This document shows positions 1-64,000 of a stretch of 64,000 bases of DNA, one piece after another (the stretch's first letter is position 1; each line of letters starts with the position of its first letter). The DNA is from Roseburia intestinalis L1-82 (GTDB lineage: Bacteria > Bacillota > Clostridia > Lachnospirales > Lachnospiraceae). Both the position numbers and the translations under genes were made by a program. A model generated the notes under the pieces. It ran no database searches, had not been told where the DNA came from, and saw nothing but the letters and a program-made list of their open reading frames with translations. Where the stretch lies: assembly GCF_900537995.1 (NCBI RefSeq), contig NZ_LR027880.1:267001-331000 (forward strand), read 5' to 3'.

Positions 1-1124
1 CGGTTGGTGTATTTTTAGCAGATAGCTGTATGTACCAGCGGACATACCCGGATCAAGTGGAACATCATGGGCAGAAGATCAATCTGTCGGGGATGGAAGA
101 TTGGATGAACCGTCTTATTTTTCAAAAGGAAGAAGAACGTCAGCTTCTTTTATCCATGGAAAAAATGGAATATGCGTATAAAGAATGCTGCGCATTCCCG
201 GACTGGTTTGGTCTGACACTGCCATTATTAAAATATGGTTTACCGATACAGCCGGTCTATTTTGATCACATGGTCCGCTATGAGGAATATCTGAGAAAAT
301 ATCGGTATCTGATCTTAAGTTATGAATTTATGAAACCGGAAAGTGAAGAATTTCATCACAAACTGGTGGAATGGGTAAAACAGGGAGGCACACTTTTTTA
401 TATTGGAAAAGACTTTGATCCATATAATTATTTACAGGAATGGTGGCAGAAATTTTCCTGCGACACGCCTGCACAACATCTTTTTGCAGAGTTTGGAATG
501 GATAAGGAACCAGCCAATGGATGTTACCGGATCGGAGAGGGAAATGTTCTCGTATGGAATGAAGTTCCTGCGCTGTTAAGCGTGAATGAAGCGATCGCAG
601 ATAAATACCGCAACTGGATCCGGGAAGGACTTAAGATGGGCGGATATCACTGGAATATGTGCAATTATCTGTCGGTAAGAAGGGATCCGTATATTGTGAT
701 AGCGTCCATGCAGGAATCGGATACGGGATCGGTTTATACAAAAGAGGGTCTGTTTGTGGATCTGTATGAAGATAAATATCCGGTCGTGGAGCGGGTTTTG
801 GTAGAACCCGGGCAGGAAAAGCTGCTGTTTGATCTTGAAAAGATAAAAGAAGATGTAAGGATTATCGCAACGGCAGCGCGTATTGAAAATATGGCATGTG
901 AAAACGGACAGCTTAGTATTGAGGCGAAGGCAATTGATCACATTCAGGTGAATATGAGGATCCGCCTGCCAGGGAAACCGGAAGATTTATGTGCACATAC
1001 AGAAAGCGGGAAAAACATGGAACTGCAGTCTGTATGGGATGAGAAAAGCAGAACGGTTTTGTTATCCTACAGAAGCAACAACGAAAAAGTACATATTACA
1101 GGGAAATTAAAGTATGAATCATGA
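1..1124 (+). CDS. Unidentified protein, C-terminal part (5' cut by window edge)
   Basis: The frame is open from base 3, so the ATG at base 30 is probably internal and the real start lies outside the window. The visible part is about 374 residues and rich in aromatic residues. It has no signal peptide or membrane segment. A stretch around residues 95-140 (LILSYEFMKPESEEF, then VKQGGTLFYIGKDF) resembles the Rossmann/glutamine-amidotransferase-like domain that follows the catalytic barrel in some glycosidases such as GH42. The C-terminal 100 residues look like a beta-sandwich. Because a GH38, an MFS transporter, a GH3 and a GH20 gene follow on the same strand, a glycoside hydrolase or accessory role is plausible, but I do not recognise the family. 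An inverted repeat (ATGATGC at 1121, GCATCAT at 1158) overlaps the stop; no T-run follows it. Confidence 0.6.
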   Translation, partial: VGVFLADSCMYQRTYPDQVEHHGQKINLSGMEDWMNRLIFQKEEERQLLLSMEKMEYAYKECCAFPDWFGLTLPLLKYGLPIQPVYFDHMVRYEEYLRKYRYLILSYEFMKPESEEFHHKLVEWVKQGGTLFYIGKDFDPYNYLQEWWQKFSCDTPAQHLFAEFGMDKEPANGCYRIGEGNVLVWNEVPALLSVNEAIADKYRNWIREGLKMGGYHWNMCNYLSVRRDPYIVIASMQESDTGSVYTKEGLFVDLYEDKYPVVERVLVEPGQEKLLFDLEKIKEDVRIIATAARIENMACENGQLSIEAKAIDHIQVNMRIRLPGKPEDLCAHTESGKNMELQSVWDEKSRTVLLSYRSNNEKVHITGKLKYES

Positions 1125-1181
1125 TGCTAATGCAGCTGCCAGATAATTTAATGGGCTGCATCATGGAACTTATATAAAGAT

Positions 1182-1195
1182 TGGAAACGATCTTA
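1182..1195. promoter_or_regulatory. cre-like / LacI-type operator upstream of GH38 gene
   Basis: TGGAAACGATCTTA matches 12 of 14 positions of the catabolite-responsive element consensus TGWAANCGNTNWCA. It lies 33 nt before the GH38 start, just downstream of a TATATAA stretch that could be a -10. CcpA or another LacI-family regulator is the likely binder. The same core TGGAAACG occurs upstream of glcK. Confidence 0.4.
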
Positions 1196-1227
1196 ATATA
1201 GAAAGAAAACAAGACAAGGAGGAAAAT

Positions 1228-4200
1228 ATGGATTTCTTAGACAAAAGAGTCGGTGTAATTTGCAACGAACTTAAGAAATTAAAAGTAAAACAGGTATTTC
1301 CACTGACACAGTGGGAGTACAAGGAAGGAAACTTTATTCACCCGGAGGATGCATTAAAGGACGAGGCAGCCTGGGAAAACTTTGACTGCAAGACCATGCA
1401 CTGGTATGGCAAGGACCGTCATTACTGGTTTCGCACGACCTATACCGTTCCGGAGGAGCTGGATGGCAAAAGCATATGGATCCGCGTTTCCTCCCAGATC
1501 GACGAGTGGGATGACGGAAGAAATCCGCAGTTTATCGTGTTTGTGAACGGGGAGGTTTATCAGGGAATCGATATGAACCACAGGGAGTGCCTGATCACAA
1601 GAAGCGGAAAGGCAGGAGAGACACTGACCATCGATCTGCAGGCATATACCGGGATCATGCATGAGGAATTTGCGCTCCGCACACAGATCGAGGAGATCGA
1701 TGCAGAGATCGAAAAACTCTATTATGACCTGTGGGTTCCGCTTGCAGCATTTTCCCGTATGGAAGCAGATGATAAAAACCGCAAGGATATTGAGTATGTG
1801 CTCAATGAGACGATCAATCTGCTGGATCTAAGGACCCCGTATTCCGAAGGCTTTTACCGGAGTGTGCGGGAAGCATCTGCTTATATCCAGAAAGCACTTT
1901 ATGAGGATATGGCAGGGTATGAGGATGTGATCGCAACCTGTATCGGACATACGCATATCGATGTTGCGTGGTGGTGGACTGTGGCACAGACCAGGGAAAA
2001 AGTCGGACGCAGCTTTGCAACTGTGTTAAAGCTGATGGACGAGTACCCGAATTATAAGTTCATGTCCAGCCAGCCGCAGTTATATGCATTTTTAAAGGAG
2101 CGCTATCCGGAATTGTACGAGAAAGCAAAACAGCGCATCAAAGAGAAACGCTGGGAGCCGGAAGGCGGTATGTGGGTCGAGGCAGATTGCAACCTGACAT
2201 CGGGAGAATCCCTCGTCCGTCAGTTTATGCATGGCAAACGCTTTTTTAAAGAGGAATTTGGCGTGGACAACCGTATCCTCTGGCTGCCGGATGTGTTCGG
2301 TTATTCCGGGGCACTGCCGCAGATCATGAAAAAATGCGGAATCGATTATTTTATGACAACCAAACTGGCATGGAACCAGTTCAATAAAGTACCTTACGAT
2401 ACGATGATGTGGCGCGGAATCGATGGAACAGAGGTGCTGACACACCTGATCACGACCCTTGGCGTGAGCCAGCCGATCAAAGATTACTTTACGACCTATA
2501 ATGGCATGCTGCACCCGGATGCGATCATGGGAGGATGGATGCGTTACCAGAATAAGGACATCAATAACGATATCTTAGTCTCCTACGGTTACGGCGATGG
2601 CGGCGGCGGTCCGACCAGGGAAATGCTTGAGACTTCGATCCGCATGGAAAAGGGAATCAAAGGGATTCCGAAAGTACGCCAGGAATTTTCACGCACCTAT
2701 TTTGAAGAACTTGAGGAGCGCGTGAAAGGTGACAGACGCCTGCCGGTATGGGAAGGTGAATTTTACTTTGAGTACCATCGCGGAACTTATACCTCCATGG
2801 CGAGAAATAAACGTAGCAACCGTAAGGCAGAACTTGGTCTGATGGATCTGGAACTGTTGTCCGTTTTAGCACAGGCACAGGCAGCGTATCCGGCAGAAGA
2901 ACTCGACCGCATGTGGAAAAAAGTCCTGATCAACCAGTTCCATGATATTCTGCCTGGATCTGCGATCCATGAAGTATATGAGGTGACAAAGGAAGAATAC
3001 GCTGCACTTCAGAAAGAGATCAAAGCACTGGAAGAGGAACGTCTCCATGCACTCGTGGGAGATGACGAAGGCATCACTATTTTCAATACAACCGGACACG
3101 ACCGCAGTGATATCGTAGAACTTGGGGAGATCCATGCGGAAGCGTTAAAGGATGCAGAGGGCGTGATCTATCCGGTACAGAAGACTGCAGAAGGTGCAGT
3201 GGTCTATGTAGAGCATCTGCCGTCAAAAGGATATAAGACATTTGCAGCTGTATCCAGTGAAATTGAGCAGAAAACACCGTTTGTCCTTGTGGATGACCAT
3301 ACGCTTGAGACACCGTTTTATACGATCCATCTGGATGCGGAGGGACGTTTTGACCGCATCTACGATAAGGAAAACGACAGGGAAGTACTGCAGGATGGCA
3401 AAAAAGGCAATCAGTTCCGCATGTACGAGGATAAGCCGATGTGCTTTGATAACTGGGATGTGGATATTTACTATACCGAAAAGTACTGGGATGTCAATGA
3501 TGTGATTTCTATGGAATGGACAGAGTGCGGTCCGGTGCGTGCAACGTTAGAGATGGAGCGGAAAGAAAGCAATTCTGTGATCCACCAGAAGATCCATTTC
3601 TATGCAGACAGCAGAAGGATCGAATTTGAGACTTATGTGGACTGGAAAGAGCATCAGACATTGTTAAAGGTACATTTCCCGGTCAATGTACATACCGATG
3701 AAGCAACATTTGATGTACAGTTTGGTAATCTGACACGCAAAGTGCATACCAATACGAGCTGGGATAAAGCACGTTTTGAGAGCTGCGGACAGAAATGGAT
3801 CGATCTCTCGGAAGGTCACTACGGAGTCAGCATGTTAAATGACTGCAAATATGGACATTCCGTGAAGGATTCTGATATGGCACTGACACTGATTAAATCC
3901 GGCATCGAACCGAATCCGGTGGCAGATCAGGAAGAGCACTATTTTACCTATGCAATCTATCCGCATGCGGAAAAATGGCAGGAAGCAAAGACCGTGGAGC
4001 AGGCATATGACCTGAACCAGCCGGCTATTGCAGTGGCAGGAGGAAAGCCGGGAAGCCTGTTGTCAAAAGCATCTGTGGACAGGTCCAACGTTGTATTAGA
4101 GACGATCAAGTGTGCAGAGTCCGGTCATGGCATCATTATCCGTATGTATGAGAGCGAAAATGCACTCACAAAGACAAATCTTGTAGTTGAGGGGAACTAC

Positions 4201-4317
4201 AACAAAGCGTTTGTCTGCAATCTGCTCGAGGAGGAAGAAGCAGAATTAGAGTTGAAAGACGGAGTGGTTTGTGTACAACTGAAACCGTATGAAGTTGTTA
4301 CTGTAAAACTCGTTTAA
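1228..4317 (+). CDS. GH38 alpha-mannosidase
   Basis: This is a 1029-residue retaining alpha-mannosidase of glycoside hydrolase family 38 that releases mannose from alpha-mannosides such as N-glycan fragments. Seen in the sequence: the zinc motif HTHIDVAWWW with H241, H243 and D245; the nucleophile motif WLPDVFGYS with D355; the second zinc histidine in HDILPGS (H572). The order is an N-terminal carbohydrate-binding-like region (about 1-230), the GH38 catalytic barrel, a middle helical domain and C-terminal beta-sandwich domains. The length is normal for bacterial GH38. There is no signal peptide, so it acts in the cytoplasm on imported oligosaccharides. The start is set by AAGGAGG 6 nt upstream. 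It heads a likely operon with the MFS transporter and GH3 genes, although a hairpin terminator follows it. Confidence 0.95.
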   Translation: MDFLDKRVGVICNELKKLKVKQVFPLTQWEYKEGNFIHPEDALKDEAAWENFDCKTMHWYGKDRHYWFRTTYTVPEELDGKSIWIRVSSQIDEWDDGRNPQFIVFVNGEVYQGIDMNHRECLITRSGKAGETLTIDLQAYTGIMHEEFALRTQIEEIDAEIEKLYYDLWVPLAAFSRMEADDKNRKDIEYVLNETINLLDLRTPYSEGFYRSVREASAYIQKALYEDMAGYEDVIATCIGHTHIDVAWWWTVAQTREKVGRSFATVLKLMDEYPNYKFMSSQPQLYAFLKERYPELYEKAKQRIKEKRWEPEGGMWVEADCNLTSGESLVRQFMHGKRFFKEEFGVDNRILWLPDVFGYSGALPQIMKKCGIDYFMTTKLAWNQFNKVPYDTMMWRGIDGTEVLTHLITTLGVSQPIKDYFTTYNGMLHPDAIMGGWMRYQNKDINNDILVSYGYGDGGGGPTREMLETSIRMEKGIKGIPKVRQEFSRTYFEELEERVKGDRRLPVWEGEFYFEYHRGTYTSMARNKRSNRKAELGLMDLELLSVLAQAQAAYPAEELDRMWKKVLINQFHDILPGSAIHEVYEVTKEEYAALQKEIKALEEERLHALVGDDEGITIFNTTGHDRSDIVELGEIHAEALKDAEGVIYPVQKTAEGAVVYVEHLPSKGYKTFAAVSSEIEQKTPFVLVDDHTLETPFYTIHLDAEGRFDRIYDKENDREVLQDGKKGNQFRMYEDKPMCFDNWDVDIYYTEKYWDVNDVISMEWTECGPVRATLEMERKESNSVIHQKIHFYADSRRIEFETYVDWKEHQTLLKVHFPVNVHTDEATFDVQFGNLTRKVHTNTSWDKARFESCGQKWIDLSEGHYGVSMLNDCKYGHSVKDSDMALTLIKSGIEPNPVADQEEHYFTYAIYPHAEKWQEAKTVEQAYDLNQPAIAVAGGKPGSLLSKASVDRSNVVLETIKCAESGHGIIIRMYESENALTKTNLVVEGNYNKAFVCNLLEEEEAELELKDGVVCVQLKPYEVVTVKLV

Positions 4318-4325
4318 AATCATAT

Positions 4326-4373
4326 AGAGGCATTCAGATTCCGAAGAGAGTTCGGTGGGATGCCTCTCTTTTT
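4326..4373 (+). terminator. Rho-independent terminator after GH38 gene
   Basis: AGAGGCAT pairs with ATGCCTCT around an inner CCGAA/TTCGG stem, followed by CTTTTT. The distal arm ends 24 nt before the MFS start codon, so it may act as a partial (attenuating) terminator inside the cluster. Confidence 0.75.
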
Positions 4374-4390
4374 ATAGGGAGATTTACGTT

Positions 4391-5683
4391 ATGACCAATA
4401 AATTAAGCCATATTTTTGAGTGTTCCGATCATATTACGGAAAAACAGTATCGGACCAGCAGGGCACTTTTTATCCTCGATGGATGCGCTTCCACACAGAT
4501 TTTTACGGTTACTTCCGGCGCATTTTTATCGGGACTTGCCTATCTTGTGGGTGCGGGGACGGCACTGACCGGGATCATAGCTGCACTGCCGACGCTGATG
4601 AATACCATCCAGATTTTTTCCTCTGTCGTCTATGAGAACCGCGCAGGCAGCAAACGGATCACGGTAGAGTTTGCACTCATCCAGCGCTTATGCCTGCTCA
4701 TGATGCTGTTTGTTCCGACATTGATGTTAGGAGCGAGAATCTCGGTGGCAGTGATCGCGGTGCTGTATTCCTGTGCACATTTCTGTGGGGCATTTATCAA
4801 CACCGGGGCAAATAACTGGCTGATCAGCCTGGTGAAAAAAGAACGGTTGGGAAGATATCTCGGACTGAAGGATTCAATGACTTTAGTTGCGTCCACAGGC
4901 GGTTCCCTGATCTTAAGTAAAATTTTAGATGCCTACCGTTTCGCGGATCAGGAGATTCTGGGATTCCGGATCATCGGCATTTTATGTATCGGTATCTGCG
5001 TGGTCGACATTACCTGTCTCACGCTGATCCGGGAACCGGAAAATGTGAAACATGTGGAGCCACTGAACATAAGGAAAGCAATACAGATGCCGCTCACAGA
5101 CCAGAATTACCGCAATATATTGATTTTCTTCCTGCTGTGGAGTGTGGCGTCTAATTTTGCCAGTCCGTTTTTTTCTATTTATATGTTAGAGAATCTGGGG
5201 CTGTCCTATTTTTATATCACCGTCATGAATATGGTTGCATCGGTGGCGCGGATCGCGGCTGCAAATCTGTGGGGGAAGGCAGCAGACAGTTATTCGTGGA
5301 GGCTTGTCACGCTGGGGTCCATTTTTATGCTGGGAGTTGCATATATCGGCTGGGGACTGCTGACGAAAGAAAACTGTATCTACTGGCTTCCGGTCGTACA
5401 GGCTGTGAGCGGGGTTGCCTGGGGCGGCATCAATATTGCGACTTTTCGGATGCAGTTTGCCTTTGCACCGTTAGAACACCGTGTCAGCTATGTCAGCTTC
5501 TGCTCAACAATGGTTGGGTTTGTAGGATTTTTTTCATCCATGCTCGGCTCGACATTTGTGGCATTAGCAAAGGATATCAGGATTTTAAACATTCCGGTAG
5601 ATAACATACAGATGGTGTTTATTTTGTCTGCATTCGGAATTATTGCAAGTGCATTATACAGCCGAAAAATAAAGGAGAAATGA
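4391..5683 (+). CDS. MFS transporter
   Basis: This is a polytopic membrane protein of about 430 residues with roughly twelve hydrophobic segments in two halves, typical of the major facilitator superfamily. The middle loop (about residues 200-230) is charged. I chose ATG at 4391, which has AGGGAG 9 nt upstream; an in-frame GTG at 4355 lies inside the preceding terminator hairpin and is unlikely. It sits between a GH38 and a GH3 gene with only 10 nt to the latter, so uptake of the oligosaccharide or glycoside that these enzymes cleave is the natural inference. Substrate specificity cannot be read from the sequence. Confidence 0.85.
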   Translation: MTNKLSHIFECSDHITEKQYRTSRALFILDGCASTQIFTVTSGAFLSGLAYLVGAGTALTGIIAALPTLMNTIQIFSSVVYENRAGSKRITVEFALIQRLCLLMMLFVPTLMLGARISVAVIAVLYSCAHFCGAFINTGANNWLISLVKKERLGRYLGLKDSMTLVASTGGSLILSKILDAYRFADQEILGFRIIGILCIGICVVDITCLTLIREPENVKHVEPLNIRKAIQMPLTDQNYRNILIFFLLWSVASNFASPFFSIYMLENLGLSYFYITVMNMVASVARIAAANLWGKAADSYSWRLVTLGSIFMLGVAYIGWGLLTKENCIYWLPVVQAVSGVAWGGINIATFRMQFAFAPLEHRVSYVSFCSTMVGFVGFFSSMLGSTFVALAKDIRILNIPVDNIQMVFILSAFGIIASALYSRKIKEK

Positions 5684-5693
5684 CAGGACAGAT

Positions 5694-7889
5694 ATGGAGA
5701 GAGATAGCAGAAAGCGGGCAGAGGCGCTGCTTGCGCAGATGACCGCAACAGAAAAAGTGGGACAGTTAAACCAGCATTTATATGGTTTTCGGATCTACCA
5801 TGTAGAAGATGGAAAAATTATTTTTACGCAGGAATTAAAGGATGAAGTAAAAAAGTGGGGCGGGATCGGCACGATCTATGGTCTTTACCGTGCAGATCCA
5901 TGGTCGGAAAAAAATTATGAGACAGGGCTTGCCGGGGGACTTTCCATGCAGGCATATAATCAGTTACAGAAATATGTGATCGAACACAGCCGCCTTGGAA
6001 TTCCATTTTTACTGAGCAGTGAATGTCCACATGGACATCAGGCGTTAGACGGATATCTGCTCCCGGTCAATCTGGCAGTAGGTGCATCGTTTGACCCGGC
6101 ATTGTATGAGCGGGCAGGGCAGGTGTGCGGCAGGCAGTTAAAGCAGATGGGCGTGGATTTTGCACTGGTTTCGGCACTGGATATTTTAAGAGACCCAAGA
6201 TGGGGGCGCAGTGAGGAGTGTTATGGGGAGGATCCATATTTATCGGCAGAGCTCGCGCGGGCGATCGTAACAGGAATCCAGAAAGAGGGCGTTGCAGTGG
6301 TTGCAAAACACTTTTGTGCACAGGGGGAGACGACCGGAGGGGTCAATGCCAGCGCAGCGCGGATCGGAGAGAGGGAACTGTGGGAGATCCATTTACAGGC
6401 GGCGAAGGCATGTTGTGAGGCGGGCGTAAAAGGCATTATGGCTGCATACAACGAGATCGATGGAAAATTCTGCCATGCCAACAGACATCTGCTGCAGGAT
6501 ATTCTGCGGGAACAATTGGGGTTTGACGGGGTCGTGATGGCGGATGGCATCGCCATCGACCAGTTAGACATTATGACGGGGGATAATATCAGGTCGGCAG
6601 CACTTGCACTGAAAGCAGGTGTGGATATCAGTCTGTGGGATGAAGGTTATACAAAGTTAGAGGAGGCGTTAAAACAGGGATTTATCACGGAAAAGGAACT
6701 CGATCAGGCGGTCCTTCGAGTGCTCACTTTGAAATTTGAGCAGGGACTGATGGATAAACCTTATATTGATGAAAACGGGAACCGTACCGCCTCTTACAGC
6801 GAAAATGGTGCTGTTTCATTTCCGACAGAGGCATATCAGGAGTCGGAAAAACTGGCGCGCGAGTCGGTAGTGTTGTTGAAGAATGAAAATGTACTGCCGA
6901 TTGGGAGAGCAGAAAAAATAGCTCTGATCGGTCCAAATGCGGATGATATTTACCGGCAGATCGGTGATTATTCACCTCCAATGGACAGGGCAGGATATGA
7001 GACGTTAAAGAGCGGCATGGAAAAAGAATTTGGTGCAGACCGGGTTCGCTGTTATAATGGACATGAGGTCGGGACGGCTGTTTCTCTTGCGGAAAATGCG
7101 GATATTATCGTGCTGGCATTAGGCGGATCATCGAGTCGTTTTAAAGGGGCGCTGTTCGATGAAAACGGTGCGGCAAAAGTACAGGGAGTACTTGAGATGG
7201 ACTGTGGGGAGGGCATGGATACCGCCAGATTACAGCTCCCCGGGAACCAGAATGAACTGTTTACGGCTGTCTGTGCGCTGAAAAAACCGGTGATCTCCGT
7301 AGTCATTGCCGGGCGGCCTTATGCAATCCCTGAAATTGCACAGGATTCAGATGCACTGTTATATGTTTTTTATCCGGGACCGATGGGAGGAAAAGCAATC
7401 GCGGAGTTGTTGTCTGGAAAATATGCACCGTCCGGCAGGCTGCCGGTGTCCCTTCCGCGAAACTGCGGACAGCTTCCGGTGTACTATAACCATACGGTGT
7501 CCTATCCGGCAATGCACTATTGTGATATGGAACAGGGAGTTTTGTATACATTTGGGGAAGGAATGGGATATTCCCACATGGAGTATGTGGATATCTGTCT
7601 TAAAAAGCAGCAGGATGTGTGGATTATTTCAGGAATTGTAAAGAATAAAGGAAATATAGATGATACGGCAGTGCTGCAATGCTACCGGAAAGTGTTGTCC
7701 GGTGAGCTTGTGCCAAGAGAGCGGGAACTGGTTGCATTTTCCAGAATAAAAGTGGAAAAAGGAAGTCAGAAGGCATTTGAAATCGCTATGGATGCGGATA
7801 AATTCCGGTATTTTAATGAGAGTGGTGCAAAGATTTATAAGAGTAAAATACTTTTAATGGATAGTGGAAAAATAATTTTTGAAGAATAG
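5694..7889 (+). CDS. GH3 beta-glycosidase
   Basis: This is a 731-residue glycoside hydrolase family 3 enzyme (beta-glucosidase, beta-xylosidase or beta-N-acetylglucosaminidase type). Seen: the N-terminal TIM barrel with GRSEECYGEDPYL and KHFCAQGETTGG (substrate-binding KH and the usual G-E-D-P); the nucleophile motif GFDGVVMADG with D284 (most GH3 enzymes have SD here rather than AD); the second alpha/beta domain starting near ARESVVLLKNE. A complete fibronectin-III-like tail is doubtful; the C-terminus is short. No signal peptide is present, so it is cytoplasmic. The start at 5694 has only a weak ribosome site, and translation may be coupled to the MFS gene that ends 10 nt before it. The clear AGGAGG site downstream of its stop belonged to the next gene before an IS110 inserted. 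Confidence 0.93.
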   Translation: MERDSRKRAEALLAQMTATEKVGQLNQHLYGFRIYHVEDGKIIFTQELKDEVKKWGGIGTIYGLYRADPWSEKNYETGLAGGLSMQAYNQLQKYVIEHSRLGIPFLLSSECPHGHQALDGYLLPVNLAVGASFDPALYERAGQVCGRQLKQMGVDFALVSALDILRDPRWGRSEECYGEDPYLSAELARAIVTGIQKEGVAVVAKHFCAQGETTGGVNASAARIGERELWEIHLQAAKACCEAGVKGIMAAYNEIDGKFCHANRHLLQDILREQLGFDGVVMADGIAIDQLDIMTGDNIRSAALALKAGVDISLWDEGYTKLEEALKQGFITEKELDQAVLRVLTLKFEQGLMDKPYIDENGNRTASYSENGAVSFPTEAYQESEKLARESVVLLKNENVLPIGRAEKIALIGPNADDIYRQIGDYSPPMDRAGYETLKSGMEKEFGADRVRCYNGHEVGTAVSLAENADIIVLALGGSSSRFKGALFDENGAAKVQGVLEMDCGEGMDTARLQLPGNQNELFTAVCALKKPVISVVIAGRPYAIPEIAQDSDALLYVFYPGPMGGKAIAELLSGKYAPSGRLPVSLPRNCGQLPVYYNHTVSYPAMHYCDMEQGVLYTFGEGMGYSHMEYVDICLKKQQDVWIISGIVKNKGNIDDTAVLQCYRKVLSGELVPRERELVAFSRIKVEKGSQKAFEIAMDADKFRYFNESGAKIYKSKILLMDSGKIIFEE

Positions 7890-8045
7890 GAAGAAATTCT
7901 GACAGCAGGAGGAGACCAGCTATGAAAAGTCAACCATAAATTAGCAAAAAATTTCTTTTTCATATCGGTGGTAAAAAAGGGTAACTTTAATAGAGCTCCC
8001 TTAGGGTGCTTTTTCAAAATCTATCGATATTGGTATACAGACCTC

Positions 8046-9215
8046 TTATTCGAGGTTGAATTCTACTTCGCCAGTGAGCATCTTCCAGATGACTCTGACA
8101 AGCTTGCCGGCACAGTGCCCAAGTGCATTGTAGTGAGACCGGCCTTCAGCCCTCTTGGCATCATAATAAGCCTTGAAGGTTGCGTTGTTTCTGACAACGT
8201 TCCAAGCTGCATTTACAAGGGCATATCGTAAAACACGAGAGCCACGTTTGGACATCCTTGTTGTCTTAGCCTGAAAGTTACCAGACTGATAAACAGAAGG
8301 ATCCAAACCGGCAAAAGCAAGCAGCTTGTTAGGATTGGAGAAACGGTGAATATCACCTATTTCACCAAGAATCATTCCACCATTGATATAACCGATACCA
8401 GGAATGGTCATGATGACAGAATCGTTGAATTTCATGATATCCGTCATCTCAGCTTCAATCTTTTCTAATTGGCTATCCAGTAACTCGATTTGTTGAATGG
8501 TTTGAGTTATCTGAATAGATATAGCGCTGTCGTTAGCACCGACAGACTTCTGTGCGAGAACTCTTAATTCTTTGGCCTGTTCTTTGGTAAAGTGTCCGTG
8601 TGAGTTCACTTTGAGCAGATTTGCCAGATGAGTCATATGCATGGAAGCAATCTCTTTTGGAGAAGGTGTTTCTTTTAATAAAGCATAGACAGCGTGTTGA
8701 TGCAGACCGGATTTGAAAAAGTATTGAATCTCCGGAAAGACCTGATCAACATAGGTTGTCAGTTGAATTTTCAATCGGGTACGTTGCTTTATGGTTTTCT
8801 GACGGAAACGTCCCAATGCCTTAAGATCCATCATATCGAGATCGAAGAAGCTGACGAATCTGAGGTTGTCCTGCATCATAAGAGTTTTAGCAATCACGTA
8901 AGTGTCGACCTTATCTGTCTTAGTTTTGCGAACGTTATTTTTTCGCATTTGACAGGTTTTGATGGGGTTCAACACACACACTTGGTAAAGCTCAGTAACA
9001 AGGTATCGAACAAGGTTGTCACCGTAGTGTGCCGTTGACTCAAGACCGATGATGAGGCTGTTCTTATCGAATGATTCGAGTTTAGAGACCAGCAGTTGGA
9101 AGCCATCAGCGTCATTTGTGAATTTGAACGGCTCAATGATTATTTCACCGTCGGAAGAAATCGCAGCGGCGAAATGATTAAGTTTGGCAATATCAATGCC
9201 TACGTAAATTTTCAT
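8046..9215 (-). CDS. IS110-family DEDD transposase (copy 1)
   Basis: This 389-residue recombinase has the two IS110 domains. The N-terminal RuvC-like DEDD domain starts [12 protein letters not shown] and includes GLESTAHYG and [12 protein letters not shown]. The C-terminal Transposase_20 domain contains [26 protein letters not shown] and the serine-containing [14 protein letters not shown]. The start is ATG at 9215, preceded by GGGAGG; an upstream in-frame GTG has no ribosome site. The protein is identical to the other two copies. It works as the RNA-guided recombinase that excises the element as a circle and inserts it at a guide-matched site. Confidence 0.95.
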
Positions 9216-9484
9216 GAGGTTGTACCTCCCTTTCCTAAAGTCTGATACCATGATGTCCACCAACGATTATCATCGTAGACTTGATAGAAATAAGTACTCT
9301 GAGTGAAAAACACTCCGGCAACATCCAGCTAATAAACAATTCAGATAAATGTAGTGGCAATACACTCCAGTTGAGTAGTCAAGCTACAGAAAACAAATCA
9401 AAAGTCCATAGTATCTGAATTGTATTGAACCACGATATTAAAAGAAAGGAAATATGTGATAATTAACTTCCTAATTATCATACA
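9215..9484 (-). ncRNA. Candidate bridge RNA region (IS110 left end, copy 1)
   Basis: This is the non-coding left end, identical to copies 2 and 3 but on the minus strand. The 12-bp stem arms lie at 9412-9423 and 9336-9347. In this copy the region separates the GH20 start codon from its ribosome site. Details of the RNA argument are given under copy 2. Confidence 0.5.
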
Positions 9485-9492
9485 AGAAAATT

Positions 9493-11334
9493 ATGTATTT
9501 ATTACCAAAGCCAAAAACAATTAAAGAACAGGACGGACAGATGCTGCTTTGCCACAGCACACATATTGTGATGACAAAAGAGGTGGCAGAGACAGAGATG
9601 CATGCAGCAAAAAGACTGCAGGAGGCGATCAGGCAGGAAACGGGGCTTATCCTGCCGTTTTCCGTAGGGGAAGTAAGGGAGGGGGATCTCTCTCTTGGGA
9701 TCGCAAAAACATTACCAGAGCAGACATATGAGATCACGATCGACGAAAAAGGCGGACAGATTTCAGGCGGCGACGGGGCTGGCGTGCTTTATGGTGTGGA
9801 GACCTTCTGCCAGATCGTACAGCAGTGTGGCGGGATACTGCCCTGTGTACAGATTCAGGATGCCCCAGATATGCCAAACCGTGGTTATTATTTTGACCAG
9901 ACAAGGGGACGTGTGTTAAAACTGGAAGAACTCAAAAAAATTGCAGACAGGATGTGCCGCTATAAATTAAACCAGCTTCAGCTTTATGTGGAACATACCT
10001 ATCTGTTCCGTGACTTTTCGGAAATGTGGAGGGATCAGACTCCGCTTACGGCAGAGGAAATCTTAGAACTTGACAGTTATTGCCGGGAACGTCATATTGA
10101 ACTGGTTCCGTCGCTGGCAAGTTTTGGACATCTGTGCACACTGCTCTCCACAAAAACATATGGGGATCTCTGCGAGATGGAGGATTCCTGGAAGGAGCCG
10201 TTTTCCTTCTGGAACCGGATGCGGTATCATACGATCAATGTCTCCGATGAGCGTTCCCTTCCTCTGATCAAAAAGATGATCGCAGAATATATGCAGTTGT
10301 TTTCTTCCAACAAATTTAATATCTGTGCGGATGAGACATTCTGCCTTGGCAAATATAAATCGAAAAAACTTGCCGAAGAGCGTGGCGTCCATCGGCTTTA
10401 TATTGACTATGTCAAAGAGCTTGCACAATTTCTGGTGGAAAATGGAAAAATCCCGATGTTCTGGGGCGATATCATCTGGAATTCGCCGGAACTGATGAAG
10501 GAACTGCCGGAGAGCATGATCTGCCTGAACTGGGGATACGCACCGGAACAGAGGGAAGATGAGACGAGGGCGATCGCACAGACGGGTGCAGTGCAGTATC
10601 TGTGTCCGGGTGTATGCGGCTGGAACCAGTGGGCAAACTTAATAGAAAATTCTTATAAAAATATTACAAGAATGTGCGGTTATGCGGCAAAATATCATGG
10701 CATCGGTGTGTTGAACACAGACTGGGGAGATTTTGGACACGTTAATGATCCGGCATTTTCTGTTCCGGGGATGATCTACGGTGCTGTATTTTCCTGGAAT
10801 GGGGAGAAGATACCATTTGCAGAGTTAAACCGTATGATCTCACGGATCGAGTATGGGGATACTACCGGAAATTATGTTTCCCATCTGGCAGAAATCTGCG
10901 GACAGTCGGTATTTCAGTGGAGAGAAGCTGTCATGTATTATGAGAACCGGTGCTTAAAGCATGAACTCGAAGAGGGCGAAGATCTGTTCCGCGGTGTGGA
11001 TCAGGCGGGTGTAGATGCTGCAGCAGATGCCCTGCGTGATATATACAAAAAACTTTTGGAGAGCACGCAGGCGATGCCGGAAACGAAAAAACAGATGCAG
11101 CTTTTATCCGTGACATTGCAGGGGATCGGTATCTGGAATGCCGTAGGACTCCTGACAGAAAGCATGGAAAAAACGGGAAGTTTTGATATGCAGAAAGGTC
11201 TGGAACTGGCAGAAAAGTTAGAATGCTGGTTTATGGCTTATAAAGAAAACTGGAGAGCCACCAGCAAAGAAGGCGATCTGCATCATATTGCAGAGATCGT
11301 GTTCTGGTATGCAGACTGGATGCGCAGAAAATGA
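9493..11334 (+). CDS. GH20 beta-N-acetylhexosaminidase
   Basis: This is a 613-residue family 20 hexosaminidase, removing terminal GlcNAc or GalNAc by substrate-assisted catalysis. An N-terminal GH20b-like alpha/beta domain (about 1-125, with GVLYGVETFCQIV) precedes the barrel, which starts NRGYYFDQTRGRVLKLEEL. NICADETFCLG carries the catalytic Asp-Glu pair. Several aromatic active-site residues follow (FWGDIIW, LNWGYAPEQ). There is no signal peptide, so it is cytoplasmic, matching the GH38 and GH3 neighbours. Its ATG is now preceded by the IS110 left end: the 15 bases upstream contain no Shine-Dalgarno sequence, because AGGAGGAG was left on the far side of the insertion. Expression is therefore probably much reduced, although the reading frame is intact. 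Confidence 0.92.
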   Translation: MYLLPKPKTIKEQDGQMLLCHSTHIVMTKEVAETEMHAAKRLQEAIRQETGLILPFSVGEVREGDLSLGIAKTLPEQTYEITIDEKGGQISGGDGAGVLYGVETFCQIVQQCGGILPCVQIQDAPDMPNRGYYFDQTRGRVLKLEELKKIADRMCRYKLNQLQLYVEHTYLFRDFSEMWRDQTPLTAEEILELDSYCRERHIELVPSLASFGHLCTLLSTKTYGDLCEMEDSWKEPFSFWNRMRYHTINVSDERSLPLIKKMIAEYMQLFSSNKFNICADETFCLGKYKSKKLAEERGVHRLYIDYVKELAQFLVENGKIPMFWGDIIWNSPELMKELPESMICLNWGYAPEQREDETRAIAQTGAVQYLCPGVCGWNQWANLIENSYKNITRMCGYAAKYHGIGVLNTDWGDFGHVNDPAFSVPGMIYGAVFSWNGEKIPFAELNRMISRIEYGDTTGNYVSHLAEICGQSVFQWREAVMYYENRCLKHELEEGEDLFRGVDQAGVDAAADALRDIYKKLLESTQAMPETKKQMQLLSVTLQGIGIWNAVGLLTESMEKTGSFDMQKGLELAEKLECWFMAYKENWRATSKEGDLHHIAEIVFWYADWMRRK

Positions 11335-11543
11335 TAAAAAAGTATAAATTCTATCAGGTGATAACTGATTAATCATCAGGACTTTTCACGGGAAATTTAT
11401 GATATAGCATATTGTCTGCTGCCGGAATCATAAGCAAATGAGAGGATACAAGAATAAATCTCAATATTTTCCACATACTAACTCCAAAGCTGATATATAA
11501 GAAAGAGCTGCTTTATCAAAATATAGCATTGGAGGATAACAAC

Positions 11544-12092
11544 GTGAAAGCAACAGGAATTGTTCGCCGGATAGATGACTTAGGACGCATCGTGGTACCA
11601 AAAGAGATCAGAAGAACTTTAAGGATCCGCGAGGGCGACCCGCTTGAGATATTTACAGACCGCGAGGGGGAGATCATCCTGAAAAAATATTCGCCAATCG
11701 GTGAACTTGGACAATTTGCCGGGGAATATGCTGAAAGCCTGGCACAGACTACGGGATATCTTGTTCTTGTGACAGACTGTGACCATGTGATCGCAGCATC
11801 CGGAAGCGGGAAAAAAGAATTTGAGGAAAAACCGGTCAGCAGACAGTTAGAGGAAGCAATCAGTGAAAGAAAGAACTATCAGGCATCCGCGGGAGATGCG
11901 GAATTTATGAAAGTGACGTTAGATGATGCCGGGGAATATACAGAACAGGCATTCAGCACGATCATCTGTGAGGGAGATGCGATCGGTGCAGTGATCATCT
12001 GCAATAAGGATGAGAAAAAGAAAATGAATGATACCGAAGGAAAACTTGCTGCGGCGGCAGCATCATTTTTGGGACGGCAGATGGAACAGTAA
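11544..12092 (+). CDS. spoVT: Stage V sporulation protein T (AbrB-family regulator)
   Basis: This 182-residue protein has the AbrB/SpoVT N-terminal swapped-hairpin DNA-binding domain (MKATGIVRRIDDLGRIVVPK, then RRTLRIREGDPLEIF) followed by a GAF-like C-terminal domain from about residue 55. This is the SpoVT architecture and length. SpoVT regulates forespore genes late in sporulation, so the organism should be a spore former. I chose the GTG at 11544, which has GGAGG 8 nt upstream; the longer frame starts with a TTG that overlaps the ribosome site. It is a single-gene unit followed by a strong terminator. About 200 bp of non-coding sequence lies upstream, in which I could not assign a forespore promoter. 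Confidence 0.93.
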   Translation: MKATGIVRRIDDLGRIVVPKEIRRTLRIREGDPLEIFTDREGEIILKKYSPIGELGQFAGEYAESLAQTTGYLVLVTDCDHVIAASGSGKKEFEEKPVSRQLEEAISERKNYQASAGDAEFMKVTLDDAGEYTEQAFSTIICEGDAIGAVIICNKDEKKKMNDTEGKLAAAAASFLGRQMEQ

Positions 12093-12115
12093 AATAAACT
12101 CAGAGATGAGAAGAG

Positions 12116-12152
12116 GCGGGAAAATCAAAAAAGCAAAGATTTTCCCGCTTTT
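12116..12152 (+). terminator. Terminator after spoVT
   Basis: GCGGGAAAATC pairs perfectly with GATTTTCCCGC across an 11-nt A-rich loop and is followed by TTTT. Confidence 0.85.
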
Positions 12153-12224
12153 AATATACTATTGGAAAAACAAAAAAAATCATATACAATAGACACTGTA
12201 AATGAGACAGAAATGGAGCAGCTT

Positions 12225-13283
12225 ATGAAATTCATACATGTTTCGGATGTACATCTTGGAATAAAACCGGATGAGGGAAAACCCTGGAGTGAAAAAAGAG
12301 CGCAGGATATCTGGGATTCTTTTGCAGAAGTGATCGGGGCGGCAGTGGAGTTAAAACCGGATTTTTTGCTGATATCGGGGGATTTGTTTCATGCGCAGCC
12401 GTTAAAAAAAGAACTTCGGGAAGTCAATTATCTTTTCAGCAGAATACCCCAGACGAAAATTATCCTGATGGCGGGCAATCACGATTATCTTCGTACAAAA
12501 TCGTATTATCTGACGATGGAGTGGGAGGAGAATGTTTATTTTTTCCGTCAGGAGGAGCCGGGACATTTTGATTTTGAGGAGGAAAATGTCAGTATTTACG
12601 GGTTAAGTTACTGGCACAGGGAGATTGGAGAACCGGTTTACGATTCAATCATTCCGGAGGATCGGTCGAAGATCAACATTCTTTTGGTACATGGCGGAGA
12701 TCTGCAGCATATTCCATACCATCCGAAGCATATTCTGGAAAATGGGTTTGATTATATTGCTGCCGGACATATTCACAAAGGCGGACAGCAGATACCGGGG
12801 CGTGCAGTGATGGCGGGAAGTTTAGAGCCGACGGATAAAAATGATGTCGGATCACATGGATACTGGCTGGGAACGATCGATAAAGAGCATACCGATATTC
12901 ATTTTCATCCGGTCAAAAAATGCGAATACTGTCATGAAGTTTATCCGGTTACAGGGAAAACGACAAATTTCGAACTATGTGAGTGGGCAAAAACACTGCT
13001 GGCAGAAAGACCGGGGTATCAGTATTTCCGTCTGTTTCTGCGGGGGAAAGTTTCGCCGGATACCGGATTTGATACGGCAAAGTTAGAGGAATTTGACAGG
13101 GTTGTCGATGTGACGGAACAGCTTTCGCCGGATTATGACTACGAAAAATTAAAAGAAAACTATAAAGATACCCTTCTTGGGAATTACATAGAGGAAATGG
13201 AAAGGCGGCCGCAGGATGTGGTCACAAAAAAGGCATTGGAATATGGAGTCAATGCGTTATTAGGATATAAAATATGCAGATAA
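12225..13283 (+). CDS. SbcD/YhaO-like DNA exonuclease (metallophosphoesterase)
   Basis: This 352-residue calcineurin-type metallophosphoesterase has the Mre11/SbcD motif series: FIHVSDVHLG (D and H), LLISGDLFH, LMAGNHDY and LLVHGGD with YIAAGHIHKG. It should be the nuclease subunit of a Mre11-Rad50-like DNA-end processing complex. The start is ATG at 12225, preceded by GGAG; the longer TTG frame lacks a ribosome site. Its end overlaps the next gene by 10 nt, which is the usual SbcD-SbcC or YhaO-YhaN coupling. The length and the unusually short ATPase partner fit YhaO/YhaN better than classical SbcCD. Confidence 0.85.
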   Translation: MKFIHVSDVHLGIKPDEGKPWSEKRAQDIWDSFAEVIGAAVELKPDFLLISGDLFHAQPLKKELREVNYLFSRIPQTKIILMAGNHDYLRTKSYYLTMEWEENVYFFRQEEPGHFDFEEENVSIYGLSYWHREIGEPVYDSIIPEDRSKINILLVHGGDLQHIPYHPKHILENGFDYIAAGHIHKGGQQIPGRAVMAGSLEPTDKNDVGSHGYWLGTIDKEHTDIHFHPVKKCEYCHEVYPVTGKTTNFELCEWAKTLLAERPGYQYFRLFLRGKVSPDTGFDTAKLEEFDRVVDVTEQLSPDYDYEKLKENYKDTLLGNYIEEMERRPQDVVTKKALEYGVNALLGYKICR

Positions 13284-14959
13284 AAGAAGCAATCATTGGT
13301 CAGTTTGGAAAATTGCAGAACAGGAACATCTCATTTGAACCTGGGATCAACGTGATTTATGGGGAGAATGAGGCGGGAAAAACAACGCTGCATGACTTTT
13401 TGCCGGGAATGTTTTTCGGAATGGAAAAGGGGCGTGGAAGAGGCACGCTAAACAGCATGTACCAAAAGCATGAGCCTTGGCATGCACCTTCCTATTACAG
13501 TGGTGCCGTGCGATTTTTGGTGGATGGAAAACCATTTTATTTAGAGCGTAATTTTTACTATAAAGACAAAAAAGATATTTTAAAGAACGAGGCAGACGGG
13601 GAAGAACTGTCGGTTGCTTACGGCGATCTGGCCATGCTGCTCGGTGGAATAGATAAAGAAACGTTTGGAAACACTTATGATATACCGCAGACCGGGGCAG
13701 TGACAGGAAAAGAACTTGCAGATATCCTGGCTGAATATCTCTCAAATGCTGCGGAGGGCGGTGGCGCAAATATCCAGGTTCAGAGGGCAAAAGCAGCACT
13801 TGCAGCAAGAAAGCGGGAACTGACGCAGGAAGTAAAGACGATTCATGAACGGAAAAATGAGGATATCCGCCAGCTGATTGTGGAAAAAGATCTCTTAGAA
13901 CGTGACAGTCGTGGATTACATGCCAATATTGCGGATGCCGGGAGAGAGATCGACCAGTTAAAGCGTGTGCGTGTGGAAGAGATCGGTGAAAAACGAAAGA
14001 GATTATCCGAACAGGAAAGACATCAGACAGTCCGTATGGAGAGGCAGGATGCTGCGCCGGAGAGAACAGGGGCAGAGAAAGCCGGAAAATCAGAATGGGA
14101 AAAAGAACAGCCTGACCGCATGGCGGGGATCGGACTTTGTGCTTCTGCGCTGCTTGTCAATACAGCGGTACACCACGTCACTTCGTATCCGTCACGCCTG
14201 TTTTTTATTTTGCAGGCAGTCTTTTTTGCAGGGATGATTCTATGCGGACTTTATGTGGGGATCAGCCATGTGATAGAGAAGGCAAAAAAGGAAGCTTATT
14301 TATCAGCACAAAAGAATGAGATGAAGGCAGTGACACAGGAAACTTATGCGGATGCAGGACTGCGGCAGGCGGAACGGATGCTTCTCAGTTTAAAAGAGTC
14401 GCTGTCTGAAAAAGAGACCAGACGTTACAATATCATGCAGGATCTTGAGGCTGCAAAACAGCCGGGAGGACAGGAAAAAGAACTGTTAGAAGATATCCGT
14501 GCATTAGAACTTGCAGCGGCAGAGATCGACCGTCTTGCAAAAGAGTATTATGAGGACAGTTTAGATGGACTTGGGAGTGCCGTTTCAAAGTGGATGTCAC
14601 AGCTTACTGCAGGGAAATATGATCATGCGATTGTAAAGGAAGACGGAAAGCTTTTGATTTTGGCAGATGGAAAAGAGATTCTTCCTGAGGCACTGAGTCA
14701 TGGAACGTTAGAACAGATCTATCTGGCATTCCGTCTTGCGGTCGGAGAGATTGTGACAAAAGAAGAACCCATGCCGGTTATTTTTGATGAGGCATTCGGT
14801 ATGTATGATGAAAAACGTCTGATGCAGACACTTCGTGCACTTGATTGTCAGATCAGAAAAGAGCAGGGAAGACAGATACTGATCTTTACCTGCCAGAAGC
14901 GTGAGATGGAATTACTTGAACAGTCAGGGATTACATATCATAAAATTGTTTTGGAATAG
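13274..14959 (+). CDS. YhaN/SbcC-like SMC-type ATPase, short form
   Basis: This is a 561-residue Rad50-like AAA ATPase. The Walker A motif (GENEAGKTTLHDF) is near the N-terminus; the signature ALSHGTLEQIYLAFRLA and Walker B (PVIFDEAFGMYD) are in the last 100 residues. Between them lies a much shortened coiled-coil region (classical SbcC is over 1000 residues) interrupted by a pair of hydrophobic segments (about residues 280-335), as in YhaN proteins, suggesting membrane association. It overlaps the metallophosphoesterase gene by 10 nt and should form the complex with it. It ends 14 nt before the penicillin-binding protein gene. Confidence 0.82.
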   Translation: MQIKEAIIGQFGKLQNRNISFEPGINVIYGENEAGKTTLHDFLPGMFFGMEKGRGRGTLNSMYQKHEPWHAPSYYSGAVRFLVDGKPFYLERNFYYKDKKDILKNEADGEELSVAYGDLAMLLGGIDKETFGNTYDIPQTGAVTGKELADILAEYLSNAAEGGGANIQVQRAKAALAARKRELTQEVKTIHERKNEDIRQLIVEKDLLERDSRGLHANIADAGREIDQLKRVRVEEIGEKRKRLSEQERHQTVRMERQDAAPERTGAEKAGKSEWEKEQPDRMAGIGLCASALLVNTAVHHVTSYPSRLFFILQAVFFAGMILCGLYVGISHVIEKAKKEAYLSAQKNEMKAVTQETYADAGLRQAERMLLSLKESLSEKETRRYNIMQDLEAAKQPGGQEKELLEDIRALELAAAEIDRLAKEYYEDSLDGLGSAVSKWMSQLTAGKYDHAIVKEDGKLLILADGKEILPEALSHGTLEQIYLAFRLAVGEIVTKEEPMPVIFDEAFGMYDEKRLMQTLRALDCQIRKEQGRQILIFTCQKREMELLEQSGITYHKIVLE

Positions 14960-14972
14960 AGGAGATGCAATC

Positions 14973-17462
14973 ATGGCAGCCAGAAAAAAGAAAAAAAAGA
15001 AATACCGTATGTTCTGGTTTTTCGCAAAGATGCAGCTGGTGCTGCTGCTTGCAGTCATTGCAGGGGCATGCTGGTATTATTTTGGCGGTTACGCGGAAGA
15101 AGTAAAAGACTTAAAGACGCAGGCAATAGAGCTGGTGCGCCATTCCAGCAAGGAAACATTTAAGGCAAATCAGACCAGTATCGTCTATGCTTCGGATGAA
15201 AGTGTAATCTCCACATTAAAAGGCGGAAAAGATTCTTATTATCTTTCGATTACAGATATGCCGAGTAATGTAGAGTGTGCTATCGTCAGTATAGAGGATA
15301 AAAAGTTTTTCCGGCATAACGGAATTGACTACCGGGCGCTTTTGCGTGCGGTAAAGGCAATGATTGAAAATGGAGAGGCAACACAGGGCGGCAGTACGAT
15401 CACAATGCAGCTTGCGCGAAATATTTTTTTGAGCCAGGAAAAGACATGGCAGAGAAAGGTTGAGGAAATGTATATCGCGCGGGAACTCGAAAAGAAGTAC
15501 ACCAAAGATGAGATTCTTGAATTCTATCTTAATAATATTTATTTTGGAAACGGATACTATGGGATCCAGTCGGCAAGCCGTGGGTATTTTAACCGGGATG
15601 TGCAGGATCTTGATCTGTCGGAGCAGGCATTTTTGTGTGCGATACCAAATAATCCGACGCTCTATGATCCACTTACGAATATCACGAACACATACAAGAG
15701 AAGAAACCGTATTTTGAAAAATATGCTCGATGATGGGAAAATTTCCAAAACAGCATACGAAAATGCACTGGGTGAGGTGATGGCGTTAGACCGGCCGGAA
15801 ACACTGGCAAAAAATGATTATGTGGAGACCTATACCTATTATTGTGCAGCCAGGGCATTGATGGAAACGGAGGATTTCCAGTTTAAATATCAGTTTTCCT
15901 CGGAAGATGAAAAAAACAAATATGACGAAGCTTATGAGACGCTGTACAGTGAGTGTCAGAAAAAGCTGTATACTGCGGGCTACCGGATCTATACGTCATT
16001 TGACCTGAACTTACAGCAGGAACTGCAGGATACGGTAAACGAGGCACTCGCCGGTTACACGGAGGTCAATGATGAGGGCGTGTATGCCTTGCAGTCGGCA
16101 GCAGTCTGTATTGACAATGACAATGGCTATGTCAGGGCGATCGTGGGCGGAAGAAGCCAGGATTTCTCCGGTTATACGTTAAACCGTGCATTTCAGAGTT
16201 ACCGTCAGCCGGGCAGTGCCATTAAGCCGCTGATCGTATATACACCATCTTTTGAGCGCAATTATACGCCGGACTCTGTGGTGACAGACGAGCCGATCGA
16301 GGATGGACCAAGGAATGCAAATGGTTCCTATTCCGGTCAGATCACAGTCCGGACGGCTGTGGAGAAGTCTGTCAATACGATCGCATGGAAATTATATGAG
16401 GAGCTGACTCCGGAAGTCGGTCTTTCTTATCTTGAAAAAATGAATTTTGCAAAACTGGATGCCAATGACTACAGACCGGCAACGGCACTTGGAGGTTTTA
16501 CAAACGGTGTGTCTGCGCTTGAGATGGCGTCCGGGTATGCAGCGATCGAAAACGATGGAAATTACCGGGCACCGACCTGTATTGTTAAGATATTAGATGC
16601 GGATGGCAATGAAATCTATGCATCTGCACAGACGGAAGAGGCTGTGTATAAGCAGAATGCGGCGCGTATGATGACAGATATTTTAAAAGGTGTTATCACG
16701 AGCGGAACGGCACACGGACTTGGTCTTGGCAGTATGCCTGCAGCCGGAAAGACAGGTACATCCAACGACCAGAAGGACGGATGGTTTGTGGGATATACGA
16801 GATATTACACGACGAGTGTCTGGGTTGGTTATGATATGCCGAAAAAAATGGATAAACTGATGGGATCTACTTATCCGGGCACGATCTGGCAGAAGTTTAT
16901 GTTAAAGGCACATGAAGGACGTTCTCCGATGGAATTTTTACCGTATGCGCAGGTATCGGATGAGGTTCATACATTCCATCAGGAAGATACGGAGGAGAAT
17001 CCGGATCAGAATGCGGATGAAAATGCCGGGCAGCAGGATCAGAATCAGCAGCAACAGGATCAGCAGCAACCACAGAACCAGCAGCAACAGGATCAGCAGC
17101 AACCACAGGAACAGCAGCAACAGCAGCAGGAGCAGCAACAGCAACAACAGCAGGACCAACAACAGCAACAAGATCAGCAGCAGGACCAACAGCAACAAGA
17201 TCAGCAGCAGGACCAACAGCAACAAGATCAGCAGCAGGAGCAGCAACAGCAACAACAGCAGGAACAACAACAGCAACAAGATCAGCAGCAGGACCAACAG
17301 CAACAGCAACAACAGCAGGACCAACAACAGCAACAAGATCAACAGCAGGACCAACAACAGCAACAAGATCAGCAGCAGGAGCAGCAACAGCAACAACAGC
17401 AGGAACAACAACAGCAACAAGATCAGCAGCAGGACCAACAGCAACAAGACCAACAGCAGTAA
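14973..17462 (+). CDS. Class A penicillin-binding protein with Gln/Asp-rich tail
   Basis: This 829-residue bifunctional peptidoglycan synthase has a lysine-rich cytoplasmic N-terminus (MAARKKKKKKY) and one membrane anchor (about 15-40). The GT51 glycosyltransferase has EDKKFFRHNGID and QGGSTITMQLARN. The transpeptidase has SxxK at S415 (QPGSAIKPL), SxN in EKSVNT and KTGTS in AGKTGTSND. The catalytic part ends near residue 660. It is followed by about 145 residues made almost only of Q, D, E, N and P, extending outside the membrane. ATG at 14973 has GAGGAG 9 nt upstream; an earlier in-frame start lies inside yhaN. The tail stops at TAA while remnants of the same CAA/CAG repeat continue downstream, so the C-terminus may vary between strains. 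Confidence 0.93.
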   Translation: MAARKKKKKKYRMFWFFAKMQLVLLLAVIAGACWYYFGGYAEEVKDLKTQAIELVRHSSKETFKANQTSIVYASDESVISTLKGGKDSYYLSITDMPSNVECAIVSIEDKKFFRHNGIDYRALLRAVKAMIENGEATQGGSTITMQLARNIFLSQEKTWQRKVEEMYIARELEKKYTKDEILEFYLNNIYFGNGYYGIQSASRGYFNRDVQDLDLSEQAFLCAIPNNPTLYDPLTNITNTYKRRNRILKNMLDDGKISKTAYENALGEVMALDRPETLAKNDYVETYTYYCAARALMETEDFQFKYQFSSEDEKNKYDEAYETLYSECQKKLYTAGYRIYTSFDLNLQQELQDTVNEALAGYTEVNDEGVYALQSAAVCIDNDNGYVRAIVGGRSQDFSGYTLNRAFQSYRQPGSAIKPLIVYTPSFERNYTPDSVVTDEPIEDGPRNANGSYSGQITVRTAVEKSVNTIAWKLYEELTPEVGLSYLEKMNFAKLDANDYRPATALGGFTNGVSALEMASGYAAIENDGNYRAPTCIVKILDADGNEIYASAQTEEAVYKQNAARMMTDILKGVITSGTAHGLGLGSMPAAGKTGTSNDQKDGWFVGYTRYYTTSVWVGYDMPKKMDKLMGSTYPGTIWQKFMLKAHEGRSPMEFLPYAQVSDEVHTFHQEDTEENPDQNADENAGQQDQNQQQQDQQQPQNQQQQDQQQPQEQQQQQQEQQQQQQQDQQQQQDQQQDQQQQDQQQDQQQQDQQQEQQQQQQQEQQQQQDQQQDQQQQQQQQDQQQQQDQQQDQQQQQDQQQEQQQQQQQEQQQQQDQQQDQQQQDQQQ
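17026..17459 (+). repeat. CAG/CAA/GAC low-complexity tandem repeat encoding Gln/Asp tail
   Basis: About 430 bp are built from CAG, CAA, GAC/GAT and GAG codons in units such as CAA GAT CAG CAG CAG GAC CAA CAG. Several 24-50 bp blocks recur nearly unchanged. The tract is open in other frames too (Ser/Asn-rich on the + strand, poly-Leu on the minus strand), but those frames are by-products of the repeat. Confidence 0.9.
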
Positions 17463-17562
17463 GACTAACCGCAGCAATAACAACAAGGCGAACGACAGCA
17501 GTGAGCAGCAGAACACAGAAACAACAGAGCAGATTTGGAATGCAGAAAGCACTGATGAAGGC

Positions 17563-17591
17563 TTGACATACAAATTTGGAAACGTTATCAT
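17563..17591 (+). promoter_or_regulatory. glcK promoter with overlapping cre-like operator
   Basis: TTGACA (17563-17568), a 17-nt spacer and TATCAT (17586-17591) form a near-consensus sigma-A promoter. TGGAAACGTTATCA at 17577-17590 matches 13 of 14 cre positions and overlaps the spacer and -10, which would block RNA polymerase when a CcpA-like repressor is bound. The ATG of glcK is 67 nt downstream of the -10. Confidence 0.75.
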
Positions 17592-17657
17592 TACCTTAAT
17601 ATGAGCAAAAAAACGCGTGGCAGGTATGTTGCTGCGAAGAATACTGGAGGATCGAAA

Positions 17658-18596
17658 ATGAAAAAGTATGCATTTGGAATTGATGTCGGGGGAACTACCT
17701 GTAAGATCGGTTTTTTTGAAACAAACGGCAAGTTGATCGATAAATGGGAGATCAAGACCAACACGGAAAATAACGGAGCAGCAATCCTGTCTGATATCGC
17801 ACAGGCAGTTGATAATAAACTGGCACAGGAAGGCATCAGCAAAGATGATGTACAGGGTGTTGGAATCGGTGTTCCAGGTCCAGTTAAGAGCAACGGTGTT
17901 GTAAACCGCTGTGTAAACTTAGGCTGGGGAATCGTGAATGTAGAGGAAGAACTCGGAAATCTGACAGGTCTTAAGGTCAAAGCAGGAAATGATGCCAACG
18001 TTGCAGCTCTCGGAGAGATGTGGCAGGGGGCAGCAAAAGGCTGTAAAGACGTTATCATGGTAACACTTGGAACCGGTGTCGGCGGCGGTATCATCGTAGA
18101 TGGAAAGGTCGTTGCAGGATTTAACGGAGCAGGCGGTGAGATCGGACATATTACCGTAAATCATGATGAGATCGAGGCATGTAACTGTGGACAGTACGGA
18201 TGCTTAGAGCAGTACACTTCCGCAACCGGTATCGTTCGTGTGGCAAAGAGAAAACTTGCTAAGACCAACGATGAGACAAGCCTTAGAAACTTCCCGGAAC
18301 TGACCGCAAAAGATGTGTTTGATGAGGCAAAGAGCGGAGATGCAGTGGCACTTGGTTTAGTGGATGAAGTCTGCGGAATCTTAGGATCTACCTTATCTAA
18401 TATTGCATGTGTGGTTGACCCGGAAGTTGTTGTCATCGGTGGTGGTGTTTCCAAAGCAGGAAGTATCCTGATCGAGAGCATCCAGAAGCATTTTGTGGAG
18501 ACATCCTTCCATGCCTGCCGCAACACAAAGTTTGTGCCTGCAGGACTTGGAAATGATGCCGGAATGTATGGATGCGTACAGATGCTGTTGGATTAA
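17658..18596 (+). CDS. glcK: ROK-family glucokinase
   Basis: This 312-residue ROK kinase phosphorylates glucose with ATP. Seen: the phosphate-binding motif GIDVGGTTCK at the N-terminus; GVGIGVPGP; NDANVAALGE with the catalytic Asp; GTGVGGGII; the ROK zinc motif CNCGQYGCLEQY. The length is typical. ATG at 17658 has GGAGG 7 nt upstream; the longer frame from 17601 starts inside the leader. It has its own promoter with a cre-like operator and a strong terminator, so it is a single-gene unit. It would feed sugars released by the nearby glycosidases into glycolysis. Confidence 0.95.
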   Translation: MKKYAFGIDVGGTTCKIGFFETNGKLIDKWEIKTNTENNGAAILSDIAQAVDNKLAQEGISKDDVQGVGIGVPGPVKSNGVVNRCVNLGWGIVNVEEELGNLTGLKVKAGNDANVAALGEMWQGAAKGCKDVIMVTLGTGVGGGIIVDGKVVAGFNGAGGEIGHITVNHDEIEACNCGQYGCLEQYTSATGIVRVAKRKLAKTNDETSLRNFPELTAKDVFDEAKSGDAVALGLVDEVCGILGSTLSNIACVVDPEVVVIGGGVSKAGSILIESIQKHFVETSFHACRNTKFVPAGLGNDAGMYGCVQMLLD

Positions 18597-18627
18597 TACA
18601 TAAAAGAACTAAAAAAACTAAAAAAAC

Positions 18628-18678
18628 TAAAAAAACAGTCGTACCGCTTTGAAATAAAAACGGTATGGCTGTTTTTTT
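18628..18678. terminator. Bidirectional terminator between glcK and thiT
   Basis: ACAGTCGTACCG pairs with CGGTATGGCTGT (two wobble pairs) with A-run and T-run flanks on either side, so it can serve both convergent genes. Three tandem copies of an ACTAAAAAA-type 9-mer precede it (about 18608-18635). Confidence 0.8.
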
Positions 18679-18682
18679 GATT

Positions 18683-19366
18683 TTATGCTTCTACTGCATT
18701 CTGTTTTACGTGTGCCAGTGCTTTGGCAACCGGCGGTATGCTGATAATGATCAGTGTAATGACTGCTTCCGGTACCAGATAGGAGGCCTGATATCCTAAA
18801 GAATAAAGGATCGGGTTCATGCCTTCCGGTGCATAGGATGCGAAAAATACAATGCCAGAGATCGTGGAAAAGATGAAACGTCCGAAAACGCCGATTACAT
18901 ATCCAATCTGAAGTCCCCATTTTTTCTTATTGAAAAATCCGGCAAGACCGAGTGCACCGAATGCGAGCGGATAGTCAAGCAGCATCTGTGGGATCGTGTA
19001 GAAAATCGGTTCTGTTACAAACTGAACCAGACCATATGCAACAGCTGTCATGATGCCGACATAAGGGCCATACCAGTATGCGATTAAAACAATAAAAAGC
19101 ATGGAAAGTAATGTGACGGAACCACCCATCGGCATCTCAAACAATTTGATCATGGAACATACCACGGCAAGTGCGATGGCAACTGCAGAGTAGACGAGCT
19201 GTTTGGTGGTCAGTGCTGCCTTGCGGCTTGCATTCTTCTGACGCACAAAAGCTGCTACGATGAGCAGTAATGCGATGATAACGACGACGATCACGATTCC
19301 CGTGATCGTAAGATGTACGGAGCCGTCTCCCCAGGCTCCTTCCGGTGTAGCAAAAAAGTTATTCAT
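18683..19366 (-). CDS. thiT: Thiamine ECF transporter S component (ThiT-like)
   Basis: This is an integral membrane protein of 227 residues with about six hydrophobic segments. An extra N-terminal segment (VHLTITGIVIVVVIIALLL) precedes the S-component core. GGSVTLLSMLFIVLIAYWYG matches the ThiT thiamine-binding region (family GGSxTLLSM). As an energy-coupling-factor S component it needs the shared EcfAAT module, which is not in this window. I chose ATG at 19366, preceded by AGGAGG; an in-frame start 39 nt upstream lacks one. A TPP riboswitch about 480 nt upstream independently supports the thiamine assignment. That distance is long because a palindromic element has inserted into the leader. 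Confidence 0.85.
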   Translation of the reverse strand: MNNFFATPEGAWGDGSVHLTITGIVIVVVIIALLLIVAAFVRQKNASRKAALTTKQLVYSAVAIALAVVCSMIKLFEMPMGGSVTLLSMLFIVLIAYWYGPYVGIMTAVAYGLVQFVTEPIFYTIPQMLLDYPLAFGALGLAGFFNKKKWGLQIGYVIGVFGRFIFSTISGIVFFASYAPEGMNPILYSLGYQASYLVPEAVITLIIISIPPVAKALAHVKQNAVEA

Positions 19367-19444
19367 AAATCCTCCTTGTTTTCCGAAGGAAAATGCGACT
19401 GCCATTGCAGGAGCAGAGGATTTTCCTCCTTGTTTTCCTGATTT

Positions 19445-19756
19445 GATTCTGGTATCAAAAGGTGGTTTTCAATTTTTGACTGTCAAGTTGCACAAAGTCG
19501 GATCTATTTTGTTCCGCTGTCCGAAAATAAGAAAAACTAAGTATGCCTGATTTAGATTTTCCAGGAGTGACGTGTACGTCTTAAACGTCCCGTCCATGGG
19601 ACGTTAAGACTTTTGCTGCCATCCATGGCAGCAAAACACTATGCATTAACAGGCATACTAAGATTTTCTAATTTTCTCCCAAAGTCACAAAACGAGTCCC
19701 AACTTTGTGCAATTTGACAATCGCTAAGTTGTGAGCCACCTTTTGACACCAGAATC
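19445..19756. repeat. MITE-like palindromic element in the thiT leader
   Basis: This 312-bp segment is bounded by 21-bp terminal inverted repeats (GATTCTGGTATCAAAAGGTGG, one mismatch to its partner). The inverted similarity continues inward for about 100 bp on each side (GTTGCACAAAGT, AGTATGCCTG and their complements). The centre (19565-19650) holds two further hairpins, one built on GTCTTAA/TTAAGAC with GGGACG and one on TTTTGCTGCC/GGCAGCAAAA. It has no coding capacity. Part of one arm recurs at 28496 and 34032, so it belongs to a dispersed family. Confidence 0.75.
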
Positions 19757-19846
19757 CTAATTCATGATAATAGAATGTTCGCGGAGCGTACATTTTATTG
19801 TCTACAAACACGGGGGATTGTTTCTTACCAGAATAAAGTAAAAGAA

Positions 19847-19953
19847 AACGCTTCCTTACGCCGGTATTATCCGGGTCAAGTAATAAGGGTCGATGAAATC
19901 ATCTCTCAGCACGTTGTCAATACCATATGGTATAAACAGCACCCCTAGCATTT
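19847..19953 (-). promoter_or_regulatory. TPP riboswitch (THI element)
   Basis: On the minus strand the conserved aptamer parts appear in order: GGGGTGCTG, then CTGAGAGATGATTTCATC, GACCC, ACTTGACCCGGATAATACCGG and CGTAAGGAAGCG. P1 is AATGCT/AGCGTT. An extra hairpin ATACC-ATAT-GGTAT extends P3. These match the thiamine pyrophosphate aptamer. It controls thiT, off when TPP is abundant. The downstream expression platform is not clear to me; a weak AATGT/ACATT stem lies at about 19776-19797. Confidence 0.9.
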
Positions 19954-19969
19954 GTATGGAACGTTTCCC

Positions 19970-19998
19970 ACTATAGCAATTAATGACGAAAAAGTCAA
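19970..19998 (-). promoter_or_regulatory. Promoter of the thiT leader
   Basis: On the minus strand TTGACT (19993-19998), 17 nt and TATAGT (19970-19975) place the transcription start just upstream of the TPP aptamer. Confidence 0.7.
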
Positions 19999-20041
19999 AT
20001 TTATGCCTTGAAATTTTAATCCCTCTGCGAGACCTGTATAG

Positions 20042-20070
20042 TTGACAAAAAAAGCAACAAAAAATATAAT
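20042..20070 (+). promoter_or_regulatory. Consensus sigma-A promoter of the FecB-type gene
   Basis: TTGACA (20042-20047), 17-nt A-rich spacer, TATAAT (20065-20070): both hexamers are perfect. It is divergent from the thiT promoter 43 nt away. Confidence 0.85.
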
Positions 20071-20108
20071 GTCAAAAATGTAGAAACAACTTACGGAGGA
20101 TGAAAAAC

Positions 20109-21194
20109 ATGAAAAAAATTTATCAGAAACTGGCACTGACAGGCGTGCTTGCAGCGCTGCTTCTTTCTGCAGGCTGCGGGGGAGCAAAGGAGACTTCTGC
20201 AGATGAAACAGCAGGGAATGTGCCGGCTGTGGCTGAGCAGAAAACGGACAGTAAAGCAGATATGGAACTGTCTGAGACACTGGAAGTAGACGCTGGATCA
20301 TCAGAAGCCGGGACTGAGACATTGGAAACAAATACCGAAACACAGACACAGGGTTATACTTTTACCGATGATCTCGGACGTGAGGTGACAGTGAAATCTG
20401 CTGATCGTGTGGCAACGCTGATCGGAAGTTTTACGGATGTATGGATGTTAGCAGGCGGAAATGTTGTTGCAGCAGCAAATGATTCCTGGGAGAGCCTTGG
20501 TTTAGACCTTGATGAGAGCGTGGTAAATCTTGGCAGCATTTTGGAGCCGGATGTCGAGCAGCTCATTGCAGCGGAGCCTGATTTTGTGATCGCGAGTGCA
20601 AATACGGATGCAGACGTTGCAATGGAGGAAACACTGACACAGGCAGGAATTACCGTTGCCTATTTTGACGTTGCAAATTTTGATGATTATTTAAATATGC
20701 TTTCCATCTGTACACAGATCACCGGCAGAGATGATCTCTATCAGAAAAATGGTCTTGATGTGCAGAAAGAAGTAGAGGCAATGAAGCAGAGAGCGGACGG
20801 CAGTAATCCGACTGTATTATTCCTTCGGGCAGCATCAAGCAATGTAAAGGCCAAGGGCAGTGACGGAAATGTCTGCGGGGAAATGTTGGCAGACCTTGGA
20901 TGTGTGAATATCGCAGACAGCGACGAGAGCCTGTTAGATGACCTCAGCATGGAGGCGATCATTGCGGCTGATCCACAGTATATTTTTGTGACGATTCAGG
21001 GAAATGACAGCGATGCCGCCATGAAAAATGTGGAAGATCTTCTGACATCAAACCCGGCATGGGCATCCCTGACCGCTGTGAAAAATGATCATTATTATAT
21101 CCTTGATAAGCGCTTATTCAACTTAAAACCGAATGCAAAATGGGGAGAGGCTTATAAGCAGCTGGCAGATATTCTGTACCCGGAGGCGGAGTGA
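20109..21194 (+). CDS. FecB/BtuF-type substrate-binding lipoprotein
   Basis: This 361-residue lipoprotein has a signal peptide with lipobox LLLSAGC, then an acidic, Thr/Ser-rich linker to about residue 78, then a class III periplasmic-binding-protein fold: FTDDLGREVTV, NLGSILEPDVEQLIAAEPDFVI and a C-terminal lobe ending WGEAYKQLADILYP. This family binds ferric siderophores, haem or cobalamin for FecCD-type ABC importers. ATG at 20109 has GGAGGA 8 nt upstream. A FecCD permease and its ATPase lie about 3 kb downstream on the other strand and are likely partners. Expression comes from a consensus promoter. The siroheme gene follows with an 18-nt gap. Confidence 0.88.
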   Translation: MKKIYQKLALTGVLAALLLSAGCGGAKETSADETAGNVPAVAEQKTDSKADMELSETLEVDAGSSEAGTETLETNTETQTQGYTFTDDLGREVTVKSADRVATLIGSFTDVWMLAGGNVVAAANDSWESLGLDLDESVVNLGSILEPDVEQLIAAEPDFVIASANTDADVAMEETLTQAGITVAYFDVANFDDYLNMLSICTQITGRDDLYQKNGLDVQKEVEAMKQRADGSNPTVLFLRAASSNVKAKGSDGNVCGEMLADLGCVNIADSDESLLDDLSMEAIIAADPQYIFVTIQGNDSDAAMKNVEDLLTSNPAWASLTAVKNDHYYILDKRLFNLKPNAKWGEAYKQLADILYPEAE

Positions 21195-21212
21195 GAAAGG
21201 TTTGGTTTGAAA

Positions 21213-22583
21213 ATGGCATATTTTCCGTTTTTTATTGATATAGAAAATAAAAAAGGCCTGATCGTGGGTGGCGGCAGGATTGCAGCACACAAGGCAGAAA
21301 AGGTGAAGCCGTTCGGTGCAAAGATTACCATAATAGCACCGGATATTATGGACAAATTAAAACAGGATCCGGCATTTATGTGTGAGGAGCGTCCCTTTGT
21401 GCCGGAGGATATCGAGGGCTGTGCATTTGTCATTGCGGCAACCGATGATAGGGAATTAAACCACAGGATCAGCGCACTGTGTCAGGAAAAAGGAATTTTA
21501 GTCAATGTGGTGGATGACAAAGATTACTGCGGTTTTCTATTTCCGTCTCTTGTGAAAGAAGGAAAACTGACCGCGGGAATCTCCACCGCAGGAGCCAGTC
21601 CGCAGATCGCGGCAGAATTAAGAAGCCGCATGGCGAGGGAACTTCCAAATCAGATGGAAGAGATCCTTGATTATTTAGAATCAATCCGGGAACCTGCAAA
21701 AAAAATGATTGCAGATGACAGGATCAGAGCCAGATTTTTGAAAGAGACAGCACAGCTTTGCATGGATGAAAACCGCGTGCCGGATGAGGAAGAGACGAGG
21801 CAGCGGATCAGAGATTATTGCCAGAGTGCGGAACAGACTGGATTAGGGAAAATCGTCAGTACAGGCATGGTAACGCTCGTCGGTGCGGGCTGCGGTGCAT
21901 ATGACCTGATCACACTGCGCGGTTTAAATGCAATACGGAGAGCCGAGGTGCTTGTCTATGACGATCTGATCGATGCGCGTCTGTTAGATCACGCTTCGGA
22001 GAGCTGTGAAAAAATTTATGTCGGGAAACGGATCGGTGTACATAGCAGGGAACAGGAAGAAATCAATGCGATCCTGATCGAACATGCGAAGAAAGGCAAA
22101 CGCGTGGTGCGCTTAAAAGGCGGAGATCCGTTTGTTTTCGGCAGAGGCAGTGAGGAAATGGAAGCGTTAAAGGCGAAAGAAATCCCGGTGACAGAAGTGC
22201 CGGGAATCACATCTGCCATTGCGGTTCCGGCGGCAGCAGGAATCCCGGTAACACACCGTGGAAAAAGCCGCAGTTTTCATGTGGTGACGGCACATACGAA
22301 AGGCACTGCGGACAGTCTGCCGGAAGGACTAAAAGAACTTGTGGCAGTGGAGGGCACGCTTGTATTTCTGATGGGAATGCACCAGCTTTCAAAACTGGCC
22401 GGACGGCTGATGGAGTATGGAAAATCTCCGGAAACACCGGCAGCAGTGGTGCAGGGAAATTTTGATGGAAAAACGGTAAGTGTGCGAGGAACACTTTTTG
22501 ATATTGCAGAAAAAGTAAAAGAATCCGGGATGCAGTCTCCGGCGGTTATTGTGATCGGGGAGACGGCAGAGATGGAGTTGTAA
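21213..22583 (+). CDS. cysG: Siroheme synthase-like fusion: precorrin-2 dehydrogenase + uroporphyrinogen-III methyltransferase
   Basis: This is a two-domain enzyme of 456 residues. The N-terminal half (about 1-200) is the Met8/CysG dehydrogenase-ferrochelatase type, with LIVGGGRIAAHKAEKV binding NAD and GISTAGASPQIA. The C-terminal half (about 220-456) is the SAM-dependent uroporphyrinogen-III C-methyltransferase, with VTLVGAGCGAYDLITLRG, YDDLID, VRLKGGDPFVFGRG and VPGITSAIAVPAAAGIPVTHRG. Together they turn uroporphyrinogen III into sirohydrochlorin or siroheme, and can also supply corrinoid synthesis. The domain order is as in CysG. I chose ATG at 21213; a TTG 6 nt earlier is closer to an AAAGG site and cannot be excluded. 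It is co-oriented with the FecB gene. Confidence 0.92.
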   Translation: MAYFPFFIDIENKKGLIVGGGRIAAHKAEKVKPFGAKITIIAPDIMDKLKQDPAFMCEERPFVPEDIEGCAFVIAATDDRELNHRISALCQEKGILVNVVDDKDYCGFLFPSLVKEGKLTAGISTAGASPQIAAELRSRMARELPNQMEEILDYLESIREPAKKMIADDRIRARFLKETAQLCMDENRVPDEEETRQRIRDYCQSAEQTGLGKIVSTGMVTLVGAGCGAYDLITLRGLNAIRRAEVLVYDDLIDARLLDHASESCEKIYVGKRIGVHSREQEEINAILIEHAKKGKRVVRLKGGDPFVFGRGSEEMEALKAKEIPVTEVPGITSAIAVPAAAGIPVTHRGKSRSFHVVTAHTKGTADSLPEGLKELVAVEGTLVFLMGMHQLSKLAGRLMEYGKSPETPAAVVQGNFDGKTVSVRGTLFDIAEKVKESGMQSPAVIVIGETAEMEL

Positions 22584-22594
22584 TTAAAAAAAAG

Positions 22595-22649
22595 AGGAAG
22601 CATACTGCAGTGAATGGATCACATTTAAAGCAGAGTGTGCTTCCTTTTT
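22595..22649 (+). terminator. Terminator after cysG
   Basis: AGGAAGCATACTGC pairs with GCAGAGTGTGCTTCCT (bulged) and is followed by TTTTT. Confidence 0.75.
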
Positions 22650-22662
22650 GTATATTATCTGA

Positions 22663-22848
22663 TTAGATGGAAACAACATCAACGGCGTTTCCGTGTTCTT
22701 TTATGATCTGTAACAAATCTTTTGTTTTTAACAATACGGTAGCCGTATTTTCATTTGGATGCACACTGATCAGACCTGTTTCATTCAGAAAATAACTGTC
22801 AATAAAGACCTGTACGCTCCGTTCTGCTGGCGAAAATTCTTTAAGTGT
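22663..22848 (-). pseudogene. YbaK/ProX (aminoacyl-tRNA deacylase) C-terminal remnant
   Basis: The minus strand encodes 62 residues beginning TLKEFSPAERSVQVFIDSYF, with HPNENTATVLLKTKDLL and a terminal HGN. This matches the last third of YbaK/ProX trans-editing proteins (typically near 160 residues). An in-frame TGA precedes the fragment and no start codon fits, so the N-terminal two thirds are gone. The remnant ends beside the cysG terminator. Confidence 0.65.
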
Positions 22849-22946
22849 TCATATTAAAACATAAATACACGTCAAAGGCAATCGTTGCTATTACCGGCAA
22901 CGTCTGCTAAAATGATTTCAATATGTGAAAAAGGCAGGTAGTATTT

Positions 22947-23432
22947 GTGAGGGCAGAAGAAGTAATACAGGCGGTTGCAGAACTTTGCAGACATTTTTCG
23001 GCGGTGGAGGTGATCTTATTTGGCTCTAGAGCGAAAGGAACAGCACTGGAGAGAAGTGACATTGATGTTGCCGTGTCCGGTGTGAAGGATTTTGATGCAC
23101 TTGCAGAAGCAAAACAGCGGGATCTTTCGGATTCTTTTGTATTGAGTGGAACCAGTGCAAAATTTAGCATCACATTTGATCTGGCATGGAAAGTTATGAA
23201 GGATATACTGGTAGAATATTATGCAATGACGGGTTTTATTGCGGGTTCGCCGCGTGAAGTGCTCAAAACATCCTATAAAGCAGAATTGATTTCAGATGAT
23301 ACATGGATAGAAATGCTAAAAGGTGGTAGGCTCAAACCGTTCTACCACATTTCCATCCCGGTCGATCAGAAACTTCGTAAAGTTCCACTTGATATCAGGG
23401 GTGTTACGGAAATCCGGCTGGGTGCGGTATAA
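22947..23432 (+). pseudogene. MntA-like nucleotidyltransferase fused to truncated HI0074-like domain
   Basis: The 161-codon frame starts at GTG with AGG-rich sequence upstream. Residues 1-50 are a minimal nucleotidyltransferase core with VILFGSRAKGTALERSDIDV (GS...DxD). At DALAEA it jumps to KQRDLSDSFVLSGTSAKFS, which belongs to the HI0074-type substrate-binding (four-helix) partner normally encoded by a separate gene. After WIEMLK (about residue 125) the frame reads antisense through the glutathione peroxidase gene. It is thus best explained as an in-frame deletion fusing a MntA-like antitoxin and its partner, then truncation. The active-site motif is intact but most of the nucleotidyltransferase C-terminus is missing. 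Confidence 0.7.
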
Positions 23433-23696
23433 TCCGCTTTCGAGCAGCGGGGTGAGAGGGTGGTTTGGATCAAATCCTCCGAAACCTTTTTGTTCTTTCA
23501 GATATTTGTACAGCGGATGCGTATTTTCTCCATTTACTTCAATTTTGGAAAAAAGTTTAAAGGTAATTCCAAATTTTGCGTCGCAGAAAGATGCGATCTC
23601 CTCGGTTGTTCCAAGTGCCTGGTTTCCAAACTGATTACATGGGAAATCAAGAATCTCAAATCCTGCATCCTCTGCTTCATAATCATAAAAATTCAT
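23316..23696 (-). pseudogene. Glutathione peroxidase lacking the catalytic Cys/Sec segment
   Basis: The 126-residue frame is clearly glutathione peroxidase: MNFYDYEAED at the N-terminus, then FEILDFPCNQFGNQALG, THPLYKYLKEQKG and IKWNFTKFLIDRDGNVVERF. Family members are about 160-180 residues and carry NxxxxC/U after residue 30. Here the protein jumps from EAEDA directly to GFEILDF, removing about 45 residues including the catalytic cysteine or selenocysteine. The C-terminus also stops at EPTTF, at the junction with the convergent nucleotidyltransferase remnant. Gln, Trp and Asn of the catalytic tetrad remain. It is almost certainly inactive. Confidence 0.75.
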
Positions 23697-23816
23697 AGTA
23701 AAAGTTTCCTTTCAAAATAAAAGATTTAAAACAATTAAATTGTGCACAATCAAATGCAAAATAAAAATACATAATTTTAATCCATATGTCAAGAAAAATT
23801 CATACAAAAAAGAGTA

Positions 23817-24647
23817 TTACTCAAAAAAGTAATACTCCCCATCTTCATCCGTAAACCTTTTCCAGCTTGTCTGAAACACATCCTCGATCACATGCGACTG
23901 CAGACACTCCTGGGGCGTGCTAACCATGGCGATGCTGCCGGGAAAATCAGTTGCTTTAACATCAGAGTCTGTACCGGCATGCGCTGCTTTATCAAGAGAT
24001 CTGGAACCGGCGCGGTTCATGACAACCAGCGTATCTGAGATGCGCACCGCCTGACTCAGATCATGTAAGATCAGAATAATCGTTTTTCCCTGTTTTTTTA
24101 ATTCCTTTATCATGGCGTAAAATTCGCGCTGCCCGGTCAGGTCGAGATAGGTGGTCGGCTCGTCCAACACGATGTAATCACAATCCTGCGCTAACACCAT
24201 GGCAAAAAACACGCGCTGTCTGATACCGCCGGAGAGCGTGTCGACATACTGGTCGGCATACTGGCTGATGTGGGTAAATTCCATGGCACGGTTTACAATT
24301 TCAGTGTCCTCCTTTGATTTCCGGCGGGAAAATCCAAGATAAGGAAAGCGCCCGTGTTCCACAAGCATTTTAACCGGAATAGCAGGAATGATCGTGCGGA
24401 CCTGTGGGAGCAGGGAAATTTCTCTTGCACGTTCTTTCGGGGAAATTTTAAGAAAATCCTGTCCGTTTAAGAATATCTGTCCGGCGGTCACCGTGGAAGC
24501 ACCGTTTAAGCACTGGACCAGGGTAGTCTTGCCGCAGCCGTTCGGGCCAAGGATCGTGGTGATCTCCCCGTCACGGAAAGTTAATGAGATGTCGTTTAAG
24601 ATCGGCGTGTGCTGACAGGAAACGGAAACATTGCGAAATTCAAGCAT
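23817..24647 (-). CDS. FecE/FhuC-type ABC transporter ATP-binding protein
   Basis: This 276-residue ATPase of metal-chelate importers has Walker A GPNGCGKTTLVQ, Q-loop region LLPQVR, signature LSGGIRQRVFFAMVLAQ, Walker B YIVLDEPTTYLDL and the switch His in ILHDLSQA. It overlaps the permease gene upstream by 8 nt, so the two are translationally coupled. It lacks an adjacent binding-protein gene; the FecB-type lipoprotein at 20.1 kb is the best candidate. This unit-1 copy has an intact frame, unlike the one in unit 2. Confidence 0.93.
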   Translation of the reverse strand: MLEFRNVSVSCQHTPILNDISLTFRDGEITTILGPNGCGKTTLVQCLNGASTVTAGQIFLNGQDFLKISPKERAREISLLPQVRTIIPAIPVKMLVEHGRFPYLGFSRRKSKEDTEIVNRAMEFTHISQYADQYVDTLSGGIRQRVFFAMVLAQDCDYIVLDEPTTYLDLTGQREFYAMIKELKKQGKTIILILHDLSQAVRISDTLVVMNRAGSRSLDKAAHAGTDSDVKATDFPGSIAMVSTPQECLQSHVIEDVFQTSWKRFTDEDGEYYFFE

Positions 24648-25638
24648 GGACTCTGCGCCCTCCTTTCTTTTTCAGTAACAGATACAGGAAAAACGGTCCG
24701 CCGACGAACGACATGATAATCCCGGCGGGCAGCTCAAACGGAGAGAAGAGTATTCGTCCGAGCAGGTCACATAACAGTACAAAACTGCCGCCCAAAAGTG
24801 CGGAGCACGGCAAAAGAAAACGTGCATCATTGCCAAAAAGCCGCCTGCAGATATGCGGGATGATCAGTCCGATAAAGCCGAGCAGACCGGCGAAACTGAC
24901 GACACATCCGGCAAGGATGCTTGCGAGGGACAGAAGCAAAAAGCGGGTGAGTGAAACGCGCAGTCCGAGGGAGCGCGCGATGTCATCCCCAAGCCCGAGC
25001 ATATTTAATGGCTGTGCGAGAAACAAGGAAACAAAGAATGCAATAGCAATACAGAGGCACGGCAGGATCAGCCTGCTTAGGGTAAGCCCGGAGAGGGAAC
25101 CGATCAGAAAAGACGTCAGATTCACCGTGATATCCGTATTTAAAAGTTTGATCGTATTGATGCCTGCACTTAAAAAACTTGAGACTGTAATTCCGGCAAG
25201 AATGATCGTAGTCCTTGAACTGTCTGAGAGCGCAGCCAGAAAAAAGATCAGCAGTGTGGTGATCAGGGCGCCGCAAAACGCAAAGACCGGAAGTGTAAAT
25301 GAGTTTGCCGGGAAAAAGATCATGGCGAGCATGACCGCAAAACCGGAGCCGGAATTGACACCGATCGTGCTTGGGCTTGCCAGCGAATTGTTCATTACGC
25401 CCTGTAAGATCACACCCGAACAGGACAGCCCGATCCCGGCAAAAAGTCCGCCGAGCAAGCGCGGAATGCGCACGGTAGTGATTAAAATATAAGAAGTAGA
25501 ACTGCGGTCTGCCCCGGTCAGACAATTTAAGATATCTTTGAATGCAATATTCACGCTTCCAAATAAAATGCCTGCGCAGACAGACACGAGAAGTAACATA
25601 CACATCAGAAGGATGGTAATGCTTTTGTGCTTTTTCAT
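24640..25638 (-). CDS. FecCD-type ABC transporter permease
   Basis: This 332-residue permease of the BtuC/FecCD family has about nine to ten hydrophobic helices. Family motifs include RIPRLLGGLFAGIGLSCSGV near residue 60, NPLASP-like NNSLASPSTIGVNSGSGF and the C-terminal GLIIPHICRRLFGNDARFLLP coupling region. It imports iron-siderophore, haem or cobalamin with the FecE-type ATPase. The start has AGGAAGG 7 nt upstream. The 170 bp between its start and the IS110 left end must contain its promoter; I saw no convincing consensus there. Confidence 0.93.
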   Translation of the reverse strand: MKKHKSITILLMCMLLLVSVCAGILFGSVNIAFKDILNCLTGADRSSTSYILITTVRIPRLLGGLFAGIGLSCSGVILQGVMNNSLASPSTIGVNSGSGFAVMLAMIFFPANSFTLPVFAFCGALITTLLIFFLAALSDSSRTTIILAGITVSSFLSAGINTIKLLNTDITVNLTSFLIGSLSGLTLSRLILPCLCIAIAFFVSLFLAQPLNMLGLGDDIARSLGLRVSLTRFLLLSLASILAGCVVSFAGLLGFIGLIIPHICRRLFGNDARFLLPCSALLGGSFVLLCDLLGRILFSPFELPAGIIMSFVGGPFFLYLLLKKKGGRRVHA

Positions 25639-25810
25639 AGGGGATTCCTTCCTGCAAAAGTCTTTTGTATTGGTTAAAAAATGATGGAAAATTTGCTCAT
25701 TATGGTATCACAGACAGGGGAAATGCGCAATGGGGTGGTTTTCATTTAACAACAACGGAGCAGATAATAAAAAAGAAATTTAAAACCTGCTAATAAATTT
25801 CATAGTTACT

Positions 25811-26079
25811 TGTATGATAATTAGGAAGTTAATTATCACATATTTCCTTTCTTTTAATATCGTGGTTCAATACAATTCAGATACTATGGACTTTTGATTT
25901 GTTTTCTGTAGCTTGACTACTCAACTGGAGTGTATTGCCACTACATTTATCTGAATTGTTTATTAGCTGGATGTTGCCGGAGTGTTTTTCACTCAGAGTA
26001 CTTATTTCTATCAAGTCTACGATGATAATCGTTGGTGGACATCATGGTATCAGACTTTAGGAAAGGGAGGTACAACCTC
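25811..26079 (+). ncRNA. Candidate bridge RNA region (IS110 left end, copy 2)
   Basis: This 269-nt non-coding left end precedes the recombinase and is unchanged in all three copies. It can fold: ACAATTCAGATA (25872-25883) pairs perfectly with TATCTGAATTGT (25948-25959), enclosing a loop; GAGTG-TTTTT-CACTC and ACGAT-GATA-ATCGT follow. IS110 elements are known to encode a bridge RNA here. TAGCTGG at 25964-25970 equals the element's right end (27373-27379), as a donor guide would. TTTTCT (25902-25907) and GGAG (25927-25930) match the left and right sides of the copy 1 target around CT. Confidence 0.55.
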
Positions 26080-27249
26080 ATGAAAATTTACGTAGGCATT
26101 GATATTGCCAAACTTAATCATTTCGCCGCTGCGATTTCTTCCGACGGTGAAATAATCATTGAGCCGTTCAAATTCACAAATGACGCTGATGGCTTCCAAC
26201 TGCTGGTCTCTAAACTCGAATCATTCGATAAGAACAGCCTCATCATCGGTCTTGAGTCAACGGCACACTACGGTGACAACCTTGTTCGATACCTTGTTAC
26301 TGAGCTTTACCAAGTGTGTGTGTTGAACCCCATCAAAACCTGTCAAATGCGAAAAAATAACGTTCGCAAAACTAAGACAGATAAGGTCGACACTTACGTG
26401 ATTGCTAAAACTCTTATGATGCAGGACAACCTCAGATTCGTCAGCTTCTTCGATCTCGATATGATGGATCTTAAGGCATTGGGACGTTTCCGTCAGAAAA
26501 CCATAAAGCAACGTACCCGATTGAAAATTCAACTGACAACCTATGTTGATCAGGTCTTTCCGGAGATTCAATACTTTTTCAAATCCGGTCTGCATCAACA
26601 CGCTGTCTATGCTTTATTAAAAGAAACACCTTCTCCAAAAGAGATTGCTTCCATGCATATGACTCATCTGGCAAATCTGCTCAAAGTGAACTCACACGGA
26701 CACTTTACCAAAGAACAGGCCAAAGAATTAAGAGTTCTCGCACAGAAGTCTGTCGGTGCTAACGACAGCGCTATATCTATTCAGATAACTCAAACCATTC
26801 AACAAATCGAGTTACTGGATAGCCAATTAGAAAAGATTGAAGCTGAGATGACGGATATCATGAAATTCAACGATTCTGTCATCATGACCATTCCTGGTAT
26901 CGGTTATATCAATGGTGGAATGATTCTTGGTGAAATAGGTGATATTCACCGTTTCTCCAATCCTAACAAGCTGCTTGCTTTTGCCGGTTTGGATCCTTCT
27001 GTTTATCAGTCTGGTAACTTTCAGGCTAAGACAACAAGGATGTCCAAACGTGGCTCTCGTGTTTTACGATATGCCCTTGTAAATGCAGCTTGGAACGTTG
27101 TCAGAAACAACGCAACCTTCAAGGCTTATTATGATGCCAAGAGGGCTGAAGGCCGGTCTCACTACAATGCACTTGGGCACTGTGCCGGCAAGCTTGTCAG
27201 AGTCATCTGGAAGATGCTCACTGGCGAAGTAGAATTCAACCTCGAATAA
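26080..27249 (+). CDS. IS110-family DEDD transposase (copy 2)
   Basis: The protein is identical to copy 1: 389 residues, RuvC-like DEDD domain then Transposase_20 domain with the catalytic-serine region. ATG at 26080 has GGGAGG 11 nt upstream. It is followed by a 132-nt right end that carries an outward TTGACT hexamer at 27362. Confidence 0.95.
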
Positions 27250-27381
27250 GAGGTCTGTATACCAATATCGATAGATTTTGAAAAAGCACCCTAAGGGAGC
27301 TCTATTAAAGTTACCCTTTTTTACCACCGATATGAAAAAGAAATTTTTTGCTAATTTATGGTTGACTTTTCATAGCTGGTC

Positions 27382-27410
27382 TTCAAAAAAGATTACTTTC
27401 AGGTTATAAT
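27382..27410 (+). promoter_or_regulatory. Promoter of the hxlR/nifX-like unit at the IS110 junction
   Basis: TTCAAA (27382-27387), 17 nt and TATAAT (27405-27410). The first T of the -35 is the T of the CT insertion core, so the promoter survived the IS110 insertion. Downstream, GTGTGAAAA/TTTTCACAC (about 27465-27488) forms a hairpin that may be an operator. The same arrangement occurs in unit 2 at about 32920-32948. Confidence 0.55.
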
Positions 27411-27539
27411 ATATGTAATTGGCTCAGAGATTTTGAGCAGTTACCAAAAACCTGAAGGTGATTAGTGTGAAAAATAACATTTTCACACGCAAGATTTGTG
27501 CTTACGCATAAACTTGATATGCGAAAAATGGTGTTTTTT

Positions 27540-27916
27540 ATGGCAAAATATAGAAAAAAATTAGAGGCTGATATCCGTTGTCCGCTTGAATACGGTCTTT
27601 GGTGGCAAATGGAAATCGCGTATTATATGCGTGCTTTCCGCCAGCAAAAAAACTGCGTTACAGCGAGATACGGAAAGAAATGTATAACATCACAGACGCA
27701 GTTTTAGCAGCAACGTTAAAAGATCTCATAGCCGATGGTATTGTCGACCGGAAATCATATGATGAGATACCGCCGAGAGTTGAGTATTCACTTACAGGAA
27801 AAGGAAATTCGGTTGTTCCGATATTGCAGAGTATCTGCCGGTGGTCAGATATTTTCTATAAGGAAGATGTGGAAAATGAGATGAAACAGTGCCAGAAATG
27901 TGACTATCACAGATAG
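27540..27916 (+). pseudogene. HxlR-family regulator, frameshifted (unit 1)
   Basis: The ATG frame gives MAKYRKKLEADIRCPLEYGL, the usual HxlR start, then leaves the family frame at a small deletion where GGKW should follow. The rest of the winged helix (LRYSEIRKEMYNITDAVLAATLKDL, DGIVDRKSYDEIPPRVEYSLT) is read in another frame to 27916. A seven-A run (CAGCAAAAAAACTG), one base longer than in unit 2, shifts it a second time. HxlR regulators sense redox or electrophile stress. It is non-functional as read unless the indels are sequencing errors. Confidence 0.75.
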
Positions 27917-27979
27917 GATTGTGATATGTAACTATAATAACAAGCAGTAAAACAGAAATCATAAAGGAGACAGGATAAA

Positions 27980-28387
27980 ATGAGAATAGCAGTGACATAC
28001 GAAAACGGACAGATTTTTCAGCATTTCGGACACACAGAGCAGTTTAAAGTGTACGATCTTGAGGACAACAAAATTGTTAACACACAGGTTGTGGACACAA
28101 ACGGACAGGGACATGGTGCACTTGCAGGATTTCTTAATTCAGCAGATATAGATGTTCTGATCTGTGGTGGCATCGGTGGAGGAGCACAGGCTGCACTTGC
28201 TGCTGCGGGAATAAAACTGTTCGGTGGAGTATCAGGTGATGCAGACGAAGCTGTAAAAGCATATCTTGAAGGCAATCTGACATACAATCCGGATGTTCAC
28301 TGTACACACCACGATCATGAGGATGGTCATTCATGCGGAGAGCATCATTGTGGCGAGGATAAGCATGGCTGTGCGGGAAATCACTAA
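27980..28387 (+). CDS. NifX/NifB-type dinitrogenase cofactor domain protein with His/Cys tail (unit 1)
   Basis: This 135-residue protein has a Nitro_FeMo-Co fold (MRIAVTYENGQIFQHFGHTEQF, ICGGIGGGAQAALAAAGI, GDADEAVKAYLEG), then a metal-binding tail of about 30 residues with HCTHHDHEDGHSCGEHHCG. Such stand-alone proteins are common in anaerobes without nitrogenase and probably carry metal or Fe-S clusters. The start has AAAGGAG 10 nt upstream. It follows the broken hxlR in the same transcript and is 100% identical to the copy in unit 2. Confidence 0.88.
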   Translation: MRIAVTYENGQIFQHFGHTEQFKVYDLEDNKIVNTQVVDTNGQGHGALAGFLNSADIDVLICGGIGGGAQAALAAAGIKLFGGVSGDADEAVKAYLEGNLTYNPDVHCTHHDHEDGHSCGEHHCGEDKHGCAGNH

Positions 28388-28403
28388 CAAACATTGGCGG
28401 TAA

Positions 28404-28498
28404 GCCATTATAGATGAACAGCTTCTGAAACTTCGTACACTTGGACTTACAGAGGAGAAGAAGCAGAGAAAGTTATTATTCAGAATTTTTTAAATTAA
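28404..28498 (+). pseudogene. SufB/SufD-like C-terminal remnant (unit 1)
   Basis: In unit 2 the same sequence reads AIIDEQLLKLRTLGLTEEEA and ends with a Phe-Leu-Asn, resembling the last 30 residues of SufD/SufB Fe-S assembly proteins (usual motif LxxRGLxxxEA). Here two extra bases in GAGGAGAAGAAGC break that frame. No upstream part of the gene is present. Confidence 0.45.
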
Positions 28499-28564
28499 CA
28501 GGCATACTAAGATTTTCTGATTTTCTCCCAAAGTCACAAAAAAAGTCCGATCTTTGTGCAATTT
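28496..28564 (+). repeat. Partial arm of the MITE-like repeat (unit 1)
   Basis: TAACAGGCATACTAAGATTT through TTTGTGCAATTT matches 19655-19723 with a few differences. Only one arm is present, so it is a truncated member of the element found in the thiT leader. Confidence 0.75.
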
Positions 28565-28950
28565 TTCAAGGTACTATCAATGATAGAACGATAAAAAACT
28601 TTATTCGCCCCAGCATCATCTTATCTATAAAAAAATCTGTTCTACCTGTTAGATATGAATCTGGCAAACTTGAATTGAGATTTTATCTATTCCAAGGGAT
28701 TTAATAACTATTATATTTTGTTATCAAATATCTCTCAAACCTTGAAAACACTAAGTTTATCGCATGTTAGCTTTCCCTTAGCCTTTCCCTATGTTATATC
28801 TTCCCATATGAATTTACGAACTCTGATAAGGGTAAATACAAGGGCAAGAAAATTATATACACAAAATAAATGTGACATGGTGAACTGATTGAAATGCTTC
28901 TGATTTTTGTAACGAATAATTGATTCAACGATAAGAAGAGATAAGTTACG
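28565..28950. other. AT-rich non-coding stretch (unit 1; equivalent in unit 2 at 34101-34489)
   Basis: I see no convincing gene, promoter pair or structured RNA here. The few open frames are short, start without ribosome sites and are broken by single-base differences between the two units. Confidence 0.6.
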
Positions 28951-29187
28951 ATGAGAACAATATTTGCAGAATACAATCCACAACGCAACAGCATTGATGT
29001 GTATACCAGTGCTGGCTATATGCTCCGTATTGACTGTTGGGAAGCTGAGAAGGATTTATAAACCACACCCGGATCAGTCTGTTCATTAAACGCACTTGCC
29101 ATTGATGAACCACTTGAATATGTAAAATTATATCTTGATGGAACGATGCAAATATGGGTGGATGCAGAGGACACTCTTTATTTATAA
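28951..29187 (+). pseudogene. DUF6061-like small protein with in-frame TAA (unit 1)
   Basis: The frame reads MRTIFAEYNPQRNSIDVYTS, then GYMLRIDCWEAEKDL, a TAA at 29059-29061, then TTPGSVCSLNALAIDEPLEY and DGTMQIWVDAEDTLYL. Both halves are in the same frame and together make a 78-codon protein of the kind (DUF6061) often found on Lachnospiraceae mobile elements. The same TAA occurs in unit 2, so it predates the duplication and is not a read error. Confidence 0.6.
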
Positions 29188-29357
29188 TGTAAAAATCTCA
29201 AATCCTGCATCCTCTGCTTCATAATCATAAAATTCATAGTAAAAGTTTCCTTTCAAAATAAAAGATTTAAAACAATTAAATTGTGCACAATCAAATGCAA
29301 AATAAAAATACATAATTTTAATCCATATGTCAAGAAAAATTCATACAAAAAAGAGTA

Positions 29358-30185
29358 TTACTCAAAAAAGTAATACTCCCATCTTCATCCGTAAACCTTT
29401 TCCAGCTTGTCTGAAACACATCCTCGATCACATGCGACTGCAGACACTCCTGGGGCGTGCTAACCATGGCGATGCTGCCGGGAAAATCAGTTGCTTTAAC
29501 ATCAGAGTCTGTACCGGCATGCGCTGCTTTATCAAGAGATCTGGAACCGGCGCGGTTCATGACAACCAGCGTATCTGAGATGCGCACCGCCTGACTCAGA
29601 TCATGTAAGATCAGAATAATCGTTTTTCCCTGTTTTTTAATTCCTTTATCATGGCGTAAAATTCGCGCTGCCCGGTCAGGTCGAGATAGGTGGTCGGCTC
29701 GTCCAACACGATGTAATCACAATCCTGCGCTAACACCATGGCAAAAAACACGCGCTGTCTGATACCGCCGGAGAGCGTGTCGACATACTGGTCGCATACT
29801 GGCTGATGTGGGTAAATTCCATGGCACGGTTTACAATTTCAGTGTCCTCCTTTGATTTCCGGCGGGAAAATCCAAGATAAGGAAAGCGCCCGTGTTCCAC
29901 AAGCATTTTAACCGGAATAGCAGGAATGATCGTGCGGACCTGTGGGAGCAGGGAAATTTCTCTTGCACGTTCTTTCGGGGAAATTTTAAGAAAATCCTGT
30001 CCGTTTAAGAATATCTGTCCGGCGGTCACCGTGGAAGCACCGTTTAAGCACTGGACCAGGGTAGTCTTGCCGCAGCCGTTCGGGCCAAGGATCGTGGTGA
30101 TCTCCCCGTCACGGAAAGTTAATGAGATGTCGTTTAAGATCGGCGTGTGCTGACAGGAAACGGAAACATTGCGAAATTCAAGCAT
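29358..30185 (-). pseudogene. FecE-type ATPase, frameshifted copy (unit 2)
   Basis: It is identical to the unit 1 gene up to FTHISQYA, where a missing G (GTCGCATAC instead of GTCGGCATAC) shifts the frame just before the LSGGIRQ signature. Two more single-base losses follow (a T in a poly-T run and a C in CCCC near the end). The 151-residue product would lack the signature and Walker B. Either a decaying duplicate or unpolished sequence. Confidence 0.8.
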
Positions 30186-31175
30186 GGACTCTGCGCCCTC
30201 CTTTCTTTTTCAGTAACAGATACAGGAAAAACGGTCCGCCGACGAACGACATGATAATCCCGGCGGGCAGCTCAAACGGAGAGAAGAGTATTCGTCCGAG
30301 CAGGTCACATAACAGTACAAAACTGCCGCCCAAAAGTGCGGAGCACGGCAAAAGAAAACGTGCATCATTGCCAAAAAGCCGCCTGCAGATATGCGGGATG
30401 ATCAGTCCGATAAAGCCGAGCAGACCGGCGAAACTGACGACACATCCGGCAAGGATGCTTGCGAGGGACAGAAGCAAAAAGCGGGTGAGTGAAACGCGCA
30501 GTCCGAGGGAGCGCGCGATGTCATCCCCAAGCCCGAGCATATTTAATGGCTGTGCGAGAACAAGGAAACAAAGAATGCAATAGCAATACAGAGGCACGGC
30601 AGGATCAGCCTGCTTAGGGTAAGCCCGGAGAGGGAACCGATCAGAAAAGACGTCAGATTCACCGTGATATCCGTATTTAAAAGTTTGATCGTATTGATGC
30701 CTGCACTTAAAAAACTTGAGACTGTAATTCCGGCAAGAATGATCGTAGTCCTTGAACTGTCTGAGAGCGCAGCCAGAAAAAAGATCAGCAGTGTGGTGAT
30801 CAGGGCGCCGCAAAACGCAAAGACCGGAAGTGTAAATGAGTTTGCCGGGAAAAAGATCATGGCGAGCATGACCGCAAAACCGGAGCCGGAATTGACACCG
30901 ATCGTGCTTGGGCTTGCCAGCGAATTGTTCATTACGCCCTGTAAGATCACACCCGAACAGGACAGCCCGATCCCGGCAAAAAGTCCGCCGAGCAAGCGCG
31001 GAATGCGCACGGTAGTGATTAAAATATAAGAAGTAGAACTGCGGTCTGCCCCGGTCAGACAATTTAAGATATCTTTGAATGCAATATTCACGCTTCCAAA
31101 TAAAATGCCTGCGCAGACAGACACGAGAAGTAACATACACATCAGAAGGATGGTAATGCTTTTGTGCTTTTTCAT
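30178..31175 (-). pseudogene. FecCD-type permease, frameshifted copy (unit 2)
   Basis: The first 207 residues match the unit 1 permease; a missing A (GCGAGAACAAGG instead of GCGAGAAACAAGG, about 30560) then shifts the frame. The remaining third is intact in another frame. As read, the product loses the C-terminal helices and the coupling region. Confidence 0.8.
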
Positions 31176-31348
31176 AGGGGATTCCTTCCTGCAAAAGTCT
31201 TTTGTATTGGTTAAAAAATGATGGAAAATTTGCTCATTATGGTATCACAGACAGGGGAAATGCGCAATGGGGTGGTTTTCATTTAACAACAACGGGAGCA
31301 GATAATAAAAAAGAAATTTAAAACCTGCTAATAAATTTCATAGTTACT

Positions 31349-31617
31349 TGTATGATAATTAGGAAGTTAATTATCACATATTTCCTTTCTTTTAATATCG
31401 TGGTTCAATACAATTCAGATACTATGGACTTTTGATTTGTTTTCTGTAGCTTGACTACTCAACTGGAGTGTATTGCCACTACATTTATCTGAATTGTTTA
31501 TTAGCTGGATGTTGCCGGAGTGTTTTTCACTCAGAGTACTTATTTCTATCAAGTCTACGATGATAATCGTTGGTGGACATCATGGTATCAGACTTTAGGA
31601 AAGGGAGGTACAACCTC
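31349..31617 (+). ncRNA. Candidate bridge RNA region (IS110 left end, copy 3)
   Basis: The non-coding left end is identical to copy 2; stem arms are at 31410-31421 and 31486-31497. Confidence 0.5.
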
Positions 31618-32787
31618 ATGAAAATTTACGTAGGCATTGATATTGCCAAACTTAATCATTTCGCCGCTGCGATTTCTTCCGACGGTGAAATAATCATTGA
31701 GCCGTTCAAATTCACAAATGACGCTGATGGCTTCCAACTGCTGGTCTCTAAACTCGAATCATTCGATAAGAACAGCCTCATCATCGGTCTTGAGTCAACG
31801 GCACACTACGGTGACAACCTTGTTCGATACCTTGTTACTGAGCTTTACCAAGTGTGTGTGTTGAACCCCATCAAAACCTGTCAAATGCGAAAAAATAACG
31901 TTCGCAAAACTAAGACAGATAAGGTCGACACTTACGTGATTGCTAAAACTCTTATGATGCAGGACAACCTCAGATTCGTCAGCTTCTTCGATCTCGATAT
32001 GATGGATCTTAAGGCATTGGGACGTTTCCGTCAGAAAACCATAAAGCAACGTACCCGATTGAAAATTCAACTGACAACCTATGTTGATCAGGTCTTTCCG
32101 GAGATTCAATACTTTTTCAAATCCGGTCTGCATCAACACGCTGTCTATGCTTTATTAAAAGAAACACCTTCTCCAAAAGAGATTGCTTCCATGCATATGA
32201 CTCATCTGGCAAATCTGCTCAAAGTGAACTCACACGGACACTTTACCAAAGAACAGGCCAAAGAATTAAGAGTTCTCGCACAGAAGTCTGTCGGTGCTAA
32301 CGACAGCGCTATATCTATTCAGATAACTCAAACCATTCAACAAATCGAGTTACTGGATAGCCAATTAGAAAAGATTGAAGCTGAGATGACGGATATCATG
32401 AAATTCAACGATTCTGTCATCATGACCATTCCTGGTATCGGTTATATCAATGGTGGAATGATTCTTGGTGAAATAGGTGATATTCACCGTTTCTCCAATC
32501 CTAACAAGCTGCTTGCTTTTGCCGGTTTGGATCCTTCTGTTTATCAGTCTGGTAACTTTCAGGCTAAGACAACAAGGATGTCCAAACGTGGCTCTCGTGT
32601 TTTACGATATGCCCTTGTAAATGCAGCTTGGAACGTTGTCAGAAACAACGCAACCTTCAAGGCTTATTATGATGCCAAGAGGGCTGAAGGCCGGTCTCAC
32701 TACAATGCACTTGGGCACTGTGCCGGCAAGCTTGTCAGAGTCATCTGGAAGATGCTCACTGGCGAAGTAGAATTCAACCTCGAATAA
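31618..32787 (+). CDS. IS110-family DEDD transposase (copy 3)
   Basis: The 389-residue protein is identical to the other two copies, starting at ATG 31618 after GGGAGG. Its frame has no indels relative to copies 1 and 2, which contrasts with the flanking unit 2 genes. Confidence 0.95.
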
Positions 32788-33078
32788 GAGGTCTGTATAC
32801 CAATATCGATAGATTTTGAAAAAGCACCCTAAGGGAGCTCTATTAAAGTTACCCTTTTTTACCACCGATATGAAAAAGAAATTTTTTGCTAATTTATGGT
32901 TGACTTTTCATAGCTGGTCTTCAAAAAAGATTACTTTCAGGTTATAATATATGTAATTGGCTCAGAGATTTTGAGCAGTTACCAAAAACCTGAAGGTGAT
33001 TAGTGTGAAAAATAACATTTTTCACACGCAAGATTTGTGCTTACGCATAAACTTGATATGCGAAAAATGGTGTTTTTT

Positions 33079-33454
33079 ATGGCAAAATATAGAAAAAAAT
33101 TAGAGGCTGATATCCGTTGTCCGCTTGAATACGGTCTTTGGTGGCAAATGGAAATCGCGTATTATATGCGTGCTTTCCGCCAGCAAAAAACTGCGTTACA
33201 GCGAGATACGGAAAGAAATGTATAACATCACAGACGCAGTTTTAGCAGCAACGTTAAAAGATCTCATAGCCGATGGTATTGTCGACCGGAAATCATATGA
33301 TGAGATACCGCCGAGAGTTGAGTATTCACTTACAGGAAAAGGAAATTCGGTTGTTCCGATATTGCAGAGTATCTGCCGGTGGTCAGATATTTTCTATAAG
33401 GAAGATGTGGAAAATGAGATGAAACAGTGCCAGAAATGTGACTATCACAGATAG
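33079..33454 (+). pseudogene. HxlR-family regulator, frameshifted (unit 2)
   Basis: Here the C-terminal part is one frame from GGKWKSRIICVLSASKKLRY to the end at 33454, the standard HxlR winged helix. The N-terminal MAKYRKKLEADIRCPLEYGL is in a different frame because of the small deletion shared with unit 1 at GGTCTTTGGTGGC. A TTG at 33125 could start a shortened protein (109 residues), but it has no clear ribosome site. Confidence 0.7.
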
Positions 33455-33517
33455 GATTGTGATATGTAACTATAATAACAAGCAGTAAAACAGAAATCAT
33501 AAAGGAGACAGGATAAA

Positions 33518-33925
33518 ATGAGAATAGCAGTGACATACGAAAACGGACAGATTTTTCAGCATTTCGGACACACAGAGCAGTTTAAAGTGTACGATCTTGA
33601 GGACAACAAAATTGTTAACACACAGGTTGTGGACACAAACGGACAGGGACATGGTGCACTTGCAGGATTTCTTAATTCAGCAGATATAGATGTTCTGATC
33701 TGTGGTGGCATCGGTGGAGGAGCACAGGCTGCACTTGCTGCTGCGGGAATAAAACTGTTCGGTGGAGTATCAGGTGATGCAGACGAAGCTGTAAAAGCAT
33801 ATCTTGAAGGCAATCTGACATACAATCCGGATGTTCACTGTACACACCACGATCATGAGGATGGTCATTCATGCGGAGAGCATCATTGTGGCGAGGATAA
33901 GCATGGCTGTGCGGGAAATCACTAA
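33518..33925 (+). CDS. NifX/NifB-type cofactor domain protein with His/Cys tail (unit 2)
   Basis: The 135-residue protein is identical to the unit 1 copy, with the same AAAGGAG ribosome site. It is one of the few genes intact in both units. Confidence 0.88.
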   Translation: MRIAVTYENGQIFQHFGHTEQFKVYDLEDNKIVNTQVVDTNGQGHGALAGFLNSADIDVLICGGIGGGAQAALAAAGIKLFGGVSGDADEAVKAYLEGNLTYNPDVHCTHHDHEDGHSCGEHHCGEDKHGCAGNH

Positions 33926-33941
33926 CAAACATTGGCGGTAA

Positions 33942-34034
33942 GCCATTATAGATGAACAGCTTCTGAAACTTCGTACACTTGGACTTACAGAGGAAGAAGC
34001 AGAGAAAGTTATTATTCAGAATTTTTTAAATTAA
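33942..34034 (+). pseudogene. SufB/SufD-like C-terminal remnant (unit 2)
   Basis: It reads AIIDEQLLKLRTLGLTEEEA then EKVIIQNFLN and a stop. There is an upstream in-frame TAA and no start codon. The stop codon is the first codon of the adjacent repeat arm, so the repeat truncated it or lies exactly at the old gene end. Confidence 0.45.
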
Positions 34035-34100
34035 CAGGCATACTAAGATTTTCTGATTTTCTCCCAAAGTCACAAAAAAAGTCCGATCTTTGTGCAATTT
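34032..34100 (+). repeat. Partial arm of the MITE-like repeat (unit 2)
   Basis: Same 69-bp arm as in unit 1, matching 19655-19723. Confidence 0.75.
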
Positions 34101-34489
34101 TTCAAGGTACTATCAATGATAGAACGATAAAAAACTTTATTCGCCCCAGCATCATCTTATCTATAAAAAAATCTGTTCTACCTGTTAGATATGAATCTGG
34201 CAAACTTGAATTGAGATTTTATCTATTCCAAGGGATTTAATAACTATTATATTTTGTTATCAAATATCTCTCAAACCCTTGAAAACACTAAGTTTATCGC
34301 ATGTTAGCTTTCCCTTAGCCTTTCCCTTATGTTATATCTTCCCATATGAATTTACGAACTCTGATAAGGGTAAATACAAGGGCAAGAAAATTATATAACA
34401 CAAAATAAATGTGACATGGTGAACTGATTGAAATGCTTCTGATTTTTGTAACGAATAATTGATTCAACGATAAGAAGAGATAAGTTACG

Positions 34490-34726
34490 ATGAGAACAAT
34501 ATTTGCAGAATACAATCCACAACGCAACAGCATTGATGTGTATACCAGTGCTGGCTATATGCTCCGTATTGACTGTTGGGAAGCTGAGAAGGATTTATAA
34601 ACCACACCCGGATCAGTCTGTTCATTAAACGCACTTGCCATTGATGAACCACTTGAATATGTAAAATTATATCTTGATGGAACGATGCAAATATGGGTGG
34701 ATGCAGAGGACACTCTTTATTTATAA
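34490..34726 (+). pseudogene. DUF6061-like small protein with in-frame TAA (unit 2)
   Basis: Same 78-codon frame and the same internal TAA as in unit 1. In this copy it is followed immediately by a strong terminator, the natural 3' end of the transcript, which unit 1 lacks because the duplication ends just before it. Confidence 0.6.
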
Positions 34727-34731
34727 TGTTA

Positions 34732-34773
34732 AATAATCCCCAAAAATTCTAAAATTTTTCGGGGATTATTTTT
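34732..34773. terminator. Strong terminator at the end of duplication unit 2
   Basis: AATAATCCCC and GGGGATTATT pair perfectly, extended inward by AAAAATT/AATTTTT, and a T-run follows. Confidence 0.85.
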
Positions 34774-34843
34774 GGCTTATATTTATTATTCAATTTAACT
34801 GATAATGATTCTCATATGAGATTTATCTTTAGAAATCATATCA

Positions 34844-35443
34844 TCAATCACGCCAGTCTGCATCTGATTCCCATTTACATTCCGTAATCTGCATATTTGA
34901 AAATGTTGCCTTATATGAGCCTTCTGTCGGGCTGCATGCATATATTCCATAAGTAATTTTTTCTGCACCTTCCCACATATGGAAAATACGCATTTGTCTG
35001 AAATTTATGCCATCCTCACTGCATTCAATACAGTAGTCACTGTCCCTTCGTGAAAAACGATACCACATACTTTTAATATCAGAGGATATGTCTGTTGTTG
35101 CCCAGTCAGAATATCCATGATTGGTTACAACGCTTCCCAATCGCTGTATTTTTTCATTCTCATATTCTATAGATGCCTTAAACCAATTATCACTATTTAA
35201 ATACATAGCCACACCACACTGGTCAAAACGACAGGTACTCTCGAATTCTGTTTTAACAATAAAAGAAAAGTACTTGTCCGTTGTTTCAACTTGAAATACT
35301 GGAGCATTATCATTTTGAAAACCATAATAAGTGCGTGCCCATAAGTCGGTACCCCTTTCTGTAAGAATTACAACTTTATCCTCACTAATTTGTACCTGCT
35401 TTGGTTGACGTATCCATTTAGGATTGTTTTTCAAAAATTCCAT
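34844..35443 (-). CDS. DUF1349 (concanavalin A-like) protein
   Basis: This 199-residue protein starts MEFLKNNPKWIRQPKQVQIS and contains the DUF1349/YesU-type lectin-like sandwich: DQCGVAMYLNSDNWFKASIE, DWATTDISS, YRFSRRDSDYCIECSEDG and GIYACSPTEGSYKATFSN. Such proteins resemble glycan-binding or glycosidase modules and often accompany sugar transporters. I chose ATG at 35443; a GTG 12 nt earlier is also possible, and both have only A-rich weak ribosome sites. It is the second gene after the MFS transporter (30-nt gap) and is likely in one operon under the divergent AraC regulator. Confidence 0.75.
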   Translation of the reverse strand: MEFLKNNPKWIRQPKQVQISEDKVVILTERGTDLWARTYYGFQNDNAPVFQVETTDKYFSFIVKTEFESTCRFDQCGVAMYLNSDNWFKASIEYENEKIQRLGSVVTNHGYSDWATTDISSDIKSMWYRFSRRDSDYCIECSEDGINFRQMRIFHMWEGAEKITYGIYACSPTEGSYKATFSNMQITECKWESDADWRD

Positions 35444-35485
35444 CTTTTTTCTCACTTTCTTTTTTATTTTAATAAGCAGCTATAT

Positions 35486-36697
35486 TTAGTGCCTGCTTTT
35501 TACTGTATTATAATTAGTAATTTTCTTTTGTCTTCTGCAAAGAATGACTCCTATAAGTAGCAACACTGGAAAAATAATTCCTGCTAAAATTCCCATCTTT
35601 AGGTTATCCCCAAAAGCTCCTGATACCATTCCAACCAATGTAGGACCTCCTGAACAACCTATATCTCCACCTAATGCCAGCAATGCAAACATGGCTGTTC
35701 CCCCTTTGGGCAAAGCTGCTGATGCCTTGCTGAAAGTTCCAGGCCACATGATTCCCACTGAAAGCCCACAGACAGCGCAGGCAATCAGATTTAATAGCGG
35801 AATCGGGAATAATGAAATCCCTAAATAGGATAAAATACATAAAAAACTACTATAAATCATAAAGTGTTCCAAATTGATACGGTCACCATACTTACCATAA
35901 AACAATCTTGATATTCCCATTAGAACCGCAAATGCCATCGGCCCTGCTAAGTCGCCGGCTGCCTTTGAAATTCCAAGACCTTTTTCTGCAAAAGCAGAGG
36001 CCCATTGACTTACTGCTTGCTCACTTGCTCCTGCACATATCATCATAATCAACAAAATCCAAAAAATTTTCATCCGAAACAATTCCTTTAATCCAAGTCC
36101 GGTATCTCCATCCTCAAGCAATGGTGCAATGGGAACCTTTGAAAAAACAAAAGCATTTCCAATTGGAATAACCGCCCAAATAATGGCTAATATTTTCCAG
36201 TTATCTATACCGACTACATAAAAGAACACTGTTGATATGAGTACAACTCCGGCATGTCCCCAGCAATAAAAAGAATGCAACAGGCTCATTGCTTTTTCCT
36301 TATTGTCGGATGGGCAAGCCTCAACAACTGGACTGACTAGGACTTCCAAAAGTCCACCACCTACCGCATAGATCATTACAGCAATCAAAATTCCAATAAA
36401 GGAAACTGGTAAAATCTCTGGTAAAACTGTAAGAAGGAATAATCCTGCCGCTGCTAGAACATGAGCTATAATCATTGATATCCGATATCCTATTTTATCA
36501 ACAAATCTGACAGAAAGAAAATCAACCAGTAGTTGTATCCCAAAATTAAAAGTCACTAACAATGTAATTTGGGAAATTGGAATATGATAGCATTTCTGAA
36601 AAAACAAAAAAAGCAGTGGTGTAAAATTATTAACGATAGCTTGTACAATATAACCTACAAAACAGGCTGTAATTGTCTTATTATATTGGCTTTTCAT
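35486..36697 (-). CDS. MFS transporter (sugar-type)
   Basis: This 403-residue protein has twelve hydrophobic segments in two similar halves, FucP/YfkF-like, with RFVDKIGYR in the first inter-helix loop and YGKYGDRIN at the equivalent place in the second half. The ribosome site is AGAGGAGG 7 nt before ATG. It is divergent from the AraC regulator and followed by the DUF1349 gene, which suggests uptake of a carbohydrate that the AraC protein senses. Confidence 0.85.
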   Translation of the reverse strand: MKSQYNKTITACFVGYIVQAIVNNFTPLLFLFFQKCYHIPISQITLLVTFNFGIQLLVDFLSVRFVDKIGYRISMIIAHVLAAAGLFLLTVLPEILPVSFIGILIAVMIYAVGGGLLEVLVSPVVEACPSDNKEKAMSLLHSFYCWGHAGVVLISTVFFYVVGIDNWKILAIIWAVIPIGNAFVFSKVPIAPLLEDGDTGLGLKELFRMKIFWILLIMMICAGASEQAVSQWASAFAEKGLGISKAAGDLAGPMAFAVLMGISRLFYGKYGDRINLEHFMIYSSFLCILSYLGISLFPIPLLNLIACAVCGLSVGIMWPGTFSKASAALPKGGTAMFALLALGGDIGCSGGPTLVGMVSGAFGDNLKMGILAGIIFPVLLLIGVILCRRQKKITNYNTVKSRH

Positions 36698-36748
36698 TTT
36701 GTCCTCCTCTAATAAATGTGATTATATCGTAAACTTTATATCTAGTCA

Positions 36749-36778
36749 TTGTATAAAATCATATATTTATGGTACAAT
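36749..36778 (+). promoter_or_regulatory. Possible promoter of the AraC-type gene
   Basis: TTGTAT, 18 nt and TACAAT. On the opposite strand ATGACT, 17 nt and TATAAT can serve the MFS gene. Both sites lie in the 115-bp divergent intergenic region, a natural regulator-binding interval. Confidence 0.45.
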
Positions 36779-36812
36779 ATAACAAATTTTATTATTTATG
36801 AGGAAATATAGC

Positions 36813-37709
36813 ATGGAGACTTTTAAGATAACTACAGATGAAACACTACGAGAAACCATCCAGCATGGCAACAATCGTTATCCATTTGCATACTATCCTG
36901 ATAATATTTGGAAATTTGACTTCCATCGCATTGACTGGCATTGGCATCATGAATTAGAATTTCTTTATACTGCTGAAGGTACTGCGCTCTGCCTTATAGG
37001 TACAAGTAAAATAGAACTACATAAAGGTTGCGGCATATTTATCAATAGCGGTGTCCTGCATCGTTTTGAAGCACAAAGCAGTACATTTGCACCTAATATT
37101 GTTTTTTCGCCAACCCTATTAGCACCCGAAAACAGCCTCATTTACGAAAAATATATTCTTCCTGTGATAAGCTCGTCTGTTCCATATCAAGTTTTCAGTC
37201 CATCCAACACATTTGGAAAACAGGTGCTACAACTTTTGTCGCAAATTTGTACTATTCAGGAAACTAAGCCGGATAATGAATTATGTACTATACAACTTTT
37301 ATTTCAGCTTTGGAACATATTGCAAAAAAATATGGACTGGACTTCTGATTCTAACAGTATTCATCGATTAAATCACAAACAAGCAAGATTACAAGCTATG
37401 ATGCAGTATATTCATGATCACTACATGGAAGAGATTACATTGGAGACGATTGCGGCATCGGCATCTATTAGCAAAAGTGGAGCTTTACACATTTTTCAAA
37501 CTGGCATCCACTGTTCTCCGGTAGCATATCTAATTCAATACAGACTAGCACAGGCTGCTGAACAACTTTATATCACTCAAAAATCGGTTTCTTCCATTGC
37601 AGAAGAAACCGGATTTACAAGTTCCGGCTATTTCTGCCGGAAGTTTAGACAATATTATCATATGAGTCCAAATGAATACAGAAAGAGGAAAACAGAGGAA
37701 ATTTCTTAA
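36813..37709 (+). CDS. AraC-family transcriptional regulator
   Basis: This 298-residue protein has an N-terminal cupin-like sensor (about 25-150, with DWHWHHELEFLYTAEG and INSGVLHRFEA) and a C-terminal pair of helix-turn-helix motifs: ITLETIAASASISKSGALHIF, then SVSSIAEETGFTSSGYFCRKF and YHMSPNEYRKR. This is the sugar-responsive AraC type. I chose ATG at 36813, preceded by GAGGAA; the ATG at 36798 has no ribosome site. It probably regulates the divergent MFS-DUF1349 operon. Confidence 0.9.
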   Translation: METFKITTDETLRETIQHGNNRYPFAYYPDNIWKFDFHRIDWHWHHELEFLYTAEGTALCLIGTSKIELHKGCGIFINSGVLHRFEAQSSTFAPNIVFSPTLLAPENSLIYEKYILPVISSSVPYQVFSPSNTFGKQVLQLLSQICTIQETKPDNELCTIQLLFQLWNILQKNMDWTSDSNSIHRLNHKQARLQAMMQYIHDHYMEEITLETIAASASISKSGALHIFQTGIHCSPVAYLIQYRLAQAAEQLYITQKSVSSIAEETGFTSSGYFCRKFRQYYHMSPNEYRKRKTEEIS

Positions 37710-37885
37710 TTTCTACTTTCTGTAATCATACAATATTTGGAGATGATGTTGTTTTTCGTTATATTATCTGTATCAATTATGCTGACAATATACTATTTAT
37801 GCATCATATTTACAATGTTCAAAAGATAAAAGTATTCTATATGCAAATGGATAGATTTATATATTTTATCTATCTGTTTGCAATT

Positions 37886-38340
37886 TTAATAATAACTCCT
37901 TGTATCCCGCCAGCCTTTCATATACCACCTGATTGCAACATATACCAGTTGCACGAATAATAAGAAAAATAGCAGATTAATCGGTGTTCTTGTCTTTATC
38001 CAATCTCCAAAGTAGATTGCTATTTCCATGCTTATAATTGTTACCAATAGGGTAATCATATCCCAACAGCACTTCTTATATACCCCTGCAATCTTTATTC
38101 CGATAAATGCCAAAAGTATTCCCGCACCCACCAGCCATCCACCACAAACCAGTATTCTTATCAACCAGTATATAATTTCGGCAACGACAGGATTGGATAT
38201 TCCATTACTAATCTGTGCCACGGTCTTTCCTATCATTACAACACAGCCAGCAATGGTCTGTATAAAAGTTGCGATTGTATCAAAGAATTCTCCACAATCA
38301 GAAATGAATACTTTTGACTGTATCATCTGAAAAAGAGTAG
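37886..38340 (-). pseudogene. DUF6040-like membrane protein remnant
   Basis: About 150 residues with four hydrophobic segments, including SKVFISDCGEFFDTIATF, IIYWLIRILVCGGWLVGAG and INLLFFLLFVQLVYVAIRWY. This resembles the C-terminal part of DUF6040 proteins, which occur on Lachnospiraceae conjugative elements. The N-terminal part is missing where an IS30 transposase fragment begins. It is the only trace of a conjugative element here. Confidence 0.5.
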
Positions 38341-38613
38341 TTGATGCGCAGTGGACAAAAAGGAGCCTTAGAACAAGCACATACAATGCTTCGTATGATT
38401 TTGCCTAAAGGTACTTCTTTTGAGTTTTTGACGCAATGGGATGTGAATCTCATTGTAAATCATATCAATTCCACTCCACGAGAGAGTCTTGGTGGGAAAA
38501 CGCCATATGAAGCTGCTTTAGAAACACTTGGAGAAGATATCTTAAAAGCATTTCAGCTTAAGCCGATTGCACTCGATGAAGTCAATCTGACGCCTAGTAT
38601 ACTGTATCATTGA
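38341..38613 (+). pseudogene. IS30-family transposase C-terminal remnant
   Basis: The frame contains MILPKGTSFEFLTQWDVNLI and HINSTPRESLGGKTPYEAAL, matching the end of IS30 transposases (PKGTxF, HINxxPRxxLGGKTP). The upstream catalytic region is absent. The last codons and the stop come from the terminal repeat of the IS630 element that inserted here. Confidence 0.75.
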
Positions 38614-39876
38614 TATTTAATTAATTTTATGGTCTGACAAACCGTTTCATGATATACTAAAAAGAAACGGCGGTGATTTTAGATGGCAAGACCAAAAAAA
38701 TATAATATTTCATTAACGGATGACGAACTCAAGGAACTAAAATCTGTTATGCGTAAAAAGCAAACAACCAAAACTGTTCGAAACAGATGCCAGATTATCA
38801 TTGATCTAGATGAGGCACACGGTAAAGTTCTTACCCATGCACAGTCTGCCAAAACAAATTGTGTATGTATGGCTACTATCATGAATACTGTAAAGCTTTA
38901 TTCCGAAAAAGGCATCCAGGGTATCCGTACAATGAACCGGAATGTCAATTCTGATAATGCACGCAGAAAATTTGATGGGCGTGCTGAGGCTCGTATTATT
39001 GAAATTGCGTGCAGTCCTGCACCGGAAGGACATTCCCGCTGGACACTCCGTCTGCTGGAAGAACAGGCAAAAATTGTACTTGATGTTCCAGTCAGTAAAG
39101 ATACCATCGGCAGGGCTTTAAAAAAAATAAACTTCGACCTCACATGAATGATTACTGATGTATTCCGTCAAAAGAAGATGCTGATTTTGTAGCCTGCATG
39201 GAAGATGTCCTTGATGTTTATGAACTCCCATATGACCCGATGTACCCTGTTGTCTGTATGGATGAAAAGCCATACCAGCTTTTGGATGATGTAAGGCAGC
39301 CACTGCCTGTTCGTCCGGGTGACAACCAGAAAACGGATTCCGAATATAAGAGGAATGGCACCTGCAGCATATTTGCTTTTGTTGAACCACTTGGCGGCAG
39401 ACACCATGTGAGTGTCCATGAACACCGTACTGCAATTGACTGGGCAATGGGAATCAAATAGCTGTCAGATGAAATGTTTCCAGATGCAAAGAAAATCATA
39501 CTGGTAATGGACAATCTAAACACCCATAAAGCTGCTTCACTTTATAAAGCATTTCCACCATCAGAAGCAAGAAGGATCATAAAACGACTGGAAATCCACT
39601 ATACGCCTAAACATGGAAGTTGGCTTGACATGGCAGAAATTGAGCTTAATGTAATGACACGCCAATGTCTTTCGCGTCGAATATCCACCCTTGACAAACT
39701 TAAATGTGAGTTATCAGCATGGGAAATGGAACGTAATCGGGATACAGCTAAGATACAGTGGCATTTCCAAACAGGGGATGCACGGGAAAAACTGATATCA
39801 CTGTATCCGACACTATCATCTGTCACTTTTTAATTAAAGTGGCAGATATGCTAAATTTCAATGATACAGTATACTA
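38595..39876 (+). mobile_element. IS630-family element (decayed)
   Basis: Terminal inverted repeats GTATACTGTATCATTGA (38597) and its complement (ending 39874) are flanked by TA on both sides, the IS630 target duplication. The element holds one transposase gene broken by a frameshift and two stops. It is inserted in the IS30 remnant. Confidence 0.85.
38683..39833 (+). pseudogene. IS630-family transposase, frameshift plus two stops
   Basis: The N-terminal helix-turn-helix part runs to ALKKIN; a frameshift in the A-rich stretch near 39125 moves the rest to the frame KLRPHMNDY-stop-CIPSKEDADFVACM. There TGA replaces the expected Trp codon. A TAG interrupts GIK-stop-LSDEMFPD at 39459. The DDE residues are present in DEKPYQLLDD, LVMDNLNTHK and HGSWLDMAEIELN. 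It is a dead copy. Confidence 0.85.
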
Positions 39877-40016
39877 GTGTAAATGTAACTAATAATTATA
39901 AATTAATAGAGCTTATAGTTTATGATGGGGTGTAAATTATTAAAGCTGTCTACAAAAGAGTGGCAATGATTTGCAATAAATTAGAATATAAATGCGTTGA
40001 AAAGGGGTACCACAGT

Positions 40017-40676
40017 ATGAAAAGGAATCTGGTAGTTCTATTACTTTTCTTATTTTTTATAGTTGTGATGAGCATGAGAGATTTTTCAATATATGAGGAG
40101 GAAGGCGGGAAAATTTCTTCAGAAGATTTCGCAGAACAGGCAATGTTAGTGTATGAAAAATTTTTAGAAGGAAGAATAGAATGTGATGGCATAGACATTG
40201 ATTTTATTACGACGCCTAAAGGGGAGCCAGATAAGAGGTATGATACCCAATATGCTGTTTTTGATTGCGATGGCAATGGAGAGGCGGAACTTCATGTGCA
40301 GTCAGCAAGATATTATTACATATTCCAGTATAAAAATGGTGCTTTGCAGTTATATAAAAATCTATCACCTTATCCGCATTACTATGCTTTGAAGAATGGT
40401 GCATTCATTAGTCATGATTTTGGGGCGGGACCTTTGTCTGATGAGTATCGCTATTATATTTTTGATACATATGGAAATGAAACCTTTAGTATTGGATTTA
40501 CGAAGTATGATAAAAATTTTAATGGAGAATATGACGAAGGTGATGAGTATGTATTTGACAATGTAGAGGTGACGAAAGATATTTGGGAAAAATTAACCGA
40601 AAGATTCTTGTATATAGATGAAGATGGGATAGAAAGGATAAAAAACGAAATTGAATGGACGGATTTAACAGTATAA
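40017..40676 (+). CDS. Membrane-anchored protein of unknown function (putative immunity)
   Basis: About 219 residues: a short basic start, one strongly hydrophobic segment (LVVLLLFLFFIVVMSM) and an extracytoplasmic acidic, Tyr-rich region with FDCDGNGEAELHVQ, an integrin/FG-GAP-like calcium motif. ATG at 40017 has AAAGGGG upstream; the earlier in-frame ATGs do not. It is the first gene of the AT-rich effector/immunity island. I do not recognise the family. Its topology fits an envelope immunity protein; this is inference from context only. Confidence 0.6.
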   Translation: MKRNLVVLLLFLFFIVVMSMRDFSIYEEEGGKISSEDFAEQAMLVYEKFLEGRIECDGIDIDFITTPKGEPDKRYDTQYAVFDCDGNGEAELHVQSARYYYIFQYKNGALQLYKNLSPYPHYYALKNGAFISHDFGAGPLSDEYRYYIFDTYGNETFSIGFTKYDKNFNGEYDEGDEYVFDNVEVTKDIWEKLTERFLYIDEDGIERIKNEIEWTDLTV

Positions 40677-40712
40677 GCGATTTGGTGCATTGAGAAAGGG
40701 GAAGAGAAATCT

Positions 40713-41231
40713 ATGATGCGTTGTAAAGAGCTTGAAGAGTACATACAAGAATATTGTTCTGAGAGAAGAAAGATTAAATGGGAATATCTAGACAAGCATT
40801 ATAGTATGTTATTTCCGGCTTTCGTGGAGAACTTAGATATATTAATAAAAAACTGGTGTGGTGAACAAAATGATAAGGAACAGGATAAAATAAGATATAT
40901 TATTTTTCAACGTTTACGAACCAGTGGTTATACAGGAACTTATGAAATATCTATGGGATTGAGTAATTCCATGCTATATTTGGACGAGTATATGTCCTGT
41001 GTATATTGGAAATCGAATTTAATATATGAAAATATAAATAGTGACATGGAAAATGTCAGAAAGAAACTGGAACAGAAATATATCAGGATAGAAGAGTATG
41101 AACTGTTATATTTAAAACAGAGAATTCTTTTGGATGACTGGAAACTATTTTTTAAAGTTTTAGAAAGATTATCTAGTAAAATTGCAGATGACTACTGGAT
41201 CTTATCTGCATTCCAGTCAGAAACAAAATAA
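40713..41231 (+). CDS. Hypothetical protein
   Basis: A 172-residue, mainly helical, charged cytoplasmic-type protein (KELEEYIQEYCSERRKIKWE, then many Tyr and Leu). There is no signal peptide, membrane segment or motif that I recognise. The ribosome site is a GGGGAAGAG stretch 8 nt upstream. It lies 37 nt after the membrane-anchored protein and 92 nt before a PAAR-like lysozyme, so it could be an adaptor or chaperone for effector loading or a small regulator; nothing in the sequence proves this. Confidence 0.55.
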   Translation: MMRCKELEEYIQEYCSERRKIKWEYLDKHYSMLFPAFVENLDILIKNWCGEQNDKEQDKIRYIIFQRLRTSGYTGTYEISMGLSNSMLYLDEYMSCVYWKSNLIYENINSDMENVRKKLEQKYIRIEEYELLYLKQRILLDDWKLFFKVLERLSSKIADDYWILSAFQSETK

Positions 41232-41322
41232 AATGAATAAAAATATGGAAATACAACAATTTGTTAAACAGGTTGTCAGTAATCTTGTCAAGAGATAGTA
41301 AAAAATAATATAGGAGAGCAAA

Positions 41323-42591
41323 ATGTCAGTTTTTGATAGGTATGGAAATTTTGTATATTTAAATGATGGTTCTTTAAGCAGTGAAGAAGAGGCAGAAGAA
41401 GAGAAGAAGCGTCAAGAGCAATTATGTGAATTGATGAGTATGTATCAGCATTATCGTGGAATAGTTGCGGAACCTCAATATGTACCAAGAGGTTCAAAAC
41501 TTAGATGTCAGTATGGAACTGAATTTGTGCAGCTAGATTGCTTTGAAGATTATGGAATATACAGAGGTATATGGCCATTACTGACGACATTGGATTGCAG
41601 ACCCGAAAATATACATAATTTTGGTTCATGCCTGTGTCCGGAAGCAAATTATCGTAATCGGCTGCCTATGACGGTGGCAAATACTGTAGATGGAAAAACA
41701 GCAATAAAGGCAATTTATAATGAGTTCCCACATATTTGTATTCCACTTGTCGATGAAGAAAATGGTTGGAGACAAGTAAAGAAGGATTTACTGGTGGAAG
41801 CAAATGCACATAGAGATGCTTCGGTGTTATTGAGTAATGCAGTTTTGGTTTGCCAGTATGGGGGAATAATTACAATAGTGGATGTGCTAAGTGGGAATGA
41901 GGATGATGAAAATAAAGGTAATTTGTTAGAACAACTAAGTACTGAATATATAGAATGGCTGATAAAAGCAGAGGGAACCAAATTGTATCCCTATATAGAT
42001 GAGAAGGATAATGATGAAGCTAAATCAAGAAAAAATGTTACACTGGGACCGGGAATTACTTTCGATAGTACTACAAGAAATTGGGATATCTTAGAGACGT
42101 ATTTAGGTTGGACGGAAGATGATATAAATACGATAATTACAGATTTATATGATAGGGGGGTAAAGTATTCGGAAGATTCTAAATATGCTATTACACTCCA
42201 AAATGCAAAACAGATACTTAATGTATTAGCCCAAGAGATATATATACCAGATGTTAATAGAGCAATTGAGGCGTATAGAGATGAAGCAGATGAAGAAGTT
42301 ATTTATTCACAACGTGAATTAGAAGCAATGTTTGATTATTCGTTTAATACAGGATTATCTGCGACGGCAGATACCGGTTATACATACAGTTCATCTATAG
42401 ATAATCCCGACAAAATTATATATTATTATTTAAGAAAAGATTTGCAAGGGGCAGTCGGTGCAGTAAAAAAATTTGGTAATGAGGGGAATAGACGCAGAAT
42501 AAATCAATTATACTTATTTTTTAAAGGGTACAAATTCATTGATGGTGCGGATGAGGCGTTGAAACCACATAGAGATGAATTAGGCTTTTGA
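41323..42591 (+). CDS. PAAR-like (DUF4280-like) spike protein fused to GH24-type lysozyme
   Basis: This 422-residue effector has no signal peptide. Residues about 50-205 form a PAAR-like domain: YVPRGSKLRCQYGTEF, CRPENIHNFGSCLCPEA, CIPLVDEENGW and AVLVCQYGGIITIVD. From about 210 comes a phage-lysozyme-like domain: EWLIKAEGTKLYPYID with the catalytic Glu at E217, VTLGPGITF (GH24 usually TIGYG), then the family's YSQRELEAMFDYSFNTG and RRINQLYLFFKG. This would cleave peptidoglycan after delivery by a contractile-tail-like spike. The ribosome site is GGAGAG. The lipoprotein gene 22 nt downstream is the obvious immunity candidate. Confidence 0.8.
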   Translation: MSVFDRYGNFVYLNDGSLSSEEEAEEEKKRQEQLCELMSMYQHYRGIVAEPQYVPRGSKLRCQYGTEFVQLDCFEDYGIYRGIWPLLTTLDCRPENIHNFGSCLCPEANYRNRLPMTVANTVDGKTAIKAIYNEFPHICIPLVDEENGWRQVKKDLLVEANAHRDASVLLSNAVLVCQYGGIITIVDVLSGNEDDENKGNLLEQLSTEYIEWLIKAEGTKLYPYIDEKDNDEAKSRKNVTLGPGITFDSTTRNWDILETYLGWTEDDINTIITDLYDRGVKYSEDSKYAITLQNAKQILNVLAQEIYIPDVNRAIEAYRDEADEEVIYSQRELEAMFDYSFNTGLSATADTGYTYSSSIDNPDKIIYYYLRKDLQGAVGAVKKFGNEGNRRRINQLYLFFKGYKFIDGADEALKPHRDELGF

Positions 42592-42613
42592 ATTATTTTA
42601 GGAGTAAAAGAAG

Positions 42614-44005
42614 ATGAAAAGGATTTTTTTTCTAATATTAATTAGTGCATTGTTGATGTGTAATGGCTGTAATATATTTAAAGAGAACATAATAAGTACA
42701 GAAATTGACAAAACGGAACAGGATACTACTGATTCAAAATATCAGACTTTGGACACAGATTTGTTAGATAGAGAGTTTCTGGAAGTTGGAGGGATCGAAT
42801 TATTAGAACTTGGGATGAATGAATATTTGAGCAGATATACAAGCAGTGAAGGAACATTTACAATCTCAGGTGCAGACGTAACCAATGATTTTCCAGAAGA
42901 ATTGGTTACAATGACAGAAATACTTTTACATGATTCTTGTAATGGTGATAGGGAGGAACTGGAAAAGGCATATGAAAAGTTGGCAAATACATTTGGGGCG
43001 GTAAAATATTCCATGAATATCGAAGAACTTTATCTGTTATTTCCAAAATTGTTGGATGTAGAAGAACAGCCTGCAAATTTGGAAGATGTATATAGAATGT
43101 TGCCGGAAATTTATTTAGTGCCACAGCACCTTATTAATATTTTTCGTATATCAGGGTCAAATGGGCAAGAACAATATATCTTTGAATATGGTACAGGTGG
43201 TTCGAATGGGGGAGTTTGTGTTTCTGTGAACGATTATATTGATGGTGAATTTGTTTTGGTAAGTAAGTTTGAAACACAAAACGAGGGAATGGGGAGAGTT
43301 ATAAAATATGAAAACTCATATTATTATACATATCTTTCCTGTAATTATAATTTGAAAGAGTACGATGGAGTACGATTGCATAAATTAGATTCCCAGCCAG
43401 AGACACAAAACTTATTGATAAGATATCTTCCGAAAGAATATACACGGAGACAGTTGTATTTCAATGCAAATGCGACGTCAGAAATAGGAGAGAGTATAGA
43501 AGACTATTTAGAGAAAACAGGAGCAGAGTTTATGACAGCTCAATACCTTGATTATGGGAAAGGAACAGTTGATGAATATTATGGTGATGAAGAAAAAGCA
43601 GAGAAGGTTTTAGAGACAGGAGAAGCTGTTTACATGGCTGATATTGCAAATTGCGGATTACCGATATATATGAGTAAGTCGGAATATGAGCCATCTAATA
43701 TGAGCACGGCGGAATATTTAAAAATTAGGTTTTATTATTTTAATCCGGAAGAGGATGTATTTGTAAAGATGGAAAATTTGAGTATGGAAGAGTATGAACC
43801 GGGAATAAGATTGATGCAGTTATGGGTGAAGGAATTTGAAGATAGTATTTATACTTTTAGGGTTTATCATGTATCAGACTATAGTTATTTGTTGAATATT
43901 ATAAAACTTGATGAGGATAAGGTGACGCATATTGCTACATATGCGTTATTGCCTGAAAAAGAGTTTGTATTGATAGAAGGAGAGGTTGTTAATTTGGGAA
44001 TGTAA
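42614..44005 (+). CDS. Large lipoprotein (putative immunity to the lysozyme effector)
   Basis: This 463-residue protein has a signal peptide and lipobox ISALLMCNGC (lipidation at the second cysteine), followed by a Thr/Asp-rich linker and a large extracytoplasmic region with repeated Tyr-rich strands. No enzyme motif is recognisable. It follows the PAAR-lysozyme gene by 22 nt with GGAGTAAAAG as ribosome site. A surface lipoprotein directly behind a secreted peptidoglycan hydrolase is where an immunity protein is expected, but its family is unknown to me. Confidence 0.65.
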   Translation: MKRIFFLILISALLMCNGCNIFKENIISTEIDKTEQDTTDSKYQTLDTDLLDREFLEVGGIELLELGMNEYLSRYTSSEGTFTISGADVTNDFPEELVTMTEILLHDSCNGDREELEKAYEKLANTFGAVKYSMNIEELYLLFPKLLDVEEQPANLEDVYRMLPEIYLVPQHLINIFRISGSNGQEQYIFEYGTGGSNGGVCVSVNDYIDGEFVLVSKFETQNEGMGRVIKYENSYYYTYLSCNYNLKEYDGVRLHKLDSQPETQNLLIRYLPKEYTRRQLYFNANATSEIGESIEDYLEKTGAEFMTAQYLDYGKGTVDEYYGDEEKAEKVLETGEAVYMADIANCGLPIYMSKSEYEPSNMSTAEYLKIRFYYFNPEEDVFVKMENLSMEEYEPGIRLMQLWVKEFEDSIYTFRVYHVSDYSYLLNIIKLDEDKVTHIATYALLPEKEFVLIEGEVVNLGM

Positions 44006-44011
44006 TAATAT

Positions 44012-44242
44012 ATGAGCAAATTACAAGTGGAAAGAGGAAATATGTTGAATTTCCAAGCGCAAGGTTCGATCCTCCACCTTTTAGGCGGTCGAGCTTTCGG
44101 TAAAGATTTTATTGGAAAAGAAACATTGTCTGGAAATTCGGATGAGGCAGTGAGGATGTTCATTTGCAATCAGTATAGCATGAGTTATGCTGTCAACAGG
44201 GAGACGGGCGAAGTGATTCTGGAACGGAAAGGTAAGGTATAA
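44012..44242 (+). pseudogene. Chimeric fragment with immunity-type YAVNRETGEV motif
   Basis: The 76-codon frame has no ribosome site. Its first half is GC-richer than its surroundings and unrelated to them. Its second half carries YAVNRETGEVILE, nearly the same as YAVNRETGEVFRE in the membrane protein at 45183-46058. It then overlaps, in another frame, the truncated start of the next PAAR-like protein. It looks like a recombination scar that joined parts of an immunity gene to an effector gene. Confidence 0.4.
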
Positions 44243-45164
44243 ATGTATACCTGTTTTATGTGGAAATTGGAAACAGGTAACAGGAAATTTACTTATAGCA
44301 GAGGGTGAAAATTTTGTTGAGGCACTACGTTCAGGAGCTTTTTTAACGTGCATATATGGAGGAAAAATAACGATAATAGGGATAAAAGAGGGGGAAAAAC
44401 CAGAGCCAGAAGAACTTCTTTGGATACCATCCAATATATTGCAGTTGACAGGGAAAACGGAGGCAGAAAATAATTTAAAAAAAAGAATTGATAGTATGAA
44501 TGGATGTATCCCTAACGATGATTTGAAATGGAATCAAAATAAAATAAATGTAATATGGAAAAAATGTGAAGAATTTTACGAGGATTATGGAGTACAAGTT
44601 GATCCACGGCTATTGTTGGCTATTATTGTAGAAGAGGGGACGGGCAGTTTTAATACGAGTTCTGATAATAAGGCGGGAGACGGAGGAAATGGTCCTGAAG
44701 CTAATTTTGAGGTCGATTGCGAAAAAGCAGTTGATTTATTAGGTGGGAAAATTATTGCATATGTAACATTTCATGGAGCCTTTTCCAAAGCAAGGGCTGA
44801 AGCATACGACAATAGACGTGCAGGTATTAAAGATTATGATGATATCTTACATTATTTAAATTGGGAAACACCACGATTGTCATTTATTTCTAAGACATTC
44901 ATATCTGGAGTTTATGCAGATGATAATAGTTGGAATTCTGGTGTGCGAAAGATATATAGTGAATTTGCTTATGATGATGCAGCTGCAAAGTATACAGAAT
45001 ATGTTAAAGGATTAGAAAAGGATACTTTTGAAAAAAATGCAAGAAAAGAAGGCATACAAGTAACAACAGATGTAGAGTTTAAAGAAAGTAAAAACGGAAG
45101 AGATAGTCAGAGAAAATTAAATAATGAATACACAATAATAGGAGTTATACCTGATAAGTATTAA
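44217..45164 (+). pseudogene. Truncated PAAR-like protein fused to a transglycosylase-like domain
   Basis: The frame is open from 44217 with no good start. Its first part, CIPVLCGNWKQVTGNLLIAE and FLTCIYGGKITIIG, aligns with the second half of the PAAR-like domain in the protein at 41323. From about 44440 it encodes a lysozyme/transglycosylase-like domain: YGVQVDPRLLLAIIVEEGTG, SFNTSS and GNGPEANFEVDC. A TTG at 44439 could start the catalytic part (241 residues) alone, without a ribosome site. The first PAAR half was lost by recombination at 44217-44242. Probably a displaced, silent effector. Confidence 0.6.
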
Positions 45165-45182
45165 TTTGAAGGGGAAAAAGAT

Positions 45183-46058
45183 ATGAAAAAGGTGTTTTAT
45201 AAAATAAGCTCAACTTTGGTTGTAATAGGATTGGTAATTTTATTATATTTTTTTAGCGGATATATGCAAAATTTTGAAATGACAGAGGAAGAAGCGGCAA
45301 AGGCTGTTTTTGATTACATATATTCAGATTGTGACTATGATTATGACGCAAAGGTTATTTCTACTATGCAGCAGGGAGAAATGGTATATTTATACCAAAC
45401 GCAGGAAAAAAGTGACTTGCAGTATGAAATGTTACAGAGCAAAGATAGGACAGAAGATGGGCAATATTATGTCTTTGCACACGATACACGTTATGTAACA
45501 GATGCCCTTTCGCAGGGCTTCTATGATGAATATCACACGGATTACGCAGTTAATAGGAAGACAGGCGAAGTTCTTCGGGAGTCTCAATGGATAGAGACTG
45601 ATGCAGGTTATAAATTGCTTTATAGTGAAGCATATGAAAAGGCGGTTAATCAGTTATATTTTAATGAGGATGTTTCAGATGGAAAGATGCTGGAGGAACA
45701 AGCTGCAAGAGCTCTTTTTTATTATATGTATTCGGATGAGGGGGATTATGATTCAATAGTTGTAAGAACATATAAACAGGAACAGTCGGTATATGTATAT
45801 CAGTTTCCAGAAGATCAGGAGTTTCCTTGTGTAAGAAATTTTTCATGTAGAGGTATGACGGAAGATCAGGAATATTATATTTTTGCAGATTATACAGACT
45901 ATTATACTCATGGTTATGAACCTGTTTTTACTCATTATCATTATCTTACAAGTTATGCTGTTAACAGGGAGACGGGCGAAGTGTTTCGGGAACGGGAATG
46001 GAGTGATATAGAGTGTGAGTGGTTGTATAATGAAGAGTATAAAAAAGCAGTTAAATAG
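45183..46058 (+). CDS. Membrane-anchored protein with two repeats (putative immunity)
   Basis: 291 residues: one N-terminal membrane segment (LVVIGLVILLYFFSGY), then two copies of a unit of about 120 residues. Each starts EEAAKAVFDYIYSD or EEQAARALFYYMYSD, continues with a VYLYQ or VYVYQ strand and YYVFAHD or YYIFADY, and ends YAVNRKTGEVLRE or YAVNRETGEVFRE. The ribosome site is AAGGGG. It directly follows the transglycosylase-type effector (18-nt gap), so an envelope immunity role is inferred. Confidence 0.6.
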   Translation: MKKVFYKISSTLVVIGLVILLYFFSGYMQNFEMTEEEAAKAVFDYIYSDCDYDYDAKVISTMQQGEMVYLYQTQEKSDLQYEMLQSKDRTEDGQYYVFAHDTRYVTDALSQGFYDEYHTDYAVNRKTGEVLRESQWIETDAGYKLLYSEAYEKAVNQLYFNEDVSDGKMLEEQAARALFYYMYSDEGDYDSIVVRTYKQEQSVYVYQFPEDQEFPCVRNFSCRGMTEDQEYYIFADYTDYYTHGYEPVFTHYHYLTSYAVNRETGEVFREREWSDIECEWLYNEEYKKAVK

Positions 46059-46154
46059 TGGAAACTATTTATAGGTAATTGCGAAACAAGTTCGCAATTC
46101 TGATTGAAAATACGGAAGAAATATAACGGAATTTTTATATAGGGAGAAAGTTTT

Positions 46155-46790
46155 ATGCCGGAAGAGAGGGTACAGAAAAATGGAGATGCCATTATAGCAG
46201 GAGATTTTACTTTTGAACTGGAAGGAAATTGCCTTCGAAAGTTTTTGAAAGGAATTTTTAAAAAACAATACCAAGATATTGCGTGTGATATGATGGTGAA
46301 ACACTATGCTTTTTACGAAGAGTTAAGTAAAGTAGGTATTGTAAAAGAAGAGGAGTATGTCACAAGAGAGGCTGTTATTCATTGTGATAAAGGAAGTAAA
46401 GATGTAAAATTAGATGCTTATGAAGATCATGGAATACTTGCTGAAAACGGGAAACCGCTTATGACATGCAACGATTGTGAAGTTAATAAGAATATCTATT
46501 CATTTGGTACTTGTAAATGTGGTAATATATATAGTGAGAAACTTCCTCATCCTGGTCCTCGCCGTTATGAATCTTACAAAGAAAGTATAGTTGACCATTC
46601 AGATATTTTATTGGATGAGAGGTATGCGGAAGCATGGGAATATAAGGACAATCCATTTATTTATGTATCTATCATAGGACCTGGAAGTGACTATGGCGAT
46701 ACGGCGGCATCTATAATGCACGATTATTTTATGTGGGATGACGAGGAAAAAGATTGGGAGGAGTATATCCTATGGAGGGAAGGAAAATAA
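46155..46790 (+). CDS. PAAR-like (DUF4280-like) protein, short
   Basis: 211 residues with no signal peptide. After a unique N-terminus, residues about 72-140 carry the PAAR-like signature seen in the protein at 41323: YVTREAVIHCDKGSKDVKLD, TCNDCEVNKNIYSFGTCKCG. The second half of the domain is missing and replaced by an acidic tail (DDEEKDWEEYILW). The four cysteines suggest a metal site. It could be a stand-alone spike tip or the truncated remains of an effector. The ribosome site is GGGAGAAAG. The end overlaps the next lipoprotein gene by 19 nt. Confidence 0.65.
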   Translation: MPEERVQKNGDAIIAGDFTFELEGNCLRKFLKGIFKKQYQDIACDMMVKHYAFYEELSKVGIVKEEEYVTREAVIHCDKGSKDVKLDAYEDHGILAENGKPLMTCNDCEVNKNIYSFGTCKCGNIYSEKLPHPGPRRYESYKESIVDHSDILLDERYAEAWEYKDNPFIYVSIIGPGSDYGDTAASIMHDYFMWDDEEKDWEEYILWREGK

Positions 46791-47281
46791 GTTTTGTGGT
46801 ACTGGCTATGGCAGGTCTGCTGACAGCATGTGGCAGCCGTGTGTGGGGTGATGACAGTGAAATTTCCACAGCATTAGCCTTCGGAGAAGCAGAGGAGTGT
46901 ACGCAGAATGCCAAAACACGGGAAGATACGATTGTTAAAATATCAGACTGCCTTTCGGAACAGGTGCCGGAGATTGATGACTGGGCTGCTTATGTAGATC
47001 TGAAGAGTGATGGGCAGGCGTATTTATATCAAACATATGATCTTGAAACAGAGGAAGTATACAAAGATGGGGCGGGAAGTGAATATTTGGGAGAGTATTA
47101 TTCCGTTCATGTGAGCGAGATGTGGGAGGATCACAGTGTGAGCTGGAGCACGTTTTATGTGAGTGTCAATTTTGATAAGGTTTTATGGAAGGATATGGTA
47201 GGACTGGCAGACAGTGAGTTTGAAGTGTATACATTAGAGGAGTGGAGAAATTCGTCGTATTATCCAAGCCTTGATGACTAA
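46772..47281 (+). CDS. Lipoprotein of unknown function (putative immunity)
   Basis: 169 residues with a signal peptide and lipobox AGLLTACGS. The mature part has a short acidic region and Tyr/Trp-rich strands. ATG at 46772 lies inside the end of the PAAR-like gene, with GGGAGGAG 8 nt upstream, so the two are co-translated. No family recognised. The coupling to a PAAR-like gene supports, but does not prove, an immunity role. Confidence 0.65.
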   Translation: MEGRKISFVVLAMAGLLTACGSRVWGDDSEISTALAFGEAEECTQNAKTREDTIVKISDCLSEQVPEIDDWAAYVDLKSDGQAYLYQTYDLETEEVYKDGAGSEYLGEYYSVHVSEMWEDHSVSWSTFYVSVNFDKVLWKDMVGLADSEFEVYTLEEWRNSSYYPSLDD

Positions 47282-47316
47282 ACGGCGTTTTGCATAGATC
47301 CTGGGAGGAAAATAAT

Positions 47317-48033
47317 ATGATAAAAAATTTTCTTTCATCCATTGTAGTAAGCTTGTTTTTGATCCTTCTTGTGATTTTGTGCAGTGAAAATGATAAAGAA
47401 GAAAGCAGACATGAGCCTCAAAATACATGGTTTTATATGCCGACACAGAAAGAAGTAGAATATGAAGGATATTTTTATCCATATAGCTATCGGGATATTT
47501 GGCAGGATATCAGTTTGCATATAAAAGAACTGAAATCCTTTCAAAATGGCAGCTTATATGCTTTAGAACTGGATCAGCTGAATGTGACAGATCCGTTCGA
47601 TCAATTCGCGTTGGGGAGAGAATATCTGGGATATTACTATGTTACGTCTGAGGATATTTATTATATGCCGTCAGACACTGGTGGGTATACGGAGGAGAAA
47701 AATGAGATCATAATTTCCGGTCTGGAATCAGATGAGGATTTATTTTTAAAAGAGTGGACGATTGTCTGCTGTGAAAACGGAACGGCTGATGTAGTGGATG
47801 ATGCCGGATATCATGCATTTGTAGAAGCAGATGGAGAAAAAAGGATCTTTCGTTATTATAATGATTATTTTTACGGTTCAAAAGATTATTTATTGATGGT
47901 TTGGGAAAAGGGAAAAGGAATTGTTTATTATATGCATGGAAATGGTCAAAAAAACATGCATGTGGAATTTGGAACAGACTTGAAAAAACAGCAGAAAGAA
48001 GATTATGGGTATCCATATAAATTGTTTCATTAA
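47317..48033 (+). CDS. Membrane-anchored protein, paralogue of 49929-50567
   Basis: 238 residues: one N-terminal anchor (SIVVSLFLILLVILC; the Cys may be lipidated), then an extracytoplasmic domain with YLGYYYVTSEDIYYM, DLFLKEWTIVCCE, AGYHAFVEADGEKRIFRYYN and LLMVWEKGKGIVYY. The same motif order occurs in the protein at 49929, so the two are paralogues. ATG at 47317 has GGGAGG upstream. Function unknown; the island context suggests immunity. Confidence 0.6.
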   Translation: MIKNFLSSIVVSLFLILLVILCSENDKEESRHEPQNTWFYMPTQKEVEYEGYFYPYSYRDIWQDISLHIKELKSFQNGSLYALELDQLNVTDPFDQFALGREYLGYYYVTSEDIYYMPSDTGGYTEEKNEIIISGLESDEDLFLKEWTIVCCENGTADVVDDAGYHAFVEADGEKRIFRYYNDYFYGSKDYLLMVWEKGKGIVYYMHGNGQKNMHVEFGTDLKKQQKEDYGYPYKLFH

Positions 48034-48111
48034 CTCTGTAAGAAGTACGGGAAGTGTTTGCACAACATGATTATGATGAACGAAGGGCAAAAGAAGCAGA
48101 GGTGTTTATCA

Positions 48112-48684
48112 ATGGCTATCAGTAGGATGAGAAGATATGCAAAGGTGATAGCGTTTTTGACCATATGTACGGTCGGCATATCAGGATGCGGGAGAGAAAG
48201 AGGTGCAGCAGAATTACCATTTTTTGGGACATGGTACATTGAAAAGGTGGCGGTCATTTCAGAAATGTATACAGGAACAACCAAAGATGGAGTGGCGGAA
48301 GAGGATTTATATGATTCCGAAGATTTTGTCGGATATGAGCTGGAGTATACTGCAGATTATTTCCGGATAGGGGAAAATACATACACGGATCCTGAATACG
48401 GTATGTTTTTTGAAGACATTTTTACTGTGAACGATGGGGGCAGATTTTGGCCACATGTGTGTGATTTTATGGAGGAAGAGGGGATTGACTGGCATGATGA
48501 TAAATATTACGGTCAAAGAGACGGCATGGAACTGCATTTACGGGTTCATATAGATTTTGAGGAAACGGTGTTTTATGAAACGTATGATTTTATTCCGGTG
48601 GGAACACTCTTTACACTTTTGAATGAGGACACTATGCTCGTAGAATTTTGGGGAAAGACGCTTTTGGCGCGGAGAGTTGCGTAA
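48112..48684 (+). CDS. Lipoprotein, paralogue of 48736-49329
   Basis: 190 residues; signal peptide with lipobox ICTVGISGC. The mature part starts with LPFFGTWYIEKVAVISEMY, then DFVGYELEYTADYFRIGE, and ends LLNEDTMLVEFWGKTLLARR. FFGTW plus alternating strands resembles small lipocalin-like barrels, but the family is not named. ATG at 48112 has GAGGTG upstream. Its closest relative is the next gene. Confidence 0.6.
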   Translation: MAISRMRRYAKVIAFLTICTVGISGCGRERGAAELPFFGTWYIEKVAVISEMYTGTTKDGVAEEDLYDSEDFVGYELEYTADYFRIGENTYTDPEYGMFFEDIFTVNDGGRFWPHVCDFMEEEGIDWHDDKYYGQRDGMELHLRVHIDFEETVFYETYDFIPVGTLFTLLNEDTMLVEFWGKTLLARRVA

Positions 48685-48735
48685 CCGTTGTAAAAGCAGT
48701 CTAAAATATGGCTTTTAGGAGGGAGGTATTTATAA

Positions 48736-49329
48736 ATGATTAGGTGCAAAATAAGAAAACACACAAAGGCGGTGGCAGTTCTGATCTTATGTGTAGCCGT
48801 ATGTATCATTCTTATGGCAGCATTTGGCGGAGAAAGGAAAATTCCGTTTTTTGGGACATGGCGTATTGAAAGAGAGGTAATCATTCCGGAGCTGACTCCG
48901 GAATTAACATCGGGAATGCCTTTAGAAGAAGCGATGTTCGTTACCACAGACTTTATCGGATATGAACTGGAGTATACCGGAGAATATTACCGTGAGGGAG
49001 AACCAACTTCCCGCTATCCTTATAACCCTGTATTGCAGGAACGGACAGCTGAAGACCCACATTACGCCATAAAATATATAACGCTGTCGGAGTTTAATCA
49101 TTGGGGAATCCTTCAGCCGTATCTCGAACAACTGATTGAGGAGGAAGGAATTAAAATCAATAACATGGAGGATTATGATGAAGAGGAGACATTGCTCTTG
49201 CAGGTCAGACACCGGCTATGGGGACATGAGGAGCTGGAGAAAAAATGTACGCTTTTGAACGATGATATGATGCTCATAGAAGATCGGGGAAGGATTTTCT
49301 TTGCACGACGGGAAGGGTGGATGTCATGA
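48736..49329 (+). CDS. Membrane-anchored paralogue of 48112-48684
   Basis: 197 residues; an N-terminal hydrophobic segment (AVAVLILCVAVCIILMAAF) without a clear lipobox, then IPFFGTWRIEREVIIPELT, DFIGYELEYTGEYYREGE and a C-terminal TLLNDDMMLIEDRGRIFFAR, matching the preceding lipoprotein throughout. The pair arose by tandem duplication. The ribosome site is GGAGGGAGG. Its stop overlaps the next start (ATGA). Confidence 0.6.
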   Translation: MIRCKIRKHTKAVAVLILCVAVCIILMAAFGGERKIPFFGTWRIEREVIIPELTPELTSGMPLEEAMFVTTDFIGYELEYTGEYYREGEPTSRYPYNPVLQERTAEDPHYAIKYITLSEFNHWGILQPYLEQLIEEEGIKINNMEDYDEEETLLLQVRHRLWGHEELEKKCTLLNDDMMLIEDRGRIFFARREGWMS

Positions 49330-49859
49330 CAGGGGAGAGCAGGTCGATGGAACAAAATGTACTGGAGCGGTCTGGACTTATGAAAGATTTTTTGTCTGAA
49401 AAAATAAACGGGTTGAAAAGGGAACGGTTAAAAGAGATCAGGGAAAAATTTGAAAGCAATGTCGGAAATGTGCGAAAGCAGTTTGAGAGTGTTCTAGGGG
49501 CGATCACGTCAGAGGCAGAGCAGGAGATTATTGTGATATCTTACCTGCGCGCAAGTTACATCACAGAAACCCATGAGTTTTATGTGGGCGTCTATAAGGG
49601 AGAACCTTTTGTAGAAGAAATAAAGCATGGTTTTATTAGTGTCAAACCTTTGCTGGGAAATGTAGAAAAGGATTTCGTGGAGCTGGATCAGGCACTGGAA
49701 AGAGAGTTTTTCCGTTTGATTGCAGCAGAGAAAGAGGAGATTCACCGTTGGTATATGGAACAATTGTACCAGGAGTTTGGTACGGTATGGAGATTCAAAG
49801 GAAAGAATATTTATTTTGGCGGATTTATGGATGAGATAAGCTTGATTGGAGACGGATAG
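49326..49859 (+). CDS. Hypothetical cytoplasmic protein
   Basis: 177 residues; the first 70 are predicted coiled coil (LMKDFLSEKINGLKRERLKE and following), then an alpha/beta part with IIVISYLRASYITETHEFYV and RFKGKNIYFGGFMDEISLIG. No signal peptide. The ATG overlaps the stop of the upstream gene in an ATGA arrangement, with GGAAGGG as ribosome site. Not recognised; the coiled coil and lack of export signal set it apart from its neighbours, so it could be an effector-loading or adaptor protein. Confidence 0.5.
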   Translation: MTGESRSMEQNVLERSGLMKDFLSEKINGLKRERLKEIREKFESNVGNVRKQFESVLGAITSEAEQEIIVISYLRASYITETHEFYVGVYKGEPFVEEIKHGFISVKPLLGNVEKDFVELDQALEREFFRLIAAEKEEIHRWYMEQLYQEFGTVWRFKGKNIYFGGFMDEISLIGDG

Positions 49860-49928
49860 CAGAGAGGGGAATGAAAAATCTATGAAATATTAATTTGTTA
49901 ATAGTATCGTTAGATGAAGAGGCAATTG

Positions 49929-50567
49929 ATGAAAAGGAATAAACTAATATTTAATAGTACCATAGCTTTTATTCTGTTAATTACAGTTATCTTGTGCGAG
50001 GAATGGTCTAAAAAAAAGAGTGAGATGATAGATCAGACATCGTTTTTCTTTGATTATGGAACTGAGACGGTAGCGTTTGAGGCGGAGTTCGCAAGCACCC
50101 CTTTTGGAGAGTATGAACAAGTACAGATACAAGTGGAACAGGTGGAGCAGTGGGAAAACGGTATTTTGTATACAATGATGATAGAGAGTGATACAGAGGA
50201 TGACAGCAGATATTTTTACGGCAGGGATAGATTTTTTCTTGGATATTTTTATGTATCGGAAGATAAAATTTACCGAATAGATGAGAATAAGATGGAGGAA
50301 GTCAATATAAAAAATGAGGAGGATTTCATCGCAAGAGGGACGGTAGTCTGTCAGGAGATGGGGAAAGAGGATTCACTGAAGGAAGAAAAGGGGTGGCACG
50401 AGGAGATTATGGTAGAGGGAACAGTGTGTACCTATCGCAGTTATAATGATCTTACAGAAACAGGATATTATGAGAGGTTTGTTTGGGAAAAGGGGAAAGG
50501 TCTGATAGAATATAAGAGTGGATTCGGTGCAGAAAGAGATCGAATTTATCTGTGGAGAGAGACATGA
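49929..50567 (+). CDS. Membrane-anchored protein, paralogue of 47317-48033
   Basis: 212 residues with an N-terminal anchor (STIAFILLITVILC) and an outside domain with FFLGYFYVSEDKIYRI, DFIARGTVVCQE, KGWHEEIMVEGTVCTYRSYN and ERFVWEKGKGLIEYK. These correspond one for one to the protein at 47317. ATG at 49929 has GAGG upstream; an ATG 15 nt earlier is less likely. The end overlaps the next gene by 4 nt. Confidence 0.6.
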   Translation: MKRNKLIFNSTIAFILLITVILCEEWSKKKSEMIDQTSFFFDYGTETVAFEAEFASTPFGEYEQVQIQVEQVEQWENGILYTMMIESDTEDDSRYFYGRDRFFLGYFYVSEDKIYRIDENKMEEVNIKNEEDFIARGTVVCQEMGKEDSLKEEKGWHEEIMVEGTVCTYRSYNDLTETGYYERFVWEKGKGLIEYKSGFGAERDRIYLWRET

Positions 50568-50965
50568 AAAAAGTAGCGAAGAAGGGTTGGTGCATAACAG
50601 CCGCAGTGATGGCAGTGTCGGTGATAGTTTGCATATTCTGTTTTGTGAGATGGGAGCGGAAAAGTTCGGATCTCTCCTTTCAGTTTGAGGAAACGACTTA
50701 TACGTATGAAGATGAATATTACGACGTGGACAAGCTTGTATATCTGCAGATGGTTGGAAGCAGAGATAAGGAAAAGGAAAGAAAAATCAATCAGCTGCTC
50801 GAAGATGATAGAAAAAAAGTGATGGAAATGGAACCACCTGATTTGTATCCTGATGATGGGTGGGAATATGGTTTTCATGGCTTGCGACACCATTCTCAAT
50901 ATACCACAGGAGGTTTTTCTTTTTTATCCTCACCGTTTCCAACTATTCCATTCTCCCCAGCATAG
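50564..50965 (+). pseudogene. Membrane-anchored protein, C-terminally truncated
   Basis: N-terminal anchor (CITAAVMAVSVIVCIFCFV), then EETTYTYEDEYYDVDKLVYL and MVGSRDKEKERKINQLLEDD, as in DUF3298-like or other secreted proteins. After PDDGWEYGFH (about 50880) the frame enters unrelated sequence that contains a 7-bp hairpin CCCCAGC-ATA-GCTGGGG and stops. The original gene was probably longer and was cut by an insertion or deletion. Confidence 0.5.
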
Positions 50966-50977
50966 CTGGGGGATTAG

Positions 50978-51298
50978 ACTTTTCATTTAAGTGACATCGA
51001 GTACGAAGATGATAATGCTGAAGATGAAGATAAAACTGATAAACCAGCTACAGTGGAAAAATTGGTAGATGGTGTAACGAAGCAATTTATAAAAGATGAG
51101 AGACTGAAATATTACCCTAGAGGTATGAATCTGTATTCTTCCAGTCGAGGAATGAAAAAGCCAGTAGTGGAAGAACTGACAAATAAAGAAGTTATGGCTC
51201 GTGTGGGAGATGCCAAGCTGGTGTATCGTGAGACTTATTCCATCGGTGCTGACAAGAAAGGCAATCTGGTAGATAAACGGTATTATAAGAAAGTCTAA
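50978..51298 (+). pseudogene. Unidentified C-terminal gene fragment
   Basis: The frame is open from 50978 without a plausible start: an acidic stretch (DIEYEDDNAEDEDKTDKPA), then VEKLVDGVTKQFIKDERLKY and DAKLVYRETYSIGADKKGNL. It ends ten nt after the Rhs frame opens. It looks like the tail of a secreted or membrane protein left between two rearrangement points. Possibly the remainder of the gene at 50564, but the sequences do not overlap, so this is a guess. Confidence 0.35.
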
Positions 51299-52080
51299 AA
51301 AGCGGTAATCTGTTTCGGGATTTTATTCAGAATGGCAGTATTCAAACGCCATATGTACTGGATGCAGACGGAAACGTACAGAATGATTACCAGTATGATG
51401 CGTTTGGTCAATGTGTCGCAGGACAGGAAAACATCCCGAACCGTCTAAGGTATAATGCACAGATCGAGGATGACTTGACGGGACTTTACTATCTGCGTGC
51501 GCGATATTACAATACAGGTATCGGACGGTTCACGCAGGAAGATGTAATCTATAATGAGGGACTGAATCTGTATGCGTACTGTAGCAGTAATCCGGTAATG
51601 TATGCGGATCCGAGTGGGTATAAATATCATAAGAATCAGGGGAACCTTAATTCATGTGTGACCACTAAATCGGCTGCGGAGAATAGTAAGAGTGGTAGTA
51701 AGGGTGGTACAGATGTAAGAAATAGACAAGGAAGACCAGTTTTGGCGACGGAAAAAACTTTAGATATGGCATTGGATCCTGAAACATATGCAAATACCAT
51801 AGCAGAAAAATACGGAATAAATTTGAGAGGATCAGGTCAGAGCATAACTATCAAATATAATGCAGATCTAAGGCCAGGCATATATGGAAGAACAACAGCT
51901 GCCAATCCATATGTTATAGAGATTGGATCAGATGCTTTGGTGAGTGAAGAAGAACTTGCAAATACAATTGCACATGAATTAAACCATGCGCGTGATTTTA
52001 TAAGAGGTGGCATTGCGCCTGAATCTTCAGCATATAGTTCTGGTAATGCATTATCAGATTACATTATGGGAGGAAGATAA
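51289..52080 (+). CDS. Orphan Rhs tip with HExxH metallopeptidase toxin
   Basis: The frame opens at 51289 without a start. The first 110 codons are the end of an Rhs core: GNLFRDFIQNGSIQTPYVLD, DYQYDAFGQC, LTGLYYLRARYYNTGIGRFT and the terminal NLYAYCSSNPVMYADPSGY, after which toxins are attached. The variable tip of about 150 residues has ANTIAHELNHARDFIRGG, a zinc metallopeptidase motif with a possible third ligand in APESSAY. Without the N-terminal Rhs part it cannot be delivered on its own. It may serve as a recombination donor. The stop codon directly touches the next gene's ATG. Confidence 0.8.
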   Translation, partial: ESLKSGNLFRDFIQNGSIQTPYVLDADGNVQNDYQYDAFGQCVAGQENIPNRLRYNAQIEDDLTGLYYLRARYYNTGIGRFTQEDVIYNEGLNLYAYCSSNPVMYADPSGYKYHKNQGNLNSCVTTKSAAENSKSGSKGGTDVRNRQGRPVLATEKTLDMALDPETYANTIAEKYGINLRGSGQSITIKYNADLRPGIYGRTTAANPYVIEIGSDALVSEEELANTIAHELNHARDFIRGGIAPESSAYSSGNALSDYIMGGR

Positions 52081-52416
52081 ATGTGGAAAGATAATGATGA
52101 TAAAATTATGGGGATTTTGGATAGTATTGAAACTCAAAATAAAGGATGCTTTCCAGTAGTTTGCCCTATTTGTGGGGAAAAGGATGGACATCTATATTTT
52201 CACAGAAATAGAGATGGAGATGAAAAAGGAAGTATGTGGGTATGGTGCGGTAAATGCTATCATTTTGCACATGCTTTGTGCCGTCTGCCTAAATGGTGGA
52301 AAAATCTGGATAAAATAAATTTTGAAGAGTTAACAAGCTATCCTAATCATTTGGAAGAAAATAAGTTTTGTATTGATGAATGGATAAATAAACTGAATGC
52401 TTTATATAATCATTGA
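52081..52416 (+). CDS. Zinc-ribbon protein, likely immunity to the Rhs metallopeptidase
   Basis: 111 residues. CPICGEKDGHLYF and WCGKCYHFAHA give two CxxC pairs forming a zinc ribbon; Trp-rich helices follow. The ATG directly follows the toxin stop with no gap, and the ribosome site GGGAGGA lies in the toxin's last Gly-Gly codons. Position and coupling are those of a cognate immunity gene. Being cytoplasmic, it would block a toxin that acts in the cytoplasm. Confidence 0.7.
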   Translation: MWKDNDDKIMGILDSIETQNKGCFPVVCPICGEKDGHLYFHRNRDGDEKGSMWVWCGKCYHFAHALCRLPKWWKNLDKINFEELTSYPNHLEENKFCIDEWINKLNALYNH

Positions 52417-52546
52417 AAAATAAAATTATGAAAAGTTGTAGAATATTTATTTTGACTTATGCTGCGAGTCTGTGAAACTTTTTCTGTAAATAGGTATTAG
52501 CTGATAGGTCTTCTATGATAAAATCTAAATCATAGGAGGCCTATTA

Positions 52547-53239
52547 TTATGGCAAGAGAAGCTCTAGTTTTTTAACCTGATCTGTATCAATAGTGTAGCC
52601 TTTGATGGCTTCGATGATTTCATCAGACTTGGATTTAGCCCCTTTCTTTATGAGTTTGCGAACAGCTTTTTCATCCATGGAATCGGCAGTATGCTCCAAT
52701 AGATAAGAGATGATTTCAGTTGCTGTCTTGCCAAAAGGATCAGAAAGAACACTGGCAATGCCGACATTGGAAATGGTCATACAGTTCTGGATGCGATTCT
52801 TCTCGGAAGACTTCATGCAGACCAGCTTGAAACGGTATCTGGAAAGTTCCCTAAGCTGACGAAAATCTTTTGGAGGAATAAAGGAACATCTGACAAGATC
52901 AAATTTGCAGAGGTCAGCAATCCATTTAGAATCCTTTTTGTCCGTTTTCTTGCCTTTAATGGCTTTGACATACTTCGGATGTGTAAGGCAGACATCAATG
53001 TCATTTTCGAGATAATTAAAAATAGGAATCCAATACTTTCCGGTGGATTCCATACAAACATGATAGCAATTATTCTCGATAAGCCAGATGTGAAACTTTT
53101 GAATATCCGAATTGATAGTTGAAAAGGATTTTTGCTTATATTCAGATATTCCGTCTTTATTGGTAGTTACGATGGTTGCAACGATAACATTTTTGTGGAC
53201 ATCAAGTCCACAGCAGATGGAGTATTTTAACTTCATCAT
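52547..53239 (-). pseudogene. IS110-family transposase of a second type, C-terminally truncated
   Basis: 230 residues of the DEDD domain: SICCGLDVHKNVIVATIV, CMESTGKYWIPIFNYL, KYVKAIKGKKTDKKDSKWIA and LRELSRYRFKLV. This is a different IS110 lineage from the three complete copies. The Transposase_20 domain is missing. On the + strand at 52547 the sequence AGGAGG..ATGGCAAGAGAAGCT looks like the start of yet another gene cut at the same junction. ATG at 53239 has AAGGTGG upstream. Confidence 0.75.
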
Positions 53240-53392
53240 AAGTATCACCACCTTAATAAAAAGGGAATGTCAAGTAAAAGAATGTAGGGGATAAACTGTC
53301 TGTATTGACACAGAGGGCATTTCTTGTCTGCGCCTATGGAGGGTTGATAGAACCTATTTCGTCAGGTCAGGAAGAAGAATAGGAGAAGGCTT

Positions 53393-55753
53393 ATGGCAGA
53401 AGGAATACAAAAGAAAATTGAATATGCCGATTTACAATTTATCAGCGCTTTTGCCATGGGAAAAATTCTTGATTTTCAGACATGGGAAATACCGGGGGAG
53501 CATGCCAGAGGAAATTTTCGGCTTCTGCTGTCAGAAAATGAGACAGGCATAAACGGCATGAATGAGCCCATTCAGCTTTGTGGACATGGAAATACCGCAG
53601 GAGCGTTGTTCTGCGGATATCCGGAAAAGGTGGAAATCAAAGAAGAAGGCAGATACAGGATTGCAGATGTACAGGCTGTATCTGGAACAATTCTGTTAGA
53701 CCAGAAAAAATGCAACCGGGTATTTCAGAAAAAAGCACAGACCTATATGGGGATTGCCAATACCGTAACAGCAGACACCGAGCACAGCGCCTGTATATTG
53801 CCGGGCAGTGATATGCAGACAGGGGGAACGTTGATACAGTATCAGGAAACGGACTGGAACTTCCTGAAAAGAATGGCATCCCAGCTTGGACTTCCGTTAG
53901 TGCCAGACATCAGCTATTATTATCCCCGTTTTTACCTTGGTCTGCCGGAAGGGGAGAAAAAGGAACTGGGAGAAATCCTGTCCTGCGATATGTGCTTCGA
54001 TGGGCGTTATTATGCAGTCAGTGGAAAATGCCTTGTTAATAGGTGAGATTTCATTTGTTATGATGTTGTTACGAGGACAAGCCTGTCGCTGGGGGACAGG
54101 GTAACATGTGAATGAAGGGAGCTGCTTGTTTCTCGGAAAAAAACAGAACTGGCAGGAGGGGAGGTCATCTTTACATACCGCCTTGCGGGAAACAGTTATA
54201 CGTGGGTTCCATGGGAGGATAACCCGGACTATACGGGGATGTCATTTGTCGGATTCATTGTCGGAACGCAGGGGGAGCAGGTAGAAGTAGCATTTGATAT
54301 TGATAAAAGTGCGGCAGGTGGAAACAGTTATGGATTTGCTCCGGCGACAGGAAACCTGATGTACTGTATGCCGCAGAAGGGAACAAAAACCGCATTATAT
54401 ATAGGAAATGGAGATGAGGCACAGGGAATAGCGACAGGGTGCATCCGTACCAATGGAAGCACCTGTGAAGGAACGGGAAGTCCAGAGAAGAAAAGTTTCC
54501 GGTCAGAGCATGGCAAAGGAATGGACCTGTATCCGCAGAGCATGGGATTAGATGGCGGGGAGACAGGAAAGATTACGTTTGAGGATGAAACAGGAACCAC
54601 CATAGAAAGTAATGGCGGACTGGTTCTGATGGCAAAAGAGGGAATCCGGTTGGAGAGTATGACCGGGATTGTCATGCAGGGAATGTCGGATATCATGGCA
54701 CTGTATTCAGAAGGAGCATCCAGTCTTTGTGTGAATGGCAGTGTGGACATGCTTGGCATGAGAACAGGTCTGGCGGGAACGGTATATCAGGGGTATGATC
54801 CATATGAGGATGCACCTCAGAAGGGTGAATTTGACTGGGGCGGATTTGCAAGAAATCTTGTAATGGGTCTTGCGGTAGGAGCCGCCTGCATAGCTTTGGC
54901 TGTATTTTTGCCGGGAATAGGAACTGTTGCTGCAGGAGCACTATTTGGTGCAGGAATGGGGGCAATTTCAGCATCAGTAGCCGGGGCAGTAAGCGATTAT
55001 TCCAGTGGAAATGTGCGAAGTCTTGGAGAAGCCACAAAAGATATGGTAATTTCAATGATTACCGGAGCGATTACCGGAGCAATCGGCGCAGCATTTCCGG
55101 CAATGAAGTGGTTTGGAGAAGGGCTAATAGATGTAGGAAGTGGCATATTGACCAGAGGAATGTATGCCCTTTTGAATCCGGATATGTCTACGGAGGAAAA
55201 GTTAGCGTATGTGTTTGACCTGAAACAGATGGGAGTAGACTTTATTACTGGTGTGGCAATGCACTTTGCGTTTAAAGGTGTTTCGGCGGTAAGGGAGAAG
55301 TTGCCTTGGAATAAGGGTGGTTCATATTCTGTTGGAGATGCTACATTTATGGATTCTGATGATAGTTTTTTTAGGTATATTCAGAAACGAGCAGATGTTG
55401 ATGCCAATGGATATTATGATATTATAGCACATGGTACTCCCAATGGAATACAAATCACTCATAATGGTCAACATATGATTGTTGATCATAGAACCGCGGC
55501 AAGATTAATTCAAAATGCAGATGGATATAATGGTCAAGGAATTAGATTATTATCTTGCAATACAGGTGCTCTGGATGATGGATTTGCACAAAACTTAGCA
55601 AATCAACTTAATGTGGAGGTTTACGCACCAACAAATTATTTATGGGCGACACAAGATGGAAATTATTTTGTGGCAGGAATGACAAATCAAAAAGGTCCTA
55701 ATATGAGCGAATTGGGCATATTTAAATTATTTATACCAGGAGGAAGCCAATAA
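53393..55753 (+). pseudogene. VgrG-like spike with C-terminal His/Cys peptidase-type toxin; two in-frame TGA
   Basis: One frame of 786 codons, interrupted only by TGA at codon 218 (54044) and codon 241 (54113). Order: phage GPD/VgrG-type domain (GTLIQYQETDWNFLKRMASQ); OB-fold and needle region (GFIVGTQGEQVEVAFDID, LYIGNGDEAQGIATG); repeated beta-strand spike; an Ala/Gly-rich hydrophobic pre-toxin segment (about 490-560); toxin tip with YYDIIAHGTPNGIQIT (H680) and GIRLLSCNTGALDDGFAQ (C722), the HG...SC layout of C80/caspase-like peptidases. The ribosome site GGAGAAGG is good. As read, only the first 217 residues or an internal start at 54239 (504 residues) can be made. Confidence 0.75.
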
Positions 55754-55754
55754 A

Positions 55755-55973
55755 ATGCTATGTGAAAAATGTAAAACAAATATGATTCATGTTTGTGAGA
55801 ATTCAGTACAAGGATGGTCATGTCCGGTTTGTGGGTGGGGAACATTAACAACATATATTGATAAAATACATCAAGATATGACAGAATATAGTATATGTAC
55901 AAAAAGTATTACGAATATTGATAAAGATAAAATCAAGGTAATTTCCAAAATAGCAGGAGTTAATTATATGTAA
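55755..55973 (+). CDS. Small zinc-ribbon protein, likely immunity to the VgrG toxin tip
   Basis: 72 residues with LCEKCKTNMIHVCE and WSCPVCGWGT, two CxxC pairs making a zinc ribbon, then a charged tail. The ATG is 1 nt after the toxin stop, with the ribosome site GGAGGA in the toxin's final Gly-Gly codons, the same design as at 52081. The last codon lies at the left end of the IS66 insertion, so the original C-terminus may be altered. Confidence 0.65.
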   Translation: MLCEKCKTNMIHVCENSVQGWSCPVCGWGTLTTYIDKIHQDMTEYSICTKSITNIDKDKIKVISKIAGVNYM

Positions 55974-56054
55974 GTACGTAATCATTCGTATCTGTCAGCA
56001 ACTATATTTTTCTGATACACTCTTTTCATAACAAAGAAAGGAAACTGTATCATT

Positions 56055-56393
56055 ATGAAAACAGATGAAAAAATCACGCTGTGGTCTGAACGAATCCATG
56101 AATTTCAATTCAGTGGGCAGACTTGCAAAACATGGTGTCAGGAACATCACGTTCCAGTCTCTACAATGAATTATTGGATGCGCAAGCTGAAAAAATTGGA
56201 CGAACAATCAGATACAGATATGATTTTTGCAAAAATGCCAACGGAAAAAGAGATTTCAAAGAATGAGACTTTGAATATCAGCCCGTCTCCAGTCCGCATT
56301 TTTATCACAAACGCTATTCGGATTGAAGTGATGCCTGAATGCCCGCCGGAATTTTTTCGTGTTCTGATCCAGGGGCTGAAAGATCATGCTTGA
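56055..56393 (+). CDS. IS66 TnpA-like accessory protein
   Basis: 112 residues with an N-terminal helix-turn-helix (WSERIHEFQFSGQTCKTWCQ, then VPVSTMNYWMRKLKK). This is the IS66 first reading frame, needed for transposition. It overlaps tnpB by 8 nt. The protein is identical to the inverted copy at 62409-62747. Confidence 0.88.
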   Translation: MKTDEKITLWSERIHEFQFSGQTCKTWCQEHHVPVSTMNYWMRKLKKLDEQSDTDMIFAKMPTEKEISKNETLNISPSPVRIFITNAIRIEVMPECPPEFFRVLIQGLKDHA

Positions 56394-56739
56394 TCTGGCA
56401 GGTGGCACAACCGTTTACCTTGCCTGTGGAGCTACCGATCTGAGAAAAAGCTATCACGGACTGGCTGCAATTATCAAGCTAAAATTCAAACTTGATCCCT
56501 ATTCGCGCTGCATGTTTGCGTTCTGCAACCGCAGGCGGACTTCTATTAAGATTCTGCAATGGGACGGATCCGGTTTCTGGATTCTGATGAAGAGGCTTGA
56601 CAAAGATTCCTTTCACTGGCCGGATACTCCGGATGAATTACAGAAAGTGACCCTGAAAGAGATGCATTGGCTGTGTGATGGTCTTTCACTTACTCCGAAG
56701 GGAGCTTTTGAAGAAAGACATCCAAAGATTGTTGTATAA
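56386..56739 (+). CDS. IS66 TnpB (Orf2)
   Basis: 117 residues with the IS66 Orf2 signature: LACGATDLRKSYHGLAAII, MFAFCNRRRTSIKILQWDGS and GFWILMKRL. Complete. The protein is identical to the inverted copy at 62063-62416. Confidence 0.93.
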   Translation: MLDLAGGTTVYLACGATDLRKSYHGLAAIIKLKFKLDPYSRCMFAFCNRRRTSIKILQWDGSGFWILMKRLDKDSFHWPDTPDELQKVTLKEMHWLCDGLSLTPKGAFEERHPKIVV

Positions 56740-57268
56740 AGAACGGATTTGTCAATTCGCAAAAAGCACGAAATACTCGTGGATATCGGTATATATTCCT
56801 ACACAGTAAAACGTTGATTTTTCTCGAACAGCTGGACTTTCTATGCTATACTGGAATTATCATATAAGAGTTTGGAGATTGCCGGATGGATCCGTTTTTT
56901 ACAGAGGAACAGCTGAATAACATGAGCCGTGAAAACATGATGGAAGTTATGCGAATCATGCAGAATCAGGTTCAAAAAAAAGAGACCGAGGTACAGCTTC
57001 TGAAAGACAAGCAGAAAGAACTGGAATTTATGAACGCAATGCTTTCAGACCGTCTTGCGCTTGCACAAAGAAGACGTTTCGGTTCTTCCAGTGAAAAATA
57101 CGCAGATGGATATGAACAGATGGATCTGTTTAATGAGGCTGAAGTCAATGCAGATATGGATACTGCTGAGATTGATGCAGTTTACGACGCCCAGCGGTCT
57201 CCATTCTGTTTTAGAACGGCCGTTTTCCGAAGCCAACGGCCGCCCATTTTTAGTTAAAAGATCACCAC

Positions 57269-58006
57269 TTATCGTGTGTTGATCTTGATAGTGTAGTGCT
57301 TTGTGGCTCTCTTCATAATGGAATTAGCAGATACCTCATCGTTGAGAATCATTGCTTTCCAGTTATCCGGATCACGCTGGGAGCATACGATAGTGCTTTT
57401 TCTCTGTTCGTTCCTCTTTTCGAGCAGCTCGAACAGGATTTTTATTTCCCGTTCGTCAGTGATCGTGTGGAGCAGGAAATCATCTAGGATGATCAGTTCC
57501 CATTTGAGATACTTCTTCATCTTGCGAGCATATTTATCATAATCCTGTTCTTTAAGGGCTACCATGCTTTCCAGAAGCTCCTCGCTGTGGAAGTAACCGA
57601 CGTTATACCGGTTGCAGGCCTTTATGCCGATAGCTTTGGCAAGATAAGACTTTCCAGCATCTGATTCTCCTAGAATGCAGAGATTATAGCCTCTTTCGAT
57701 AAAGTCAAGGGAAAAAAGCACCTCGGTTATACCTGCAGGCAGATACTCACGCTTGTCAGAGTCCACACAATCCGCCAATTCCTCCGGAGATCCTTTCAGA
57801 TGAGCTGCTGTCAGCCGATTCTTCAGTGTCGTACTGACTTTTTCCTGAAACTGCGGACCAATCAGTTCTGCAATAAGCGTGAGACGATCCATCTCTAAAA
57901 AGCCGGGTCTGTGATACAGATCATCTAAGGTGGCTGCCATTGTTGAAAGTTTAAGCTCATTCAGTTCATCGACAAGCTCGTTCATGAGAGCGGTTCCTGT
58001 AAGCAT
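57269..58006 (-). CDS. istB: IS21 IstB ATPase helper
   Basis: 245 residues; a DnaC-like AAA+ ATPase. Walker A reads LGESDAGKSYLAKA, unlike the common GPTGTGKTHLA, but the GKS is kept; Walker B is WELIILDDFLLH; the sensor region is STIVCSQRDPDNW. It recruits and activates IstA at the target. Its ATG shares one base with the istA stop (TGATG), so translation is coupled. Confidence 0.92.
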   Translation of the reverse strand: MLTGTALMNELVDELNELKLSTMAATLDDLYHRPGFLEMDRLTLIAELIGPQFQEKVSTTLKNRLTAAHLKGSPEELADCVDSDKREYLPAGITEVLFSLDFIERGYNLCILGESDAGKSYLAKAIGIKACNRYNVGYFHSEELLESMVALKEQDYDKYARKMKKYLKWELIILDDFLLHTITDEREIKILFELLEKRNEQRKSTIVCSQRDPDNWKAMILNDEVSANSIMKRATKHYTIKINTR

Positions 58007-59631
58007 CAGTCATCCACCTCCTCGCGCATCTGATCAGCAAGGGCTCTGCTGCGAGATAAAAGGGTGTCTATACTGGAAGCTTCCGGCGGCATTACATACC
58101 CGCCGCGTACCGGTTCTTTCTTTACCGATGTGGAATGATGGTATCCCGCCTCTCCGAGATCGTCTGCTACAACAGATATCGTATTCTTGATGAAGGTGTA
58201 TTTCTGCTTATTCAGAGCAATCGCCTGCTTACAGCACTCTTCAAGAGCCTTATTACTGTACTTCTTTGTAAAGTTCAGAATACCCAGGCACATACGATAG
58301 GTCTGTACTTCATATGGTCTGGATTTGAGAATCGTACGAATAACAGTCTCTGTATTCTTGCCAATGAGCTGCGCTTTCTGGATAAAGTAAGGAGCATTCC
58401 ACTGGGTAAACCCTTTATAGTTGTCCGGCAGGTGATCAGGATTTGTTGACCACTGACCTTTACGGGTTGCCCTTGGCCATTCGCAAAGGAACTCTCCGGT
58501 AAGAGAATAAATACGAACAACAGTTGAAGATGCCTTAATAGATACTTTCTTATGCAAAAACGCTTTATCTACGCTATAATAAGCATTGTCAAAGCGTACG
58601 TGGAAGTCACTTGACACCTTTGCCGTTTTTCTCTCCATGTACTCGTAATGCATGGAGGGGAGCGGCATCAATTCAAGTTTCTCTTCTTCCCAATAATAGT
58701 ATCTATTGTGTTCTTTCTTCTTGAATGGTTCTTTATTCAGAGCCTCCAGTTCCTTCCAAAGATCCTTATTAAACTGTTCCAGTGAGAAATACTGGCGTTC
58801 TTCAAGTTTGTGGAAGAAGCCCTTCTCGAGAATGCCTACTGCGTTTTCTACAGAACTTTTAAACTTCGGCTTACGAACCTTCGCTGGAAGAATAACGGTG
58901 CCATAGTGGTCAGCCCAATCAGCATAATCTTTGTTTAGTTCAGGTTCAATCCAGTCTTGATTAACGACAACAGCCTGTTTGCAGTTATCACAGACTACTA
59001 ATGCAGGAACTCCACCAAAGTAATCCAAGGCATGATTGTTGACATCAATCCACTGTGGTTCCTTTGTTGAGAGCATTCCTTCTGCATAGATATACTGTGA
59101 ATAAGGCAGGATAGCTACAAAAACGACGATGGTCATAATCTCACCGGTAAGAGGATCTGTCATGGAGAACGTCTGTCCAGCAAAGTCAACTTCCATCTTT
59201 TGTGCGATAACAGCATCAAAGTGGGCGGTCTCATAATTCTCTTCGCACCACTTGTTGTAGAGCTCACAATACTGACTGTATTGATAGAAACGAGCGCCTT
59301 CTTCTTCGCACTTTTTCTTATAGCGGTTCCAAAGAAACATGAGTGTCATGTTTTTACGGGTAGCCATAAGCTTGGCAGCATCTTCATAATCAGGTAACTC
59401 GATGTTCTCATTTCGTCCTCCTGATCCAGGTACAGCTCCATACACCTTCAGGGCAATACCATAGTTAGTGATGCCTGCTGGTAATGGATAGCTCAGATCT
59501 TCGCACTTCTTGAATGCTCTCAAGAAGTCATTAACACCAGACTTGCTGAAACCAGCCTGACGAGCTATTTCGCTACCGGACATTGATAGCGCGTAGTGTT
59601 TGATGATGATGTCCTTGTAATCCAACTGCAT
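58006..59631 (-). CDS. istA: IS21 IstA transposase
   Basis: 541 residues with an N-terminal helix-turn-helix (SGSEIARQAGFSKSGVNDFL), then a DDE catalytic core: KMEVDFAGQTFSM (D), PALVVCDNCKQAVV (D) and SSVENAVGILEKGFF (E), and a C-terminal Mu-C-like domain. The start at 59631 has AAGGAGG 9 nt upstream. Intact; the element is probably still active. Confidence 0.94.
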   Translation of the reverse strand: MQLDYKDIIIKHYALSMSGSEIARQAGFSKSGVNDFLRAFKKCEDLSYPLPAGITNYGIALKVYGAVPGSGGRNENIELPDYEDAAKLMATRKNMTLMFLWNRYKKKCEEEGARFYQYSQYCELYNKWCEENYETAHFDAVIAQKMEVDFAGQTFSMTDPLTGEIMTIVVFVAILPYSQYIYAEGMLSTKEPQWIDVNNHALDYFGGVPALVVCDNCKQAVVVNQDWIEPELNKDYADWADHYGTVILPAKVRKPKFKSSVENAVGILEKGFFHKLEERQYFSLEQFNKDLWKELEALNKEPFKKKEHNRYYYWEEEKLELMPLPSMHYEYMERKTAKVSSDFHVRFDNAYYSVDKAFLHKKVSIKASSTVVRIYSLTGEFLCEWPRATRKGQWSTNPDHLPDNYKGFTQWNAPYFIQKAQLIGKNTETVIRTILKSRPYEVQTYRMCLGILNFTKKYSNKALEECCKQAIALNKQKYTFIKNTISVVADDLGEAGYHHSTSVKKEPVRGGYVMPPEASSIDTLLSRSRALADQMREEVDD

Positions 59632-61215
59632 ACATTATCCTCCTTAAAATGATGTATTCACCATCCTTGGGATGGTTACTATCATTATAAGGATTAGATT
59701 ACACAGACTGGTAGCAATTCGGCTGTTCAAAAACGGAATGCGACCGTTTCGCTCCGCAAATCCGGCCGTTTAGCTTCGCAATATGCAGATTGAAGAGGAA
59801 ATCGTGATTCCATCGCACAAACGGAAAAAACGCACCGGCAAAAAAGAAGAAGATCTCTCTAATTTCGAAGTAACAGAAACAATCGAATATAAACTGACCG
59901 GCGAAGACCGCTATTGTCCGGACTGTGGAACAAAGTATAAAGTCGTCACAAAAGAAGTCGTAAAACGACTGAAATTCATCCCCTCCACCTTTGAAGTGGT
60001 TGAAGAAGTAACCTATGTATACAGTTGTCCAAAATGTGGTGCTATGATCCGGCCGGAAAAAGAGTTTCCGCTGATCAAGGGAAGCATTGCTACACCTTCG
60101 CTGGTTGCCGGAATCATGAATGCAAAGTATGTCAATGGCATGCCGCTGGCAAGACAGGAACGGGAATTCGCAAGGTATGACTTAAATCTTTCAACAAAAA
60201 CAATGGCAAACTGGATCATCAGCTGTGCAGACCGGTATCTGGGACTGCTTTATGGGCAGATGAAGGAAGAATTCCTAAAGAGCAGATACATCCATTGCGA
60301 TGAAACCAGGATCCAGGTGATTGATGAACCGGATCAGAAAGGATCATCTCAAAACTGGATGTGGGTATATCTGACAGATCATTACAGTGAATCCCCACAG
60401 ATGGTTCTCTTTGATTATGAGAGAACGCGTGCCGGATATCACCCGGTAAACTTCCTTGGAGATACATTTCATGGATATCTGACGTGTGATGGATACCAGG
60501 CGTATCATGGACTGAACGATTCCATTACCGTAACAGGATGCTTTACCCATGCGAGACGCCGTTTTGATGCTGCGCTCACGGCATTAAAAAAGGATTTCAC
60601 AAAGGAGCAGCTGAAAGAAACAGTTGCATATCAGGCAATGACGAGGATCGGAATCCTGTATAAAGTAGAGGAACTGATCAAAGATAAGACACTGGAAGAA
60701 CGGTATCAGGAACGCCAGAAGCAGTCGCGTCCAGTAGTGGAAGCTCTGTTTGAATGGCTGCATTCGATGGAAGATTCTGTAGACAGATCTTCCCTTATTG
60801 GTGATGCCATTTTATATACGCTGAATCAGGAAAACTATCTTCGCAGGTACTTGGATGACGGGCATCTGAGCATTGATAATAATAGTGCGGAGCGTGCAAT
60901 CAAAAATTTTGCAGTAGGCCGCCGGAATTGGCTGTTTGCCAAGAGTATCCGTGGTGCAGATGCCAGTGCTGTTGTTTATAGTATCGCAGAAACAGCCCTG
61001 CTGAATGGTCTGAAGCCGTATGTATATCTTTCCTATGTATTAGACGAGCTTCGTAAAATGGGACCTTTTCCAAAGCCGGATGATCTAAATCGGCTTTTGC
61101 CATGGTCAAATGAATTACCGGAAGGATTTCGAACCAAAAAGAAGAAATAAAATGTGCCGCCCTGATGGGCGGCATGTTTTTTAAAAAGGCAAGGTACAGA
61201 TGATTACGTACTTAC

Positions 61216-61489
61216 AGAGTATCCGTGGTGCAGATGCCAGTGCTGTTGTTTATAGTATCGCAGAAACAGCCCTGCTGAATGGTCTGAAGCCGTATGTATA
61301 TCTTTCCTATGTATTAGACGAGCTTCGTAAAATGGGACCTTTTCCAAAGCCGGATGATCTAAATCGGCTTTTGCCATGGTCAAATGAATTACCGGAAGGA
61401 TTTCGAACCAAAAAGAAGAAATAAAATGTGCCGCCCTGATGGGCGGCATGTTTTTTAAAAAGGCAAGGTACAGATGATTACGTACTTAC
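61216..61489 (+). mobile_element. IS66 right-end fragment
   Basis: A 274-bp exact repeat of 60942-61215: the last 70 codons of tnpC (SIRGADASAVVYSIAETALL onward), the short palindrome CCGCCCTGATGGGCGG and the right terminal repeat. It begins directly at the end of the preceding complete IS66. It is the right end of a second IS66 whose other part lies further on. Confidence 0.85.
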
Positions 61490-61916
61490 GTTCCACAGTC
61501 CGGACAATAGCGGTCTTCGCCGGTCAGTTTATATTCGATTGTTTCTGTTACTTCGAAATTAGAGAGATCTTCTTCTTTTTTGCCGGTGCGTTTTTTCCGT
61601 TTGTGCGATGGAATCACGATTTCCTCTTCAATCTCAGCAGTATCCATATCTGCATTGACTTCAGCCTCATTAAACAGATCCATCTGTTCATATCCATCTG
61701 CGTATTTTTCACTGGAAGAACCGAAACGTCTTCTTTGTGCAAGCGCAAGACGGTCTGAAAGCATTGCGTTCATAAATTCCAGTTCTTTCTGCTTGTCTTT
61801 CAGAAGCTGTACCTCGGTCTCTTTTTTTGAACCTGATTCTGCATGATTCGCATAACTTCCATCATGTTTTCACGGCTCATGTTATTCAGCTGTTCCTCTG
61901 TAAAAAACGGATCCAT
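61490..61916 (-). pseudogene. IS66 TnpC N-terminal part, frameshifted
   Basis: It starts MDPFFTEEQLNNMSRENMME. An A-run of seven instead of eight (after NQVQ) shifts the frame; the later part, from ELEFMNAMLSDRL to YCPDCGT, is intact in the second frame and has the uninterrupted AEIEEEIVIPSHK that marks the IS21 insertion point of the other copy. Confidence 0.85.
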
Positions 61917-62062
61917 CCGGCAATCTCCAAACTCTTATATGATAATTCCAGTATAGCATAGAAAGTCCAGCTGTTCGAGAAAAATCAACGTTTTACTGTG
62001 TAGGAATATATACCGATATCCACGAGTATTTCGTGCTTTTTGCGAATTGACAAATCCGTTCT

Positions 62063-62416
62063 TTATACAACAATCTTTGGATGTCTTTCTTCAAAAGCTC
62101 CCTTCGGAGTAAGTGAAAGACCATCACACAGCCAATGCATCTCTTTCAGGGTCACTTTCTGTAATTCATCCGGAGTATCCGGCCAGTGAAAGGAATCTTT
62201 GTCAAGCCTCTTCATCAGAATCCAGAAACCGGATCCGTCCCATTGCAGAATCTTAATAGAAGTCCGCCTGCGGTTGCAGAACGCAAACATGCAGCGCGAA
62301 TAGGGATCAAGTTTGAATTTTAGCTTGATAATTGCAGCCAGTCCGTGATAGCTTTTTCTCAGATCGGTAGCTCCACAGGCAAGGTAAACGGTTGTGCCAC
62401 CTGCCAGATCAAGCAT
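62063..62416 (-). CDS. IS66 TnpB (Orf2), inverted copy
   Basis: 117 residues, identical to the protein at 56386-56739. Intact, but it lies in a rearranged IS66 without an intact tnpC on the same strand. Confidence 0.9.
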   Translation of the reverse strand: MLDLAGGTTVYLACGATDLRKSYHGLAAIIKLKFKLDPYSRCMFAFCNRRRTSIKILQWDGSGFWILMKRLDKDSFHWPDTPDELQKVTLKEMHWLCDGLSLTPKGAFEERHPKIVV

Positions 62417-62747
62417 GATCTTTCAGCCCCTGGATCAGAACACGAAAAAATTCCGGCGGGCATTCAGGCATCACTTCAATCCGAATAGCGTTTGTGATAA
62501 AAATGCGGACTGGAGACGGGCTGATATTCAAAGTCTCATTCTTTGAAATCTCTTTTTCCGTTGGCATTTTTGCAAAAATCATATCTGTATCTGATTGTTC
62601 GTCCAATTTTTTCAGCTTGCGCATCCAATAATTCATTGTAGAGACTGGAACGTGATGTTCCTGACACCATGTTTTGCAAGTCTGCCCACTGAATTGAAAT
62701 TCATGGATTCGTTCAGACCACAGCGTGATTTTTTCATCTGTTTTCAT
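62409..62747 (-). CDS. IS66 TnpA-like accessory protein, inverted copy
   Basis: 112 residues, identical to the protein at 56055-56393, overlapping tnpB by 8 nt. Confidence 0.86.
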   Translation of the reverse strand: MKTDEKITLWSERIHEFQFSGQTCKTWCQEHHVPVSTMNYWMRKLKKLDEQSDTDMIFAKMPTEKEISKNETLNISPSPVRIFITNAIRIEVMPECPPEFFRVLIQGLKDHA

Positions 62748-62832
62748 AATGATACAGTTTCCTTTCTTTGTTATGAAAAGAGTGTATCAGAAAAATATAG
62801 TTGCTGACAGATACGAATGATTACGTACTTAC

Positions 62833-64000
62833 TGTGGAACAAAGTATAAAGTCGTCACAAAAGAAGTCGTAAAACGACTGAAATTCATCCCCTCCACCTT
62901 TGAAGTGGTTGAAGAAGTAACCTATGTATACAGTTGTCCAAAATGTGGTGCTATGATCCGGCCGGAAAAAGAGTTTCCGCTGATCAAGGGAAGCATTGCT
63001 ACACCTTCGCTGGTTGCCGGAATCATGAATGCAAAGTATGTCAATGGCATGCCGCTGGCAAGACAGGAACGGGAATTCGCAAGGTATGACTTAAATCTTT
63101 CAACAAAAACAATGGCAAACTGGATCATCAGCTGTGCAGACCGGTATCTGGGACTGCTTTATGGGCAGATGAAGGAAGAATTCCTAAAGAGCAGATACAT
63201 CCATTGCGATGAAACCAGGATCCAGGTGATTGATGAACCGGATCAGAAAGGATCATCTCAAAACTGGATGTGGGTATATCTGACAGATCATTACAGTGAA
63301 TCCCCACAGATGGTTCTCTTTGATTATGAGAGAACGCGTGCCGGATATCACCCGGTAAACTTCCTTGGAGATACATTTCATGGATATCTGACGTGTGATG
63401 GATACCAGGCGTATCATGGACTGAACGATTCCATTACCGTAACAGGATGCTTTACCCATGCGAGACGCCGTTTTGATGCTGCGCTCACGGCATTAAAAAA
63501 GGATTTCACAAAGGAGCAGCTGAAAGAAACAGTTGCATATCAGGCAATGACGAGGATCGGAATCCTGTATAAAGTAGAGGAACTGATCAAAGATAAGACA
63601 CTGGAAGAACGGTATCAGGAACGCCAGAAGCAGTCGCGTCCAGTAGTGGAAGCTCTGTTTGAATGGCTGCATTCGATGGAAGATTCTGTAGACAGATCTT
63701 CCCTTATTGGTGATGCCATTTTATATACGCTGAATCAGGAAAACTATCTTCGCAGGTACTTGGATGACGGGCATCTGAGCATTGATAATAATAGTGCGGA
63801 GCGTGCAATCAAAAATTTTGCAGTAGGCCGCCGGAATTGGCTGTTTGCCAAGAGTATCCGTGGTGCAGATGCCAGTGCTGTTGTTTATAGTATCGCAGAA
63901 ACAGCCCTGCTGAATGGTCTGAAGCCGTATGTATATCTTTCCTATGTATTAGACGAGCTTCGTAAAATGGGACCTTTTCCAAAGCCGGATGATCTAAATC
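62833..64000 (+). pseudogene. IS66 TnpC C-terminal part (runs off window)
   Basis: The frame starts CGTKYKVVTKEVVKRLKFIP at 62833 with no start codon and stays open to the last base, containing all three DDE motifs (HCDETRIQV, LTCDGYQAY, DNNSAERAIKNF). It matches 59929-61096 of the complete element. Its N-terminal part is the inverted piece at 61490-61916. Confidence 0.88.

Follow-up and report, generated by a model that had tools for sequence, protein, structure and literature searches.

Two properties of IS110-family elements that bear on the locus described here are already known: the use of bridge RNAs and, for IS900, the targeting of translation start signals. In the accessible parts of the papers on IS621, an IS110-group element of Escherichia coli, a short repeat flanks the donors and no notable covariation signal is reported inside targets (PMC11208160, PMC11208158). 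The available text of PMC8141618 gives the target motif of IS900, an IS110-family element of Mycobacterium avium subsp. paratuberculosis, as CATGNNNNNNTCTCCTT, and the visible part of its reference list includes Doran 1997, whose title has IS900 targeting translation initiation signals. As far as the text of the open-licence PubMed Central literature is accessible, we found no paper in it linking bridge-RNA guides with Shine-Dalgarno sequences; the words 'Shine' and 'ribosome' are absent from the available text of PMC11208160 and 'Shine' from that of PMC11187229, and in the accessible portion of PMC7823733 the Shine-Dalgarno text concerns something other than IS900.

The element examined here lies in Roseburia intestinalis L1-82, in a window of 64,000 nucleotides (the whole stretch of DNA that was analysed, to which coordinates refer unless a genome position is named). 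In common with IS621, as described in the accessible text of PMC11208160 and PMC11208158, it has a recombinase with DEDD and Tnp domains, a CT core and, by prediction, a junction promoter and a left-end RNA in which a target loop precedes a donor loop and the right target guide is 4 nt long; 18 nt separate the two target guides in IS621, and 19 nt here. In common with ISEc21 and its seekRNA, to the extent covered by the available text of PMC11187229, it has an upstream non-coding region predicted to yield a target-finding RNA, a predicted junction promoter, and a bottom-strand match located 5' of the top-strand match, but the target of ISEc21 is, unlike that of the present element, the inside of the transposase gene of certain IS3-family elements. 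From sequence comparison we consider it highly probable that the locus is an IS110-group bridge-RNA element with a promoter formed in the circle, a guide directed to Shine-Dalgarno sequences and a further determinant for CAT.

The element, its copies and its recombinase

The element, its copies in the window and its gene are as follows.

25809..27382, plus strand: complete IS110-family element, 1574 bp including CT at both ends; same ends in 16 genome copies
25809..25810, plus strand: left CT core; CT at each end in 16/16 full copies
27381..27382, plus strand: right CT core; CT at each end in 16/16 full copies
26080..27249, plus strand: recombinase gene, DEDD RuvC-like domain and Tnp domain (PF01548, PF02371, NF033542; IS621 alignment)
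31347..32920, plus strand: second copy, within a tandem duplication; same insertion event as 25809..27382
7913..9486, minus strand: third copy in the window, at an independent site

The genome (4.49 Mb, one contig) carries 17 copies and one 80-bp fragment. Both ends are present in 16 of the 17, running from CT to CT, and the limits of the element are thereby fixed at 25809-27382; these are the ends given in the original prediction, all of whose letters and coordinates are exact. Since the 16 two-ended copies comprise only eight distinct sequences, two of which are represented by five copies each, the element has moved recently. Its ends have the layout of the IS110 group, a long non-coding left end (271 nt) and a shorter right end (133 nt), and the flanks of the 16 copies reveal no target duplication beyond the core.

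Two of the window copies lie in a tandem duplication (23649-29197 / 29191-34738; 5.56 kb, 99.7% identical), one per unit, and represent a single insertion event because their flanks are common to both. At genome positions 859052-860591 a copy is without its first 34 bases, and the 80-bp fragment, derived from a left end, begins at the same base 2.6 kb away (863216-863295); the two are perhaps one rearranged copy. The window also contains an inverted repeat pair of 1.2 kb (55970-57175 / 61628-62832, 99.9% identical); exact repeats measuring 1.17 kb and 274 bp adjoin it, and the group may be another cluster of mobile elements. The minus strand of the window carries a TwoAYGGAY RNA (19516-19683) and a TPP riboswitch (19836-19956).

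The recombinase matches the Pfam families DEDD_Tnp_IS110 and Transposase_20 and NCBIfam NF033542, and the solved sequences nearest to it are IS621 and ISCro4; residues D8, E59, D101, D104 and S311 align with D11, E60, D102, D105 and S241 of IS621. Strong protein matches occur in 14 of the 299 genomes in a family-level draw, source genome counted.

The predicted junction promoter and bridge RNA

For comparison, relatives came from 80 loci in named records and 12 in viral contigs. Identity is at least 49% in 73 relatives, and thresholds taken from this element's own ends find both ends in 61 of these; the 12 dropped include L139 and L142, which were also named by hand, and a further four of the 61 were excluded from target counts for short left flanks, leaving 57. 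An outgroup clade shows 38-46% identity, with 7 of its 25 loci lacking both ends. Loci seen in a first look were left out of all counts, with the exception of outgroup loci L053-L056, L060, L062 and L064. The candidate signals recognised in the ends are these.

27362..27367, plus strand: junction promoter -35, TTGACT; TTGAC correctly placed in 63/64 clade relatives and 19/25 outgroup loci, right end located without using TTGAC
25813..25818, plus strand: junction promoter -10, TATGAT; 57/61 relatives, partly through selection, as left ends were found via a pattern containing the -10
25815..25838, no strand: inverted repeat over the junction -10, TGATAATTA (25815-25823) and TAATTATCA (25830-25838); own-arm pairing exceeds swapped pairing in relatives
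25866..25871, plus strand: tentative candidate internal -10, TTCAAT, preceded by TGG (TGG-TTCAAT, 25863-25871)
25844..26045, plus strand: predicted bridge RNA region, the extent of a covariance-model match; by construction, as this left end is among the 49 used to build the model
25872..25959, plus strand: predicted target-binding loop, closed by the 12-bp stem 25872-25883/25948-25959 (sequence; arm-swap test)
25899..25907, plus strand: left target guide, core-proximal TTTTCT at 25902-25907 (target consensus and covariation)
25908..25920, plus strand: apical hairpin GTAG...CTAC between the two target guides; closing pair GC in 39/49 and AU in 10/49 sequences
25927..25930, plus strand: right target guide GGAG, predicted to pair with CT-CC of the target; GGAG in 53/54 relatives having a target
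25964..25970, plus strand: left donor guide TAGCTGG (C/T agreement with the right end)
26012..26015, plus strand: right donor guide CAAG, predicted to pair with left-end CTTG; assignment follows IS621 by analogy

The original prediction was that circularisation would bring together a promoter, and the two hexamers do stand 17 nt apart through a single CT, letter for letter. TTGAC is in place even where the search for the right end did not rely on it, so the junction -35 is more than chance, and sequence conservation falls directly upstream of it. In 55 of the 61 relatives both hexamers match the consensus at five or more of six positions at a distance of 17 nt, the -10 half of this count being partly by selection; a corresponding outgroup count of 18/18 was by construction, the end-finding pattern having demanded both hexamers, and was set aside and recounted independently. 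Sequence and conservation together place a predicted promoter across the circle junction. The inverted repeat over its -10 may be an operator or a recombinase site.

In 52 of 62 left ends a further -10-like sequence (TTCAAT, TTTAAT, TATAAT or TACAAT) immediately precedes the 12-bp stem; in relatives TATAAT is mostly without TG, and TTCAAT or TTTAAT mostly with it. This conserved sequence tentatively leaves room for a second promoter, as a lead only. An internal promoter would make sense in that chromosomal excision requires guide RNA before any circle exists, but a start 6-7 nt downstream would cut into the 12-bp stem.

The left end had also been claimed to be structured. Its perfect 12-bp stem is exact in every letter, with support mainly from an arm-swap test: across 59 left ends (three excluded), own arms pair at -8.15 kcal/mol against -6.60 for swapped arms, and none of 20,000 permutations, which ignore relatedness, did as well. 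Otherwise the signs of structure are weaker than first implied: folding of the single sequence is unexceptional (z of -0.37 for 196 nt and -1.35 for 255 nt), and RNAalifold returns just 10 pairs from 49 sequences, two of them with changes on both sides. No Rfam family reached threshold in a search of the left end. A covariance model of the 10 pairs, mostly sequence, matches all three window copies and 22 of the 23 outgroup loci given to it, at 26-70 bits.

TAGCTGG at 25964-25970 recurs in the right end at 27373-27379, and TTTTCT and GGAG stand at 25902-25907 and 25927-25930, exactly where guides had been proposed. The left donor guide AGYTGG is identical to the right-end AGYTGG in all 60 elements parsed out of 62 (39 with C, 21 with T), an agreement counted per element rather than per independent change; the two left unparsed are L135, which is truncated, and L107, in which inspection by eye shows no such match. 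In the right donor guide, CAA is invariant and G present in at least 90% of 49 sequences, a constancy that precludes a covariation test.

Guides and targets at translation start signals

Once a second copy from the same event (L010, with L009), a truncated copy (L025) and a fragment (L026) are dropped, the R. intestinalis genome offers 15 independent insertion sites. Their consensus is TTTTCATnnTTTT-CT-CC, in which the core CT counts by construction (CT stands at both ends of each copy); the core is followed by C in 14 of 15 and then C in 13 of 15, and each of the four positions before it is T in 9-11 of 15. This fits TTTTCT as left target guide (TTTT-CT) and GGAG as right (CT-CC), the roles first proposed on the strength of one poor site. 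On the opposite strand the consensus reads GGAG-N6-ATG-AAA: the target is a Shine-Dalgarno/start-codon pair, which the original prediction missed. Reading that strand, 12 of the 15 sites precede a frame of at least 110 codons whose ATG lies 3-8 nt after the core; two others have an ATG with frames of 7 and 4 codons, and one has no ATG. Invaded frames resemble EngB, an FtsX-like permease and a 2-hydroxyacyl-CoA dehydratase activator (names by eye). The copy at 25809 is itself among the poorest matches, with target GTTA-CT-TC and the following host start.

25801..25803, minus strand: host ATG (CAT on the plus strand), 5 nt before the core, frame only 7 codons; site of copy 25809..27382

The same habit is seen in relatives from Lachnospiraceae, other Clostridia, Selenomonadaceae and Bacilli (taxa as given in the sequence records). 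All 57 target sequences are distinct, in all 57 the core is followed by an ATG at a distance of 3-12 nt, and at 50 a frame of at least 50 codons follows (49 from ATG, one from TTG in frame with ATG). CC occupies target positions +1 and +2 at 12/15 own and 50/57 relative sites. The ATG is at 5-7 nt in 54 of 57 relative and 13 of 15 own sites, 67 of 72 in total (GGAG-N5..7-ATG on the other strand), and the first ATG is at this distance in 66 of 71 insertions; an open frame of 50 codons or more follows 62 of the 72 sites. Two engB homologues, among 12 loci given to an empty-site pattern, retain GGAG-N7-ATG and GGAG-N6-ATG. In the sequences compared, the pattern is that of IS900: CAT, a spacer and a CTCC target, at gene starts and in a single orientation.

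A guide alone does not seem to explain insertion at gene starts, given that just 7-11% of background GGAG sites qualify. In 400 kb of the same genome an ATG at 3-8 nt with a frame follows 178 of 2573 GGAG sites (6.9%), 6 of 60 GGAGAAAA sites and 78 of 813 sites scoring at least 8 on the non-CAT target matrix; in the relatives' flanks, 139 of 1221 GGAG sites (11.4%) have an ATG at 3-12 nt with a frame. The natural distance from GGAG to ATG is broad, being 5-7 nt in 55/159 cases in this genome (crude gene calls) and 49/139 in the relatives' flanks, and differs from that of insertions (Fisher, 9e-18 and 5e-17 respectively). The Shine-Dalgarno region of the recombinase gene itself (GGGAGGTACAACCTCATG, 26065-26082) has its ATG 10 nt after GGAG. 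This exceeds the distance used by insertions, and its length might protect the gene against self-insertion.

Do the guides vary with the targets? In 54 relatives the left target guide agrees with target positions -1 to -5 at 150 of 270 comparisons, against 122.2 +/- 6.2 after shuffling, with none of 5000 shuffles as good. Slides of the guide by +1, +2 and -2 gave no signal in these 54, but at a slide of -1 the guides agree just as well (141 against 109.6); the register is therefore not unique within the clade, and pairing here is weak (56% at the five positions). L094, L102 and L135 were unparsed for target guides, though L102 shows GGAG by eye. The right target guide is nearly constant in this clade and its covariation was tested in the outgroup instead; L113, the sole parsed element with GAAG for GGAG, has the target CT-TT. 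A right guide one base longer, in which the base before GGAG would match target +3, gained no support (32/53 against 30 expected, p 0.26).

For the outgroup test, two loci were unparsed (L150, L175) and three excluded (L169, L170 and L171: one duplicated site, short right flanks), leaving 13 sites. Of 104 comparisons at the left-guide positions, 83 are matches, against 57.8 +/- 5.2 shuffled and in register only; the right target guide gives 54 matches against 37, some of these sites having the same guide. As in the relatives, shuffling ignores relatedness, and several outgroup elements have one guide in common. The longest match run next to the core is 10 on the left (in L171) and, counting the core, 9 on the right (in L173). 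The targets of homologues covary with the proposed guides, for the left guide in relatives and for both target guides in the outgroup. In these comparisons the guides match both target and donor, as expected of a bridge RNA, and an IS110 bridge RNA with guides at the positions first proposed is the best reading of the target consensus and of target and donor covariation.

Many outgroup guides are the complement of AAGGAGGAA or similar, again a Shine-Dalgarno sequence with the core placed differently, and the first ATG is at 9-13 nt in 9 of 17 sites and at 5-7 nt in just one of 17. Longer guide matches, mostly to the complement of an AAGGAGG-like sequence, occur in L056, L147-L149, L152 and L170-L173. 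In L155 neither the guide nor its matching target is a Shine-Dalgarno sequence.

What may read the start codon

The donor end carries the same triplet as the targets.

27367..27373, plus strand: TTTTCAT in the donor end, its CAT lying 7 nt before the core; CAT in 64/64 relatives, right end located without CAT

In outgroup donors CAT is replaced by AAT (21/25) or TAT (4/25), counted without the demanded letter. The guide arm has KAU rather than CAU where the start codon would be read. Natural spacing is much broader than that of insertions and the guides lack CAT at that place, which suggests that the start codon is read by a determinant other than the guide. The simplest account would be a single recognition of CAT serving donor and target, by the protein, which we infer as the reader, although a contact fixed in the protein does not sit easily with a CAT range of 5-7 bp.

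The element would then excise as a circle, whose joined ends would form a promoter transcribing the left-end bridge RNA. The target-binding loop would read the Shine-Dalgarno region, the right guide being GGAG and the left guide U-rich, and the further determinant would recognise the start codon through its reverse complement, CAT, at 5-7 bp from the core. Insertion would fall inside the Shine-Dalgarno sequences of many genes, with the recombinase gene directed away from the invaded one. A tentative working account, which we place a little short of an even prospect, is that targeting by IS110 recombinases of this clade is relaxed and in two parts: the bridge RNA would match the Shine-Dalgarno sequence over a short stretch, and the start codon would be read not by the guide but, at slightly flexible distance, by whatever reads the donor CAT. 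If true, an RNA-programmed element for one site becomes an element for almost any gene start, and a determinant outside the guide bears on the specificity of bridge-RNA tools.

It is rather doubtful that the guide itself reads the start codon, with the conserved KAU of the left arm (CUUUUKAU-N6-CU) pairing with AU of AUG and with an A-rich second codon. The arm does have start-region geometry, KAU is common in it, and two Eubacterium infirmum targets match it over eight core-adjacent bases, AT included. However, arm spacing and target spacing are unlinked (19 of 52 equal against 20.5 expected; r = 0.16, p 0.13), and as no C occurs at that position in 59 parsed arms, the third codon base is not complementary to the arm.

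We think it unlikely that the bridge RNA guides to any GGAG-like site and that selection alone leaves survivors at gene starts. Insertions within genes are surely removed by selection, and selection probably contributes here: a 50-codon frame follows 62 of 72 insertions but only 91 of the 188 GGAG-N5-7-ATG motifs in the 400-kb sample. Selection alone would, however, retain the broad natural spacing, whereas insertions sit at 5-7 nt, and among intergenic GGAG sites the 287 that are not Shine-Dalgarno sequences, more numerous than the 159 that are (crude gene calls), go nearly unused.

A very improbable explanation is that start signals are targeted so that host signals translate a minus-strand gene of the element, along the lines of the IS900 title. 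After insertion a conserved minus-strand ATG of the right end (ATG AAA AGT CAA, 27362-27373) does follow the host GGAG at a distance of 7 nt, but the frame this ATG opens has 4-5 codons in 50 of 61 relatives and at most 22 in the rest, one being without ATG; an IS900-like minus-strand hed gene, sought in the 61 relatives, was not found. It is scarcely credible that the left end is a mere leader or operator region of the recombinase gene with no guide RNA: unremarkable folding energy and the inverted repeat over the junction -10 would suit this, but guides covary with target and donor at the positions expected of a bridge RNA, most strongly in the outgroup.

Comparison with known systems

Unlike IS621, the present element has a target in the Shine-Dalgarno/start region, CAT in both donor and target, and weak left pairing. 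The likeness to IS900, judged from its target motif in the available text of PMC8141618, lies in CAT, a spacer, CT and CC; according to the same portion of that source, the spacer of IS900 is 8 as against 5-7 here, IS900 comes from another phylum, and it carries a minus-strand hed gene where this element is without one. To what was known, the sequence comparisons appear to add the joining of both halves, the spread in Bacillota, a second register in the outgroup and a start codon apparently read outside the guide. Two-part targeting would, if true, be a layer of target choice absent from the accessible text of the bridge-RNA papers (PMC11208160, PMC11208158, PMC11187229). For the old observation of an IS110-family element at translation start signals we thus offer an explanation in terms of a guide RNA, together with a related clade in which most guides read Shine-Dalgarno sequences in a different register.
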